From Candidatus Hydrogenedentes bacterium ADurb.Bin170 (GTDB lineage: Bacteria > Hydrogenedentota > Hydrogenedentia > Hydrogenedentales > CAITNO01): a stretch of 51,498 nucleotides of DNA. Under the pieces are notes generated by a model that saw only the letters and a list, made by a program, of their open reading frames with translations, was not told the DNA's origin and did not search any database. The stretch is taken from the NCBI GenBank assembly GCA_002070275.1, contig MWCY01000022.1, positions 1-51,498 on the forward strand. Direction: 5' to 3'. A program made the translations under genes and the position numbers. Below, one piece after another: positions 1-51,498 of this stretch. Position 1 is the stretch's first letter, and each line of letters opens with the position of its first letter.

Positions 1-303
1 GCGGGCAGAGGCGCTTATGGCATGGGACCCGGACAGGGAAGAGCGGCGGGCAGAGGCGCTTATGGCATGGAACCCGGCCAGGGCGGAGCCACCGGCATGG
101 GCAGATCTGGTATGAACCGTCCTGCCTTGCGTCCTCTTCTTCAGAATGTGGATACCAATCAGGACCAGAAAATAACGCAGGAAGAATACGAAAAAGCCTG
201 GCAGGACTTTCATAAGGAGCAGTTTGACCTCTTAGACACCAACAAAGATGGAAGCCTGACGGCAGACGAGTTGCCGCCCCGCTTTGCGCCGCGCACCCGT
301 TAA
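1..303 (+). CDS. EF-hand domain protein, C-terminal part (5' truncated by window edge)
   Basis: The reading frame is open from base 1, so only the C-terminal 100 residues are visible. The first part is Gly/Met/Gln-rich and made of near-identical 15-residue units (45-bp direct repeat at 1-45 and 46-90). It is followed by two EF-hand calcium loops, DTNQDQKITQEEY and DTNKDGSLTADEL, with Asp/Asn at positions 1, 3 and 5 and Glu at 12. The protein therefore probably binds Ca2+ and may be secreted or periplasmic, but the N-terminus that would show a signal peptide lies outside the window. It ends 134 bp before a sensor kinase, so a link to that two-component system is possible but only inferred. Confidence 0.75.
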   Translation, partial: AGRGAYGMGPGQGRAAGRGAYGMEPGQGGATGMGRSGMNRPALRPLLQNVDTNQDQKITQEEYEKAWQDFHKEQFDLLDTNKDGSLTADELPPRFAPRTR

Positions 304-437
304 TTGCGTTCCACACAGCCCTACGCCGGTGTATTGCCTCTTTCCCGCAATGCACCGGCGTTCCTCTTGCAGATCATGATCGACACAGGGGCTTATGTTA
401 AAATGAACTGCCTGCAGTTACTTGTAAAAGGGATGCT

Positions 438-1901
438 ATGCGAAATCACCTGCTCACTGCTTTTCTGATTCTTTTCGGGCTGCTGATTGGGGCCGGACAG
501 TACCTTGAACACCGGAGCATGGCACTGCACGCAGAAGCGGCTCTGGAACACCGAGCACAGGACCTCGCAGCCGCTTTCAGTGTGGTAATTCGCTCGCAAG
601 GCAGAGGAGCGCATATGTCCAGAGACCGACTGGAAGATGCCCTCATCGATCTGGTGCATACAGCCTCTCTGGAATCGGTGGTGCTGCTTGATGAATCGGG
701 AAATGTGGTCGCTGAAGCAGGCGCCCCTCTGGAATTAGATCCTGAAACACTTTTAAATGTGCGTGTCATCCGCCGCAATGACAAAGCCTCTTACGCCAAT
801 CTGATTGCACTGGGCCCGGAATCCGACAGCGGACCCCGCCGCCCCTCTGAAACGACTGGCGGAGCCCGCCCGGGTATGAGAAAACGCCGGAATATGCTCA
901 GAAATCCGGTACCGCCGCCTCCGCCGCCGGGAGGCACTGCAAACAAATTTCCGCTCCGCCCGCGACCCTTTGCCCCTGGACCGCCCCGCTGGATGAGCCA
1001 TGAAGAATACGACCGGCTCGTCCAATCTCAGGGAATACACTGGTTTCTGGTTACCCTGTCCATTCGTCCGATGCAAAAAGACATTCTCGCCGATCTTATT
1101 TTGCGGCTGTCAATTACCGGTGCCGCCTGGGTGGCGTGTGCGGCATTGGCAGCTGCCTGGCAAAGCCAGAAAAAAACGGCGCACCTTGCCGTTGCCCTGA
1201 TTGGTGCGGAGGATGCAGCGACCCGGCTGCAGGAACTGAATACAACCGCCGCCGGACTTATGCACGAAACCAAAAACCCATTGAATATTATACGGGGCAT
1301 GGCACAAATAATAGAGCAGGATCATGCGCTGCCTGCACGTACACGCACGCAGGCACGAACGATTACAGAGGAAGCGGATCGTATTACGGGGCGTTTAAAT
1401 CAATTTTTGAGCTTTGCACGTCCCCAGACACCACAAATAAAAAGCGTCGCTGTCAAAAAACTGGCGGAGGATATTTTCTCCATATTAAGTGCGGATCGGG
1501 AAGAAAAAAACGCTGTGTTTTCTCTATCAGGGCAGGATCTTAATATAAATGCAGATGAAGGAATGCTCCGGCAGATGCTCTTTAACCTTATACATAATGC
1601 TCTTCAGGCGATTGGCTACGGCGGACAGATTTCCGTAGAGTTGAAACAAAGGCCAGATCGGACCCTGCAAATTGACATCACCGATTCCGGACCCGGGGTT
1701 CCGGCAGAAAAGAAGGAGGAAATTTTTCAGCCCTATGTCAGTCACTTTGACGGCGGGACGGGATTGGGGCTTTCTATCGTGCGACGCCTTGCCGATGCTC
1801 AGGGCTGGGAAGTGCGGTGCCTCCCGGCGACAGAAGGCGCACATTTCAGAATCAGCGGGATTGCGCTTTCCTCTGCACACGTCGGAGGTGCACAAGCATG
1901 A
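438..1901 (+). CDS. Membrane sensor histidine kinase, NtrB/ZraS-like
   Basis: 487 aa. A membrane segment lies at about residues 4-20 and a second at about 222-241. Between them is a sensor region with a very proline-rich stretch (about 154-183, including six consecutive Pro). The cytoplasmic part has the HisKA H-box with phospho-acceptor His at about 276 (MHETKNPL), an N-box (FNLIHNALQ), G1 (DSGPG) and G2 (GTGLGLSIV). This is a complete HATPase_c kinase that should autophosphorylate and pass phosphate to the regulator encoded next. A ribosome site (AAAAGGGA) lies about 6 bases before the ATG. The stop overlaps the ATG of the next gene (ATGA), so the pair is translationally coupled. The signal sensed is unknown. 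The proline-rich periplasmic part is unlike a standard PAS or HAMP sensor. Confidence 0.9.
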   Translation: MRNHLLTAFLILFGLLIGAGQYLEHRSMALHAEAALEHRAQDLAAAFSVVIRSQGRGAHMSRDRLEDALIDLVHTASLESVVLLDESGNVVAEAGAPLELDPETLLNVRVIRRNDKASYANLIALGPESDSGPRRPSETTGGARPGMRKRRNMLRNPVPPPPPPGGTANKFPLRPRPFAPGPPRWMSHEEYDRLVQSQGIHWFLVTLSIRPMQKDILADLILRLSITGAAWVACAALAAAWQSQKKTAHLAVALIGAEDAATRLQELNTTAAGLMHETKNPLNIIRGMAQIIEQDHALPARTRTQARTITEEADRITGRLNQFLSFARPQTPQIKSVAVKKLAEDIFSILSADREEKNAVFSLSGQDLNINADEGMLRQMLFNLIHNALQAIGYGGQISVELKQRPDRTLQIDITDSGPGVPAEKKEEIFQPYVSHFDGGTGLGLSIVRRLADAQGWEVRCLPATEGAHFRISGIALSSAHVGGAQA

Positions 1902-3247
1902 ATGACCGAAAGCATATACTTGTGGTGGATGATGATCCGGGCCAGCGGGATCTCCTTCGAACCTTTCTCGAAAAAAAAGGGAGCGATGTCACCACAGCCG
2001 CTTCGGGCGATGAAGCACTTGCTCTGCTCCAGCAGGGCAGTTTCTCCCTTCTTATATCCGATATCCGTATGCCGGGCATGTCCGGGCTTTCTTTGCTTGA
2101 AGCGTTAAGGCAGATCTGCCCTTTGCTGCCTGTGCTGATGGTTACTGCTTATCCCGACGTGCGTGACGCCGTGGAAGCCATGCGTGGCGGCGCTGTCGAT
2201 TATCTTGAAAAGCCCATTGATCTGGAAGAACTTCTCTCTACTGTCAGCAGAATTCTGGGATGGAATGCGGATAAAACGGCGCCCCCCGCTCCCCTCCCGC
2301 CGCTGCCGGAAGGTATTGCCGCACAAAGCCCCGCCCTGCATAAAGTACTGCACGAAATTGCGCTGGTTGCGCCCTCTGATGCCCGGGTACTGATTACCGG
2401 AGAAAGCGGCTCGGGCAAAGAAATTATCGCCGACCTTCTGCATGCCTGGAGCGACAGAAAAGCCGCGCCGATGATCAAAGTGAACTGCGCCGCCCTTCCG
2501 GAAAACCTTCTGGAAAGCGAGCTCTTCGGTCATGAAAAAGGGGCGTTCACCAGCGCTGTCGCACGCCGGACTGGGCGCTTTGAAGAGGCGGACGGCGGCA
2601 CGCTTTTTCTGGATGAAATCGGAGAGATTTCTCCTTCCGTTCAGGCGAAATTGCTGCGGGTAATTCAGGACGGCTCCTACAGCCGTGTCGGATCCAATGT
2701 TGAGCTGAAAAGCAATGCCAGAATTTTAGCTGCTACAAACCGGGATCTGGAAAATGAAGTGGTAGCGGGACGTTTTCGCGAAGACCTGTATTATCGGCTC
2801 AATGTTATTGAAATTCACATGCCGCCTTTGCGACATCATAAACAGGATATTCCTCTGCTGGCTGCCCGGTTTGCCCGGGAACTCTCCCGTGGAAATGTCC
2901 GTTTTTCAGCGGGGGCGATGGCGGCATTGGAAACCTGGCATTGGCCCGGAAATGTGCGTGAACTGCGTAATGCCATTGAAAGAGCTGTGCTCCTGTCCGG
3001 CGGCTCTGTAATTCTTCCGGAGCACCTGCCGCGGCAGCTGATCCGGAACGCCGAAAATGAAACCGGAGACGCACCGGCCGCAACCCTCATGGAAAACGTG
3101 GAGCGAACCGCTATTCTGCAGGCACTGCGGGAAAATAATTATGTGCGCACAGAAACAGCCCGTGCGTTGGGGATCAGTCGGCGCACCCTGAACTACAGAC
3201 TTCGCCAGTATAAGGACGAAGGCTATCAGATTGACCCGGAATCTTAA
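1898..3247 (+). CDS. Sigma-54-dependent response regulator, NtrC family
   Basis: 449 aa from the ATG that overlaps the kinase stop; longer upstream readings run inside the kinase gene. Receiver domain at 1-120 with acidic DDD near residue 11, phospho-acceptor Asp55 (ISDIRMPG), Thr83 and Lys105 (LEKP). AAA+ domain at about 145-380 with Walker A GESGSGKE, Walker B LFLDEIGE and the sigma-54 contact loop as GAFTSA instead of the commoner GAFTGA. Fis-type helix-turn-helix at the C-terminus (TARALGISRRTLNYRL). It should activate sigma-54 promoters after phosphorylation by the upstream kinase. No convincing -24/-12 promoter was seen nearby, so its targets are not evident here. Confidence 0.92.
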   Translation: MNDRKHILVVDDDPGQRDLLRTFLEKKGSDVTTAASGDEALALLQQGSFSLLISDIRMPGMSGLSLLEALRQICPLLPVLMVTAYPDVRDAVEAMRGGAVDYLEKPIDLEELLSTVSRILGWNADKTAPPAPLPPLPEGIAAQSPALHKVLHEIALVAPSDARVLITGESGSGKEIIADLLHAWSDRKAAPMIKVNCAALPENLLESELFGHEKGAFTSAVARRTGRFEEADGGTLFLDEIGEISPSVQAKLLRVIQDGSYSRVGSNVELKSNARILAATNRDLENEVVAGRFREDLYYRLNVIEIHMPPLRHHKQDIPLLAARFARELSRGNVRFSAGAMAALETWHWPGNVRELRNAIERAVLLSGGSVILPEHLPRQLIRNAENETGDAPAATLMENVERTAILQALRENNYVRTETARALGISRRTLNYRLRQYKDEGYQIDPES

Positions 3248-3378
3248 GGATCCTGCCACAGAGTGGCGCAAAGCCAGTTGACCCGGCAAAACCTGTTTTT
3301 TGCAGATGGCAATTGCCCTCTCATAATTGGTAGGATAACTCCTCTCCCGCACCCCTATGTTTTCATTGGTTGTTTATT

Positions 3379-4197
3379 ATGTACATTTTTATAGTGCCTA
3401 TTTTAGTTTTAAGTACTCTGGTTGATCCGATAAGCACGAATAGCGGCGCCCTTCGCACAGAAATCCTGAGCCAGGAACCTATATCCATTGACCTTCAGGA
3501 CAGGAAAGACGAGCCTGAAAAAGAACGGCAATGGTTCTTTCTTTACGGCATGGTCAGTGCTTATCCGAAACTGCAGAGCGAACGGCTTCTGAAAGATATT
3601 TTTGATCCTATCGTATCCACCATCGCACCCGGTTATGATGGGACCCGCACTTTTACCGATCTGCGCAACAAAGGGCTCTTAATGCCGCCCCACATCGCTT
3701 TCGGAAGAATATTGTCTGATAAATTTGCGCTCTCCATTCATGGCGGCTATTCGGAAGGGGTGCGCCGGACGAAAAGACGTGAAAACTCCATTTTTCTGGG
3801 CGTGCCGCTGTCAACCCGTGTAAGCATCCGCCGTTACAGTACCTATCTCGGTGTTGATCTGGATTACTACCCTTTCAAAATGGCCAAACTGCAGCAGTAT
3901 ACAAACTGGGGCGAACGGCTCAAAGCTGCCAAGCCCACACTGGGCATCCGCATCAACTACAACCGCACCGGCTACGATGCCCGGGCACGCATGGCGCTAG
4001 GCTGGTTTAACCGGGGTGTTGCTGTTCATTTACATAATCATTGGGCTTTGCCGGGGATTACACTTGTGGCAGGTTTCGATATCCCGCTGAACAAAAGAAA
4101 TGTCATGGCGATCAACGCCGGGTATACCTGGTTTAAAAAGCAGACCCATGATTTCGATGGACCGGCATTCACTCTGGCCTGGAAGTACTTTTTCTGA
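3379..4197 (+). CDS. Putative outer-membrane beta-barrel protein, family not recognised
   Basis: 272 aa from ATG 3379; a TTG three codons upstream is a less likely start. A short hydrophobic N-terminus (about residues 1-17) looks like a signal peptide. The mature part has alternating hydrophobic and polar residues, many Tyr/Trp/Arg, and ends in ...AWKYFF. A terminal aromatic residue is typical of barrels inserted by BAM. No catalytic motif is visible. It lies 131 bp after the response regulator on the same strand, so it could be a target or simply a neighbour. It is convergent with the ABC importer genes, with a 1-bp gap. The barrel assignment is inferred from pattern only. Confidence 0.55.
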   Translation: MYIFIVPILVLSTLVDPISTNSGALRTEILSQEPISIDLQDRKDEPEKERQWFFLYGMVSAYPKLQSERLLKDIFDPIVSTIAPGYDGTRTFTDLRNKGLLMPPHIAFGRILSDKFALSIHGGYSEGVRRTKRRENSIFLGVPLSTRVSIRRYSTYLGVDLDYYPFKMAKLQQYTNWGERLKAAKPTLGIRINYNRTGYDARARMALGWFNRGVAVHLHNHWALPGITLVAGFDIPLNKRNVMAINAGYTWFKKQTHDFDGPAFTLAWKYFF

Positions 4198-4198
4198 A

Positions 4199-5194
4199 CT
4201 ACCGCAGCATGCGGCGTGTATTCCGGCTGAAAAGGAGAAAAAGAAAGAAGGGGCCGCCCAGAAGGGCAGTAATCACGCCCACAGGTATTTCGGCAGGGGC
4301 AAAAAGAATCCGAGCACCCGTATCGCAGAGCGTCAGGAAAGCTCCGCCCAGCAAAAAAGAAGCTGGCAACAGAGTCCTGTGTCCGGTGCCCGCCAGAAGT
4401 CTGCACATGTGGGGCACCATCATGCCTACAAAGCCGATGGGGCCACAGACCGACACAATACCGCCTACCATGAGGGATACTGAAAAAAACAAAAGCAGTC
4501 GGGTGCGCTGCAGTTCCATGCCCCGGCTCATAGCCAGGTCATCCCCCAAAAGAAGCAGGTCAAGCTCAGGACGAAGCAGAAAAAGCACCACAGCCCCCGT
4601 GGCGACCAGCGGAAAAAGGCTCAGAACGGCATCATAGCCAACCATTCCGAGCCCGCCCATAAGCCAGCGCACAAGCCGGAAAGAGTCATGCAGACTGGCA
4701 CTATACTGCAGAGCCAGAATCATGCTGGACAGAAAAAAGCTCAAGGCGACACCGGCAAGCAGCAGCGTATGTGTTGCGAAACCACCCTGCAGCCGGGTCA
4801 GCCAATACGCCAGAAGAATGACCAGTACGGCACCGGAAAAGGCGGCAAGTGTGGAACCGCCGATGCCGGGCAGGGCAATTGCCAGACCAAGACGCATGTA
4901 TAAGGCAGCACCGAAAGCGGCGCCCCCGGATACACCCAGCGTAAAAGGTGTTGCCAGAGGATTGCGGAAGAGTGCCTGAAACGCCATGCCGCTCAGAGCG
5001 AGCCCGCCGCCCGCCAGATAAGCAGTCAGTACCCGGGGAATGCGTATGCGCCAGAAAACAACGGACTCCAGGGCATCCGCATGGCGCCCGAAGACGCCGG
5101 ACAGACTGGTGGCGGTCATGCCCAGAAAAGGCGATATGCAGAGGACAACCGCCGACAGAAGAAGAAAGAAAAGCAACAGCCGATGTTCTTTCAT
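4199..5194 (-). CDS. btuC: ABC importer permease, FecCD/BtuC family
   Basis: 331 aa, strongly hydrophobic with about 9-10 membrane segments. It carries the family hallmark near residue 75 (FRNPLATPFTLGVS) and the GPIGFVGMMVPH segment in the second half. This family forms the membrane channel of vitamin B12, haem and siderophore importers. Its ATG overlaps the ATPase stop (ATGA), so it is the last gene of a binding protein - ATPase - permease operon. I assign vitamin B12 rather than iron because of the probable cobalamin riboswitch at the head of the operon. From protein sequence alone the substrate could equally be a siderophore. Confidence 0.85.
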   Translation of the reverse strand: MKEHRLLLFFLLLSAVVLCISPFLGMTATSLSGVFGRHADALESVVFWRIRIPRVLTAYLAGGGLALSGMAFQALFRNPLATPFTLGVSGGAAFGAALYMRLGLAIALPGIGGSTLAAFSGAVLVILLAYWLTRLQGGFATHTLLLAGVALSFFLSSMILALQYSASLHDSFRLVRWLMGGLGMVGYDAVLSLFPLVATGAVVLFLLRPELDLLLLGDDLAMSRGMELQRTRLLLFFSVSLMVGGIVSVCGPIGFVGMMVPHMCRLLAGTGHRTLLPASFLLGGAFLTLCDTGARILFAPAEIPVGVITALLGGPFFLFLLFSRNTRRMLR

Positions 5195-5982
5195 AGCACC
5201 GCCTTTCCCGGCACCACAATGCTTCTGCCACTCTCGGAATCCTCAAGAAAATGAAAAGAGGTGTCATAAATATTTTCGAGAATGTCGGACCGAAAAAGCT
5301 CGGCAGGTGATCCGAAAAATACTTTCTGTCCGTCTTTCAATGCAAGAACCCGGTCATATGCCAGCGCTCCCTGATTCAGGTCATGCGTAACAGAAACGAC
5401 AGAAACCCCCTGATCCCGCCGCAGTTTGGTGATCAGCGACAGCACTTCTGTCTGATGGCGATAATCAAGAAATGCCGTCGCTTCATCCAGAAAAAGAATG
5501 TCCGGACATTGGGCAAGGGCGGCGGCAATAAACACTTTCTGGCGTTCGCCCCCGCTGAGATTATACAAAGGGCGGTGTGCAAATTTTTCCACTTCCGCCT
5601 GCGCCATCGCTTCAGCAGCAATCGCATGGTCTTTTTCCGAAAGAGCTGCAAAAGTGCTGAGATAAGGATATCGCGCCATCAGAACAAATTCATAAACGCT
5701 GTAGGGAATCGCCCGCTCCCCTGCCTGAGGCACATAGGCGGCATGCTGTGCCAGTTCCCGGCGCGACCAGTCTTTCAGGCTGCGGCCTTTGAAATAAATC
5801 TCTCCTGATTGCACCGGAACCAGACGAAGCATTGCCTTCAGCAATGTTGATTTTCCGGCACCGTTCGGTCCGACAATCACAAGTGATTCTCCGGCATGCA
5901 GCGTGAAATCCAGTGCAGACAGAATTCTCTTTCCGCCCAGAACAACAGTCAGATTTTGAATATCAAAAACCGCATCGGTCAT
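5191..5982 (-). CDS. btuD: ABC importer ATP-binding protein, FecE/BtuD family
   Basis: 263 aa. Walker A GPNGAGKST, signature LSGGERQK, Walker B ILFLDEATAFLD and switch His in SVTHD are all present, so it should hydrolyse ATP to drive import. The start is taken at ATG 5982, which overlaps the stop of the binding-protein gene (ATGA) and has GAAAG about 8 bases upstream. An ATG three codons earlier (5991) is possible. Walker B is followed by Ala (DEAT) where most relatives have Pro (DEPT), a tolerated change. It is the middle gene of the three-gene importer operon. Confidence 0.87.
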   Translation of the reverse strand: MTDAVFDIQNLTVVLGGKRILSALDFTLHAGESLVIVGPNGAGKSTLLKAMLRLVPVQSGEIYFKGRSLKDWSRRELAQHAAYVPQAGERAIPYSVYEFVLMARYPYLSTFAALSEKDHAIAAEAMAQAEVEKFAHRPLYNLSGGERQKVFIAAALAQCPDILFLDEATAFLDYRHQTEVLSLITKLRRDQGVSVVSVTHDLNQGALAYDRVLALKDGQKVFFGSPAELFRSDILENIYDTSFHFLEDSESGRSIVVPGKAVL

Positions 5983-6875
5983 AAAACACATTCTTTCAAG
6001 TCAGGATGCAGTGCCGCAACAAACGCATCCAGCACCTGCGTAATGCGCGGACCCGGGATAGTAAAATGGCTGCCACCCAGAATTTTCACCCGGCTGTTCT
6101 GAACGGCACGCAATTCAGACAGCGCATGCCAGGGAGCCATCAGCTTCGGCAGTGCCGTTTGCGGATCCTTTTCCACCAGCTCAATAATATACTCCGGATC
6201 AAGGTGCAGAATCCCTTCCACAGATAAAGCCGGATACTCCGCCACCGCCCCCGACACGCAATTCTCTGCACCCGCAATCTCCAGCAGGTCGCTGAGAAAG
6301 GAGCCTGTGCTCACCGCATACACCTCCTGCAGGCTTCCGCTGTGTTCATTGCGGCCCGTTACCAGAAGCACCCGCATTTTTTCTCTGTCCCGCACCAGCT
6401 CCGACACAGCCGACATGTGCCTGTCCAGAGCAGCAACGAGCTTGCGCCCTTCTTCCTCATGCCCGCACAATACCCCGACATGCAAAAAACTTTCACGAAT
6501 TTCCGGCAGGGTATCCTGCGGCACAATTTCGTAAGACAGCCCCAGGCGCCTCATCTCACGGCGCAGGTCACGGTGGTAGGGCGTCATAAAAATCAGCTGC
6601 GGATTCAAAGCAACCAGTGCTTCATAATTCGGGTCCAGCAGCCCGCCCACTGATACCCGCTCCTGTGCTTCAGGAGGGTACAGGCAAAACTGAGTCACGC
6701 CCTTCACCGCATCTCCCGCCCCCAGAGCAAATAAAGTCTCCGTCAAACCCGGCGACAGGGATATAAATCCTGAGCTGCTTTGCGACCGGCTCCCGGTATC
6801 CTGCACATAGGAGTGCAGCAGGACAGAAATCCCTAAAGTTCCGGCAAGCACAATACCGATCACCACTCCGCGCAC
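5979..6875 (-). CDS. btuF: Periplasmic substrate-binding protein, BtuF/FecB family
   Basis: 298 aa, GTG start with a strong ribosome site (AAAGGAG, 9 bases before). A hydrophobic N-terminal segment (about 3-20) without a lipobox suggests export with a cleaved or retained anchor. The SPGLTETLFALGAGD motif, followed by GVTQFCLYPPEA and GGLLDPNYEALVALNPQLI, is the standard opening of class III (TroA/BtuF-like) binding proteins. It should deliver the ligand to the permease and ATPase encoded immediately downstream (4-bp overlap with the ATPase gene). The upstream 5' region contains a candidate cobalamin riboswitch, so corrinoid is the likeliest ligand. Confidence 0.82.
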   Translation of the reverse strand: MRGVVIGIVLAGTLGISVLLHSYVQDTGSRSQSSSGFISLSPGLTETLFALGAGDAVKGVTQFCLYPPEAQERVSVGGLLDPNYEALVALNPQLIFMTPYHRDLRREMRRLGLSYEIVPQDTLPEIRESFLHVGVLCGHEEEGRKLVAALDRHMSAVSELVRDREKMRVLLVTGRNEHSGSLQEVYAVSTGSFLSDLLEIAGAENCVSGAVAEYPALSVEGILHLDPEYIIELVEKDPQTALPKLMAPWHALSELRAVQNSRVKILGGSHFTIPGPRITQVLDAFVAALHPDLKECVL

Positions 6876-7016
6876 GAATCAATACTCCTTTCAGAATGAA
6901 GTCCGTCATTTCGCCTATTGTACAGGTTCAGCCGGAAAAGAATCACGCATATTTTAACTGAAAAAACCGGATTGTACGGGCTTGCCGCTGAAGCTGGAGG
7001 AAAAAGCCGTTTCTTT

Positions 7017-7225
7017 CAGCGTCTTGCCTGTTCTCATGCCTCAGACCGCTATGCAGACGGGGATTTTGAGACGAGCCGGGCTGGTGATGCCATCGGCCTT
7101 AACAGTGGTTATCTTCGCCTGTCAGCGGATTTAATCCATCTGCACGCTTGTACGTCGCATAAACCTCTTCCAGCACTCTACCCATGTCAAAATATTAATC
7201 CTGCAAAACCTTGCCATATAGACAC
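7017..7225 (-). promoter_or_regulatory. Candidate cobalamin riboswitch upstream of btuF-btuD-btuC
   Basis: Read on the minus strand, the roughly 200 nt ending about 145 nt before the btuF GTG contain elements in the order expected for a B12 riboswitch. There is a GGAAGAGG block (7166-7173), a GGATTAAATCC segment running into GCTGACAGGCG (about 7117-7136), CCACTGTTA (7101-7109), then a B12-box-like GGCATGAGAACAGGC (7024-7038). The box is degenerate relative to the consensus, so the call rests on order, spacing, length and the downstream importer operon. No protein-coding gene is credible here. Confidence 0.5.
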
Positions 7226-7239
7226 ACATCTGATATACT
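7211..7239 (+). promoter_or_regulatory. Sigma-70 type promoter for the surface-protein gene
   Basis: TTGCCA at 7211-7216 and TATACT at 7234-7239 are separated by 17 bases, close to consensus. The predicted transcript would have a leader of about 105 nt before the ATG at 7353. The site overlaps the 5' end of the riboswitch region on the other strand, so the two divergent units share control DNA. Confidence 0.5.
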
Positions 7240-7352
7240 ATTATTTATAGAATAATATGAAAATTTATTCCATAAACCCAACAAGAGCGAGGATGTAAAA
7301 CAGCCAAAGCCTGGTTGCGCACGCTTCAGGAAATCAAGGAAGGGATCCACGC

Positions 7353-7724
7353 ATGAGAACATCGCCTTTCATTTTATCTGTTTTTTGCCTCATTGCACTG
7401 ATGCTGCCGGTAACCGCCCTGGCTTCCTACAGCGGTGGTGAAGGAACCGCTGAAAACCCATATCTCCTGGCATCGACAGCAGACTGGCTTCTTTTATGCC
7501 AAACAGGCGCTGACTGGGGCAAATATTTCACGGTCACGGATGATCTGGATTTCAACGGCGTTTCCATGATACCTCTGGGCTCCTATGAACATCCTTTCAC
7601 AGGAACGCTTGACGGCAAGGGACATAGCTTTGACAATATCAGACTGGACTTAGCCAACGACCTCGCTCTCTTCAGCCGAATTAACAACGCCACCATACTG
7701 AACCTGCATCTAAAAAAATATTAA
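7353..7724 (+). CDS. GLUG-type surface protein, N-terminal piece before a frameshift
   Basis: 123 codons, beginning with a clear signal peptide (hydrophobic 5-24, cleavage near ALAS) and a good ribosome site (AAGGAAGGGA). The reading ends just after an A7 tract at 7712-7718. Removing one A joins it in frame with the 7729-10809 reading frame, giving HLKNIKV, which matches HLENILV in the second module of the same protein. It is therefore the start of a single secreted protein of about 1151 aa, not a separate gene. The break is a sequencing or assembly error, a phase-variable tract or a true mutation. Confidence 0.75.
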   Translation: MRTSPFILSVFCLIALMLPVTALASYSGGEGTAENPYLLASTADWLLLCQTGADWGKYFTVTDDLDFNGVSMIPLGSYEHPFTGTLDGKGHSFDNIRLDLANDLALFSRINNATILNLHLKKY

Positions 7725-7728
7725 AGTC

Positions 7729-10700
7729 GTGGCGAATGCGAACGGTGCCGGGCTCACTGTAAACGCCGATAACAGTGTTATCAGAGCATGCACAATAGAT
7801 GGACAGATTAACGGGTTTGCAGCCTGCGCAGGCGGTTTTGCGGCAAAAGGATTGGGGAGTATTTTTTCAAATTGCCAGGCAAAAGGCGAAATCAATGCTA
7901 ATTATTCTGCAGGCGGCATCATTGGCGAATGCTCAGACAACACCTTTTTAGCGTGCTGTTCGACGGCGAAAGTAAGTAATTCAGGCAGTTTTTACTATGC
8001 AGGAGGATTGGCAGGAAGAGCATCTAATTCCACACTGAAAAACTGCTACGCCCGTGGAGCGGTGTCGGGCTATTATGCCGCAGGGCTCGTAGGCTTGGCT
8101 TCTTCAGCCAATATTGAAAATTGCTATGCTGCGGCTCCCCTCTACGCTGAATCGGCGGCTGGCGGGCTGATCAGCTATGGCGGGAATGCCTCGGTAACAG
8201 CATCTTACTGGGATATGACTGTTTCAGGTATAACCGGCAGTGACGGCGGCGAAGGCGCTCCGACGGAAAGCATGACCTATCCCTACAGTGAACTCTGCTA
8301 TGTCGGGTGGGATTTTAGTAATGTATGGGCAGCAGATACAGAAGGAGAAAATGACGGGTATCCCCTGCTGCGCGATGACGGAACCGAAACACAGGCAGTA
8401 CTTGATCTGACCAAAGAGGCGCATAAGGAAAGCTTCACATATACCGGAGAAGTAATTCCCTACACAATTACACTGCTGAACATCGGTACTGCCCCCGTAC
8501 AGAACATTACAGTAAAAGATGGTCTGACCGGTCTTTCTGAGCCCATTGCGGAGATCCTGCCGGGAAGACAGTTCATTCTGGAAACGCAATACACTGTAGT
8601 TGAAGACGATTTACTCCGGGGCTCAGTGGAGAATACGGCTGAAGCAGTCGGCTACGACCCTGACGGCAATGAGGTCACGGCCGAGAGTACGGCAACGGTG
8701 CAGGGTTACATTTTTCAGCAGATGACGCTGACAATAGAAGCAGATGCGGACACGCTGCCCGGGGAAGGCGCCGAAATCACATATACCCTGGCCGTACAGA
8801 ACACCGGAAGCATGGCGCTGACTGATGTCTCTGTTGAAGATCCGCTTACCGGTCTGATCGAAACTATAGACAGACTGGATTGCATGGTCCCGAGAGAATT
8901 CACAACCCGCTATCTGGTCGCAGCGCAGGATGTTGCAGTCGCCTGTGTAGGGAATACTGCCTCAGCCAAAGGAAAAGATGTGAATGGCCTTGAAGTATCG
9001 GCTCAGGCAATTCACTATATTTTCGCCGGGACCGACCCCGGATACTGCGGCGGCAGCGGTACGGAAGCAGATCCTTTCCTGATCTGCCGAACCTCTGATT
9101 GGATTCATCTGACACAAACAACGGATGACTGGGACAAGCACTTCGCACTGACCGATGACCTCAATTTCTTCGGCGCCCTGATACCCTCCATGGGCAAAGA
9201 TGGATCTTACTTTTCAGGAAATTTGGACGGCCGGGGATACAGCCTGAAAAATATCAGGCTGGCAGGCGGCTATATCGCGCTGATTGGCAGTATCCAGGAC
9301 TGCACTATCCGTGATCTGCATCTGGAAAACATTCTCGTAGATGGAAAATATCAGGCTGCAGGGCTGGCCATTATGGCAACGCAATGCACCATCAGCGGAT
9401 GCACCGCTTCAGGTCGGTGCACAGCTGCAACCTATGATGCTGCCGGACTTGTTGTGCATTGCGGCAATAGCACGATCATCAATTGCGCTGTAGCAGCGGA
9501 GGTAAGCGGCTTTGAAAATGCCGGTGGAATTGCATGCGTCTTCCTCAATGGCACCTGCCGCAACTGCTTCTCCACAGGAAAAGTGAACGCCGCCCAGTAT
9601 AACGCAGGCGGGCTTGTCGCCTCGGCGGAATATGCCGACTTTTTAGAATGCTATTCCACGGCCGAAGTCACAGGAGACTTTCAGGCGGGCGGGCTTGTAG
9701 GCTCTTTTAACAATTCCAACATGAGCAACTGTTATGCCCAGGGAAATGTTTTCGGAGGAGAGATCGGCGGATTGATCGGCTCAACCGACAGCTGGGGTGA
9801 ATACCGCTCGACTGTTTCCAATTGCTACGCTGCAGGACAGGTGGGCTCCGAGCATGAAAGCCGAGTCCGGGGCGGTATCATCGGCATCGCTTACAGTGGA
9901 ACTGATGTAACAGCTTCTTATTGGGATACGGACCGCTCAGGCATTGTCTACAGCGCAAGCGGTGAAGGGCGCATTAACAGCGAGATGACTTATCCTTACG
10001 CAGGAAATACATTCATCGGCTGGAACTTTGACGACGTGTGGGCAGAAGACGCAACTCAAAGAAACAACGGATATCCCTGGCTGAAGAGGATTCCGCCTCC
10101 GGAAGCAGAACCGGACTTCCCTCCTGAAATTTGCCTCGACTTCAATGCGAAGCCTGCTGGTTTTCAGGCAGGCACAGATGAAATCGTGCCTGTACAGGAC
10201 GCACTGTTTCGAACCGGAGCATTTCATCTGCTTTCCGGAGACACAATCACCGATGGTTTGCTTTCAGCGATGGAAACAGACTACGGGCTTTCGCTGCATC
10301 TTGACAACATCAGTGTCGGCTATGTCTTTGGTCCTGCCGGAAATCTTCCGCTCTGTGTCAGTATCTACTGCAAAAAAGTAAAAGATATCGTAAATCTGAG
10401 TGTTAACGGAGAACTTAGGGTAGTAAAGGATTTTGCAGAACTCTACGGGACAACCGTGGGCGGAGCGCTTATCCGCGCTTTTCCGCTGAAAGACGGAAGA
10501 ACAGTCTTGCATCTGGCAGGTCCTGTATCCTCCTTCAGCATCGGTGGACAAGCGCTTTCTTTAGAAAAAATCTGCTCCCTGTGCAACGAAACTGAAACAG
10601 CTGCCCATCCCGCTGATACCGACGGAGACAATTTCATCGACATCGGCGAGGCAGCGGCTTTTGTACAGGATTGGCAGGAAGACAGTGATCCTATGACTTC

Positions 10701-10809
10701 TGCAATTCGGGCCAAGTATATCGCTGAAAAAGGCGGCGCTTATGTTTTTGACCCGGCGCTGCCTCCGCCCCTCTGCTGGATCCCCGAATCCGATATTGAC
10801 CTTTTATGA
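7729..10809 (+). CDS. Large secreted GLUG-repeat surface protein, main part after the frameshift
   Basis: 1026 codons with no ribosome site of its own at the GTG 7729; it continues the signal-peptide piece at 7353-7724. The order is: short Gly-rich GLUG-like repeats (AGG...NCYA...GE), then two DUF11/CARDB-like repeats (NIGTAPVQNITVKD and NTGSMALTDVSVED), then a second GLUG module that starts YCGGSGTEADPF and parallels the N-terminal YSGGEGTAENPY. After that comes a unique domain and a C-terminal calcium-loop/dockerin-like motif, DTDGDNFIDIGEAAAFV. Such proteins form extended beta structures on the cell surface and often act in adhesion. The role here is inferred. Its stop overlaps the next ATG (ATGA). 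Confidence 0.8.
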   Translation: MANANGAGLTVNADNSVIRACTIDGQINGFAACAGGFAAKGLGSIFSNCQAKGEINANYSAGGIIGECSDNTFLACCSTAKVSNSGSFYYAGGLAGRASNSTLKNCYARGAVSGYYAAGLVGLASSANIENCYAAAPLYAESAAGGLISYGGNASVTASYWDMTVSGITGSDGGEGAPTESMTYPYSELCYVGWDFSNVWAADTEGENDGYPLLRDDGTETQAVLDLTKEAHKESFTYTGEVIPYTITLLNIGTAPVQNITVKDGLTGLSEPIAEILPGRQFILETQYTVVEDDLLRGSVENTAEAVGYDPDGNEVTAESTATVQGYIFQQMTLTIEADADTLPGEGAEITYTLAVQNTGSMALTDVSVEDPLTGLIETIDRLDCMVPREFTTRYLVAAQDVAVACVGNTASAKGKDVNGLEVSAQAIHYIFAGTDPGYCGGSGTEADPFLICRTSDWIHLTQTTDDWDKHFALTDDLNFFGALIPSMGKDGSYFSGNLDGRGYSLKNIRLAGGYIALIGSIQDCTIRDLHLENILVDGKYQAAGLAIMATQCTISGCTASGRCTAATYDAAGLVVHCGNSTIINCAVAAEVSGFENAGGIACVFLNGTCRNCFSTGKVNAAQYNAGGLVASAEYADFLECYSTAEVTGDFQAGGLVGSFNNSNMSNCYAQGNVFGGEIGGLIGSTDSWGEYRSTVSNCYAAGQVGSEHESRVRGGIIGIAYSGTDVTASYWDTDRSGIVYSASGEGRINSEMTYPYAGNTFIGWNFDDVWAEDATQRNNGYPWLKRIPPPEAEPDFPPEICLDFNAKPAGFQAGTDEIVPVQDALFRTGAFHLLSGDTITDGLLSAMETDYGLSLHLDNISVGYVFGPAGNLPLCVSIYCKKVKDIVNLSVNGELRVVKDFAELYGTTVGGALIRAFPLKDGRTVLHLAGPVSSFSIGGQALSLEKICSLCNETETAAHPADTDGDNFIDIGEAAAFVQDWQEDSDPMTSAIRAKYIAEKGGAYVFDPALPPPLCWIPESDIDLL

Positions 10810-11213
10810 ACAACGCGAGAGAGCAATACAAAGATATTGCCTACTGTCATAAAAAAGCGCTTGACAAATTCGATACTGTGCAGTATGCTGAGGGTACGGC
10901 CTTCGATCTATACGATATGCAGTACAGCGTAAAGGTACATGCGACATGTGAAGCACTACCCGGGCAGGAGATTAAAGACATGAGACATGTGCTGATTCAA
11001 GAAACAAAGATCTTAGAGCCCAGCGAATCTATAACCACGGGCTTGACCGATAAACCAAGCCTCTCTGCCGGGATACGGGCGGATCTTCAGTCTACCTTTA
11101 ATACCGCTATTACCGAACACGAAGCCACCATCCCGGAAATCCTCGAATCGATGCTGACTTGTACATGGATACGGAAGAGACACGTCCACAATCATCTGCG
11201 AAGCAAAGAATAG
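10806..11213 (+). CDS. Hypothetical protein, probably the broken front part of a longer gene
   Basis: 135 codons starting in ATGA overlap with the surface-protein gene. No known domain or signal peptide is seen. It ends at TAG 11211-11213, but the same frame continues without a stop for about 36 more coding-like codons (EYYVIAVNQVSEGEPG at 11214-11261). Just before the TAG, a different frame reads more like protein (DADLYMDTEETRPQ) than this frame, which becomes Cys/Trp/His-rich. The simplest reading is a gene of about 160 codons disrupted by small indels. Function unknown. Confidence 0.45.
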   Translation: MNNAREQYKDIAYCHKKALDKFDTVQYAEGTAFDLYDMQYSVKVHATCEALPGQEIKDMRHVLIQETKILEPSESITTGLTDKPSLSAGIRADLQSTFNTAITEHEATIPEILESMLTCTWIRKRHVHNHLRSKE

Positions 11214-11321
11214 GAATACTATGTCATCGCCGTTAATCAGGTCAGCGAAGGCGAACCCGGCAACACCATCATAGCGGTGTTGAAAAGAAAAAATACAGAC
11301 ATAGACAAGGGGCGCCAGAAA

Positions 11322-12539
11322 ATGAATGCTCACGGCCGGTTCAGCCGCATCTTGCATCCGCTAATCATTGTATCGGCAGGAATCCTCGCGACTCTATTAC
11401 TAACAGGATGCCCGGACTTTGACTATGGAGAATCGGACGCATGTGTCTGCGCTAATGATCCTATCCTCGTTCTTGCCCCGCCTTACGGTACACCCATTAC
11501 TTCCATTAAAAAGGAATGGTCACCCTTGCTCATAGGCTATCCCGGCCAGATCATCGAGATTGAAGTATCCGGCGGTGATGATAGGGATTACGTGTTCAAC
11601 ACCGCTGTCGACCCTCTTGATGGTTGTGGTGGTGGTTGTCCGCCTACGCAAGACTGCATGGACAGATTTGGTAACTCCAGTCGAGTATGCGTTACCAACA
11701 TAAGCAACCGGAATATTCCTTACCTTTGGGATGCGTCTGGTTGTGTGGAATCCATTGAGCCAGACCCGGACACGGACACGGGTCTCTGTGACAAATGCTA
11801 CGTTAAGTTGAAGAAAGAGTACATAGAGACAGCAGCAGAGTTTACCGTGTCTGTGACTCGCCACGGCGCATCTCAAGAAGAACTTCAATGCGAAAACTTT
11901 GCCTATGCCGAGTGGAAAGGGGTGGTGCTACCTCCTCCACAGTTTACGATGTCAATCTCAACGAGTCCGCAGACCGCGATCCTGTTGCTGTCAGGTCCTG
12001 ATGCGGAAGGCTCTGCCTGGTTGCGAGAAGACAAGTCACAAAACCCGACCGTGCCACAAGATACGCTTAAGCAAAGAAGCAGTGATCCGAGCGACCGATC
12101 TGTTGGTGTTGACTATCGAGTACATCTCCAATACACGGATCCCTTGGCACCTGTAGATTATGATTCCACGAACTCCCTTCATTTTGCGGCAATGAGAACT
12201 TTGGACTTGCTTGGTAGAGATATTCTCATTTCAAACCATTTGTACTTCACGGGAATACCGGCTCCTCCTGTTGGACCAGTGTTTTCCGGCGTGCACGGAT
12301 TAGCCTACGAAGGCTACGATTTCATTATATTGAGTTCGGTCGAAGTAGTTGACGTTAAGCAGACTTTCGCACACGAGATTGGGCACTGCTGTGGTCTGGC
12401 TGACAACCAGCCGCTTGTTTCTCACAACCTTATGCTTAGTGGCCTTGGTCCAAGCGGTTTCACCTATGGCATGGACGTGCATTCACAGTTCTCACAAAAC
12501 TTAAAACTTGACGATGGCTCGGAGGACTGGCACGACTGA
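11322..12539 (+). CDS. Putative metzincin-type zinc metalloprotease, lipoprotein
   Basis: 405 aa from ATG 11322, with AAGGGG 9 bases upstream. The frame is open further upstream, but those codons belong to the preceding broken gene. The N-terminus is a lipoprotein signal: basic start, hydrophobic LIIVSAGILATLLL, lipobox LTGC. Near the C-terminus is HEIGHCCGLADN, fitting HExxHxxGxxH/D, followed by NLML, which resembles a metzincin Met-turn. The two His and the Glu are the expected zinc ligands and catalytic base; Asp would be the third ligand. Many Cys in the first third suggest disulphides. It is probably anchored at the envelope facing outwards. The substrate is unknown, and the remainder of the sequence matches no family I recognise. 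Confidence 0.6.
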   Translation: MNAHGRFSRILHPLIIVSAGILATLLLTGCPDFDYGESDACVCANDPILVLAPPYGTPITSIKKEWSPLLIGYPGQIIEIEVSGGDDRDYVFNTAVDPLDGCGGGCPPTQDCMDRFGNSSRVCVTNISNRNIPYLWDASGCVESIEPDPDTDTGLCDKCYVKLKKEYIETAAEFTVSVTRHGASQEELQCENFAYAEWKGVVLPPPQFTMSISTSPQTAILLLSGPDAEGSAWLREDKSQNPTVPQDTLKQRSSDPSDRSVGVDYRVHLQYTDPLAPVDYDSTNSLHFAAMRTLDLLGRDILISNHLYFTGIPAPPVGPVFSGVHGLAYEGYDFIILSSVEVVDVKQTFAHEIGHCCGLADNQPLVSHNLMLSGLGPSGFTYGMDVHSQFSQNLKLDDGSEDWHD

Positions 12540-12616
12540 CCCTGGCGGGCAGTCATCCTCTCCAAGAGCGTTATCCGATAAGAACAGCTTTCCCTTGAAC
12601 CAGAAAGGAAAAGGCA

Positions 12617-13591
12617 ATGAACAAGAACGCAAAATACTCTCAGAAGATAGCAGGGGGTGCGACCTTGCCACACAGATGGTCGATCAGAAAGGTCCTCTAC
12701 GACATGGCTGTTATCAGCAGCATGACTGTTATCATCTTCTGCGTGCTGATCGTCCTGTTGCTGTCTCCAATGGTACTGTGCCAAGTGGAGCCCGGTGGCG
12801 TATTTCTATATCCCTCGTCTTCCCCCGACGTTCCCAGGCCTCATGACCCGGACCTCAGTAGTTTTGATGATCCCTTCCTGAAGGAAATCTACGAAAGGAC
12901 AATGATCGGCATCCGCACTGCGGAGATTCATCCTGACGGGCCGGCAGCTAGAGTCCAGGCAATCGCTGATTTCTGTGCTGTACCCAAGCCACCAGAGGAG
13001 ATTGACTATATTGTGGCGGCAGCACGTGAAGCCGTGGAATTGCAACAATGGAGCCGGTACCGGGCGGCACTCTGGTGCACCCAGGCAGGCGTAGAGATCG
13101 AAGTGCGTCTGGTGGCTTTGTCCCGGGAGATGCTTCAAGCGCCACGGGGCGAAAAACTTTCCGATGAGCACGGATTGGCAATATATGATACCCTGGAATT
13201 TCTGGGACGTACCCCGATTGAATCGGCGGCGGATTTACTCATGGAGGCAACCACCCTGGAATTCTGGGGACCGGGCCCGCTTCGGTCACGCAGGCTTCGC
13301 CCGGATACACAACAAAGCGTAACCATGCTTCGCTCGCAGGCCGTCAGGAATCTCGGGAAGCTGCCATCCTCTCTTTCCCTGCCCCGGCTGGAGGAGCTGG
13401 CGAAACAGTATCCGGATAAATCCGCTACATCCGCACCCGTAGAGGAGTATCGCTTTGAAATGGGTGCCGGTTATACCATCGCCGAGCAGATTTATAATGT
13501 GAAAGTTCGGGAAGGAATACCTGGTGCCATGCACCCCTTTGTCGAACTCTACAGAGAGCCTTCGGAACCTATGGTAGAACCCGTGCTTTAA
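12617..13591 (+). CDS. Membrane-anchored protein of unknown function
   Basis: 324 aa with a ribosome site (AAGGAAAAGG) before the ATG. One strong membrane segment lies at about 31-52 after a basic N-terminus. A Pro/Ser-rich linker (about 60-80) follows, then a mostly helical soluble part with Ala/Leu/Arg-rich segments that resemble TPR or HEAT helices without a clear repeat. No catalytic motif is visible. It follows the metalloprotease gene by 77 bp on the same strand and precedes another anchored helical protein, so the three may form one envelope-associated unit. The family is not recognised. Confidence 0.6.
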   Translation: MNKNAKYSQKIAGGATLPHRWSIRKVLYDMAVISSMTVIIFCVLIVLLLSPMVLCQVEPGGVFLYPSSSPDVPRPHDPDLSSFDDPFLKEIYERTMIGIRTAEIHPDGPAARVQAIADFCAVPKPPEEIDYIVAAAREAVELQQWSRYRAALWCTQAGVEIEVRLVALSREMLQAPRGEKLSDEHGLAIYDTLEFLGRTPIESAADLLMEATTLEFWGPGPLRSRRLRPDTQQSVTMLRSQAVRNLGKLPSSLSLPRLEELAKQYPDKSATSAPVEEYRFEMGAGYTIAEQIYNVKVREGIPGAMHPFVELYREPSEPMVEPVL

Positions 13592-13661
13592 GGGTATGAA
13601 CTCCAGTGCACTTTTCAGAAGCGCTTGTCTTTGACGGTGGACAAAGAAGAAAGGGATTGAG

Positions 13662-14507
13662 ATGTATAACGATTATTTCAGCGCATTCCACCTGGGGCCA
13701 TGCCGGTGGGGTGTCAGCCTGGTACTTCTTGTGGTTCTACTTGCATTTTCGGCGGCAGGCACAGCGGAACAGCTTTTACTGTGCAACTTCAACCCGGCTC
13801 CGGAATTGCCCTATGAGAGCACCTCTTTCGAGCAGGACGCGCTCTACGCTGAGGCGAAACAACTTGACAAGAAGGATCAGGCGCTTGCAGCGTGCAGAGC
13901 CTTGCGCCAGGATTCATCGGCGCCCTGGGAATTGCAGCGATGGGCCACTCTTCGTGAAATCGAGATCTTGACCGTCATGGATCAGGAGCACGCCGCTTTG
14001 GATCTTGGTAAGGCCTGGTTGCGCCAAAACCCAGATGATCCCGGTGCGCTCGAAATTCGGGTGGAGCTGGGAAAGATTGTTGCTCAACGGAGGCACAGTG
14101 GCTTCATGCCGACTCTTCAAGAAGTTGACGAGATCTTCACAGACATCTTCAACAATCATGATCCGGATTCTTGGCATGTTGTCACGGCCCACATTCAATA
14201 CGCTCAAAAGCTCCAAAAGTTCTACTTCTCCGATCGGGATTGGACAGTATACGCACGATGCATCGAGCAATTGTATATCGCCCGCCAATGCCTGGAGAAA
14301 CGTGCAAAAGACGAGACCCTTTCAGCCCAGGAACGAAGGCGTGCGGAATCGTACCTGCAAGATCATGTTCTCCCCTGGTTGTCTCGTGCCCTGGGATTCG
14401 GCATTAAAGGGAGACCAAGGGAACTCAGCCCGGAAGAAAAGGAATTAATCCGCCACCTGGAGGAAGAAGGAACGCATATACGGCGTAGTGTGCCAGAAGA
14501 GGAATAG
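13662..14507 (+). CDS. Exported helical (TPR-like) protein of unknown function
   Basis: 281 aa, ATG preceded by AAAGGG. A signal or anchor segment lies at about 18-34 (VSLVLLVVLLAFSAAG). The rest is helical and charged. Residues 55-135 have a TPR-like pattern (ALYAEAKQLDKKDQALAA, then LDLGKAWLRQNPDDPGALEI), which suggests a protein-protein interaction scaffold. The C-terminus is highly charged and ends EEE. It is 70 bp after the previous membrane-anchored gene on the same strand. No enzyme motif is seen. Confidence 0.6.
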   Translation: MYNDYFSAFHLGPCRWGVSLVLLVVLLAFSAAGTAEQLLLCNFNPAPELPYESTSFEQDALYAEAKQLDKKDQALAACRALRQDSSAPWELQRWATLREIEILTVMDQEHAALDLGKAWLRQNPDDPGALEIRVELGKIVAQRRHSGFMPTLQEVDEIFTDIFNNHDPDSWHVVTAHIQYAQKLQKFYFSDRDWTVYARCIEQLYIARQCLEKRAKDETLSAQERRRAESYLQDHVLPWLSRALGFGIKGRPRELSPEEKELIRHLEEEGTHIRRSVPEEE

Positions 14508-14533
14508 AAAAGCTGGTGTGTTCGCGCCGTCAG

Positions 14534-14560
14534 TTCTCACGGTTTCCTGCTTTGTGAGAA
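14534..14560 (+). terminator. Hairpin after the exported-protein block
   Basis: TTCTCAC and GTGAGAA (7 perfect pairs) enclose a 13-base loop about 27 bp after the stop at 14507. No U-tract follows directly, so it may be a weak terminator or an mRNA-end stabiliser. Confidence 0.35.
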
Positions 14561-14666
14561 ACAACAGATAAAGGGAACTGAATTTTCATTCCATCTTGAA
14601 AGAAAGCCGTTTTTCTAGATTTTAGAAAGTTTGAGCTCGTGCAGATCGCGCTCGAGGACAAATACA

Positions 14667-14715
14667 GGGACGGACTACGAAAAAAGCAAGAAATATTTTT
14701 TTAGTAGTCTGTCCC
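14667..14715. repeat. Long inverted repeat with A/T tracts, in the 326-bp gene-free stretch 14508-14833
   Basis: GGGACGGACTAC (14667-14678) and GTAGTCTGTCCC (14704-14715) pair over 12 positions with one G-T. Inside them an A6 tract and a T7 tract extend the pairing, so the whole 49 bases fold into one hairpin. It could be a bidirectional terminator, a miniature mobile element end or a REP-like sequence. Apart from this, the small hairpin at 14534-14560 and a promoter at 14749-14778, I see nothing else in this stretch. Confidence 0.6.
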
Positions 14716-14748
14716 GATATTTATTTTTGGTCTTTTCCGGCAATCATT

Positions 14749-14778
14749 TTGACCGGGAGTAAGGCTTCAAGGTACACT
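14749..14778 (+). promoter_or_regulatory. Sigma-70 type promoter
   Basis: TTGACC (14749-14754), an 18-base spacer and TACACT (14773-14778). It lies about 55 bp before the ATG at 14834 and could drive that gene and larE. Confidence 0.4.
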
Positions 14779-14833
14779 ATTTATATTCTTCTTTTCATAA
14801 AACCCTCTCCCAGAATTAATACGAGTACGCACC

Positions 14834-15268
14834 ATGAATAAAAATCTGCTTATCGGCTTTGCTGTTCTGCTTGTCGTTTTTCTTGTGCTGCCTATTGCCG
14901 CATCCTTCTTGCGGGGCGGCAGTTCCGGTTCCGCTGCCCCGGTTATTTCCGCAGAAGAGGCAGGGCCTCCCAAGTGGAATTCGGAAAATCTTGTCGGCAC
15001 AGCCTGGAGTGTAAAAACACCTGATATCCCTGTTGCAGTCACTATCAATCTTGCAGCGGGCGGGCAGGCCATAGCGACAGCTCCCGCCATTCTCGCGCCC
15101 ATGGTCAAAGCGCACCTCGGCACCGATACCATCGTAGGCACCTGGCGTGTTGAAGGCGCAAAGGTCATCGCCAGTGTGAATCTGAAAGGGAAGGAAGTCT
15201 CTGTTGCCTGTGATATTCGAGGCGACCGTCTTTTCTATCAGGATAAAGAAATTAAACGGGTGGGATAA
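14834..15268 (+). CDS. Small membrane-anchored protein of unknown function
   Basis: 144 aa. One N-terminal membrane segment (about 5-25) and a short Gly/Ser linker are followed by a compact beta-rich domain (about 50-144). The domain contains NLVGTAWSVKTP, TIVGTWRVEGAKV and a final DIRGDRLFYQDKEIKRV. The paired GTxW motifs resemble lipocalin- or META-like small beta domains, but I cannot assign a family. The gene is followed after 27 bp by larE on the same strand, so cotranscription is likely. A functional link is not evident. Confidence 0.6.
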   Translation: MNKNLLIGFAVLLVVFLVLPIAASFLRGGSSGSAAPVISAEEAGPPKWNSENLVGTAWSVKTPDIPVAVTINLAAGGQAIATAPAILAPMVKAHLGTDTIVGTWRVEGAKVIASVNLKGKEVSVACDIRGDRLFYQDKEIKRVG

Positions 15269-15295
15269 CAGGCAGGCTTCGAAGAAAAGGATTTC

Positions 15296-16099
15296 ATGAC
15301 AGCAACAGCTCTCGCTCCGCTGGAAAAAGAAGCAAAACTGCTGGAACAGCTGCGCCGCTATCCTTCAGCCGCCCTCGCCTATTCGGGCGGCGTAGACTCC
15401 ACTTATCTCGCTGATGTGGCACATGAAGCGCTGGGCGAAAATCTCCTTCTCCTCATCGCTGAAGCAGCAACCATGCCCCGGGAAGAATATGATTTCGCTG
15501 TCGCTCAGGCGAAAAATCGGGGATGGCGGCTGGAATCGTTCTCTCCTGCTGTTTTTGATCAGGTGTCCTTTGTCCGGAACTCCGACATGCGCTGCTACTA
15601 TTGCAAATCTGAAGTTTTTGCTGTAATGGCACAGCATGCGGCCGCACACGGCATCACAGTGCTGCTGCATGGCGAGACGGCAGAAGATGCCTTTGACACA
15701 ACCAGAGTCGGCATTCGGGCTGCCCGGGAAGCAGGGGTACATGCCCCGCTTGCCGATCAGGGTTTTACCAAAGCCGATATTCGTGAACGCAGCAGAATCA
15801 GGCAGCTGCCCACCTGGGACAAGGCTTCCTTCGCCTGTCTGGCGACCCGCGTCCCCACCGGAACACCTCTCTCTACGGAACTGCTGAACCGTATCGAAAC
15901 GGCGGAAACCGTACTGAAAGATTCCGGATTTCATCAGTACCGTGCAAGGCATCACGGCAACCTCTGCCGTATAGAAATTGAGCCTGAAGAATTCCCGCGC
16001 CTTCTCGATCCGGCACTCCGCCAGCAGATCATTACAGCAATACAATATGCCGGCTACACCTATGTTACTCTTGATCTGAAAGGCTACGGCAGGCACTGA
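15296..16099 (+). CDS. larE: LarE-type ATP-dependent sulfur transferase (PP-loop)
   Basis: 267 aa, ATG with AAAAGG upstream. The N-terminal PP-loop SGGVDS (about 30-35) activates substrate with ATP. HGETAEDAFD and RVPTGTPLS are typical LarE segments. LarE adds sulfur to pyridinium biscarboxylate mononucleotide to build the nickel-pincer cofactor of lactate racemase and relatives. Cys181 (FACLATR) lies where the sacrificial Cys occurs in Lactobacillus LarE. An extra pair, Cys100 and Cys103 (CYYCK), is reminiscent of the three-Cys type that carries an iron-sulfur cluster and can work catalytically. No larB, larC or larA is visible nearby. Confidence 0.82.
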   Translation: MTATALAPLEKEAKLLEQLRRYPSAALAYSGGVDSTYLADVAHEALGENLLLLIAEAATMPREEYDFAVAQAKNRGWRLESFSPAVFDQVSFVRNSDMRCYYCKSEVFAVMAQHAAAHGITVLLHGETAEDAFDTTRVGIRAAREAGVHAPLADQGFTKADIRERSRIRQLPTWDKASFACLATRVPTGTPLSTELLNRIETAETVLKDSGFHQYRARHHGNLCRIEIEPEEFPRLLDPALRQQIITAIQYAGYTYVTLDLKGYGRH

Positions 16100-16203
16100 T
16101 CGCCTGTTGGCAGGTCGCTGCCGTGTTTGTTCCGTTCCGGTGCTTTTTGCGCCAGATGGTTGCATGGCTGAGTCGTAACAACCACACCGCATAAAAAACT
16201 TTT

Positions 16204-16341
16204 CTGAGGAAAATCCGATATGCCTCAGGCTTTGTTTTTTCCGGATTAAACGCCCGCCTCTGCCGGGCAATGCGGACTAATTGCTTGTTTGCAGGTGTTT
16301 ATGACAGGTACCATGAACGCCACGGCAGGTTCCGTGGTTTT
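16204..16341 (+). terminator. Hairpins between larE and ispH, one terminator-like
   Basis: CCACGG/CCGTGG with a 6-base loop at 16320-16337, followed by TTTTCTATTTTC, is a plausible terminator. Further upstream, CTGAGG/CCTCAG (16204-16228) is followed by GCTTTGTTTTTT. It overlaps a competing pairing AATCCG/CGGATT, so two mutually exclusive folds are possible. No gene is seen in the 296 bp between larE and ispH. Confidence 0.4.
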
Positions 16342-16395
16342 CTATTTTCTTCAGCCAATCCTCTATCGCCCTCTTTACAATGAAAAGGTCTTTCC

Positions 16396-17310
16396 ATGCA
16401 TATCCTTCTTGCAAAACCCCGGGGCTTCTGTGCGGGTGTTGACCGTGCCATCAAAATAGTGGAACACGCACTGGAACGCTATGGTGCCCCTGTTTATGTG
16501 CTGAAGCACATTGTGCACAATGCGCATGTAGTGGAGAAGCTGCGCCGTCAGGGAGCTGTCTTTGTGAAGACCCTTGAGGAAGTGCCGGAAGAAAGTCGCC
16601 TGCTTTTCAGTGCCCACGGCGTCTCCCCTGACCGCCATGCAGAAGCGAAAGCCCGGCATTTACACGTCATCGATGCCACCTGCCCGCTGGTGGCAAAGGT
16701 ACACAAAGAAATCCGGCGTTTTGCTGAAGACGGATACACCATTATTTACATCGGTGATGCCGGTCATGACGAAACACTGGGCGCTGTCGGCTGGGCGCCT
16801 GAGCATATACGCCTGGTTCGCACGGAAGAAGACGCCTGGAAGGTTTCTGTTGCCGATCCGGAACGGGTCGCTTACATTACCCAGACAACCTTGAGCATTG
16901 TTGACTGCGAGGACGTGGCGAACGTTCTCCGTGCACGTTTTCCGAAAATCACCGCCCCGAAAAAACCGGATATCTGCTACGCAACAAGCAACCGGCAAAT
17001 GGCTGTTTTGTCGCTTGTCCCGGAAGTGGACAAGGTACTTGTGGTTGGAGATCCGGAAAGTGCCAATTCCTGCCGCCTGCGGGACATTGCGCTGAAGTTA
17101 GGCAAACCGTCTTATCTGATTCAGGACGCGTCGCGCATTGATAAAGCCTGGCTATGCGGGGACGACACGATCCTCCTAACATCCGGTGCTTCTGCCCCGG
17201 ATCATCTGATTCGCGAGGTCATCGAATTTTTGAAACAGCACTTCGGCAGCACCATGGAAGAACGGAGTCTTGTGGAAGAAGACGTCCATTTTCAGCTGCC
17301 GCCTATCTGA
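16396..17310 (+). CDS. ispH: 4-hydroxy-3-methylbut-2-enyl diphosphate reductase
   Basis: 304 aa. It catalyses the last step of the MEP isoprenoid pathway, reducing HMBPP to IPP and DMAPP in the cytoplasm with a 4Fe-4S cluster. The three cluster Cys are present: Cys12 (GFCAGV), Cys96 (DATCPLV) and Cys194 (ICYATSNRQ). So are the substrate residues His41, His74 (SAHGVSP), His124 and the catalytic Glu126 (GHDE). TQTTLS and TSGASAPDHLI complete the family signature. Length is normal. ATG 16396 is preceded by GAAAAGG. It appears to be a single-gene unit here. Confidence 0.97.
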   Translation: MHILLAKPRGFCAGVDRAIKIVEHALERYGAPVYVLKHIVHNAHVVEKLRRQGAVFVKTLEEVPEESRLLFSAHGVSPDRHAEAKARHLHVIDATCPLVAKVHKEIRRFAEDGYTIIYIGDAGHDETLGAVGWAPEHIRLVRTEEDAWKVSVADPERVAYITQTTLSIVDCEDVANVLRARFPKITAPKKPDICYATSNRQMAVLSLVPEVDKVLVVGDPESANSCRLRDIALKLGKPSYLIQDASRIDKAWLCGDDTILLTSGASAPDHLIREVIEFLKQHFGSTMEERSLVEEDVHFQLPPI

Positions 17311-17323
17311 TCCGCACTGCCTC

Positions 17324-17473
17324 TTATCCTTCTGCGGACGGGGACGGTTTGAAGTAACCAATCAGCCGCACAAGCAGTTCCAGCAGACTGAAAATCCGCA
17401 GCACAATATCCAGAATGGGAAGAATCTGTGCCGGGGCGGGATGTGCCATCTCACGAGTGTTTTTGTGTGCCAT
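17324..17473 (-). CDS. Small hydrophobic protein, tentative
   Basis: 49 codons from ATG 17473, with AGGAA about 10 bases upstream. It lies 41 bp downstream of the isochorismatase-family gene on the same strand. The middle (about 17-40: ILPILDIVLRIFSLLELLV) would form a membrane or amphipathic helix, with a basic and Pro-rich tail. It could be a genuine small membrane protein co-transcribed with its neighbour or a chance reading frame. The ribosome site and position favour a gene only modestly. Confidence 0.35.
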   Translation of the reverse strand: MAHKNTREMAHPAPAQILPILDIVLRIFSLLELLVRLIGYFKPSPSAEG

Positions 17474-17514
17474 GGACTGGCTTTCCTGAGTAAAAGTTAT
17501 TTCAACCAAAAATA

Positions 17515-18060
17515 TCAGCCTTTTATAATAGGCAGAACACGTTTGAATTCCGGTGTCCCGGCTTTGCGAAGCAGTTCAAAGATTGCCATCTCAACGGTCA
17601 AGGCCGTTACGCCTGCCTGAATCATTCGGGACAACCCTGCTTTATAATCATACTTACGGCTGGACACAACAGCATCACGGGCGATGAAAACCTCGTACCC
17701 CTGCTCCAACCCCTCCAGAGCTGTCTGCATCACGCACACATGAGTCTCCATTCCGATCAGAAGAAGCTGCTTGCGCCCTGTCTGCGCTGCCGCTTCGCGA
17801 AAAGCATCATTGGCAAAACAGCTGAACTCTATTTTGGGCAAACGCAGGATGCTGCCCAATGCGTCCAGGATAACACGGTTCGTTTCGCCCAGCCGTTCCG
17901 GATACTGCTCGGTCACAAGAACAGGAAGTTCCAGCGCTTTCACCACCTGTATCATGCGCAGCGACTGTTCCAGATAGGAGGTTGTCACCTTTTCACAGGC
18001 AGGCATCAGAACATCCTGAATATCGATCACAACCAGCGCAGTATTGTCTTTATTGAGCAT
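17515..18060 (-). CDS. Isochorismatase-family cysteine hydrolase
   Basis: 181 aa from ATG 18060, preceded by AGGA. Longer upstream readings lack family similarity. The fold is visible from LVVIDIQ (catalytic Asp), LPKIEFSCF (catalytic Lys) and METHVCVMQTA (nucleophile Cys), followed by the usual DAVVSS segment. Members hydrolyse nicotinamide, isochorismate or small amides in the cytoplasm. The short length and the C-terminus MIQAGVTALTVEMAIFELL match the hydrolase subgroup often annotated YcaC-like. The exact substrate cannot be read from the sequence. Confidence 0.82.
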   Translation of the reverse strand: MLNKDNTALVVIDIQDVLMPACEKVTTSYLEQSLRMIQVVKALELPVLVTEQYPERLGETNRVILDALGSILRLPKIEFSCFANDAFREAAAQTGRKQLLLIGMETHVCVMQTALEGLEQGYEVFIARDAVVSSRKYDYKAGLSRMIQAGVTALTVEMAIFELLRKAGTPEFKRVLPIIKG

Positions 18061-18141
18061 GAAGAAATTCCTGATCCTTTGTGTTGTGCCCTTTACAGAA
18101 AAAAGAAAAGGCCTTTGGGACACACATTGGGAATGGCCCAA

Positions 18142-18606
18142 TCAGCGGCGGCTTTTTTCTTCTTTAATGGCGTTTGCTTTATAAAAAGTAGCGGGATCGA
18201 TAATGGCTTCGTGTTTCCCTTCGGTTTCTATATCTCCATAAGAAACACGACCCCTGTATGTCCGGTTGGAAATAATAATGGCTATTGCCTGGCGGGACCA
18301 GTGATTGCCTTTGCGCGTGAAAATATTGCGTTCATGGAGCAGATCAACTACTTTTCCTGTGCTTTTTACGCGCAGATATTCGCGGAAGATAAGACGCACC
18401 ACTTCCGCTTCACGATCATCAATGGCTAAAGAGCCGCTGCTGTTTTCCAGACGTTTATACCCGTAAGGCGCAGGCCCTGTACCATAGCGTCCCTGCTGTA
18501 CAGCGACACGCTGACCGCGCTTCACGCGCTGACCGTGACTCCCGCCTGACACACGCAGTTGTTCTGATGCTGTGCGATCTGTTCCTTTTTCTAAATGAGA
18601 TTCCAT
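18142..18606 (-). pseudogene. Serine-recombinase fragment lacking the catalytic domain
   Basis: 154 codons from ATG 18606; an in-frame ATG at 18654 is also possible. It matches only the central recombinase DNA-binding domain of large serine recombinases: a linker with Gly-Arg repeats, then YGTGPAPYGYKR, then EAEVVRLIFREYL and ISNRTYRGRV. The N-terminal resolvase domain with the nucleophilic Ser is absent. So is the C-terminal zinc-ribbon/coiled-coil part. No recognisable resolvase sequence lies in the 297 bp upstream (18607-18903), which looks empty. It is probably a remnant of an integrated element, although a domesticated DNA-binding protein is possible. Confidence 0.6.
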
Positions 18607-18903
18607 GCCTGCGTTCCTTGCGGAAACTCCAATTTGCGCACGTCCGAAGTGCATCAGCCCTGATTTGTCGCGTGCCCAACAGCGACATGGTTATTCTACG
18701 CCATATTCGCAAAAATGTCAAGAGTAAACTGCTTTCAAAAGGCACATGCCAAAGATCCATAGAATACAAATGCTTTTAATTCAATAAGTTGCATGCTTCT
18801 GCCGCCTTTCTCATCTGCAGATACGCCAAAGTGCTAGAACGTACTAAAGTGCGATAAAGGAAACAGCAGCCCCGTTTTCTTCGTAGAACGCCCTCCCACC
18901 TTT

Positions 18904-19665
18904 TCAGAAATGCTCTCCTTTTTCAAGAAAACGCCACTGTCCGTAAGGCAGTGACCCCAGGCGGATTTTCCCGATACGTACCCGCTTCAAATTGATTGCC
19001 TCCAGACCGACCAGCATGCACATGCGCCGTATCTGTCTTTTCTTCCCTTCTCTCAATATGAACTGAAGCAGTCCGGGCTCCAGCAGTTTTACCCTCGCCC
19101 GTCGCAACGCTTTGCCATCCAACTGCAGCCCGAAGTTCAGCAGCTGGAGGGCTTTTTTGGTCACTTCTCCTGAAACCCGCACCAGATACTCCTTGTCAAT
19201 AGTCGAGTCTTCGCCGATGAGTTGCCGGGCTATCCTGCCGTCCTGAGTCAGAACAAGGAGCCCGTGGGAATCAATGTCCAGTCGGCCGGCCGGCGCCAGC
19301 CCCTGTAAATGTGACGGCTGAAACAGGGGCTCATTCGCGTTTACCCTGTACTGGTTCTCCTGACTGATTATTTCAATGGCGGCCTTATACCCGTCTTCGG
19401 GCTGTCCGGATACAATGCCGACCGGTTTGTTCAGAAGGATGGTCACAGCCTGATCCAGCCATTTCCCTGCCTCCGGATGGAGTTCAATAACGGCATCCGG
19501 CGCCACGAGGGTTCCCGGCACTTCCACCACCACGCCATTAACGGAAACCCATCGGCGTGCGATTAATGCCTCTGCTTCCCGGCGGGAACACAGTCCCCGC
19601 TGCGCCATGAGTTTGGCGATGCGCAGTGTTTCGCCTTCTTCTTTTGGGTTTGCAGGTGTCGTCAC
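18904..19665 (-). CDS. 23S rRNA pseudouridine synthase, RluB/RluE/RluF group
   Basis: 253 aa, GTG start overlapping the upstream stop (GTGA). An S4-like RNA-binding domain lies at about 12-60 (MAQRGLCSRREAEALI). The catalytic domain has the motif GRLDIDSHGLLVLTQDG, with the Asp that attacks uridine. NKPVGIVSG and REGKKRQIRRMC complete the RsuA/RluF family pattern. The Asp-Ser-His-Gly variant of the motif is closest to RluF (U2604), but assignment within the family is uncertain. It is translationally coupled to the O-antigen-ligase-type gene, an arrangement with no obvious functional logic. Confidence 0.85.
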   Translation of the reverse strand: MTTPANPKEEGETLRIAKLMAQRGLCSRREAEALIARRWVSVNGVVVEVPGTLVAPDAVIELHPEAGKWLDQAVTILLNKPVGIVSGQPEDGYKAAIEIISQENQYRVNANEPLFQPSHLQGLAPAGRLDIDSHGLLVLTQDGRIARQLIGEDSTIDKEYLVRVSGEVTKKALQLLNFGLQLDGKALRRARVKLLEPGLLQFILREGKKRQIRRMCMLVGLEAINLKRVRIGKIRLGSLPYGQWRFLEKGEHF

Positions 19666-21398
19666 TCAGCGTCATCTCCTTCCTGGTTATTTACAGGCGG
19701 CAAAAAGTGGATATACCGGGATTGCCAGAAAGCAAGTTCTTCAGGCGGACAATTTTTCATAAGAAGCCCCCATACCTCACTGTCATCGGGGCAGCGATAA
19801 AGACAATTGCGTGCTGCACGGTACACCGCTGTGGCGTCCTCCGTCCGGGCACAATACAAAAGCAGGCGGTGCACCGCATAACTGTCCAGCCCCTTTATTG
19901 CCTGTTCGAGGCATTGTTTTGCCTCCTGATATTTTTCTTCCTGAATCAGTGCTGCCGCCAGACTTTCCTGCAGGGAAGGACTCTGCCAGGGCCAGGCATT
20001 GGCAGCGGCAAAGGCTTTTTCCGGCGCCACTCCGGCATCCATCTGATCTTCAGCGGCGCATTGCAGCACCGAGGGCACTGCAATAATTCCCAAATAGCAG
20101 ACTATTATGAGGGCGGCTGCCGGAAAAATCCATAACTTTCGGGGAAGTTCGTCTTTTGTGCATTCCTCTTCCGGGTTCAGGGCAAGGAGAAGAAAAGCCA
20201 GCAGGTGTGGCGGGCTATGCGAAAAATTGTTCAGCAGTGCAAAAAAAGCGAGCGCAAGGAGCGCCGGAACTGCCGGGTTGCTCCGCGCAGCCACAAGACA
20301 CAAAAACAGAATCCAGAACAGACAGCCGACAACGCCTGTTTCGGCAAGCCATTCTATAGGCTCGGAATGTGCATGATCTGTATGCAGTGTGTTCCGGAAA
20401 AAGCCTTCACCTCCCGGGTTCCACAGTACTTTCCCCTGATAAAAAGGACTCCAGTACGTGTAGTTGCCCAGCCCTACCCCGAGAAACGGGCGTTCCCGAA
20501 TCATTTCCCGTGCACCTGCCCAGAACCAGAGCCGCGCAGGTCCTCCCACATCATTGCCAGTAAAGGTTATTTCTATCCGCTCTTTAAGAAGCGGCATGCC
20601 AAGCAGTATCAGCACAAGCGAAAGGACCAGGACAGATACCCCTCCCGCTCTCCTGGCTTTTGAACAAAAAGGGATGCCCTGCCGCTGCATTTTTCTGAAA
20701 AAGGACATAAAAAAAACGGCCAGCCCGAAAAATACGGCTAGCCAGGCAGACCGGGACCCTGAGATCAGCACTGCCGCCAAAAGCGTGAGCCAAGCCGTAG
20801 CACGATACACAAAAGAAGAAAGCGTATGTCCGGGAAAATACAATGCCAGAAGAGGCAGCAGAACCAGGGCAAGCGCCACATACCCGCCCAGCAGATTCTG
20901 ATTTCCAAAAACGGAATAGGCAGGCTGTGTATAGGCAGGAAAAATGGGAAACAGAAACGGGAGAGCGCCTGCATACTGCAACAGGGCAAGTACCGCCACA
21001 ATCCAGGCGGATCCGATCAGACTTTTATACAGCAGCTCTTTGCCGCCCGGCACCGAAAAAGCCGGAACTGCAAGCCATACAACAGTAAGATACAGCTGCC
21101 AGCGCACCAGGCTTTCAAGAAGATATCCATGTACTTTTGCCTGAAATGCGCCTGTGACCGCCCAGAAGAGCAGCCCCGCCCATAACGGAAGCAGCAATCG
21201 CTGCTTCGGTGTGTAAAGGCATCGGAGGTGCCACTGAAGGGGCGTGGCAATAACCAGCGCACCGACAAGCACCAATTCTTTGGCATGCATAAACGAAGTG
21301 GTGCGAAAAGACCAGGCAACAGCGCAAAGCAGCAATGCCACCGCCCAGACCCGGGCAGGCACCGGAGACGCTATATTTTCCTGTCCTTTTTCGTTCAT
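19662..21398 (-). CDS. O-antigen ligase/polymerase-like membrane protein with C-terminal TPR
   Basis: 578 aa from ATG 21398; an upstream GTG at 21428 is possible. There are about 11 membrane segments (residues 20-420). A periplasmic Wzy_C-type loop contains FLGVGLGNYTYW and HAHSEPIEWLAETGVVG, the hallmark of O-antigen ligases and polymerases. The last ~140 residues are helical and TPR-like (AAALIQEEKYQEAKQCLEQA). Proteins of this type join or polymerise surface glycans, but related proteins without such a role exist. The only other polysaccharide genes in the window are about 7-10 kb away. Confidence 0.75.
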   Translation of the reverse strand: MNEKGQENIASPVPARVWAVALLLCAVAWSFRTTSFMHAKELVLVGALVIATPLQWHLRCLYTPKQRLLLPLWAGLLFWAVTGAFQAKVHGYLLESLVRWQLYLTVVWLAVPAFSVPGGKELLYKSLIGSAWIVAVLALLQYAGALPFLFPIFPAYTQPAYSVFGNQNLLGGYVALALVLLPLLALYFPGHTLSSFVYRATAWLTLLAAVLISGSRSAWLAVFFGLAVFFMSFFRKMQRQGIPFCSKARRAGGVSVLVLSLVLILLGMPLLKERIEITFTGNDVGGPARLWFWAGAREMIRERPFLGVGLGNYTYWSPFYQGKVLWNPGGEGFFRNTLHTDHAHSEPIEWLAETGVVGCLFWILFLCLVAARSNPAVPALLALAFFALLNNFSHSPPHLLAFLLLALNPEEECTKDELPRKLWIFPAAALIIVCYLGIIAVPSVLQCAAEDQMDAGVAPEKAFAAANAWPWQSPSLQESLAAALIQEEKYQEAKQCLEQAIKGLDSYAVHRLLLYCARTEDATAVYRAARNCLYRCPDDSEVWGLLMKNCPPEELAFWQSRYIHFLPPVNNQEGDDAE

Positions 21399-21634
21399 GT
21401 ACCGTCTTTCAGCCCGGATCTGTGTCACAGTGGAACAATGTGTTTCGCCCCCGGATTATCATAACATACCGGGCATTGCTTTCCGGGAGTTTCCCTGCCC
21501 GCCCGGCTGAACGGAACAGGAATCACTTCGGACATGCAACCGTTTTGAGATTCCTGATTCATCGCCTGGTTCCGGTATACTTGGATATCTTTTCTGCACA
21601 CAGCGTTTAAATCAACATCAAGGAAAGCGTCTCT

Positions 21635-22282
21635 ATGAAACAGGCTTTGATCTTCTGGGGCGGATGGGAAGGACACGAACCACGCGCCTGCGTGGCGCGT
21701 TTTGAAGCTGCTCTGGAACAGCATGGATTTGACCTGACCATTCTCAATTCGACTGAAATCCTGGCCGACGAAAAAAGAATGAGGCAGTTTGACCTGCTGG
21801 TACCGTGCTGGACGATGGGCCACCTGGAAGCAAAAGAAGAGCGTGGCCTTCTGCAGGCGGTTCAGCAGGGCGCGGGTATCGCCGGCTGGCATGGCGGCAT
21901 GGGAGACGCCTTTCGCGGCAATACGGATTACCAGTTCATGACAGGCGGTCAGTTTGTCGCCCATCCCGGGGATATCACGGAGTACACCGTGCATATCTCC
22001 CGCCCGGAAGATCCGCTTCTTGACGGTATCCGGGATTTCAGAATGCATTCTGAAAGGTACTACATGCATGTGGACCCATCCAACGAGGTTCTTGCGCATA
22101 TTATTTTTCCGGAGATGGAAGCCTGTCCAGGATCGGGTGCGGTCAAAATGCCTGCCGTGTGGAAGCGGCTGTACGGAAAAGGGCGCGTTTTTTACTCATC
22201 ACTGGGTCATGTTGCGGCTGATTTTGATGTATATGAATGTTTTGAAATCATGAAGCGCGGCATGATCTGGGCAAGCCGCTAG
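21635..22282 (+). CDS. ThuA-like domain protein
   Basis: 215 aa, a complete single ThuA (class I amidotransferase-like) domain. FWGGWEGHEP near the start, LLVPCWTMGHL, AGIAGWHGGMGDAFR and YYMHVDP are typical of trehalose-utilisation-type proteins. These are widespread in Planctomycetes-like bacteria next to Gfo/Idh/MocA oxidoreductases. Their biochemical role is poorly known, and sugar-derivative processing is assumed. There is no signal peptide, so it is cytoplasmic. It is followed after 26 bp by an oxidoreductase gene and then by an MBL-fold hydrolase, forming a likely carbohydrate-related operon. Confidence 0.85.
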   Translation: MKQALIFWGGWEGHEPRACVARFEAALEQHGFDLTILNSTEILADEKRMRQFDLLVPCWTMGHLEAKEERGLLQAVQQGAGIAGWHGGMGDAFRGNTDYQFMTGGQFVAHPGDITEYTVHISRPEDPLLDGIRDFRMHSERYYMHVDPSNEVLAHIIFPEMEACPGSGAVKMPAVWKRLYGKGRVFYSSLGHVAADFDVYECFEIMKRGMIWASR

Positions 22283-22308
22283 CGCTTTTCAACCAAAAGG
22301 TACTCACC

Positions 22309-23412
22309 ATGAAAACCATGAAAATCGGCCTAATAGGCTGCGGCAATATCTCAGACATATACCTGCGCAATCTCAGCACTTTCCCCGGACTGCAGGTAGA
22401 AGCATGTGCCGACCTGATACCTGCCAGAGCCGTTGAAAAAGCCGCACAATACCGTATTCCACGGACGTGCAGCACAGAGGAACTGCTGCAGGATTCCGAG
22501 ATAGAAATGGTAGTCAATCTTACCCTGCCCCGGACTCACGCCGCCGTTGCCCGTGAAATTCTGCTGGCGGGCAAGCATGTGTACAACGAAAAGCCACTGG
22601 CACTGACACGCCAGGAAGGGCAGGAATTGCTTGAACTTGCGGCGGTGAAAAATCTCCGCATCGGCTGTGCTCCAGATACAGTTCTCGGAGCAGGCATACA
22701 GACAGCCCGTGCTCTGATTGATGAAGGGCTTATAGGAACACCTCTGTCCGCTGCAGCCTCCATGCAATGCCACGGCCATGAACACTGGCATCCGGCACCG
22801 GACTTTTATTATGAGCCCGGGGGAGGCCCGCTTTTTGATATGGGCCCTTATTACCTGTCTGCACTGGTAACGCTGCTGGGACCGGCTGCAGCCGTAACAG
22901 CAATGGCCGCAAAAGGGTTTGACACCAGAATCATCGGCAGCGCACCCCGAAAAGGCGAAACAATCCAGGTGACAACCCCGACGCATCTTGCCGGGGTTAT
23001 TCAGTTCGAATCGGGGGTGCTCTGCAATACGACCATGAGCTTTGATGTGTGGAAAAGCACCCAGCCGCACCTGGAGATCCACGGCACCCGGGGCTCTCTG
23101 CTTATTGGCGACCCCAACACATTTGATGCCGCCGTTTCGCTTTTCAGGGCAGAGGCACAGGACTGGACGGCGCTGCCGCTCCGGCAGGGCTATTCGAGTC
23201 ATATGCGAGGGCTGGGCGTTGCCGATATGGCGCAGGCTGTGCGCAGCGGAAACAATCACCGCTGCAGCGGAACCATCGCTTTTCATGTTCTGGATATAAT
23301 GCATGCTTTTTTAGACAGCAGCCACAAGAAATCCGAACAGCCTCTGTCCAGTCGATGCGAAAGACCGACTCCGGCAGTCGATCTCTTTTCCAGCAGACAG
23401 ATGGAAAGCTGA
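22309..23412 (+). CDS. Gfo/Idh/MocA family NAD(P)-dependent oxidoreductase
   Basis: 367 aa. The Rossmann start IGLIGCGNISDIYL (4-17) binds NAD(P). YNEKPLALT (about 90-98) contains the conserved EKP Lys. GGGPLFDMGPYYLSALVTLLGP is the typical central motif with catalytic Asp and a substrate-contacting Tyr. It should oxidise or reduce a sugar or inositol derivative in the cytoplasm. It is between ThuA and an MBL hydrolase, so catabolism of an unusual sugar is likely; the substrate is unknown. The last ~35 residues are poorly conserved in character. Confidence 0.9.
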   Translation: MKTMKIGLIGCGNISDIYLRNLSTFPGLQVEACADLIPARAVEKAAQYRIPRTCSTEELLQDSEIEMVVNLTLPRTHAAVAREILLAGKHVYNEKPLALTRQEGQELLELAAVKNLRIGCAPDTVLGAGIQTARALIDEGLIGTPLSAAASMQCHGHEHWHPAPDFYYEPGGGPLFDMGPYYLSALVTLLGPAAAVTAMAAKGFDTRIIGSAPRKGETIQVTTPTHLAGVIQFESGVLCNTTMSFDVWKSTQPHLEIHGTRGSLLIGDPNTFDAAVSLFRAEAQDWTALPLRQGYSSHMRGLGVADMAQAVRSGNNHRCSGTIAFHVLDIMHAFLDSSHKKSEQPLSSRCERPTPAVDLFSSRQMES

Positions 23413-23477
23413 AGCGAAAAGCCTTTATACTCAATCTGCCGCACTGAACCGGAAAAACAAAAAAACAGGACACGGAT

Positions 23478-24191
23478 ATGCAGCTACTGAAAAATCTTTA
23501 TCAGATTGGCGGAGATCTCAACGGGATTACCTGGGCTGGAGAAGATGCCGGGTTCCGGGATGCAAACAGTTACGCACTGGATCTTGGAGAAACCATTGTC
23601 CTTTTTGACTGCGGATGCGGCGATACCCTCGATCAGCTGTTTGCGAATATGCGCTACTGGGGGCTTGATCCGGGGAGAATCGGCTGGTGCTTTCTGACCC
23701 ATCCGCATCTGGATCATGCAGGCGCCGCCCATCTGCTGAAAGCAAAAGGCGTCCGCCTCGTCGCGCACCCGTACACGGGCGCTGCCATCGCAGCAGGTGA
23801 TGAACGCTGCTGCGGTTATCTGTACCACAAGACTTTTGTGCCGGCACAGGTCGATGACACCCTCAGAGACGGCGAAACCATGACCGTTGCGGGACTGCCA
23901 ATCCGGGCACTGCACTTTCCGGGGCATACGCTGGGCTGCACTGCCTGGCAATTTACCCATGACGGGAAACGGGTCATTGTCAGCGGTGATGTCATCGGGA
24001 CGCTGAACGTGGGTTACTTCGGCTGGGACGGCTCAATTGATTTTGATAAAACAAAATATATCGACTCCCTGCTTCGCTTTGCCCGCATTGACTTTGATGT
24101 GATGCTGTCCGGTCACGGCATGAGTCATTTTTATATGCCCCGTCGTCGTGTGGAAGAATGTCTCAATCAGGCATTGATCCAATGGCGCTGA
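23478..24191 (+). CDS. MBL-fold metallo-hydrolase
   Basis: 237 aa. The metal-binding motif is THPHLDHAG (HxHxDH), with further ligands in HFPGHTLGC, VSGDVIG and SGHGMSH. This is a complete binuclear metal site as in glyoxalase II-like and lactonase-like hydrolases. There is no signal peptide, so it is cytoplasmic. It is the third gene after ThuA and Gfo/Idh/MocA, with a 65-bp gap, and may hydrolyse a lactone or thioester in the same pathway. The exact reaction cannot be deduced. Confidence 0.85.
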   Translation: MQLLKNLYQIGGDLNGITWAGEDAGFRDANSYALDLGETIVLFDCGCGDTLDQLFANMRYWGLDPGRIGWCFLTHPHLDHAGAAHLLKAKGVRLVAHPYTGAAIAAGDERCCGYLYHKTFVPAQVDDTLRDGETMTVAGLPIRALHFPGHTLGCTAWQFTHDGKRVIVSGDVIGTLNVGYFGWDGSIDFDKTKYIDSLLRFARIDFDVMLSGHGMSHFYMPRRRVEECLNQALIQWR

Positions 24192-24227
24192 GTTTTTGGG
24201 CTGCCCGATGCTCTTTAAGGTATAAAC

Positions 24228-24256
24228 TTGCAATTCCTTTGCTCTTTTGTTAAAAT
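24228..24256 (+). promoter_or_regulatory. Promoter of tRNA-Arg
   Basis: TTGCAA (24228-24233), a 17-base spacer and TAAAAT (24251-24256), with TG before the -10 (extended -10). The predicted start is about 16 bases before the tRNA. Confidence 0.6.
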
Positions 24257-24278
24257 ACCCAATGCATCCAAAGTCTGC

Positions 24279-24355
24279 GTACCCGTAGCTCAATTGGATA
24301 GAGCGTCTGGCTACGGACCAGAAGGTTAGGGGTTCAAGCCCTCTCGGGTACGCCA
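24279..24355 (+). tRNA. tRNA-Arg (anticodon ACG)
   Basis: The acceptor stem GTACCCG pairs perfectly with CGGGTAC (24345-24351), followed by discriminator G and encoded CCA. The D arm has TAGCTCAATTGGATAGAGC. The anticodon stem TCTGG/CCAGA encloses loop CTACGGA, with anticodon ACG at 24313-24315. The T arm has GGTTCAAG. A34 is expected to be edited to inosine by TadA so that it reads CGU, CGC and CGA. Confidence 0.97.
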
Positions 24356-24543
24356 TTCTTTTTTTTTCACTATCGGATCTACCGCTTACGGGTGCCTGCT
24401 CGGAGGGCTGTTCACAGTATCCCATTCCTGCGGATACCGTTTTGTAATCCGTTGCGTGCTTCATCAGGTGTTTCCTGCCTGAAAGCGGATCAGATCGAAA
24501 AAAAGACGGGATATACGCTCCCGCAAAAGGGTTTCTCTTAACA

Positions 24544-25152
24544 ATGGCGAGATATCACGGTCCAAAAAACAGATTAAGCCGCAGGGTTGGAAAATGCATT
24601 TGGGGACGGAGCAACAAAGTTGTTGAAAAACGCCCCTACCCGCCCGGACAGCATGGCAAAAATCTTCGGCGCAAGCTCTCTGTTTACGGAGTGCAGCTCC
24701 TGGAAAAACAGAAGATGCGCATGTATTACGGCGGTATCATGGAACGGCAGATGCGGCGTATTTTCGATAACGCCCGTCGCCTCGGCGGCAACACCGGCAC
24801 CAATCTGATGATGTTGCTGGAATCCCGGTTGGACACCGTTGTCTGGCGCCTGGGTTTCACCAACACCATTTTTGCCGCCCGCCAGTTGGTCAATCATTGC
24901 CATGTACAGGTAGACGGCAAAAAAGTCAATATCCCTTCTTTCCAGGTGAAGCCCGGCATGGTCATTTCCATCCGTGCACGAAGCCGGAAAATCCCCATGG
25001 TCGTGGATGGCGTGAACAACCCGCCCTATGAGATCCCCGAATACCTGCAGCGTGATGCCAAATCCTTTGAAGGCAAAATGACTGCGACTCCCAATGTACC
25101 CTTCCCGGTTGAGTTTGATACGACAAGTGTTATCGGTTTCTATTCACGGTAA
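24544..25152 (+). CDS. rpsD: 30S ribosomal protein S4
   Basis: 202 aa, full length. It starts MARYHGPKNRLSRR. It has PYPPGQHG, an S4 RNA-binding domain (about 92-155: LESRLDTVVWRLGF, ARQLVNHCHVQVDGKKVNIPS) and ends GFYSR. It binds 16S rRNA early in 30S assembly. Only one Cys lies in the N-terminal region, so this is a zinc-free form. The gene stands alone between tRNA-Arg and purA, away from the usual rpsM-rpsK-rpsD-rpoA cluster. It has its own terminator. Confidence 0.97.
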   Translation: MARYHGPKNRLSRRVGKCIWGRSNKVVEKRPYPPGQHGKNLRRKLSVYGVQLLEKQKMRMYYGGIMERQMRRIFDNARRLGGNTGTNLMMLLESRLDTVVWRLGFTNTIFAARQLVNHCHVQVDGKKVNIPSFQVKPGMVISIRARSRKIPMVVDGVNNPPYEIPEYLQRDAKSFEGKMTATPNVPFPVEFDTTSVIGFYSR

Positions 25153-25178
25153 TACAATTCACAGGCTTGTTTATGATC

Positions 25179-25215
25179 ATGGCGAATCGCTCCGGGCGGT
25201 TCGCCATTTTGTTTT
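25179..25215 (+). terminator. Rho-independent terminator of rpsD
   Basis: ATGGCGAA (25179-25186) pairs with TTCGCCAT (25200-25207), followed by TTTTGTTTT. Confidence 0.75.
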
Positions 25216-25360
25216 ACCTGCGCTCAGGATCGCAATCCAGGGTTTTTTGATTCGGAACATAACATGATATGATGAAGGGCGCCTGAACGTAAGGCAATGG
25301 CGCATCCCGTACGATGCACCTCCAAACCTAATCCTTTTCATAAGAGAAGAAAGAACAAAT

Positions 25361-26632
25361 ATGAGTATTGATGCAGTAGTCGGTGCCAACTGGGGTGACG
25401 AAGGCAAAGGGCGGATGGTGGACTACCTGGCCCGGGACGCCGCTTTTGTGGTGCGTTATCAGGGCGGTAATAATGCAGGCCACACCGTTGTAAATGATCT
25501 GGGCGAGTTCAAACTGCACTTGCTCCCGTCGGGTGTTTTTTATCCCGGCGTCACCAATATTCTCGGGCCCGGCATGGTCATTGATCTGGAAGGGCTGTGC
25601 GATGAATTGGATGACCTCGCATCCAAAAACATCCAGCCCGTCATCCGGATTTCCGACCGGGCGACCATCTGCTTTCCCTTCCACCGCATTGAAGACGGGC
25701 TGGAAGAAGCCAGGCTGGGAAAAGACGCCTATGGCTCCACACTCCGCGGGATTGCGCCTGCCTACGGCGACCGCACCGTTAAAAAGGCATTGCAAATAGG
25801 GGAGCTGCTCCATCCTGAACGTTTTGAAAAAAGACTGCGCCAGATCAGCAACTGGAAACTGGAGCGGCTCGAAGCTTTTTACGGAAAAAAAGACATTTTT
25901 TCTGTCGATGAAATGATTGAGTGGGCAAAAAAATATGGCGACAGACTCCGTGAATATGTGACCGACACAACGGTTCTGCTGGAAGCGGCCGCAAAAGAAG
26001 GCAAAAACATTCTCTTTGAAGCGCAGCTGGGAACGCTTAGGGATCTCAACTTCGGCATCTATCCCTTCACCACTTCTTCCTGCACCCTTGCCTCCTATGC
26101 GCCCATCGGCTCCGGATTGATGGGCTATCCGCTGGATACCGTTCTTGCCGTGGTCAAAGCATTCTCCACCTGCGTGGGCGAAGGCCCCTTCGTCGCTCTT
26201 ATGGATAAGGAAGAAGGCGACGCGCTGCGCATTTCCGCCCATGAGTTCGGGGCTTCCACAGGCCGCCCCCGTACAATAGGTCATTTTGACGCTGTCGCTA
26301 CCAGATACGGTGTGAAAATGCAGGGTGCGACAGAAGTCGCCTTGACCAAACTTGACTGCCTCAGCGGCAAGAAAACGCTGAAGATCTGTACGCGCTATGC
26401 CTGGCAGGGAAAAGAATATGCCGATTTCCCGCTCAATGCCGTGCTGGAAGAAGCGACGCCGGTATACATGGAAGTGCCCGGATGGGATGAGGATGTGACA
26501 CAGGTGCGCCGGTATGAGGATCTCCCGGAAGCCGCCCGCAATTATGTGGAAGAAATTGAAAAGCTGATTGAGTGTCCCCTGCGCTATGTTTCCGTCGGTC
26601 CTGAGCGGGAAGCCTTGATCGTACGCAATTAA
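25361..26632 (+). CDS. purA: Adenylosuccinate synthetase
   Basis: 423 aa. It makes adenylosuccinate from IMP, aspartate and GTP in AMP synthesis, in the cytoplasm. The GTP-binding start ANWGDEGKGRMVDYLA contains the catalytic Asp, and NNAGHTVV the catalytic His. GRPRTIGHFDAVATR and TKLDCLSG are also as in the family. Length is normal. The gene has its own terminator and appears monocistronic, 208 bp after rpsD. Confidence 0.97.
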   Translation: MSIDAVVGANWGDEGKGRMVDYLARDAAFVVRYQGGNNAGHTVVNDLGEFKLHLLPSGVFYPGVTNILGPGMVIDLEGLCDELDDLASKNIQPVIRISDRATICFPFHRIEDGLEEARLGKDAYGSTLRGIAPAYGDRTVKKALQIGELLHPERFEKRLRQISNWKLERLEAFYGKKDIFSVDEMIEWAKKYGDRLREYVTDTTVLLEAAAKEGKNILFEAQLGTLRDLNFGIYPFTTSSCTLASYAPIGSGLMGYPLDTVLAVVKAFSTCVGEGPFVALMDKEEGDALRISAHEFGASTGRPRTIGHFDAVATRYGVKMQGATEVALTKLDCLSGKKTLKICTRYAWQGKEYADFPLNAVLEEATPVYMEVPGWDEDVTQVRRYEDLPEAARNYVEEIEKLIECPLRYVSVGPEREALIVRN

Positions 26633-26659
26633 AGAATTTAGAACAGCCCTGATTGCATG

Positions 26660-26697
26660 CTGCCGGCCGGTGCCCCATACCCGCCGGCAGTTTTTTT
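26660..26697 (+). terminator. Rho-independent terminator of purA
   Basis: CTGCCGGC (26660-26667) pairs with GCCGGCAG (26683-26690), followed by seven T (26691-26697). This is a strong terminator 27 bp after the purA stop. Confidence 0.88.
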
Positions 26698-26879
26698 ACA
26701 CTTTCCTGTATCCGGGGTCACACTCCTGCCCTCTTGTTCTCCGTAGATGCTTTCCGCTCTTTCATTTTACCCACGAAGAAGTTGGCATGTGTCTTACTGA
26801 AGTGCTAAAATTTATTTTGTTTTCTAAATGTTTCACTATTCACACACTAACTGCAGCCTTTAAGAAAAAGGAGTCGGCA

Positions 26880-28058
26880 ATGAGAAATGTTGTAATTGCA
26901 TCCGCAGTCCGGACGGCGATCGGCAGCTTTGGCGGTACATTAAAAGATATCCCCGCTTCCGACCTGATGGGTCTGATCGTCAAAGAGGCAGTTTCCCGGG
27001 CAAATGTGCCTCCGGAACTGGTGGGTGATGTGATTGTGGGACAATGCATGCAGCGCGCCGATGAGTCCACTTCCGGACGGTTGGCGGCACTGAAGGCGGG
27101 ACTGCCGATTGAAGTGCCCGGCCTCACCATTCATCGCAATTGCGCTTCCGGTATGCAGTCGATTATCTACGGTGCCCAGCAGATCATGCTGGGAGATCTG
27201 GATGTGGTTGTAGCAGGCGGTGTTGAAGTGATGAGCCGGGTTCCGTACACCTTGAAGGATGCGCGCTGGGGCAAGCGTCTGCAGCATGGCGTGATGTCCG
27301 ACGGCATTTGGGACGGGCTTACCGACCCTTACTGCGGTCTGATCATGGGGCTCACTGCTGAAAATCTGGCGGAGAAATATGACATCTCCCGGGAAGAACA
27401 GGATGTCATTGCGCTGCGCTCTCACAACAACGCTGAAGCTGCGACAAAATCCGGGCGTTTTGCTGAAGAAATTCTTCCTGTTGCCATTCCGTCACGCAAA
27501 GGGGAACCGGTACAGTTCAAGGAAGACGAGCATTTCCGTCCCGGCATGACCATGGATCAGCTGGCCCGGCTGAAACCGAGTTTCAAACAGGACGGCACCG
27601 TTACTGCCGGTAATGCCTCCGGCATCAATGATGCCGCAGCGGCTGTGGTATTGGTTGCTGAAGAACGGGTAAAAGACCTGGGCGTTACTCCTATAGCCCG
27701 ACTCAAGGGCTATGGTATGGCAGGCGTGGAGCCCGAGCTCATGGGCTATGGTCCGGTGCCCGCAACAAAGCAGGCGCTCAGCAGAACAGGACTCTCTCTG
27801 GATGATATTGAACTGATTGAATTGAACGAAGCCTTCGCCGCTCAATATCTTGCCTGTGAGAAACTGCTTTGCCTGAACCGGGACATTACAAATGTGAACG
27901 GTTCGGGGATCGGACTGGGACATCCGGTCGGCTGCACCGGCGCACGCATCATTGTCTCCCTGCTGCATGAAATGAAGCGGCGCGGCAGTTCGCTGGGTCT
28001 GGCAACGCTTTGTGTAGGCGGCGGCATCGGTCAGGCATCTATCTGGGAAATGTGCTGA
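26880..28058 (+). CDS. atoB: Acetyl-CoA acetyltransferase (thiolase)
   Basis: 392 aa from ATG 26880, with AAAAAGGAG 6 bases upstream. The frame is open further upstream but crosses the purA terminator region. Nucleophile Cys88 (HRNCASGMQS), GLGHPVGCTGARI with the catalytic His, and the second Cys in LCVGGGIGQA are all present. It condenses two acetyl-CoA or cleaves acetoacetyl-CoA. No hydroxybutyryl-CoA or beta-oxidation genes are adjacent, so the pathway is not decided by context. The symbol is approximate within the thiolase II group. Confidence 0.92.
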   Translation: MRNVVIASAVRTAIGSFGGTLKDIPASDLMGLIVKEAVSRANVPPELVGDVIVGQCMQRADESTSGRLAALKAGLPIEVPGLTIHRNCASGMQSIIYGAQQIMLGDLDVVVAGGVEVMSRVPYTLKDARWGKRLQHGVMSDGIWDGLTDPYCGLIMGLTAENLAEKYDISREEQDVIALRSHNNAEAATKSGRFAEEILPVAIPSRKGEPVQFKEDEHFRPGMTMDQLARLKPSFKQDGTVTAGNASGINDAAAAVVLVAEERVKDLGVTPIARLKGYGMAGVEPELMGYGPVPATKQALSRTGLSLDDIELIELNEAFAAQYLACEKLLCLNRDITNVNGSGIGLGHPVGCTGARIIVSLLHEMKRRGSSLGLATLCVGGGIGQASIWEMC

Positions 28059-28073
28059 CGGCTGCTGCGGCAG

Positions 28074-29399
28074 CTATGCCTGCACAATTTTATGCCGGTT
28101 CTCAAGCAGTTTGCCGGTCATATTGCGTGTATCCACCACCAGCGGCGCATGCTCAACGATAAATGCGGGGTCATAACAGCTGTGCGCTGTTGCGATGAGC
28201 ACCAGATCACTGTCTTTTAAGGCTGCACTTGTCAGTTCTATGCTGTTCCGTTCGGGACTGTTAGCGCCCATGGCGGCAATATGCGGGATAAAAGGATCGT
28301 TATACTGCACAATGGCGCCGTTTTCCTCCAGCAGATTCATGAGCGGAATACTGGGCGACTCACGCAAGTCATTGATGTCTTTTTTGTACGCTGCACCTAG
28401 AACAAGCACCCGGGAACCTCTCAGGGGGCGCCCTGTCATGTTTAACGCCTGCATGCAGCGTGACAGGACATACTGGGGCATGGACGTATTGATTTCGCCG
28501 GACAGTTCAATGAAACGTGTGGCAAATCCGTATTCCCGTGCCTTCCAGGTGAGATAAAAAGGATCAATGGGAATGCAATGCCCGCCCAGTCCGGGTCCCG
28601 GGTAAAAGGGCATGAAACCAAAAGGCTTTGTGGCGGCGGCATCAATAATCTCCCAGATATCGAGTCCCATACGCCCGCAAAGCATTTTCAACTCATTCAC
28701 CAGTGCTATATTCACACTCCGGAAAATATTTTCCAGCAGTTTGCACAGCTCCGCTGCGGCGGGCTGGCTGACGGGAACTGTTTCGGTGAAAATCGCCCCG
28801 TAGAGCAACTGCGCCAGCGCAGCGCATTGCGGCGTCACTCCTCCGATCACTTTGGGAATACTGGAGAGGGCATGACTCTTGTTGCCGGGATCTTCCCGCT
28901 CAGGGCTGAAAACGAGGAAGAAGTCTTTTCCCGCCACTCTTCCGCCTTTACTCAGCAGAGGCAGAACAACTTCTGTTGTCGTGCCCGGATAAGTCGTGCT
29001 TTCGAGAGATACCAGTGTGCCCCTTTTGAAAAAACAGGCAATCTGGCTCGTCGCATGAATGATGTGGCTGAGATCAGGCTCCCTGTGTTTTCCCAAAGGT
29101 GTAGGCACACAAATTAAAATGGCATCTGCGTCTCTCAGTGCGCTGTAGTCACTTGTAAGAAACAGCGTCTCCGCTTCAAGAGCGGCAGGGATCCAGTCGG
29201 CAGGCAGATGATTAAGATAACTGCGGCCACTGCGCAAGGCGGCAAGTTTTTCCTCGTCAAGATCAACACCCAGCACCCGGAAGCCGCTGCGGTGGAAGTA
29301 AGTTGCCAGCGGCATGCCGACATATCCCAGCCCTATAATAGCGACCAGTGCTGATTTTTGCGATAGAGAGTGATGGAGGATATCGTAAGGACTGTTCAT
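28074..29399 (-). CDS. UDP-sugar 6-dehydrogenase, WbpA/WecC type
   Basis: 441 aa from ATG 29399, with GGGG 8 bases before. NAD-binding motif GLGYVGMPLA at about 23-32. The catalytic Cys lies in GPGLGGHCIPIDPFYLTWKA, the form typical of UDP-GlcNAc dehydrogenases (WbpA/WbpO). FSPEREDPG and VLGAAYKKDINDLRESPS are further family motifs. It oxidises C6 of a UDP-(N-acetyl)hexosamine to the uronic acid, a precursor of surface polysaccharide. The DegT aminotransferase divergently encoded next door fits a WbpA/WbpE-like amino-uronic acid pathway (inference). Confidence 0.88.
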   Translation of the reverse strand: MNSPYDILHHSLSQKSALVAIIGLGYVGMPLATYFHRSGFRVLGVDLDEEKLAALRSGRSYLNHLPADWIPAALEAETLFLTSDYSALRDADAILICVPTPLGKHREPDLSHIIHATSQIACFFKRGTLVSLESTTYPGTTTEVVLPLLSKGGRVAGKDFFLVFSPEREDPGNKSHALSSIPKVIGGVTPQCAALAQLLYGAIFTETVPVSQPAAAELCKLLENIFRSVNIALVNELKMLCGRMGLDIWEIIDAAATKPFGFMPFYPGPGLGGHCIPIDPFYLTWKAREYGFATRFIELSGEINTSMPQYVLSRCMQALNMTGRPLRGSRVLVLGAAYKKDINDLRESPSIPLMNLLEENGAIVQYNDPFIPHIAAMGANSPERNSIELTSAALKDSDLVLIATAHSCYDPAFIVEHAPLVVDTRNMTGKLLENRHKIVQA

Positions 29400-29459
29400 G
29401 CAGGAACCCCGCCCGTATTCTATTGAGGAAAGCGTCAGCCGCAGAAGAGGGCACAAATC

Positions 29460-29489
29460 AGTATAAATTATCAGTGCCCGATGCAGCAA
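29460..29489 (-). promoter_or_regulatory. Promoter of the UDP-sugar dehydrogenase gene
   Basis: On the minus strand TTGCTG (29489-29484), an 18-base spacer and TATACT (29465-29460), about 60 bp before the start codon. Confidence 0.5.
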
Positions 29490-29668
29490 CTATACCGGTT
29501 TTGGACGGGAACCCTCAATAAAAAGAGCCTCTTTCTTCCGGCAATATGGAGAGAGGGGTAAAGACTTGTTAAAATGATTTCGCTTATCCCATAATAAGCA
29601 TGAAGTATGAGTACCTTTTTGCGGTACATCGGGCATCATCTTTTTTTTAAACGTAACGGGAGACTTTC

Positions 29669-30865
29669 ATGACCACTTCCACTCTTGCCCTGCTCGGCGG
29701 CAAAGCCGTACGCCATCCCGATAAAAACTGGCCTGCCTGGCCCCAGTACGACCAACGGGAAGAAAACGCACTTCTTGAGGTGCTCCATCGGGACAGTTGG
29801 CTTTTCGGTCCGAAGGTTCAGGAATTTGAAGCCGCTTACGCCGCTTTTCAGGGAGCTGATCATTGCATCAGCTGCAACAGCGGAACAGCAGCTGCCGAAA
29901 TTATCCTGCAGGCAATGGGAATCGGTGCAGGGGATGAAGTGCTGGTTCCCCCTTATACATTCATCGCAACGGCGAGCGCCGTGCTACGCGTGGGTGCCAC
30001 GCCTATCTTTGTGGATCTCGACGACAGCTGGTGCATGGATCCGGATCTGGCAGAGAAAGCCATCACTCCGCGCACCCGCGCCATCATGCCTGTGCATTTC
30101 GGCGGTCGCATCTGTGATATGGATAAAATGAATGAACTTGGCAGCCGCCACGGCATTCCCGTGATTGAAGATGCATGTCACAGCTGGGGCGGTCGCTGGA
30201 AAAGTCAGGGCACGGGAACGATCGGAGCCTGTGGTTTTTTCAGCTTTCAGGCATCCAAAAATATTACTGCCGGTGAGGGCGGCGGTATCGTGACCAATGA
30301 TGAGGAACTGGCGACAAAAGTCCGATCGCTGACCAACTGCGGGCGTGGCAAGCCCGGCTCTCCCTGGTATTATCACCTGAATGTCGGCACCAATGCCCGC
30401 CTCAGCGAGTTTCAGGCTGCTATTCTTGTGTGCCAGCTGGAACGTGCAGAAGAACATATATTGCGCCGAGCAGAAAACGCTTCCATTCTCAATCAGGGGC
30501 TTGCGGAAATTGAAGGGCTCCATCTCCAGCGGAAAAGCAACAGAATCACACGCCGCGCCTGGCACCTCTACTGTCTGCGCCTGGATGAGTCCGCTTTTGG
30601 CTGTACCCGGGAGCGTTTTGTAGAAGCTGCCGTGGCGGAAGGGCTTCCCATCACGGCAGGCTATCCCATGCCGATTTATAAACAGCCCGTATTCCAGAAT
30701 CTCACCTGCTATGACTACAGCACCGTGTCCTGTCCGTTCACGGAAGATCTTTGCGCTAAGAGTGGCATGTGGCTTCCCCACCAGATTTTGCTCGGTACGG
30801 AAGAAGATATGCACGACATTGTCAGCATCATTCGGAAAATCAAGGAAAATGCGTCCAGCCTGTAA
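29669..30865 (+). CDS. DegT/DnrJ/EryC1/StrS family aminotransferase
   Basis: 398 aa. PLP-binding Lys197 lies in FFSFQASKNITAGEGGG. SGTAAAEIILQA, PPYTFIATASAVL and EDACHSWGG are the other family signatures. It transfers an amino group to a keto-sugar (nucleotide-linked), though some members act as regulators or on cyclitols. Presence of the active-site Lys argues for an enzyme. It is divergent from the UDP-sugar dehydrogenase with a 269-bp gap. The N-terminus (LLGGKAVR) is typical of the AHBA-synthase/StsC-like group often found with Gfo/Idh/MocA genes, so an inositol or AHBA-like substrate is also possible. Confidence 0.88.
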   Translation: MTTSTLALLGGKAVRHPDKNWPAWPQYDQREENALLEVLHRDSWLFGPKVQEFEAAYAAFQGADHCISCNSGTAAAEIILQAMGIGAGDEVLVPPYTFIATASAVLRVGATPIFVDLDDSWCMDPDLAEKAITPRTRAIMPVHFGGRICDMDKMNELGSRHGIPVIEDACHSWGGRWKSQGTGTIGACGFFSFQASKNITAGEGGGIVTNDEELATKVRSLTNCGRGKPGSPWYYHLNVGTNARLSEFQAAILVCQLERAEEHILRRAENASILNQGLAEIEGLHLQRKSNRITRRAWHLYCLRLDESAFGCTRERFVEAAVAEGLPITAGYPMPIYKQPVFQNLTCYDYSTVSCPFTEDLCAKSGMWLPHQILLGTEEDMHDIVSIIRKIKENASSL

Positions 30866-30910
30866 GGATACGCCGCTCTGGCTTTTCTTTTTCTTTTGGA
30901 AAATAAATTG

Positions 30911-30939
30911 TTGACAATATGCTTCAAATTTGATAGACT
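30911..30939 (+). promoter_or_regulatory. Promoter of the TIGR04073-like gene
   Basis: TTGACA (30911-30916), a perfect -35, a 17-base spacer and TAGACT (30934-30939). The leader to the ATG at 30990 is about 45 nt. Confidence 0.6.
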
Positions 30940-30989
30940 TATTACTGGAAGTTACTGAACATACGGTTTTTTACCGGAGGGTTTATACC

Positions 30990-31364
30990 ATGCGTAAGCA
31001 TATAATCGGTTCTGCTGTCATTCTGAGTTTTGCTGTGGCTCTGCTCTTTGCCGCCTCTGCGCAGGCTCAGTTATATAATCCTGATGTGGATTTGCCCAAG
31101 CCCACCGGTATGGAAAAATCCCTCACCAAAATGGGTCGCGGCATTTCCAATATTCTTTTCGGCTGGGCCGAAGTCCCGGTCACTTTTGACCGCAATCTTA
31201 AAAAGGGCAAACCTCTGGGTTATCTGGTAGGTGTTGCGCCGGTGCTGGGCAGCGCCCGTGCCGTCATGCGTACCGGAACAGGCATGTTCGAAACCCTTAC
31301 CTTCCCCTTCAGCGACAAGGATGTCAACTTCGAACCGGTACTTGAGCCCGAATTTCTGTTCTGA
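30990..31364 (+). CDS. Small secreted protein resembling the TIGR04073 (exosortase-associated) family
   Basis: 124 aa from ATG 30990; upstream in-frame codons fall in the promoter. A clear signal peptide is present (cleavage near SAQAQ). The mature part contains KMGRGISNILFGWAEVPVTF and GVAPVLGSARAVMRTGTGMFETLTFPF. These resemble the TIGR04073 family of short exported proteins found in Verrucomicrobia, Lentisphaerae and relatives. The family function is unknown; an exosortase link is by genomic association only. The strong promoter and small size suggest an abundant envelope protein. Confidence 0.65.
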   Translation: MRKHIIGSAVILSFAVALLFAASAQAQLYNPDVDLPKPTGMEKSLTKMGRGISNILFGWAEVPVTFDRNLKKGKPLGYLVGVAPVLGSARAVMRTGTGMFETLTFPFSDKDVNFEPVLEPEFLF

Positions 31365-31808
31365 TCAGTCCGGATCTTTTTCCTGTCCTGCAGCCTTCCT
31401 TTCGGCAAGAACTGCCTCTATGGTGTTCTGTGTCCGAAAGACCTGCCCCTGAAAAGTCGCAATCGACTTATGTTGCTCGTCTGTAATTTCCACAATATAT
31501 GCAGCAATGGTCGCCCCGCAATGAATTTCCCGGGCTGTCGCCGTTAATACGCCGCTTCGGATTCCCCGGTGAAACGAAATGGTGCAGTTAATAGCAACCG
31601 CCACTCTGCCATGTGAATTCGATGCGACAGCAAAGCAGAAATCCGCCAGAGAAAACAAGGCTCCGCCATGAGCACTGCCCAGCCCGTTCTGATGACACTC
31701 GGCAAGAGGCATCGTTACTACCGCTGCGCCCGGCTCAATGCGTTCAATAGTCATGCCCAGCGTTGCCGCCAGTTTATCACCTTTAAAATATTCCCGTAAA
31801 AGATCCAT
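31365..31808 (-). CDS. PaaI-type hotdog-fold thioesterase
   Basis: 147 aa. The motif HQNGLGSAHGGALFSLADF places the catalytic Asn/Gly and Asp as in PaaI-like acyl-CoA thioesterases. SFHRGIRSGVLTATAREIH is the paired strand. It hydrolyses acyl- or aryl-CoA in the cytoplasm, often as a housekeeping release enzyme. Its stop abuts the stop of the convergent small secreted protein gene. It lies 37 bp after the inositol monophosphatase gene on the same strand and is probably cotranscribed. Confidence 0.85.
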   Translation of the reverse strand: MDLLREYFKGDKLAATLGMTIERIEPGAAVVTMPLAECHQNGLGSAHGGALFSLADFCFAVASNSHGRVAVAINCTISFHRGIRSGVLTATAREIHCGATIAAYIVEITDEQHKSIATFQGQVFRTQNTIEAVLAERKAAGQEKDPD

Positions 31809-31845
31809 TATTTTCCCTTTTTATTCAATCATTGAAAGAACGATG

Positions 31846-32634
31846 CTATCGGGTAAGCGAAGCCAGAAGCTGCTCATGGAGCGCTCCGTTTGTAACCAGT
31901 ACCCCTTTCTTCTTATCAAAAACACGCAGAGGCTGCCCGTCCAGCCGTGTTGCCAGTGCCCCGGCTTCTTCTGCAATCAACTGCGCCGCCGCATAATCCC
32001 AGGGGTGCAGCCCGGGGTGAACATAGGCATCAGCATCACCCGTCGCTATCTGGCAAATAGCCGCTACCGCCGAACCGTGGCTTCTCAACTGGGCGGCTTC
32101 CCGGATAATCTTTGCGCCGCGCCGGAGTATGGTTCGCCTGTTTTTAACGGAACTGAAATCCACCTCCACACAGGCGCTCTCCAGATGCTGCACCCGGGAA
32201 ACAGAAAGGCGCCGACCGTTGCAGAAAGAACCGCCGCCCGCTTCCGCAAAAAAATAATAACCGGCAAGAGGCATGGACACTCCTGCCGCCTGAACCAGCC
32301 CGTCCTGCATAAAAGCAATACTGATGGCAAAAGAAGGATTCAGGCCACGGACGAAATTATAAGTGCCATCAATAGGATCAATAACCCAGATGCGGCCATT
32401 GGGATCGGCAGGATAACGGTCATGCCCACTCTCCTCGCCTACCACCAAGTCATGAGGCCAGACCTCTGCTGTGGCATCGATAAAACGCTTTTGGATCGTC
32501 AAATCCACTTCGGTCAGCAGGTTAACCGGGCTGTCCTTGCTGGTTACGGTCACGTTCTGCTTTTCCTGGTATTTTTGCGTAACGTAGTCGCTGTTCGCCC
32601 GTAAAAATGTTTCGATAAAAGCTCTTTCGCTCAT
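31846..32634 (-). CDS. suhB: Inositol monophosphatase family protein
   Basis: 262 aa. Metal site: GEESGHD (Glu67/68), DPIDGTYNF (Asp85, Asp88, Thr91) and WDYAAAQLIAEEAGA (third Asp). It should remove phosphate from myo-inositol phosphates or related sugar phosphates with Mg2+. SuhB in E. coli also serves rRNA antitermination. Length is normal. The symbol is used for family only; histidinol-phosphatase or bisphosphate nucleotidase activity cannot be excluded. Confidence 0.88.
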   Translation of the reverse strand: MSERAFIETFLRANSDYVTQKYQEKQNVTVTSKDSPVNLLTEVDLTIQKRFIDATAEVWPHDLVVGEESGHDRYPADPNGRIWVIDPIDGTYNFVRGLNPSFAISIAFMQDGLVQAAGVSMPLAGYYFFAEAGGGSFCNGRRLSVSRVQHLESACVEVDFSSVKNRRTILRRGAKIIREAAQLRSHGSAVAAICQIATGDADAYVHPGLHPWDYAAAQLIAEEAGALATRLDGQPLRVFDKKKGVLVTNGALHEQLLASLTR

Positions 32635-32652
32635 GAGACCGTTCCTTCCTGT

Positions 32653-32680
32653 ATTCTACTGAGTCTCTATTCTACCGCAA
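32653..32680 (-). promoter_or_regulatory. Possible promoter of the inositol monophosphatase gene
   Basis: On the minus strand TTGCGG (32680-32675), a 16-base spacer and TAGAAT (32658-32653), 18 bases before the ATG. Confidence 0.35.
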
Positions 32681-32818
32681 AAGGCGAAGTAATGCACCCT
32701 GTTGCCAGGCAAAAAGAAAAACAACCACTCTTTTGAAAATTTGGACACCGTCAAATTGAAAAGCCACGCACGACAACGGGCATCGCTGAGCGCGCCGCTC
32801 CTTTTTTTATATTTTATT

Positions 32819-32848
32819 TTGCTTTTTAGCGGGGAATCATGGTATAAA
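32819..32848 (+). promoter_or_regulatory. Promoter of PilT-like gene 1
   Basis: TTGCTT (32819-32824), an 18-base spacer and TATAAA (32843-32848). The leader to ATG 32956 is about 100 nt. Confidence 0.45.
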
Positions 32849-32955
32849 TTGACCAATGGATCACCTTTTCAGGTAATGGCTTCAGGCAGGGCCTCCTCTT
32901 CATATACCCCAATATAACCCCGCTCTGCCTATTCTAACTTTTCAGGAATGTGCCT

Positions 32956-34449
32956 ATGCTTATCGGCAGCCAGACAACCAGCACCCTTTTGGACGTGTTC
33001 CGCATTGGTATGACCGAAATCATTCGGGCGACCGGCCTCCCCACTGAAGCGGAATTTAAAACGCATAACTGCACCATTTCCGTGCAGGGGAAAAATCTGT
33101 CAAATCGCATTGATACCATGCGCATTTACTTCACACCCCGTGAAGGCGTAGCACCGTCCGAAGTGGAAAATGCGCTGAACGCAACCCGGCTCGGCTTCCG
33201 CATGCGACAGGAAAACGGTCAACTCGTTATTAGTGTGCCTTCCTTTGAATGGCGCCAACTGCCTGCCCTGATTCCTCTTGATCAAATCATAGAACAATTT
33301 GTTTCAAAGAGTCTGCGCTCGGAAACCTGGGAACTGGAAGTCTCCGAATATGTGGACAATGGTTTCAATATCAACAGATTGATTGAAATCATGAAAGAAA
33401 AGAAGGCATCTGACCTTCACTTGCGTGCCGGAAACCGCCCTTTTATCCGTGTCGATAACGACCTGCTCCCTCTGGAAGATACGCCGGTCATTTCCAAAGA
33501 TGACATGGAAAAGTTTGTGCTGCAGCTGGGCGGCGAGGCTGAATTACAGATGCTTGAGCGCGAACGTGAATCCAGTTTTCAATACCACGCCGCTGGCATC
33601 GGCTATCTCCGCTGCAGCGGCTATATAAAAAGCGGTGCCATGGCAATAGCATTGCGGCTCATACCGGAACAGCCTCTTCCCTTTGATGCACTGAATATCC
33701 CCGATGTAGTCCGGAAAGTGTGCGATAAACATCGCGGTCTTTTCCTCGTCTGCGGTATTACGGGAAGCGGTAAATCCACCACACTCGCCGCCATGATTGA
33801 CTATATCAATGAGCAGCGACGTGCCCACATCATCACCATTGAAGATCCCGTCGAGTACGTATATGTCGACAAAAAGAGCATTGTTTCCCAGCGTCAGGTG
33901 GGCCGTGACACGCACTCTTTCGGAAACGCTTTGCGCGGCTCTCTGCGTGAAGACCCGGACGTGATTCTGGTCGGCGAGATGCGCGACATGGAAACAATCC
34001 GCGCCGGTCTGAGCGCAGCGGAAACGGGTCACCTGGTTTTCAGCACGCTGCACACGACGACGGCTGTAGACACAATTAACCGTATGATCAGTTATTTCCC
34101 GCAAAATGAACGCGACCTGATCCGTCAGGAAATCGCCTATTCCCTGCAGGGTGTTGTCTGCCAGCGTCTGCTCAAGAAAATCGGCGGCGGGCGAATCCCT
34201 GCTGTGGAAATTCTCCTTGGCGGGATGCCCATTGTCCGTGACGCTATTTTAGATGGCGATCTCGACAAGCTTCATGGTATAATTGAAAACGATAGCGACA
34301 TGCGCAGTTTTGACCAGTACGCTGTGGAACTCTATCAGAAAGGGCTGGTCAGCAAGGAGGAAGCCATCAGCGCATGCGCCAACGAAGAGGGATTCCAGCG
34401 CATCATTTCCGGCATCAAGTCTTCAGAGGGACGCCGGCTGCTGAAATAG
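32956..34449 (+). CDS. pilT: PilT/PilU-family ATPase 1, with N-terminal extension
   Basis: 497 aa from ATG 32956 (AGGA 8 bases before). A GTG two codons upstream is possible. Residues 1-140 are an extension not found in standard PilT (about 350 aa). The PilT module follows: KASDLHLRAGNRP (150-162), Walker A GITGSGKST (267-275), Asp box HIITIEDPVEYVY, Walker B DPDVILVGEMRD and His box TGHLVFSTLHTTTA. It should power pilus retraction or a related motor at the inner membrane. No other pil genes are adjacent. A paralogue with the same layout lies at 40694-42196. Confidence 0.88.
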   Translation: MLIGSQTTSTLLDVFRIGMTEIIRATGLPTEAEFKTHNCTISVQGKNLSNRIDTMRIYFTPREGVAPSEVENALNATRLGFRMRQENGQLVISVPSFEWRQLPALIPLDQIIEQFVSKSLRSETWELEVSEYVDNGFNINRLIEIMKEKKASDLHLRAGNRPFIRVDNDLLPLEDTPVISKDDMEKFVLQLGGEAELQMLERERESSFQYHAAGIGYLRCSGYIKSGAMAIALRLIPEQPLPFDALNIPDVVRKVCDKHRGLFLVCGITGSGKSTTLAAMIDYINEQRRAHIITIEDPVEYVYVDKKSIVSQRQVGRDTHSFGNALRGSLREDPDVILVGEMRDMETIRAGLSAAETGHLVFSTLHTTTAVDTINRMISYFPQNERDLIRQEIAYSLQGVVCQRLLKKIGGGRIPAVEILLGGMPIVRDAILDGDLDKLHGIIENDSDMRSFDQYAVELYQKGLVSKEEAISACANEEGFQRIISGIKSSEGRRLLK

Positions 34450-34561
34450 TCTTCTGTGCCGGCTGCACGCCTTTTTAATCAAGCAGCTCTCCGCATGCGT
34501 CCCAAGCGTTTTATCTGTTGCGGACATGGTGCGGCGGTACGTTGCCTTTGCCAATCGGTGT

Positions 34562-34584
34562 TGTCTGATTTCTGTTTTCAGACA
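34562..34584 (+). other. Hairpin in the polA leader
   Basis: TGTCTGA (34562-34568) pairs with TCAGACA (34578-34584) around a 9-base loop, ending 21 bases before the polA ATG. No T-tract follows, so it is not a clear terminator. It may influence polA translation. Confidence 0.35.
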
Positions 34585-34605
34585 GCGTTACACGGCTGAT
34601 TTTTT

Positions 34606-37320
34606 ATGAACCAAACCTTTTATCTCATTGATGCTATGGCTTTTATTTTCCGTGCCTTTCATGCCATCAATGCCAATCTCACCGACGCCAATCACCGCCC
34701 GACCAATGCGGTGTACGGATTCACCCGGATTCTTTTAAGAATTCTGCGCGAACAGCGGCCTGATTATATTGCCGTTGTCTTTGATTCACGGGAAAAGAAT
34801 TTCCGGGAAGAAATGTTTCCCGAATACAAAGCAAACCGTAAAGCGACCCCTCCTGAACTGATTGAGCAGTTTCCCCGGATTTATGATGTCGTCGAGGCAT
34901 TGAACCTCCCGGCATTGACGGTGCCAGGCGTCGAGGCGGATGATGTGATCGGAACGCTGGCAGTTCAGGCTGAAAAAGCCGGAATGGATGTCGTTCTTGT
35001 CAGCGGCGATAAAGACCTGCTTCAGCTGATCGGCAAACAGGTGCGTATGTTTGATCCGGGCAAGGATGAAAGTAAAGCCTGGTGGGGCCCCGATGACGTC
35101 AAAATGCGCTTCGGCGTTACGCCTGAATTTGTACCGCAGGCGCTTGCACTGATCGGCGACACAGCGGATAACGTGCCGGGCGTTCGAGGTATCGGCGAAA
35201 AAACAGCGGCAAAGATTCTCTCTCAATATCAGACGCTTGAAAATCTCTATGCTCATCTGGACGAGTTCAAAGGAAAACAGCGTGAGAATCTTGAAGCAGA
35301 TAAAGAGCAGGCATTTTTCGCAAGAAAGCTGGTCACCATTAAAACAGATGTCGCACTTCAGGAAGATCTGGAAACTTTCAAGCGCAAGGAATGGAAACAA
35401 GAGGACGTAGAGGCATGTTTTCGCGCCCTTTCTTTCCACAGCATTCTGGAAGAACTTTTCAGTAAAGAAAAAAATGTCCCCGCAGCTGTGCAGCATCAGT
35501 ATCATCTGGTAATGACCCGTTCCGAACTGCAGCAGACCGTGGACGCCTTAAAAAAAGCAGGTGCCTTTGCGCTCGACACGGAAACGACCTCCATCCATCC
35601 CATGCTTGCCCGTCTGGCGGGTATTTCCGTGTGTGCGGAAGCAGGCCGTGCCTGGTATATTCCTCTGGGACATGAGGCACCCGATCTTGATGCGCTCATG
35701 GCGGGAGTTGATTTTTCCGCACCTGAATTCAGTACCGAAGAAGCACTTGCCGCACTTAAGCCTCTGCTGGAAGATGCGCAGTATAAAAAATTCGGACACA
35801 ACATCAAGTACGATATGATCGTTCTTGCCCGCGCCGGTATTCACCTGCAGGGCATTGCCATGGACACCATGCTGGCATCTTATTTGACTGATGCCTCCCG
35901 TCTGAGGCACAATCTGGATGAGCTCAGTCTGCTCTACTTGAACCATAAGATGATTCCCATCACGGATCTTATCGGTAAAGGCGCTCATTCCATTCCCTTC
36001 GCTCAGGTTCCCCCCGGCCCGGCGTCGGAGTATGCCTGTGAAGATGCAGACATGACGCTTAGGCTTGAAAGGCGGTTGAGGCCCGATCTGATACAAGAGG
36101 ATTTGCTGCCGCTTCTGGACAACATAGAACTTCCTCTCATTAGCGTTCTGGCGTCCATGGAAATGGCAGGAATTGCTCTGGACACATCACAATTTACCGC
36201 ACTCCAGCAGGAATTGGCGGTAAAACTCAAAAAACTTGAATACACGATTTATGATCTTGCCGGGGAAAGTTTCAACATCAATTCGCCTAAACAGCTGCAG
36301 TATATTTTGTTTGATCAACTGAGGCTGAAACCGGGCAGAAAAATCAAAAGCGGCTATTCCACGGATCTGGAAACGCTTGAGTCGCTTGCTCAGGAGCATC
36401 CGCTTCCGGCGAGTTTGGTTGAATACAGAGGATTGGAAAAACTGAGGAGCACTTATGTGGACGTGCTTCCGAAGCTGGTAAATCCGGAAACAGGGCGCAT
36501 TCATACCTCTTTCAATCAGGCAGTTGCCGCGACAGGGCGCCTCTCAAGCAGCAATCCCAATCTTCAGAATATTCCGACGCGCACAGAACTGGGCCGACGT
36601 ATCAGGAGCGGTTTTGTGGCGGGCGACAAGAAGAAGCGGCTGATTGCCGCAGACTATTCGCAAATTGAGCTGCGCATTCTCGCACATCTTGCAAAGGACG
36701 ATGCTTTATGCGAGGCCTTCCGCTCCGATAAGGACATCCACCGGGATACGGCATCCCGCATCTTTCAGGTGCCGCCTGAGGAAGTTACGGCGGATATGCG
36801 CCGACAGGCAAAAGCGATCAACTTCGGTGTGATTTACGGCATGGGCGAAGTGAGCCTTGCAAAGAACCAGGGACTGACGCGGCAGGAAGCAAAAAGTTTT
36901 ATCGACAGTTATTTCAACACCTATCCGGGTGTCACCGCATGGCTGGAAAAAACCAGACAGGAAGCGCGCAAAAACGGTTACGTTGTAACTTTGATGAATC
37001 GAAAGCGAATTCTTCCGGATATACAAAGCGCCAGCCCCATGCTGCGAAGTGCGGCAGAGCGCATGGCGGTCAATACACCGGTGCAGGGATCTGCGGCAGA
37101 TATCATTAAAATTGCCATGATCCGCCTGCATGAGGCGTTGAAACCCTTGAAGGCGCAGCTGCTTCTGCAGGTGCACGACGAACTGGTCATAGAAGCGGAC
37201 GAAGCCATAGCGGAAGAAACAGCAGAGCTCACCCGCTCAATCATGGAGGATGCGATGGCCCTGCTGGTTCCTCTGAAGGTAGATGTCGGCATAGGCAATC
37301 ACTGGGCGGAAATACACTGA
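34606..37320 (+). CDS. polA: DNA polymerase I
   Basis: 904 aa with all three domains. The 5'-3' exonuclease (1-290) has VFDSREKNFREEMFPEYKANR and VLVSGDKDLLQL. The 3'-5' exonuclease (about 320-490) retains its metal ligands (ALDTETTS, GHNIKYDMI, YACEDADMTLRL), so proofreading should be active. The polymerase domain has motif A (DYSQIELRILAHL), motif B (RRQAKAINFGVIYGMG) and motif C (LQVHDELVIEA). It functions in Okazaki fragment maturation and repair. It lies 156 bp after PilT-like 1. Confidence 0.98.
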   Translation: MNQTFYLIDAMAFIFRAFHAINANLTDANHRPTNAVYGFTRILLRILREQRPDYIAVVFDSREKNFREEMFPEYKANRKATPPELIEQFPRIYDVVEALNLPALTVPGVEADDVIGTLAVQAEKAGMDVVLVSGDKDLLQLIGKQVRMFDPGKDESKAWWGPDDVKMRFGVTPEFVPQALALIGDTADNVPGVRGIGEKTAAKILSQYQTLENLYAHLDEFKGKQRENLEADKEQAFFARKLVTIKTDVALQEDLETFKRKEWKQEDVEACFRALSFHSILEELFSKEKNVPAAVQHQYHLVMTRSELQQTVDALKKAGAFALDTETTSIHPMLARLAGISVCAEAGRAWYIPLGHEAPDLDALMAGVDFSAPEFSTEEALAALKPLLEDAQYKKFGHNIKYDMIVLARAGIHLQGIAMDTMLASYLTDASRLRHNLDELSLLYLNHKMIPITDLIGKGAHSIPFAQVPPGPASEYACEDADMTLRLERRLRPDLIQEDLLPLLDNIELPLISVLASMEMAGIALDTSQFTALQQELAVKLKKLEYTIYDLAGESFNINSPKQLQYILFDQLRLKPGRKIKSGYSTDLETLESLAQEHPLPASLVEYRGLEKLRSTYVDVLPKLVNPETGRIHTSFNQAVAATGRLSSSNPNLQNIPTRTELGRRIRSGFVAGDKKKRLIAADYSQIELRILAHLAKDDALCEAFRSDKDIHRDTASRIFQVPPEEVTADMRRQAKAINFGVIYGMGEVSLAKNQGLTRQEAKSFIDSYFNTYPGVTAWLEKTRQEARKNGYVVTLMNRKRILPDIQSASPMLRSAAERMAVNTPVQGSAADIIKIAMIRLHEALKPLKAQLLLQVHDELVIEADEAIAEETAELTRSIMEDAMALLVPLKVDVGIGNHWAEIH

Positions 37321-37478
37321 AAGAGCTTTCTCTGTTCTAAAAACAGTCATTATCAGTATTCATTTATATTTAATTGAAGGGAAACAGCAACTTGTCAGAC
37401 AAACCCACCTCCTCTGCGGATCCCTCCCGACCCCGGGAACGCCGCTATTCCGAATCGAAGTCTATGAAAGGATCGTCA

Positions 37479-38918
37479 ATGACGGATCACTCCTCCCAGG
37501 ACAAACCCCGCGGACACAGACCGGGCCCTTCACAGCGGCCGGGCAACCCCAACCCGCGTAGCGGTCAGTCGAAATTAAACAAGCCAAGGCGCAATCAGCC
37601 GCCGAGAAGACCCGCCATTCTGGATGTGGCAAATGAGCCCATGCCCGATCTGAGCGACGGTCCGAGCATTGCCATGAAAGACATGAAGTCCATGACAATG
37701 CAGCAGCTCAATGATCTTGCGGAAGAACTGGGGCTCACAGAATACGGCGGACTCAAACGTCAGGACCTGATCTTCCGCCTGCTGCAGGCGAGCATCGAAA
37801 AAGCCGGCAGCGCCTACGGAGAAGGTACCCTGGAAATACTGGTAGACGGTTTCGGCTTCCTTCGCTCACCCGATTATTCCTATCTGCCAGGGCCGGATGA
37901 TATTTATGTCTCGCCGTCCCAGATCCGGAAATTCGGACTGCGAACAGGGGACAGTGTCAGCGGTCATGTGCGTCCGCCCAAAAGCGGTGAGCGCTACTTC
38001 GCGCTGCTGAAGGTGGAATCAGTCAATCATGAAAGCCCGGAAGATGCGTATAAACGCATCAACTTTGATAACCTGACTCCTCTTCATCCCAATGAGCGTC
38101 TGCGCCTCGAAACCACACAGGATGAGACCGCCATGAGAATCATGGATCTCATCTCCCCCATCGGAAAAGGACAGCGCGGACTGATCGTCGCAGCGCCCTT
38201 CACCGGGAAAACGGTACTGCTGCAGAAAATCGCAAACAGCCTGGCAGTCAATCACCCGGAAACCACAGTCATTGTGCTGCTTATCGATGAACGGCCGGAA
38301 GAAGTTACAGACATGCAGCGGTCTGTACAGGGCGAAGTGATTGCCTCAACATTTGATGAGCCACCGGAACGCCACATTCAAGTAGCGGAAATGGTTCTCA
38401 ATAAGGCAAAGCGACTGGTTGAGCATAAACGGGATGTGATTATTCTTCTCGATTCCATTACCCGCCTTGCCCGCGCCTATAACGTAATTGTGCCTGCCAG
38501 CGGCAAAATTCTCTCAGGCGGTGTAGATTCCAATGCACTTCAGCGGCCCAAACGCTTCTTCGGCGCAGCCCGAAACATTGAAGAAGGCGGCAGCCTTACC
38601 ATTCTTGCCACAGCCCTGATTGAAACAGGCAGCCGCATGGACGATGTGATTTTTGAAGAATTCAAAGGCACAGGCAATATGGAACTCCATCTGGACCGGC
38701 GCCTCATGGAAAAACGCATTTTCCCCGCCATTGATGTAAACAAGTCCCGGACACGAAAAGAGGAACTGCTCATTTCTGCCGAGGAACTGGAACGCATCTG
38801 GCTTCTCTTCCGCGTCCTCAGTCCACTGGAATCCACGGAAGCTGCGGATCTCCTGATTGGAAAGCTCAAAAAGACAAAATCAAACGAAGACTTTCTTTCT
38901 CATATGCAGAAAATGTAA
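37479..38918 (+). CDS. rho: Transcription termination factor Rho
   Basis: 479 aa from ATG 37479, which has AAAGGA 6 bases before. TTG codons at 37392 and 37374 would add 29-35 polar residues. The first ~60 residues are a basic, Pro/Arg/Asn-rich extension. The Rho N-domain follows ([13 protein letters not shown]), then the cold-shock RNA-binding domain ([17 protein letters not shown]) and the ATPase with P-loop [24 protein letters not shown] and [13 protein letters not shown]. It is a hexameric RNA helicase that ends transcripts. Basic extensions of this kind occur in several phyla and may strengthen RNA binding. Confidence 0.96.
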
Positions 38919-38949
38919 AGCCCTTTCGCTTCCTCATTCTGGCAACCAG

Positions 38950-38987
38950 GGGAGTGGCACCGTGCAGATGGTTCCACTCCCTTTTTT
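38950..38987 (+). terminator. Rho-independent terminator of rho
   Basis: GGGAGTGG (38950-38957) pairs with CCACTCCC (38974-38981), followed by six T. Confidence 0.88.
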
Positions 38988-39031
38988 CGATTTGTAACAG
39001 GACACATCCGCCAAAGGAAAGTATCGCATTC

Positions 39032-39571
39032 ATGGAAATCTGGAAAAATAGCGAACTTGTTTTTGTAGGCAAGGTGGTGGCTCTCAGAACCGGAGAGGTG
39101 CGCCTGGATGACGGCTCGGAAGCATACCGGGAAGTGGTGGAGCATCCGGGGGGCGTGTGCATTCTTCCTTTTACAGGACAGGCCTTTGTTCTGGTAAAGC
39201 AATTCCGTATCGCACTGGGAAAAGATATGATTGAAGCACCTGCGGGGAAGCTGGAAGTCAATGAAACGCCGCTGCAATGCGCTGTGAAGGAGATGCACGA
39301 AGAAACAGGATATCGGGCTGACCGCCTGATCAGCCTCGGAGTGATCCATCCTTCTGTCGGGTTCTGCAGCGAGGCAATTCATCTTTTTCTTGCACTGGAT
39401 CTGACAGAAATCGGACAGAAACTGGAGAAAGACGAACGTATTGAAATGCTGCACGTGCCACTGGAAGAGGCTTCTGCATTGGCATGCAGCGAAAGCCTGC
39501 AGGATGCCAAGACCGTTGTCATACTCAACCGCGCTCTGGCGTGGCTTTCAGCCCGGAAGAAAGAAATCTAA
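39032..39571 (+). CDS. Nudix hydrolase, ADP-ribose pyrophosphatase-like
   Basis: 179 aa from ATG 39032; the frame is open upstream through the rho terminator. The Nudix box runs from Gly in GKLEVNE to AVKEMHEETGY. It keeps the Glu ligands, but Lys replaces the usual Arg of the REUXEE core. The segment before it, VKQFRIALGKDMIEAPAGKLE, is typical of NudF/ADP-ribose pyrophosphatases (EXPAG-type). Substrate is probably ADP-ribose or another nucleoside diphosphate derivative. It is convergent with the HD-domain gene, with 9 bp between stops. Confidence 0.85.
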   Translation: MEIWKNSELVFVGKVVALRTGEVRLDDGSEAYREVVEHPGGVCILPFTGQAFVLVKQFRIALGKDMIEAPAGKLEVNETPLQCAVKEMHEETGYRADRLISLGVIHPSVGFCSEAIHLFLALDLTEIGQKLEKDERIEMLHVPLEEASALACSESLQDAKTVVILNRALAWLSARKKEI

Positions 39572-39580
39572 GGCACGCTT

Positions 39581-40522
39581 TTACCCTGCCCAGACAGCAC
39601 GGTCAATAATCGGCAGATAATCCGACCATTCCTGAGCCTTGCTGCGGCTCTCCCGGATAATCCGGGAAAAAGCGGCCGATTGGGCGTTTAGATCGTCTAT
39701 ATGGTGCAGCACGAGCGCCTCAAGACTGCACGGTTTTACAGGAGACCCGCTTTCCAGCGTGCCATGATGCGCAAGGAGACAATGGAGTATTTCCATTTTC
39801 AGGCGATCCGGAAAATCGGGAATCTCTTTCATTTTCTGCTGAACCATTTCACACCCCATATAAATATGTCCAAGCAATTTCCCCTGGGTCGTATAGTCAA
39901 CGGCGAAGCCGTGCGCCAGTTCTTTGAGTTTCCCTATGTCATGCAGGAAAATAACCGTGAGCAGCAGATCACGGTTCAATTCGGGCAAAATTGTGCACAT
40001 CGTTTCGGCAAGACAGGACATTTCATGGCAATGATGCAATAAACCGCCGACGAACTCATGATGCCATTTCTTTCCGGCGGAAGCCCGGCAAAAAGATTTG
40101 CGTACAGATTCATTGTCCCAGAAACTGCGAACAAGCGCCTTGCAGTGCGGGTTGGAAATGGAACCCAGTGTCTTGCCATAAGACTCCTCAACGGCACCTG
40201 TGTTTTCCGGCTCATACAGCAGGTCGCTGAGAGAATAGTCCTCTTTTCGCAGTGGCAAAATCTGCTCCATGCGCACCTGCAAACGACCCTGATGCGTTCC
40301 AACGACGCCGCGAACATGCACCACGTCACCAATCTCAAAGGCTGCAGCCGCCTCCACCGCATTCGACCACATGACCGCCCCGATCTCGCCGGTCTTGTCT
40401 TTCAGCGAACTCCCCAGAAATTTTCCGCCATTGCTCCGATCCCTTAAATCCTTGCGCATCGCCAGAAAATAATCGTTGACCCGATCCCCGTCATGCAGCA
40501 TGCTTATATACTGATTTTTCAT
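39581..40522 (-). CDS. OB-fold/HD-domain 3'-5' exoribonuclease, YhaM-like
   Basis: 313 aa from ATG 40522. The N-terminal OB-fold (about 15-95: DYFLAMRKDLRDRSNGGKFL, VVHVRGVVGTHQGRLQV) binds nucleic acid. The HD domain (about 155-300) has metal residues in HHCHEMSCLAE, FLHDIGKLKEL and LLAHHG. This combination is that of YhaM exoribonucleases. It is cytoplasmic. A slightly later start (40501) is possible because no strong ribosome site is visible. It lies convergent to the Nudix gene. Confidence 0.85.
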   Translation of the reverse strand: MKNQYISMLHDGDRVNDYFLAMRKDLRDRSNGGKFLGSSLKDKTGEIGAVMWSNAVEAAAAFEIGDVVHVRGVVGTHQGRLQVRMEQILPLRKEDYSLSDLLYEPENTGAVEESYGKTLGSISNPHCKALVRSFWDNESVRKSFCRASAGKKWHHEFVGGLLHHCHEMSCLAETMCTILPELNRDLLLTVIFLHDIGKLKELAHGFAVDYTTQGKLLGHIYMGCEMVQQKMKEIPDFPDRLKMEILHCLLAHHGTLESGSPVKPCSLEALVLHHIDDLNAQSAAFSRIIRESRSKAQEWSDYLPIIDRAVWAG

Positions 40523-40693
40523 GCTAAATATGGTGCTCCCACACTCCTTTACAGGATAGGCAGTGCCTGCAAAGGCAGACAAACAGAAAAAGCGCCGTCT
40601 CAACGGCGGCGCACATGCATTTTTGTCGTCATCTGCCCTGCACTGGCTTGAATATTTCGTCGAGCCAATTCTAACACAACATCCTTCAGGGAA

Positions 40694-42196
40694 TCACCCC
40701 CCTTTAATGGAGTCCAGGCGAGGCACAGCATAAGTACCCATGCGCATCTGGTCGAAAACACTCACATCCGTTGACATTTCCCGGGCATCTTCGAGCTTAA
40801 CGACGCCCTCTTTGAACATTTTCAGCAGATATTGCTCAAAAAGCATGGAATGCGAAATGGTTTGCTGCATGCCGACCCGAATCGCGTCTGTATCCCCTTT
40901 TAAAATTGCGTCGTTAATGGGCTTGATGTCGTTAAACAGAAATTCCAGCGCCGGCACACGCCCGCCTCCCACTTTGGGAACAAGGCGCTGACAGATAACA
41001 CCGCGCAGACAGTCCCGCAGCTGAAGCCGGACGAGATCCCGTTCTATTGGATCAAAGAAGCTCACGACACGATTGATCACTTCATAGGAGGTATTGGAGT
41101 GAAGCGTACTGATAACCAGATGACCGGTGGCGGCAGCATTTATCGCAGCACGAATGGTATCGGGGTCGCGCATTTCACCAATGAGAATAACATCAGGATC
41201 ATGACGAAGGGCACCGGTCACCGCTTCGCTGAAAGAGCGCACATCTGTTCCGATATTTCGCTGGGAAACAATGGATTTTTTGTTGGCGTGAACGAATTCA
41301 ACAGGGTTTTCTATCGTTAAAATATGAAGCGCCTTGTGTGCGTTAATCCAATCCAGAAGGGCTGCCATGGTAGTGGTTTTACCGCTGCCTGTCATTCCGG
41401 TAATGAGGATAAGTCCACGCGGCGTGCTGGCAATTGTCTGCATCTGCTGCGCTGGAACATTCAAATCTTCGAAGGAAGGGATTTTTTCCGGCAGGTACCG
41501 GAAAGTACAGTGCGGTGCACCGTTTTTGAGAAAAGCAGATACACGGGAGTAGCCCATGCCTGCCTGATGATAGCTGTAGCTGGTTTGCTTGAACTCCTCA
41601 AATTCGTCATAAAATCCGGGAGGCGCCGTCCTGCGGATCAGCGTTCGGATCTGCGATCCGGAAAAGGACTGCATGATATCTGAAAAACGGGCATCATTAT
41701 CAATACGGAAAATAGGTTTCAGGCCGGCAGTCAGGTGCACGTCACTTGCTTTATACTGAATCATGGCCTGAAAGAGTTTTTCTACATTGATGATCTTATC
41801 CTGAAAGTCTGAGCCCTCTGCGTGCCAAACTTCGGGAAGGCGGATAATTTTTGTAAGCGCATCAAATGCCTCGTGGTGCTCTTCCTTTAACTCTTTGTCC
41901 GAAGGCGGCACCTGGATGCACCACTGATCCTCCCCTTCTTCCGCACAGACTAAATCGGGATAGTCTTCCAGGTATTTTTTCAGCGCTTCCTCATCAGTGC
42001 GCGCTTTGGTCACGCGGATCTCGTAATGTGTAAAATCGCCCTCGAGGCCGCTCCGCAGCGCAACAATGCTGCTTGAATTGGTCCAGGCACGAATACGCCC
42101 CGGAATCCCTTCCCTTTTGGTAATTTGTTCATCAAAGAGCCGAACAATGACGCGCACAGGTTTCTTGTAACCGACACCTAAAACGATTTCAGCCAT
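40694..42196 (-). CDS. pilT: PilT/PilU-family ATPase 2, with N-terminal extension
   Basis: 500 aa, ATG with GGGAGG 7 bases before. It has the same layout as the protein at 32956-34449: an N-terminal extension of about 148 residues, unlike the first in sequence, then the PilT module. KASDVHLTAGLKP, Walker A GMTGSGKTT at 267-275, Walker B DPDVILIGEMRD and His box TGHLVISTLHSNTS are intact. The Asp box reads ILTIENPVEF, with Asn where the first paralogue has Asp. A role in pilus retraction or twitching is likely; one of the two may be PilU-like. Confidence 0.88.
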   Translation of the reverse strand: MAEIVLGVGYKKPVRVIVRLFDEQITKREGIPGRIRAWTNSSSIVALRSGLEGDFTHYEIRVTKARTDEEALKKYLEDYPDLVCAEEGEDQWCIQVPPSDKELKEEHHEAFDALTKIIRLPEVWHAEGSDFQDKIINVEKLFQAMIQYKASDVHLTAGLKPIFRIDNDARFSDIMQSFSGSQIRTLIRRTAPPGFYDEFEEFKQTSYSYHQAGMGYSRVSAFLKNGAPHCTFRYLPEKIPSFEDLNVPAQQMQTIASTPRGLILITGMTGSGKTTTMAALLDWINAHKALHILTIENPVEFVHANKKSIVSQRNIGTDVRSFSEAVTGALRHDPDVILIGEMRDPDTIRAAINAAATGHLVISTLHSNTSYEVINRVVSFFDPIERDLVRLQLRDCLRGVICQRLVPKVGGGRVPALEFLFNDIKPINDAILKGDTDAIRVGMQQTISHSMLFEQYLLKMFKEGVVKLEDAREMSTDVSVFDQMRMGTYAVPRLDSIKGG

Positions 42197-42411
42197 CCTG
42201 CACCTCCCGTTGCATACATCCGGATAAAGAGCACCTTAGAAACAAGCGGACGAAGTTCAGACACTACTGAGATACGGCACCATAATACATGAATATTGCG
42301 AAAACGTCAAGCATTTTCTTCCGGCCCGTTTTTGCATGAACCAATAGGGGCATTGGGGATCATCTTTTTATAAAAAGGGCACACTGTTTTTTTTGACTTT
42401 GGGTACATCAT

Positions 42412-42445
42412 AAAAAAAACGCACCGCAACAGAATGCTGCGGTGC
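42412..42445 (-). terminator. Rho-independent terminator of rplJ-rplL
   Basis: On the minus strand GCACCGCA (42445-42438) and TGCGGTGC (42428-42421) form an 8-bp stem, followed by eight T (42419-42412). It lies 26 bp after the rplL stop, so transcription does not continue to an rpoB. Confidence 0.9.
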
Positions 42446-42471
42446 AAAATTCGGACAAAGGATATGCGAGA

Positions 42472-42858
42472 TCAGGCGCTCTGGATCTCGACGGTGGCTC
42501 CGGCTTCTTCAAGAGCGGCACGCAGTTTATCTGCTTCTTCTTTGGCTGCCTTTTCTTTAACGGTCGCGGGGGCGCTGTCAACGAGGTCTTTGGCTTCTTT
42601 CAGACCGAGACCCAGCAGGTCTTTGACAACCTTGATAACGCCGATTTTCTGGGAACCGAAGTCTTTCAGGATCACGTTGAATTCGGTGGGCTCTTCAGCT
42701 GCGGGAGCGGCGTCACCCATGGCAGGCATGGCGCCCATCATCATGGGGGCGGCAGCTGTCACGCCGAATTTTTCTTCGAGAGCGGAGACCAGTTCGCTGA
42801 GTTCAAGAACGGTCAGTTCAGCAATGCTGTTGATAATGGTTTCAAGTTTTTCGGACAT
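42472..42858 (-). CDS. rplL: 50S ribosomal protein L7/L12
   Basis: 128 aa. N-terminal dimerisation part ([20 protein letters not shown]), an Ala/Met/Pro-rich hinge (about 40-55), and the C-terminal factor-binding domain ([35 protein letters not shown]). It forms the stalk that recruits translation factors. It follows rplJ by 76 bp on the same strand and is closed by a strong terminator; rpoBC is absent. Confidence 0.98.
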
Positions 42859-42934
42859 TGTTTTGTTTCCTTGTTTCTGATCCGGACTTCATGCCGGCAA
42901 GAGTGTTGGTTTACTTGTTGTTGAGTGTCCGGCA

Positions 42935-43462
42935 TCATGCCGCCGGGGTTTCTTCTTTCTGTTTGCGGATCTGATCGAGCACATTGACCAGATTGCGGGG
43001 AAGGGCACTGAGGACGCCGACGGTATTGCGCAGAGGTGCGGCGATAGTTCCCACCACCTGAGCAAGGAGCACCTCGCGCGGCGGAAGAGAAGCCAGTGCT
43101 TCCAGTTGCTGTGCATTGACGACGGCACCTGTCAGCACGCCGCCACGCATGGCGATAAACTGCACCTCTTTGGAAAAAGTTTTCAACACTTTGGCGGGGG
43201 CTACCGGGTCATCACAAAATGCCCAGGCTGTCGGGCCTTCCATGAAGGCTGCTGCGGAAGAAAGTCCCAGGTCGTCCAAAGCGATTTTAGCAAGATTGTT
43301 TTTGTATACTTTTAACTGAGCGCCCGCTTCACGCAATTGCTTGCGCAGCTGAGTCGCCTGCTCCACATTCATCCCTACAAACTGGGTGATAATGGAGACA
43401 CTGCTACCGCTGACCCGTTCCCTAATTTCAGCAACGGCTTTGATCTTTTGTTCTGTTGGCAA
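42935..43462 (-). CDS. rplJ: 50S ribosomal protein L10
   Basis: 175 aa. The start codon is TTG at 43462, chosen because AAAGGAGGTG lies 7 bases before and MPTEQKIKAVAEI is the normal L10 N-terminus. It has QLRKQLREAGAQLKVYKNNL and the C-terminal helix that carries L7/L12 dimers. L10 bound with L7/L12 represses its own operon by binding the leader; that leader is recognisable upstream. The rplK-rplA pair that normally precedes it is missing; a putative glycosidase gene is upstream instead. Confidence 0.97.
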   Translation of the reverse strand: MPTEQKIKAVAEIRERVSGSSVSIITQFVGMNVEQATQLRKQLREAGAQLKVYKNNLAKIALDDLGLSSAAAFMEGPTAWAFCDDPVAPAKVLKTFSKEVQFIAMRGGVLTGAVVNAQQLEALASLPPREVLLAQVVGTIAAPLRNTVGVLSALPRNLVNVLDQIRKQKEETPAA

Positions 43463-43505
43463 GAGAATTCACCTCCTTTCACGAGTTCGCATCTGTCTGG
43501 CAGCA

Positions 43506-43657
43506 GCGCAGAAAAAACGCCTGTATTGTCAGAGAGACAACACAGGCGGGATACATCCGAATTATAATACGGGTGCGTTCCTCCGCGGTCTCGGCAGGAT
43601 ATTAAGGCACTAATGCCACCGGCTGTCTCTGACCAGCAGTGCGATTGCACATAGTCT
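43506..43657 (-). promoter_or_regulatory. Ribosomal protein L10 leader (rplJ leader)
   Basis: On the minus strand, AGACAGCCGGTGGCATTAG (about 43629-43611) followed by GCCTTAATATCCTGCCGAG (about 43610-43592) closely resembles the conserved L10-binding element of the L10 leader family. L10-(L7/L12) binding here is expected to favour termination at the attenuator just downstream. The leader occupies most of the 258 bp between rplJ and the next gene. Confidence 0.8.
43512..43548 (-). terminator. Attenuator hairpin within the rplJ leader
   Basis: On the minus strand CGCCTGTGTTGTC (43548-43536) pairs with GACAATACAGGCG (43530-43518), followed by six T (43517-43512), about 50 bases before the rplJ start. 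Being upstream of the gene it serves, it is an attenuator. Confidence 0.82.
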
Positions 43658-43663
43658 GACCAT

Positions 43664-43693
43664 ATTCTAGCAAAAAACGCAGTAAGTGCGCAA
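43664..43693 (-). promoter_or_regulatory. Promoter of rplJ-rplL
   Basis: On the minus strand TTGCGC (43693-43688), an 18-base spacer and TAGAAT (43669-43664). The predicted start near 43657 begins the L10 leader. Confidence 0.6.
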
Positions 43694-43720
43694 CTTCATG
43701 TCCTTTCAGGGCTATGCCTG

Positions 43721-44764
43721 TCAGCGGGCAACACCGTTATCCTTACAGACGGGCACCGCAAAACGCCGGATCTCATGGATGCCGGATTCCGCCGCAACTT
43801 CTGCATAGACCCATAGTTCACCGTCCACCCAAAGCCAGCTTGAATAACGCCAGGTGTGCCCGGCGGCAGAAGGCGTTGTGCTTAAAAGGAGCGGTGACTG
43901 AGGTGTAAGATCCTGTATGTTGTGCAGATCGAAGCTGAAGCCCAGTCCTGTGCCGATATTGTACACAGGCTCATACCAGCTCACGTTGGAGCCTTCATAC
44001 ACAAAAAGGTAGCCTATTCCCAGAGAGAGCACGGAAGCAGGCCTGACAAAAAAATCATGCCAGCCCTGCAGCTGCATAAGGGATTCATAGGGACTGCCGA
44101 CAGGCTCCCATTTTTCTCCGTCCGGGCTTGAAAAATGGTAAATACGCTCGTTTTTGCGAAGATACCCGATGACATAGCAGTGATAGGCATTTTCTGCAAA
44201 GAGTATTACCGGATCTTTATACTCAGTCGGCACAACATCATGGTCATAGCTTTTGGCAAAGGGCGTGATGACCGGGCGTGCACTCGCTGCACAAAACTGA
44301 TCGGGAGCAGGTGCATCATCAAATTTGATAACAGACCAGGGCCCGCCCTGCCAGGGTCCGCAGGCATACAGTTTCGCATTGCCGGTCTTCGGATCCCGGA
44401 GCAGTGCAGGACGTTCAAAGCCGGGGATAGGAACAGCTTCCCGCGCAATACTCAAGGCTTTTTCAAAATGGATTCCGTCCGGGCTTTTCAGAATGCGGAT
44501 TTCATAGCCTCTCAGTCCCCGCGGATCCGTGGTATTTCGCATCCTGCACGCCATCCAAAACGCACCCTCGCTGTCACGCATCAGGGATGGTGCCCCGGCC
44601 CACCAGCCTTCCTCAAGCACATCCGGCTGAAGGATCAGGTCATAGCGCTGAAAAAAGTCAGGAACTTTACCAAAAACATTCTCGACAGCAGGTGAACTTC
44701 CGGAAAAATCGGCAGGTATCTGCGTTGCTGCCAACACCAGGAAAGCAAGCAGATTTGTCAACAT
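43721..44764 (-). CDS. Putative secreted glycosidase-like beta-propeller protein
   Basis: 347 aa with an N-terminal signal peptide (MLTNLLAFLVLAATQIPA). The body shows repeated blade-like motifs: WWAGAPSLMRDSEGAFWMACR, ILKSPDGIHFEKAL, HFSSPDGEKWEPVG, DPVILFAENAYHCYVIG. The SPDGxxWE pattern is usual in five-bladed propellers of GH43/GH32/GH130-type enzymes and sialidase-like proteins. The Asp/Glu triad cannot be assigned with confidence. It probably acts on extracellular glycans. It lies 63 bp after the coiled-coil/MshEN gene on the same strand and is followed by the rplJL promoter. Confidence 0.6.
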   Translation of the reverse strand: MLTNLLAFLVLAATQIPADFSGSSPAVENVFGKVPDFFQRYDLILQPDVLEEGWWAGAPSLMRDSEGAFWMACRMRNTTDPRGLRGYEIRILKSPDGIHFEKALSIAREAVPIPGFERPALLRDPKTGNAKLYACGPWQGGPWSVIKFDDAPAPDQFCAASARPVITPFAKSYDHDVVPTEYKDPVILFAENAYHCYVIGYLRKNERIYHFSSPDGEKWEPVGSPYESLMQLQGWHDFFVRPASVLSLGIGYLFVYEGSNVSWYEPVYNIGTGLGFSFDLHNIQDLTPQSPLLLSTTPSAAGHTWRYSSWLWVDGELWVYAEVAAESGIHEIRRFAVPVCKDNGVAR

Positions 44765-44827
44765 GGCAAAGAATTCCTTCTAAAATGCCAGGAAGGCTTT
44801 CGGGCACTTCCCCTTTTCCGCACGAAA

Positions 44828-46354
44828 TTACACAGCGTAAAAACGCTCTATGGCCGATGTAATGGCATCACTGGTAGCGACTGCCGGTTCTACAGTGCAC
44901 CCCGTTGCAAGTTCAATATCCTCGATGGCAATCAGGTCAAGAGGGTTTTCCATGGCAACCCGAAGGCGCTTTCCGTCTTTTGAGATTGGAAGACATCGGT
45001 GATTTTTAACAAGATATGCGGGAACCAGGCGGATAGCTTCTGTGGTTGCCATCGTCTCCAGTTTTTCAACAAAAGGCAAGGACAGCTGGGCGGCAAGTGC
45101 CGCGGCAATCACTTCAGATGTGGCATAGCCCAGTTCAATAAAAACGCTGCCGATACGCCGTTTAAACCCTGACGCTTTAAAACGCAACGCCTCTTCCAGC
45201 TGCTCGCTGGTAACAACACCAGCATCACACAGAATCTCACCGAAAAGTTTACGCTGACTTGCTCTTGTCGACGATGGGCGCTTTTCCTGTGTCGCTGAAG
45301 ACACAGACTCATATACTTGCCGGGCAGATAGGGGCACACCGGTTTTGTCGCCGGCGGTGTCCGAAAGACGCCCTGCCACTGCCACACGTGCCCGCAGCCG
45401 GATGCTATCCGCCCGCTCTTTCTCCAATGCCGCTTCCGCCTGCTTCAACTGGTCACGCAGCTCAGTCATTTCTTCGCGCTGCTGCTTGAAATTCTCCAGC
45501 TGATCCAGCAGCATTTTTGTCTGCACTTCGTATTTATCACTGCTTTCCGCCGCATCCTGCAAAGCAGACTCCAGACTTTGAATGTGCTTTTCTTTCTCTT
45601 CCAGTGCCTGCTGGATTTCATCAGCCATTTGCTTTGCTGCGGCAGCTGCCTGAATTTCTTCGGCCAGCTGTTGATTCTCCTGCTCTCTTTCCTGCAGCCG
45701 GGCATGCAACTCTTCCCGCTCCTGCTGTATCGCACTGTGCTCGTCTCCCAGTGCACTGTAATCCAATTTAAGCCGATCTAATTCCTCGCGGACTGCTGCA
45801 CATGTCTGGCGGGACGCTTCCAGTGTTTCATTCACAGCGGCAATTTCCGCCTCTTTTTCCCGTAAAAGCTCTTCATTTCTCAGCAGCTCCCCATCTTTCT
45901 CCGCAAGAACAGCCTCCTTCTCCGCAAGCACTGCTTCTTTTTCCTGAATTATTTCACCCCGGCTCTGCAGCTGCTCTTCCAATGCACGTATCTGCTGCTC
46001 TTGAATCTGGTTATTTTGTTTAACTTCTTCATAATCAGAGAGCTGACGTTCCAGTAATGCCAGTTTTTCCGCCAACGCATCCCGATCAGCCAGTTCGGCT
46101 GTCAGCCGGCTGATTTCTTCTCGCAGCAGTGATTCTTTAGACTGCACTTCCTGCAGCTCTGAATTAAAAACAGCCTGCTGCTTCTCCGCAGCAGATGCAT
46201 TTTCCCGGGCAAGCATTTCTCCGCGCCGCACAAACATGAGTTTGACTTTTTCAAGTCCTTCTACAATTGCGGCTACAGAATGGGCACGCTGTGCATCCAA
46301 TTCGTCCAGCACAGCACTCATGTTTTCAAGAGTGCTTTTAGCCTCAGCATCCAT
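44828..46354 (-). CDS. Long coiled-coil protein with C-terminal MshEN (type II/IV ATPase N-terminal) domain
   Basis: 508 aa from ATG 46354 (AAAGGAAAG upstream). Residues about 1-330 are one long coiled coil, rich in Glu/Gln/Leu/Lys heptads with repeated EKEAVLAEKEAVLAEK-like stretches. After a linker, the last ~135 residues match the MshEN domain: FGEILCDAGVVTSEQLEEAL and RIGSVFIELGYATSEVIAAA, then LVPAYLVKNHRCLPI and VAMENPLDL. In MshE these two motifs bind c-di-GMP. The second motif keeps Arg and Gln; the first has lost them. No ATPase follows, so this is an adaptor or sensor, perhaps for pilus motors. Confidence 0.75.
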   Translation of the reverse strand: MDAEAKSTLENMSAVLDELDAQRAHSVAAIVEGLEKVKLMFVRRGEMLARENASAAEKQQAVFNSELQEVQSKESLLREEISRLTAELADRDALAEKLALLERQLSDYEEVKQNNQIQEQQIRALEEQLQSRGEIIQEKEAVLAEKEAVLAEKDGELLRNEELLREKEAEIAAVNETLEASRQTCAAVREELDRLKLDYSALGDEHSAIQQEREELHARLQEREQENQQLAEEIQAAAAAKQMADEIQQALEEKEKHIQSLESALQDAAESSDKYEVQTKMLLDQLENFKQQREEMTELRDQLKQAEAALEKERADSIRLRARVAVAGRLSDTAGDKTGVPLSARQVYESVSSATQEKRPSSTRASQRKLFGEILCDAGVVTSEQLEEALRFKASGFKRRIGSVFIELGYATSEVIAAALAAQLSLPFVEKLETMATTEAIRLVPAYLVKNHRCLPISKDGKRLRVAMENPLDLIAIEDIELATGCTVEPAVATSDAITSAIERFYAV

Positions 46355-46437
46355 AAATCTTTCCTTTACATGCCGGAGCACAAACCTTCACTTTTTCAGT
46401 GGAAGTGAAAAAACCGGGGGCTTACACGACATACCGC

Positions 46438-46466
46438 ATTATAACGACAGGCGAAATAATCTGCAA
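46438..46466 (-). promoter_or_regulatory. Promoter of the coiled-coil/MshEN gene
   Basis: On the minus strand TTGCAG (46466-46461), a 17-base spacer and TATAAT (46443-46438), a consensus -10. The leader is about 80 nt and includes a small TTCACTT/AAGTGAA hairpin. Confidence 0.65.
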
Positions 46467-46500
46467 GAACGTTGATCTTTTTTCGGCTGATATGTGCTAT

Positions 46501-47889
46501 TTATTTTTTAGGTTTTGAGTGTATGCCTCTTCCATAATAGTCTTCAGCAGCCTCCCAGAGCGCTTCGCTCAAGGTCGGATGGGTGTGGATTGTAGAGGCT
46601 ATCTCCTCCACTGTGCCTTCCACGCGCATGGCAAGTGCGCCGACAGCAATCATTTCTCCGGCTTCAGGACCGAGAATGTGTACGCCCAGAATTTCGTCCG
46701 TGGCAGCATCGCCGATTATTTTCACCATGCCTTCAGCGCTGCCGAGGGTATGGGCACGCCCGTTAGCGGCAAAAAGAAAACTGCCCGTTTTTACCGTATA
46801 ACCCTGATCTTTCGCCTCCTGCTCGGTGAGTCCGACACTCGCAAGCTCCGGCGAACTGAAATTGCACGCCGGAAGCACCCGATAATCCATCACCGCATTT
46901 CCGCCGGTGCAGTTTGTCGCCGCAACAATACCTTCCGCCGAAGCACCATGGGCCAGCCAGGTGCGGTCAATCACATCGCCGATGGCATAAATGCCCGGCA
47001 CTGGACTTTCCATCCGATCGTTCACAGGAATTCCGCCTCGTTTCCCCAGCGGAATATTCAATGCGGGGCTGTTGGCAACAATCTCGGAATTACACTGAAG
47101 CCCTATCGCCACCAGCACGATTTCCGCATCGACGCTATCAGCCTTGCCACCTGCAAAATGAACTGTAACGCCGTCTTCCTTCCTCTCTATCTTTTCAACC
47201 CGGGTGCCGGTGCGAACGTCAATTTTCTTCTTCCTTAAAATGCGCTCCAGCAGTTTTGCAGGCTCGGAATCGCTTCGGGGCAGAATGGTGGGCATCATTT
47301 CCACAAGGGTGACTTTGGCGCCGAAAGCATTCCAGATGCAGGCGAATTCAGTGCCGAGTGCGCCGGCGCCTATCACAACAACACTTTCCGGGATACGCTC
47401 CAGATTCAACGCATCCGTACTTCCGATGACCCGGGTTCCGTCAAATTCCAGACCCGGCAGCTGTGCCGGACGCCCCCCCGTTGCGATAATCGTGTTTTTG
47501 GCGGTGAGTTTTTCGCCATTCACTTCCACAACACCCGCTTCAGCAATGGAGGCTTTCCCCTTGTAAAGATCTATGCCGTTGGCCTTGAAAAGGGCGCCGA
47601 TGCCGCCGGTATTGATGCCGATCACTGTTTCCTTGCGATCAAGCATTTTCCGGACATTCACCCGCACATCACGCACTTCTATGCCGAACTCTGCAGCATT
47701 CTGCAGCTTTCTGTAAAGTTCGGCTGTATGAATGAGCGTTTTCGTCGGGATGCACCCTTCGTTCAGGCACACGCCTCCCAGATTTCTGTATTCAACCACC
47801 GCTGTTCTGGCACCGCGCTGGGCGGCTCGAATGGCTGCGACATACCCGCCGGGACCGGCACCGATAACAACAACATCATAATTTTTCAT
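46501..47889 (-). CDS. lpd: Dihydrolipoyl dehydrogenase (E3)
   Basis: 462 aa. FAD-binding GAGPGGYVAAIRAAQRG, redox disulphide in GGVCLNEGCIPTK, NAD-binding GAGALGTEFA, second FAD motif YAIGDV and the C-terminal His-Pro pair HTHPTLSEAL. It reoxidises dihydrolipoyl groups of 2-oxo acid dehydrogenase complexes with NAD+. It follows the E2 gene by 23 bp, so it is the dedicated E3 of that complex. Confidence 0.96.
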   Translation of the reverse strand: MKNYDVVVIGAGPGGYVAAIRAAQRGARTAVVEYRNLGGVCLNEGCIPTKTLIHTAELYRKLQNAAEFGIEVRDVRVNVRKMLDRKETVIGINTGGIGALFKANGIDLYKGKASIAEAGVVEVNGEKLTAKNTIIATGGRPAQLPGLEFDGTRVIGSTDALNLERIPESVVVIGAGALGTEFACIWNAFGAKVTLVEMMPTILPRSDSEPAKLLERILRKKKIDVRTGTRVEKIERKEDGVTVHFAGGKADSVDAEIVLVAIGLQCNSEIVANSPALNIPLGKRGGIPVNDRMESPVPGIYAIGDVIDRTWLAHGASAEGIVAATNCTGGNAVMDYRVLPACNFSSPELASVGLTEQEAKDQGYTVKTGSFLFAANGRAHTLGSAEGMVKIIGDAATDEILGVHILGPEAGEMIAVGALAMRVEGTVEEIASTIHTHPTLSEALWEAAEDYYGRGIHSKPKK

Positions 47890-47912
47890 AAATAGGCTCC
47901 CGGACTGCTTTC

Positions 47913-49229
47913 TTAAAAAGCGCCCTCTTCGAGGATGGATTTCAAATGACTCATAAACTGTGCCGCCACAGCTCCGTCGATCACCCGGTGATCGCTGGAG
48001 AGGGTCAGCTTCATTACAGGGCGAATATGGATACCGCCGTCAATCACAACAGCCCTGTCCTTCATCTGGCCTACGGCAAGGATGGCACTGTCGGGCTGGT
48101 TGATAATGGCGGTAAACTGATCCACACCGAAAGCTCCCAGATTAGATACGGTAAAACTGTTGCCCTGATAATCATCCGGCAGCAGCTTGCCTGTCTGCGC
48201 TTTTTCCGCCAGTGCTTTCGCTGTCGAAGACAGCCCCTCCAAAGACAGGAGGTGGGCATTGCGGATGACCGGAACAATAAGCCCTGTCGGCAGAGCAACG
48301 GCCATTCCGAGATTCACCTCACTCAATTCTTCGATAAAATCGCCGCACCAGCGGGCATTGACAGCCGGGAAGCTGCGCAAAGCACGCGCCGTCGCAAAAA
48401 GTACCAGATCGTTATAAGAGACCTTGAAGCCGCGGTTTGCCGCGCGGAAATTTTTGGCGGCGCTCATATCCACTTCTACAGTAATATAGTAGTGAGGCGC
48501 TGAATATTTGCTTGCGCACATACGGTCGGCAATAATGCGGCGCATGGGTGATAAAGGAACAGTACGAATGCCCTCCTTCGCTTCCGGAGCTGCCTGAGCG
48601 ATGCCCTGCTCCAGCGAACGGGCAATATCGGCTTTTGTGATTTTACCGCCGATGCCGGTACCGCTCAGCTGCGCTACAGAAAGCCCGGCATTTTCTGCCA
48701 TGCGTCGTGCGGTGGGCGTAATCTTGACTGCGCCTCCGCTGCGGGCTGACGCCAGTACATCCTGTTCCATCACCCGACCGCCCACGCCGGAACCCGACAG
48801 CGTGGCAGGATTAATGCCAAGCGCCTCTGCGGCTTTCCGTGCCCGGGGGGATACGGGTGATTTTCCTGTGGCACCTGTCCCGGGCGAAACAGGCGCAGCC
48901 GGAGCCGCTGCAGCAGGACCAGCTATCGGTGCGGAAACCTGTGCTGCAGGCGCCGATGCAGAAGGCGCGCCCATGTTGTCGGGCAATGCTTCATCGGCAT
49001 CGCCCACCAGCGCAACTACAGTCAGCACCGGCACCTCGACCCCTTCCGGAACCAGGATTTTGCGCAGAATGCCGGAAGCGGTACTTTCGCATTCCACTTC
49101 CGCCTTGTCTGTCTGAATGGAAAAGAGCGGATCGCCTGTTTCCACTGCATCCCCCTCTTTTTTGAACCATTTCACAATCTCCGCCTCTTCAACGGAATTA
49201 CCCATTTTCGGAAGTAAGATTTCATGCAT
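47913..49229 (-). CDS. pdhC: 2-oxo acid dehydrogenase E2 (dihydrolipoamide acyltransferase) with two subunit-binding domains
   Basis: 438 aa. The lipoyl domain (1-80) has the lipoylated Lys42 in QTDKAEVE. An Ala/Pro-rich linker follows. Then come two peripheral subunit-binding domains in tandem: VSPRARKAAEALGI with GVGGRVMEQDV, and ITPTARRMAENAGL with GIGGKITKADI. The catalytic domain ends with SSDHRVIDGA (catalytic His and Asp). It transfers acyl groups from E1 to CoA. Pyruvate is the likeliest substrate, but E1 genes are not present, so a branched-chain or other complex is possible. It sits between mtlD (14 bp) and lpd (23 bp) in one operon. Confidence 0.92.
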   Translation of the reverse strand: MHEILLPKMGNSVEEAEIVKWFKKEGDAVETGDPLFSIQTDKAEVECESTASGILRKILVPEGVEVPVLTVVALVGDADEALPDNMGAPSASAPAAQVSAPIAGPAAAAPAAPVSPGTGATGKSPVSPRARKAAEALGINPATLSGSGVGGRVMEQDVLASARSGGAVKITPTARRMAENAGLSVAQLSGTGIGGKITKADIARSLEQGIAQAAPEAKEGIRTVPLSPMRRIIADRMCASKYSAPHYYITVEVDMSAAKNFRAANRGFKVSYNDLVLFATARALRSFPAVNARWCGDFIEELSEVNLGMAVALPTGLIVPVIRNAHLLSLEGLSSTAKALAEKAQTGKLLPDDYQGNSFTVSNLGAFGVDQFTAIINQPDSAILAVGQMKDRAVVIDGGIHIRPVMKLTLSSDHRVIDGAVAAQFMSHLKSILEEGAF

Positions 49230-49243
49230 AAGTACGGTATCCT

Positions 49244-50422
49244 TCAGTTGGTGGATTGCTTTTTATTATAGTATTTTTTAATCAGCCCGGCAGCATCGGA
49301 ACCGGGATCGATACGGCAGATGTCTTTCAGGACGGCATCCAACCCGGAAGCACGCAGATATTTCTGCAGTTCCAGAGCGACAGGATCGACCGGATTGTCA
49401 TAGGTCAGTGCTGCGGCGGTAACGGATGCAATAGAATCGGGCACAATCCCCTGATCCAGACAAAGAAGCATGGCACCGATAAGCCGGTCATCCCGCCCCA
49501 GCTTTCTCCGCGGATCCCGGGCAACCCTTTCCACCTGATCAGCCAGCGCACGGTTGTGATAGCGACGGATCAGATCCTGCCGGTGACTTTCCAGCGATTC
49601 AGCATCCAATCCGTGCTTTTGCACCAGTGCCCTGCAGCTTTCCAGCCCGGCACCTTCCACAGATTTTCGAACTTCCGCATCACGGATCGCTTCCGAGATA
49701 TAGGTATAGCCGCGCCTGTAGCCCAGATAAGCCGTTGCTGCATGGGTCAGGTTATGAACAAAAAGTTTCCGCTCCACATATCCTTTGAAGTTGGCGGTCG
49801 GTAGCAGATGCTTTACAGGAGGAAGGGCGCCTCGAAAAGCATGCGCATCCACGGGCAGTTCGCAATAAGGCTCCACCGCAACAGCAAGAATATCCGCTTC
49901 CTGCTGGGCACGGGTGCGGGTCGGCACCATCCGGCCGATACTCGCTTCGACAAAGCCTACTTTTTCGTCAAGAACCTGATGCCAGTCCGCAGGCAGATGC
50001 TTGCGGACCAGTGCACGCATATGCGCCTCACCGTCATGTATATTTTCGCAGAGAATGATATCCAAAGGCTGCGCATGTGGATCGGAAAAGCGGAGAGGTA
50101 TTGAAGCGGCAATTACAGGCGCAATATGAGGCAGTGCATGCATGCCCACGGCTGTAGAGGCAATAGAGGCCTGTGCGAGCGTTACGGCAGCTTTACCCGG
50201 ATCAGAAGCATGTACAGCACTCACAGCGCTTATCGTGCGTGTTTCCGTCCCTTCGTCCGAAACCAGGTCGACCGTGTAGCTGCCCCGGCTATTGAGCGCA
50301 TCCACCACTTCGGACACCACATCGATAAACACGGTGGCATAGCCGCTTTCACAGTACAGCTGTCCCAGAAAACCCCGGCCAATATTACCGGCACCGAAAT
50401 GGACTGCCCTTTTTAGCAACAT
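49244..50422 (-). CDS. mtlD: Mannitol-1-phosphate 5-dehydrogenase-like oxidoreductase
   Basis: 392 aa from ATG 50422 (AAGGAT upstream). NAD-binding motif AVHFGAGNIGRGFLG at the N-terminus. VGFVEASIGRMVP and FVHNLTHAATAYLGY are characteristic of MtlD; the catalytic Lys of KLFVHNLTHA is present. It interconverts mannitol 1-phosphate and fructose 6-phosphate. No mannitol PTS is nearby. It is the first gene of an operon with E2 and E3 of a 2-oxo acid dehydrogenase, an unusual pairing. Confidence 0.92.
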   Translation of the reverse strand: MLLKRAVHFGAGNIGRGFLGQLYCESGYATVFIDVVSEVVDALNSRGSYTVDLVSDEGTETRTISAVSAVHASDPGKAAVTLAQASIASTAVGMHALPHIAPVIAASIPLRFSDPHAQPLDIILCENIHDGEAHMRALVRKHLPADWHQVLDEKVGFVEASIGRMVPTRTRAQQEADILAVAVEPYCELPVDAHAFRGALPPVKHLLPTANFKGYVERKLFVHNLTHAATAYLGYRRGYTYISEAIRDAEVRKSVEGAGLESCRALVQKHGLDAESLESHRQDLIRRYHNRALADQVERVARDPRRKLGRDDRLIGAMLLCLDQGIVPDSIASVTAAALTYDNPVDPVALELQKYLRASGLDAVLKDICRIDPGSDAAGLIKKYYNKKQSTN

Positions 50423-50603
50423 ACTATCCTTGTACTGGGGAAATCGGAACATATACCAGCATGAAAAAGGGTGACTGCAGATGCAGTTCAACCCTCACTG
50501 CCAAAGCGCTTCTACAAATCTTAGTATAGCAATTTCTCCGGGACACAGGGAAACAGCCTGTTCAATACAAAAGACTAAAAGCAGCGCTCCCTGGGAAAGC
50601 CAA

Positions 50604-50722
50604 CGACCTATTGGCACACAAGCGGGCCATGAGGAAGACAGCCACTCAGATTCGCTGCGGAAATACGTCCTGCGACATACCTCCATAATCACAGAACATA
50701 AAAGCCTCCTGCCAATAGGTCG
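50604..50722. repeat. 13-bp inverted repeat enclosing the first 74-bp repeat copy
   Basis: CGACCTATTGGCA (50604-50616) is matched exactly in reverse complement by TGCCAATAGGTCG (50710-50722). It flanks a copy of the 74-bp dispersed repeat, which gives the segment the look of a small mobile or formerly mobile unit. Confidence 0.65.
50611..50684. repeat. 74-bp dispersed repeat, copy 1
   Basis: Starts TTGGCACACAAGCGGGCCAT and ends GACATACCTCC. Two further copies lie at 50724-50797 and 51257-51330, with about 15-25 % divergence but equal length. Confidence 0.75.
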
Positions 50723-50723
50723 A

Positions 50724-50797
50724 TTGGCACAAAATTGGGTCAGGGCGAAGACAGTCACTCGAATCTGTATCGGAAATACGTCCTGCGACATACCTCC
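50724..50797. repeat. 74-bp dispersed repeat, copy 2
   Basis: Same length and ends as copy 1 (TTGGCAC...GGAAATACGTCCTGCGACA...CCTCC). The left quarter is more divergent than the right half. Confidence 0.75.
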
Positions 50798-50860
50798 CAA
50801 AAACACAGACCACAACAGCCCCTGCCATTTTTCCCTTCCGCCGTCCCCCCCCCCGGCGTC

Positions 50861-50880
50861 ATTCCTGCGCAGGCAGGAAT
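50861..50880. repeat. REP-like palindrome, copy 1
   Basis: ATTCCTGC and GCAGGAAT (8 perfect pairs) enclose a 4-base loop, preceded by CGTC. Further copies lie at 51036-51055 (inverted setting, loop CTTC) and 51475-51494. This resembles intergenic REP/dRS3-like elements. Confidence 0.75.
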
Positions 50881-51035
50881 CTTAACGCGAGATGCTATTT
50901 CTAAGGGACATACCGTTGTTAACAACTACGCGGAAAAGTCTTTTGAAGTAAGGATTATTTTGTGTTTGTACGTCCTGAAGTCTTTGGTGTGGATCAGGGC
51001 GATATGCAGATCATGACGTCCACACCCTGATTAAG

Positions 51036-51055
51036 ATTCCTGCCTTCGCAGGAAT
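51036..51055. repeat. REP-like palindrome, copy 2
   Basis: The same ATTCCTGC/GCAGGAAT stem with loop CTTC, followed by GACGG. It is in the opposite orientation to the copies at 50861 and 51475 and borders a tandem repeat array. Confidence 0.7.
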
Positions 51056-51072
51056 GACGGAGGGAGGAGCAG

Positions 51073-51212
51073 GAATGACGGGGAGAGGCAGGGATGACGG
51101 GGAGAGGCAGGGATGACGGGGAGAGGCAGGGATGACGGAGAGAGGCAGGGATGACGGAGAGAGGCAGGGATGACGGAGAGAGGCAGGGATGACGGAGAGA
51201 GGCAGGGATGAT
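51073..51212. repeat. 19-bp tandem repeat array
   Basis: Seven units of exactly 19 bp (GATGACGGAGAGAGGCAGG-like) begin at 51093, 51112, 51131, 51150, 51169, 51188 and 51207. A diverged leading unit starts at 51073. Units differ by single G/A changes. Each unit carries GATGACGG, which resembles the edge of the REP-like palindrome, so the array may have grown by slippage from it. Confidence 0.85.
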
Positions 51213-51256
51213 CCCGGAGACATGCAATTCTTCCCCTGGGAACACCAATCTCCGCA

Positions 51257-51330
51257 TTGGCACACAAGCGGGCCATGACGAAGACAGGCACTTGAATCTG
51301 TATCGGAAATATGTCCTGAGACATACCTCC
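51257..51330. repeat. 74-bp dispersed repeat, copy 3
   Basis: Matches copy 1 closely at its left half and copy 2 at its right half (TTGAATCTGTATCGGAAATA), ending GACATACCTCC. Confidence 0.75.
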
Positions 51331-51384
51331 TCCATCAGTCCTACACACGGCACTGCCATTTCTCCATTCCGCCTTTACGTCACC

Positions 51385-51484
51385 CCCCGGCGTCATTCCT
51401 GCTTTCTCCCGTCATACCTGCCCCCCCCGGCGTCATTCCTGCTTTCTCCCGTCATACCTGCCTCCCCCGGCGTCATTCCTGCGC
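51385..51484. repeat. 40-bp tandem repeats at the window end
   Basis: A C-rich run, then CGGCGTCATTCCTG, then CTTTCTCCCGTCATACCTG recurs with exact 40-bp spacing (CGGCGTCATTCCT at 51388, 51428 and 51468). The last unit changes into the REP-like palindrome at 51475-51494. The window ends 4 bases later, so the array may continue. Confidence 0.8.
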
Positions 51485-51498
51485 AGGCAGGAATCTTA

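Follow-up and report, generated by a model that had tools for sequence, protein, structure and literature searches.

The gene on the minus strand at positions 44828-46354 of a 51,498-nucleotide contig from a Candidatus Hydrogenedentes genome (the whole contig is hereafter called the window) encodes a known receptor domain, MshEN, in a new architecture: the domain ends a coiled-coil rod and is attached to no motor. The protein is one case of a recurrent architecture, not a one-off, and the clade that combines a coiled coil with a C-terminal MshEN was restricted, in our survey, to the phylum Ca. Hydrogenedentota. The main known role of MshEN is that of a c-di-GMP switch on pilus and secretion motors, and some fusions to enzymes and signalling proteins are also on record. 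Within a partial coverage of the literature, we found no paper on this architecture or on Hydrogenedentota pili.

Architecture of the protein

The coding sequence, established by ORF reading and domain searches, specifies 508 amino acids plus a stop and runs from an ATG at 46354 to a TAA at 44830-44828 (minus strand). We assigned the start to this ATG, rather than to a GTG at 46381, because a probable ribosome-binding site (AAAGGAA, 46361-46367, minus strand) lies 6 bases 5' of it and because the orthologous protein of a sister Hydrogenedens species begins at the same Met. No consensus promoter was seen on the coding strand near the gene; the consensus may not fit this phylum. An Rfam scan of the window at gathering threshold gave one tRNA and nothing else, so there is no c-di-GMP riboswitch match in the window.

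The upstream part of the protein is a genuine coiled coil. Residues 1-345 are 17% E, 13% L and 15% A, are also rich in Q, and contain one Pro; the coil has a period-3.5 hydrophobic signal (z = 6.1) that was equalled by none of 300 shuffles. The original prediction of a 330-residue coiled coil was right in kind and needs adjustment in length: because AF2 models residues 4-314 (45413-46345, minus strand) as one continuous helix, which carries the heptad periodicity, the coiled part is about 310 residues long and is followed by a linker of about 50. This linker (residues 316-367; 45254-45409, minus strand) is disordered and of low confidence in the model. The end of the coil, residues 268-326 (45377-45553, minus strand), is conserved across the target's GTDB family above the remainder of the coil, with the pattern K-M-L-L-D-Q-[LI]...E-L-R...L-E...E-R...L-R-A-[RQ]. 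Matches of the coil to SMC, Rad50 and laminin scored far under the cut-off and were dismissed as ordinary coiled-coil cross-matches.

A complete MshEN domain, the presence of which had been predicted, occupies the C-terminus (residues about 369-507, minus strand). PF05157 (MshEN) scores 67.5 bits over residues 424-507, against a cut-off of 23.1, and NF053729 (MshE-related c-di-GMP domain) scores 42.2 bits over residues 371-423, against a cut-off of 38. The C-terminal subdomain (residues 427-507; 44834-45076, minus strand), recognized by Pfam, motif reading and AF2 fold, carries the NPLDLIAIEDIELATG signature. A phmmer search of PDB sequences matched PilF, PilB and MshE over residues 366-507. 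Neither Pfam nor NCBIfam gave a T2SSE/ATPase match anywhere in the protein, and one or two residues remain after the MshEN match; the earlier description of an MshEN that ends a long coiled-coil protein without an ATPase is thereby confirmed.

The full-length AF2 model (monomer, from a shallow alignment of nine relatives) consists of the helix, the disordered stretch and an MshEN fold, with a mean pLDDT of 78.8; its pTM of 0.31 is that expected of a rod with a tethered domain. Modelled alone, the MshEN domain reached a pLDDT of 88.5, with a four-helix bundle (MshEN_N) and an alpha/beta fold (MshEN_C). Its best structural match in the PDB is 5htl, MshE with c-di-GMP (TM 0.77/0.82), and all 21 structure matches at E <= 0.001 are MshEN-type, the PilB-PilZ complexes 7lko and 7lkm among them.

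Ligand motifs and constraint

As predicted from the sequence, one ligand motif is intact and the other degenerate (residues numbered as in V. cholerae MshE; PMC5013675). Motif II (residues 400-423; 45086-45157, minus strand) reads RIG...I...L..Q and conforms to RLGxx..LxxxLxxQ: R38, G40, G47, L58 and Q61 are present, and L39 and L54 are both replaced by I. Motif I (residues 370-393; 45176-45247, minus strand) reads LFG...K where RLG...Q is expected; G11, G18, L25 and L29 are kept, and R9 to L, L10 to F and Q32 to K take it out of the consensus (LFG...L...L..K). The same three replacements are found in the sister Hydrogenedens species. Within the family, motif I is most altered in the target, where none of R9, L10 and Q32 remains.

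Characterized homologs bear on what these changes may do. In MshE (PMC5013675), changes at R9 or Q32 alter affinity by at most about fivefold, L10A costs 36-fold in affinity, and changes at G11 or G40 abolish c-di-GMP binding. In T. thermophilus PilF GSPII-A, a few motif deviations together with subdomain contacts abolish binding, and a minimal construct no longer bound when the motif II Arg was replaced by Ser (PMC12002112). Given the MshE mutant and GSPII-A data, weak or no binding is expected of the target. The motif comparison suggests that c-di-GMP binding by the Hydrogenedens protein is weakened or lost, though not certainly absent, with its interaction surface kept; the genus may bind c-di-GMP weakly or not at all.

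Comparison of the two Hydrogenedens species points to strong purifying selection on the MshEN domain. Identity to the sister protein is 92% in MshEN_N (residues 367-425) and 75% in MshEN_C (426-508), against 67% in residues 1-55, 43% in the coil (56-345) and 25% in the linker (346-366). Between these species dN is 0.06-0.08 in MshEN_N, 0.06-0.13 over MshEN as a whole and 0.5-0.6 along the coil; dS is saturated or could be estimated only poorly. The subdomain predicted to hold the ligand, MshEN_N, is thus the most conserved part of the protein despite its degenerate motif I. We considered whether the domain is a functionless leftover of a decaying PilB-like ATPase, as one degenerate motif and the missing ATPase might suggest; this is extremely improbable and is refuted by conservation, given the apparent selection on MshEN and the recurrence of the arrangement across the phylum. 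Nor can truncation yield such a protein, because MshEN is C-terminal here and N-terminal in PilB.

Distribution in Ca. Hydrogenedentota

In all 61 distinct relatives from the phylum, MshEN is C-terminal, with fewer than 60 residues beyond it and no ATPase after it (the tail was at most 31 aa in one set of members). One further phylum ORF outside these 61 (L052) has MshEN near the N-terminus and a Walker A-like motif. In a domain tree, the 43 sampled coiled-coil MshEN proteins fall into a single clade (support 98/95), separate from this genome's ATPase MshENs, and the target branches with relatives from its GTDB family (99/94). At E <= 1e-36, a profile search matched 55 of 68 phylum genomes and 25 of 223 genomes outside it; in each of the 12 outside matches that were inspected, MshEN is the N-terminal part of a frame of 556-651 aa, and 10 of them have Walker A by a strict pattern. 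The restriction to the phylum refers to 223 outside genomes at a strict threshold, and similar proteins may exist elsewhere; in this survey the phylum itself is represented by metagenome assemblies only, which are fragmented. The 32 related loci in named records are all labelled Candidatus Hydrogenedentota (or Hydrogenedens/Hydrogenedentes) bar five: three come from entries named 'uncultured bacterium', and two belong to a single 'Rhodothermaeota' bin.

The original prediction would have been undermined by the loss of both ligand motifs across the family, and this is not what we found. G11, G40 and Q61 are each invariant (61/61), and Q32 is present in 57, R38 in 40 and R9 in 35 of the 61 members; the Arg, Gly and Gln of both motifs are kept in 26 of 62 rows when the target is counted. 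On the strength of the three invariant residues and of Q32, the majority of the family probably binds c-di-GMP. ATPase MshENs in a control alignment mostly keep G11, G40 and Q61 as well, so these residues mark a retained ligand site and not a peculiarity of the family. An N-terminal motif, RLExAIxxWxxE...LxxQIxxA, occurs in 36 of the 61 members and could not be detected in the target or in its orthologs within the GTDB family.

Gene neighbourhood

Two PilT-family ATPases are encoded in the window, at 32950-34449 (plus strand) and 40694-42196 (minus strand). They are 44% identical over the ATPase part, and each begins with a region of about 120-140 residues that has no Pfam match and that BLAST does not align with that of the other. 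A tie between the coiled-coil protein and these ATPases had been proposed, and the comparative data do not support it. The two ORFs are two of seven pilT-family genes in the genome. A block of five genes (mtlD, pdhC, lpd, the target and the gene downstream of it) is conserved and collinear in the sister species, where the 16.4 kb examined lack rplJ, rplL and pilT. A tblastn search of 55 family loci (644 kb) found no pilB, pilM or GGDEF gene; its single pilT-like match, in L135, is separated from the family gene by about 3.6 kb. With that one exception, relatives do not carry the gene near pil genes: an operon or neighbourhood with pil genes was looked for in 32 and then in 55 loci and was not found.

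The protein could nevertheless regulate type IV pili: its MshEN, as an imitation of the one in PilB, would compete for PilB partners such as PilM or PilZ, tether them, or place the pilus machine. The closest characterized domains are those of PilB, PilF and MshE, and the genome has several pilB, pilT and pilM genes; against this, a lone pilT is the only type IV pilus neighbour in the 55 loci and the sister locus has none. Gene context is compatible with such a role because regulators can be unlinked, and we consider it unlikely. The predicted signal-responsive scaffold for pilus or motility machinery thus survives in part: a scaffold is a reasonable reading, and the link to a pilus motor is unsupported.

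Two other genes of the window may be described here. The gene just downstream of the target (43721-44764, minus strand) encodes 347 aa with no Pfam or NCBIfam match; its counterpart in the sister species is collinear with it, at 74% identity. A 1026-aa protein with GLUG and DUF7507/DUF11 repeats (7729-10809, plus strand) is probably a surface protein.

In other families of the phylum, a different neighbour emerged. All-against-all clustering of neighbours singled out only a PilZ-YkuD (L,D-transpeptidase) gene, together with YihY. The PilZ-YkuD gene lies upstream of the family gene on the opposite strand (head-to-head) in 11 loci, including L038, L046, L050, L053, L055, L057, L128, L136 and L138, and within 300 bases in nine of the 11. 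Five of these genes were confirmed in Pfam, and all 11 have D/NxSxxG, with RxxxR in the PilZ region. By a rough estimate the adjacency is far above chance, given about one such gene per multi-megabase genome: PilZ-YkuD relatives were found in 29 of 62 genomes, nearly always in single copy. None occurs in the 17 genomes of the target's GTDB family, and the neighbour is therefore a lead for the family and not for the target. Beside PilZ-YkuD, a YihY-like gene is present in four loci; Gfo/Idh oxidoreductases and nucleotidyltransferases also recur among the family neighbours.

A broader proposal follows these observations, and we put it forward tentatively, as rather improbable. The family would consist of phylum-specific, c-di-GMP-responsive coiled-coil scaffolds, in which an enzyme-free MshEN and a divergent PilZ-YkuD partner couple c-di-GMP to peptidoglycan cross-linking or envelope attachment; Hydrogenedens would have kept the scaffold, without the partner and with a half-retired ligand site.

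Other MshEN and c-di-GMP genes of the genome

The genome has ten MshEN ORFs: the target, six PilB/GspE ATPases and three others. One of the three (L006 / L152, contig C6) is again a coiled-coil protein with MshEN at its end, in a frame of about 895 aa. Its relatives are found in 13 of 17 genomes of the GTDB family, its own genome counted (E <= 1e-15), and in L006 and these relatives the Arg, Gly and Gln of motif II are lost in the rows that align. Two further ORFs have MshEN without an ATPase: L007 (contig C118), with a cyclic-nucleotide (cNMP-binding) domain, and L008 (contig C14), in which an HDOD-like region follows, as judged by eye.

With one canonical GGDEF ORF (RYGGDEF), two HD_5 (HD-GYP-type) domains and one stand-alone PilZ, c-di-GMP signalling is available in this genome, which could in principle make and degrade the messenger. 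Two more GGDEF-family ORFs (L064 and L065) lack the GGDEF motif, so one canonical diguanylate cyclase is seen; one of the two starts like a receiver domain.

These data bear on whether the Hydrogenedens MshEN responds to c-di-GMP at all. It might only dock a partner, which the coil would cluster or position, and we rate this as a serious possibility that is still more probably wrong than right. Both species share R9L, L10F and Q32K in an MshEN_N that is 92% identical, motif II is gone from the second coiled-coil MshEN group in the target's GTDB family, the genome has a stand-alone PilZ, and the structural matches include PilB-PilZ complexes; X. citri PilB ND0/ND1, which docks PilZ without c-di-GMP motifs, is a precedent. 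On the other side, motif II, G11, G40 and the hydrophobic cluster are kept beyond the need of docking alone, and changes at R9 and Q32 are tolerated in MshE (PMC5013675).

Discussion

Our preferred reading, in which we have about as much confidence as doubt, makes the protein a coiled-coil adaptor that works in the cytosol as part of the c-di-GMP network of Ca. Hydrogenedentota. Self-association is usual for long helices with heptad repeats, and MshEN domains either bind c-di-GMP or dock partners such as PilM. The rod would self-associate and set a distance, the flexible linker would let the C-terminal MshEN reach a partner, and the ligand state of the MshEN four-helix bundle would change which partner is held. 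Here we infer c-di-GMP binding by the family, oligomerization and the identity of the partner. There is also precedent for the binding of a PilZ protein by an MshEN-like domain (PMC8389850). Against the adaptor reading, PilZ-YkuD is missing from the target's GTDB family, the target's motif I is the most altered, and a coil could serve anything.

Among the closest known systems, V. cholerae MshE (PF05157; 5HTL) has the same two-subdomain fold at its N-terminus, and the target keeps motif II and all four motif glycines. What sets the target apart is the place of the domain, at the C-terminal end of a coiled coil and without an ATPase, and R9L/L10F/Q32K in motif I. With X. citri PilB ND0/ND1 bound to PilZ (7LKM/7LKO, PMC8389850) it has in common an MshEN-type fold and incomplete c-di-GMP motifs, and in other parts of the phylum the family has PilZ-domain genes as neighbours; however, PilB has a motor domain and the target none, and a contact between target and PilZ is hypothetical. 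T. thermophilus PilF GSPII-A/B/C (PMC12002112, PMC11731258) includes binding and non-binding versions of MshEN that differ by small motif changes, in tandem on an ATPase, whereas the target's rod bears only one. Non-ATPase proteins such as NfrB (glycosyltransferase, REC, HD-GYP and kinase fusions; PMC5013675) likewise carry MshEN off a secretion ATPase; those fusions have a recognizable output domain, whereas the coiled coil is the sole other part of the target. Nowhere does the main text of that paper use the word 'coiled'.

In this phylum MshEN has been placed, frequently in multiple copies, at the end of rods that lack a motor, where it would act as the sensor. Should the family bind c-di-GMP, these proteins would be an added class of non-enzymatic effectors, with a predicted link to PilZ and peptidoglycan. 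The target's genus may serve as a natural experiment in how far a single MshEN motif can erode while the fold remains under constraint.
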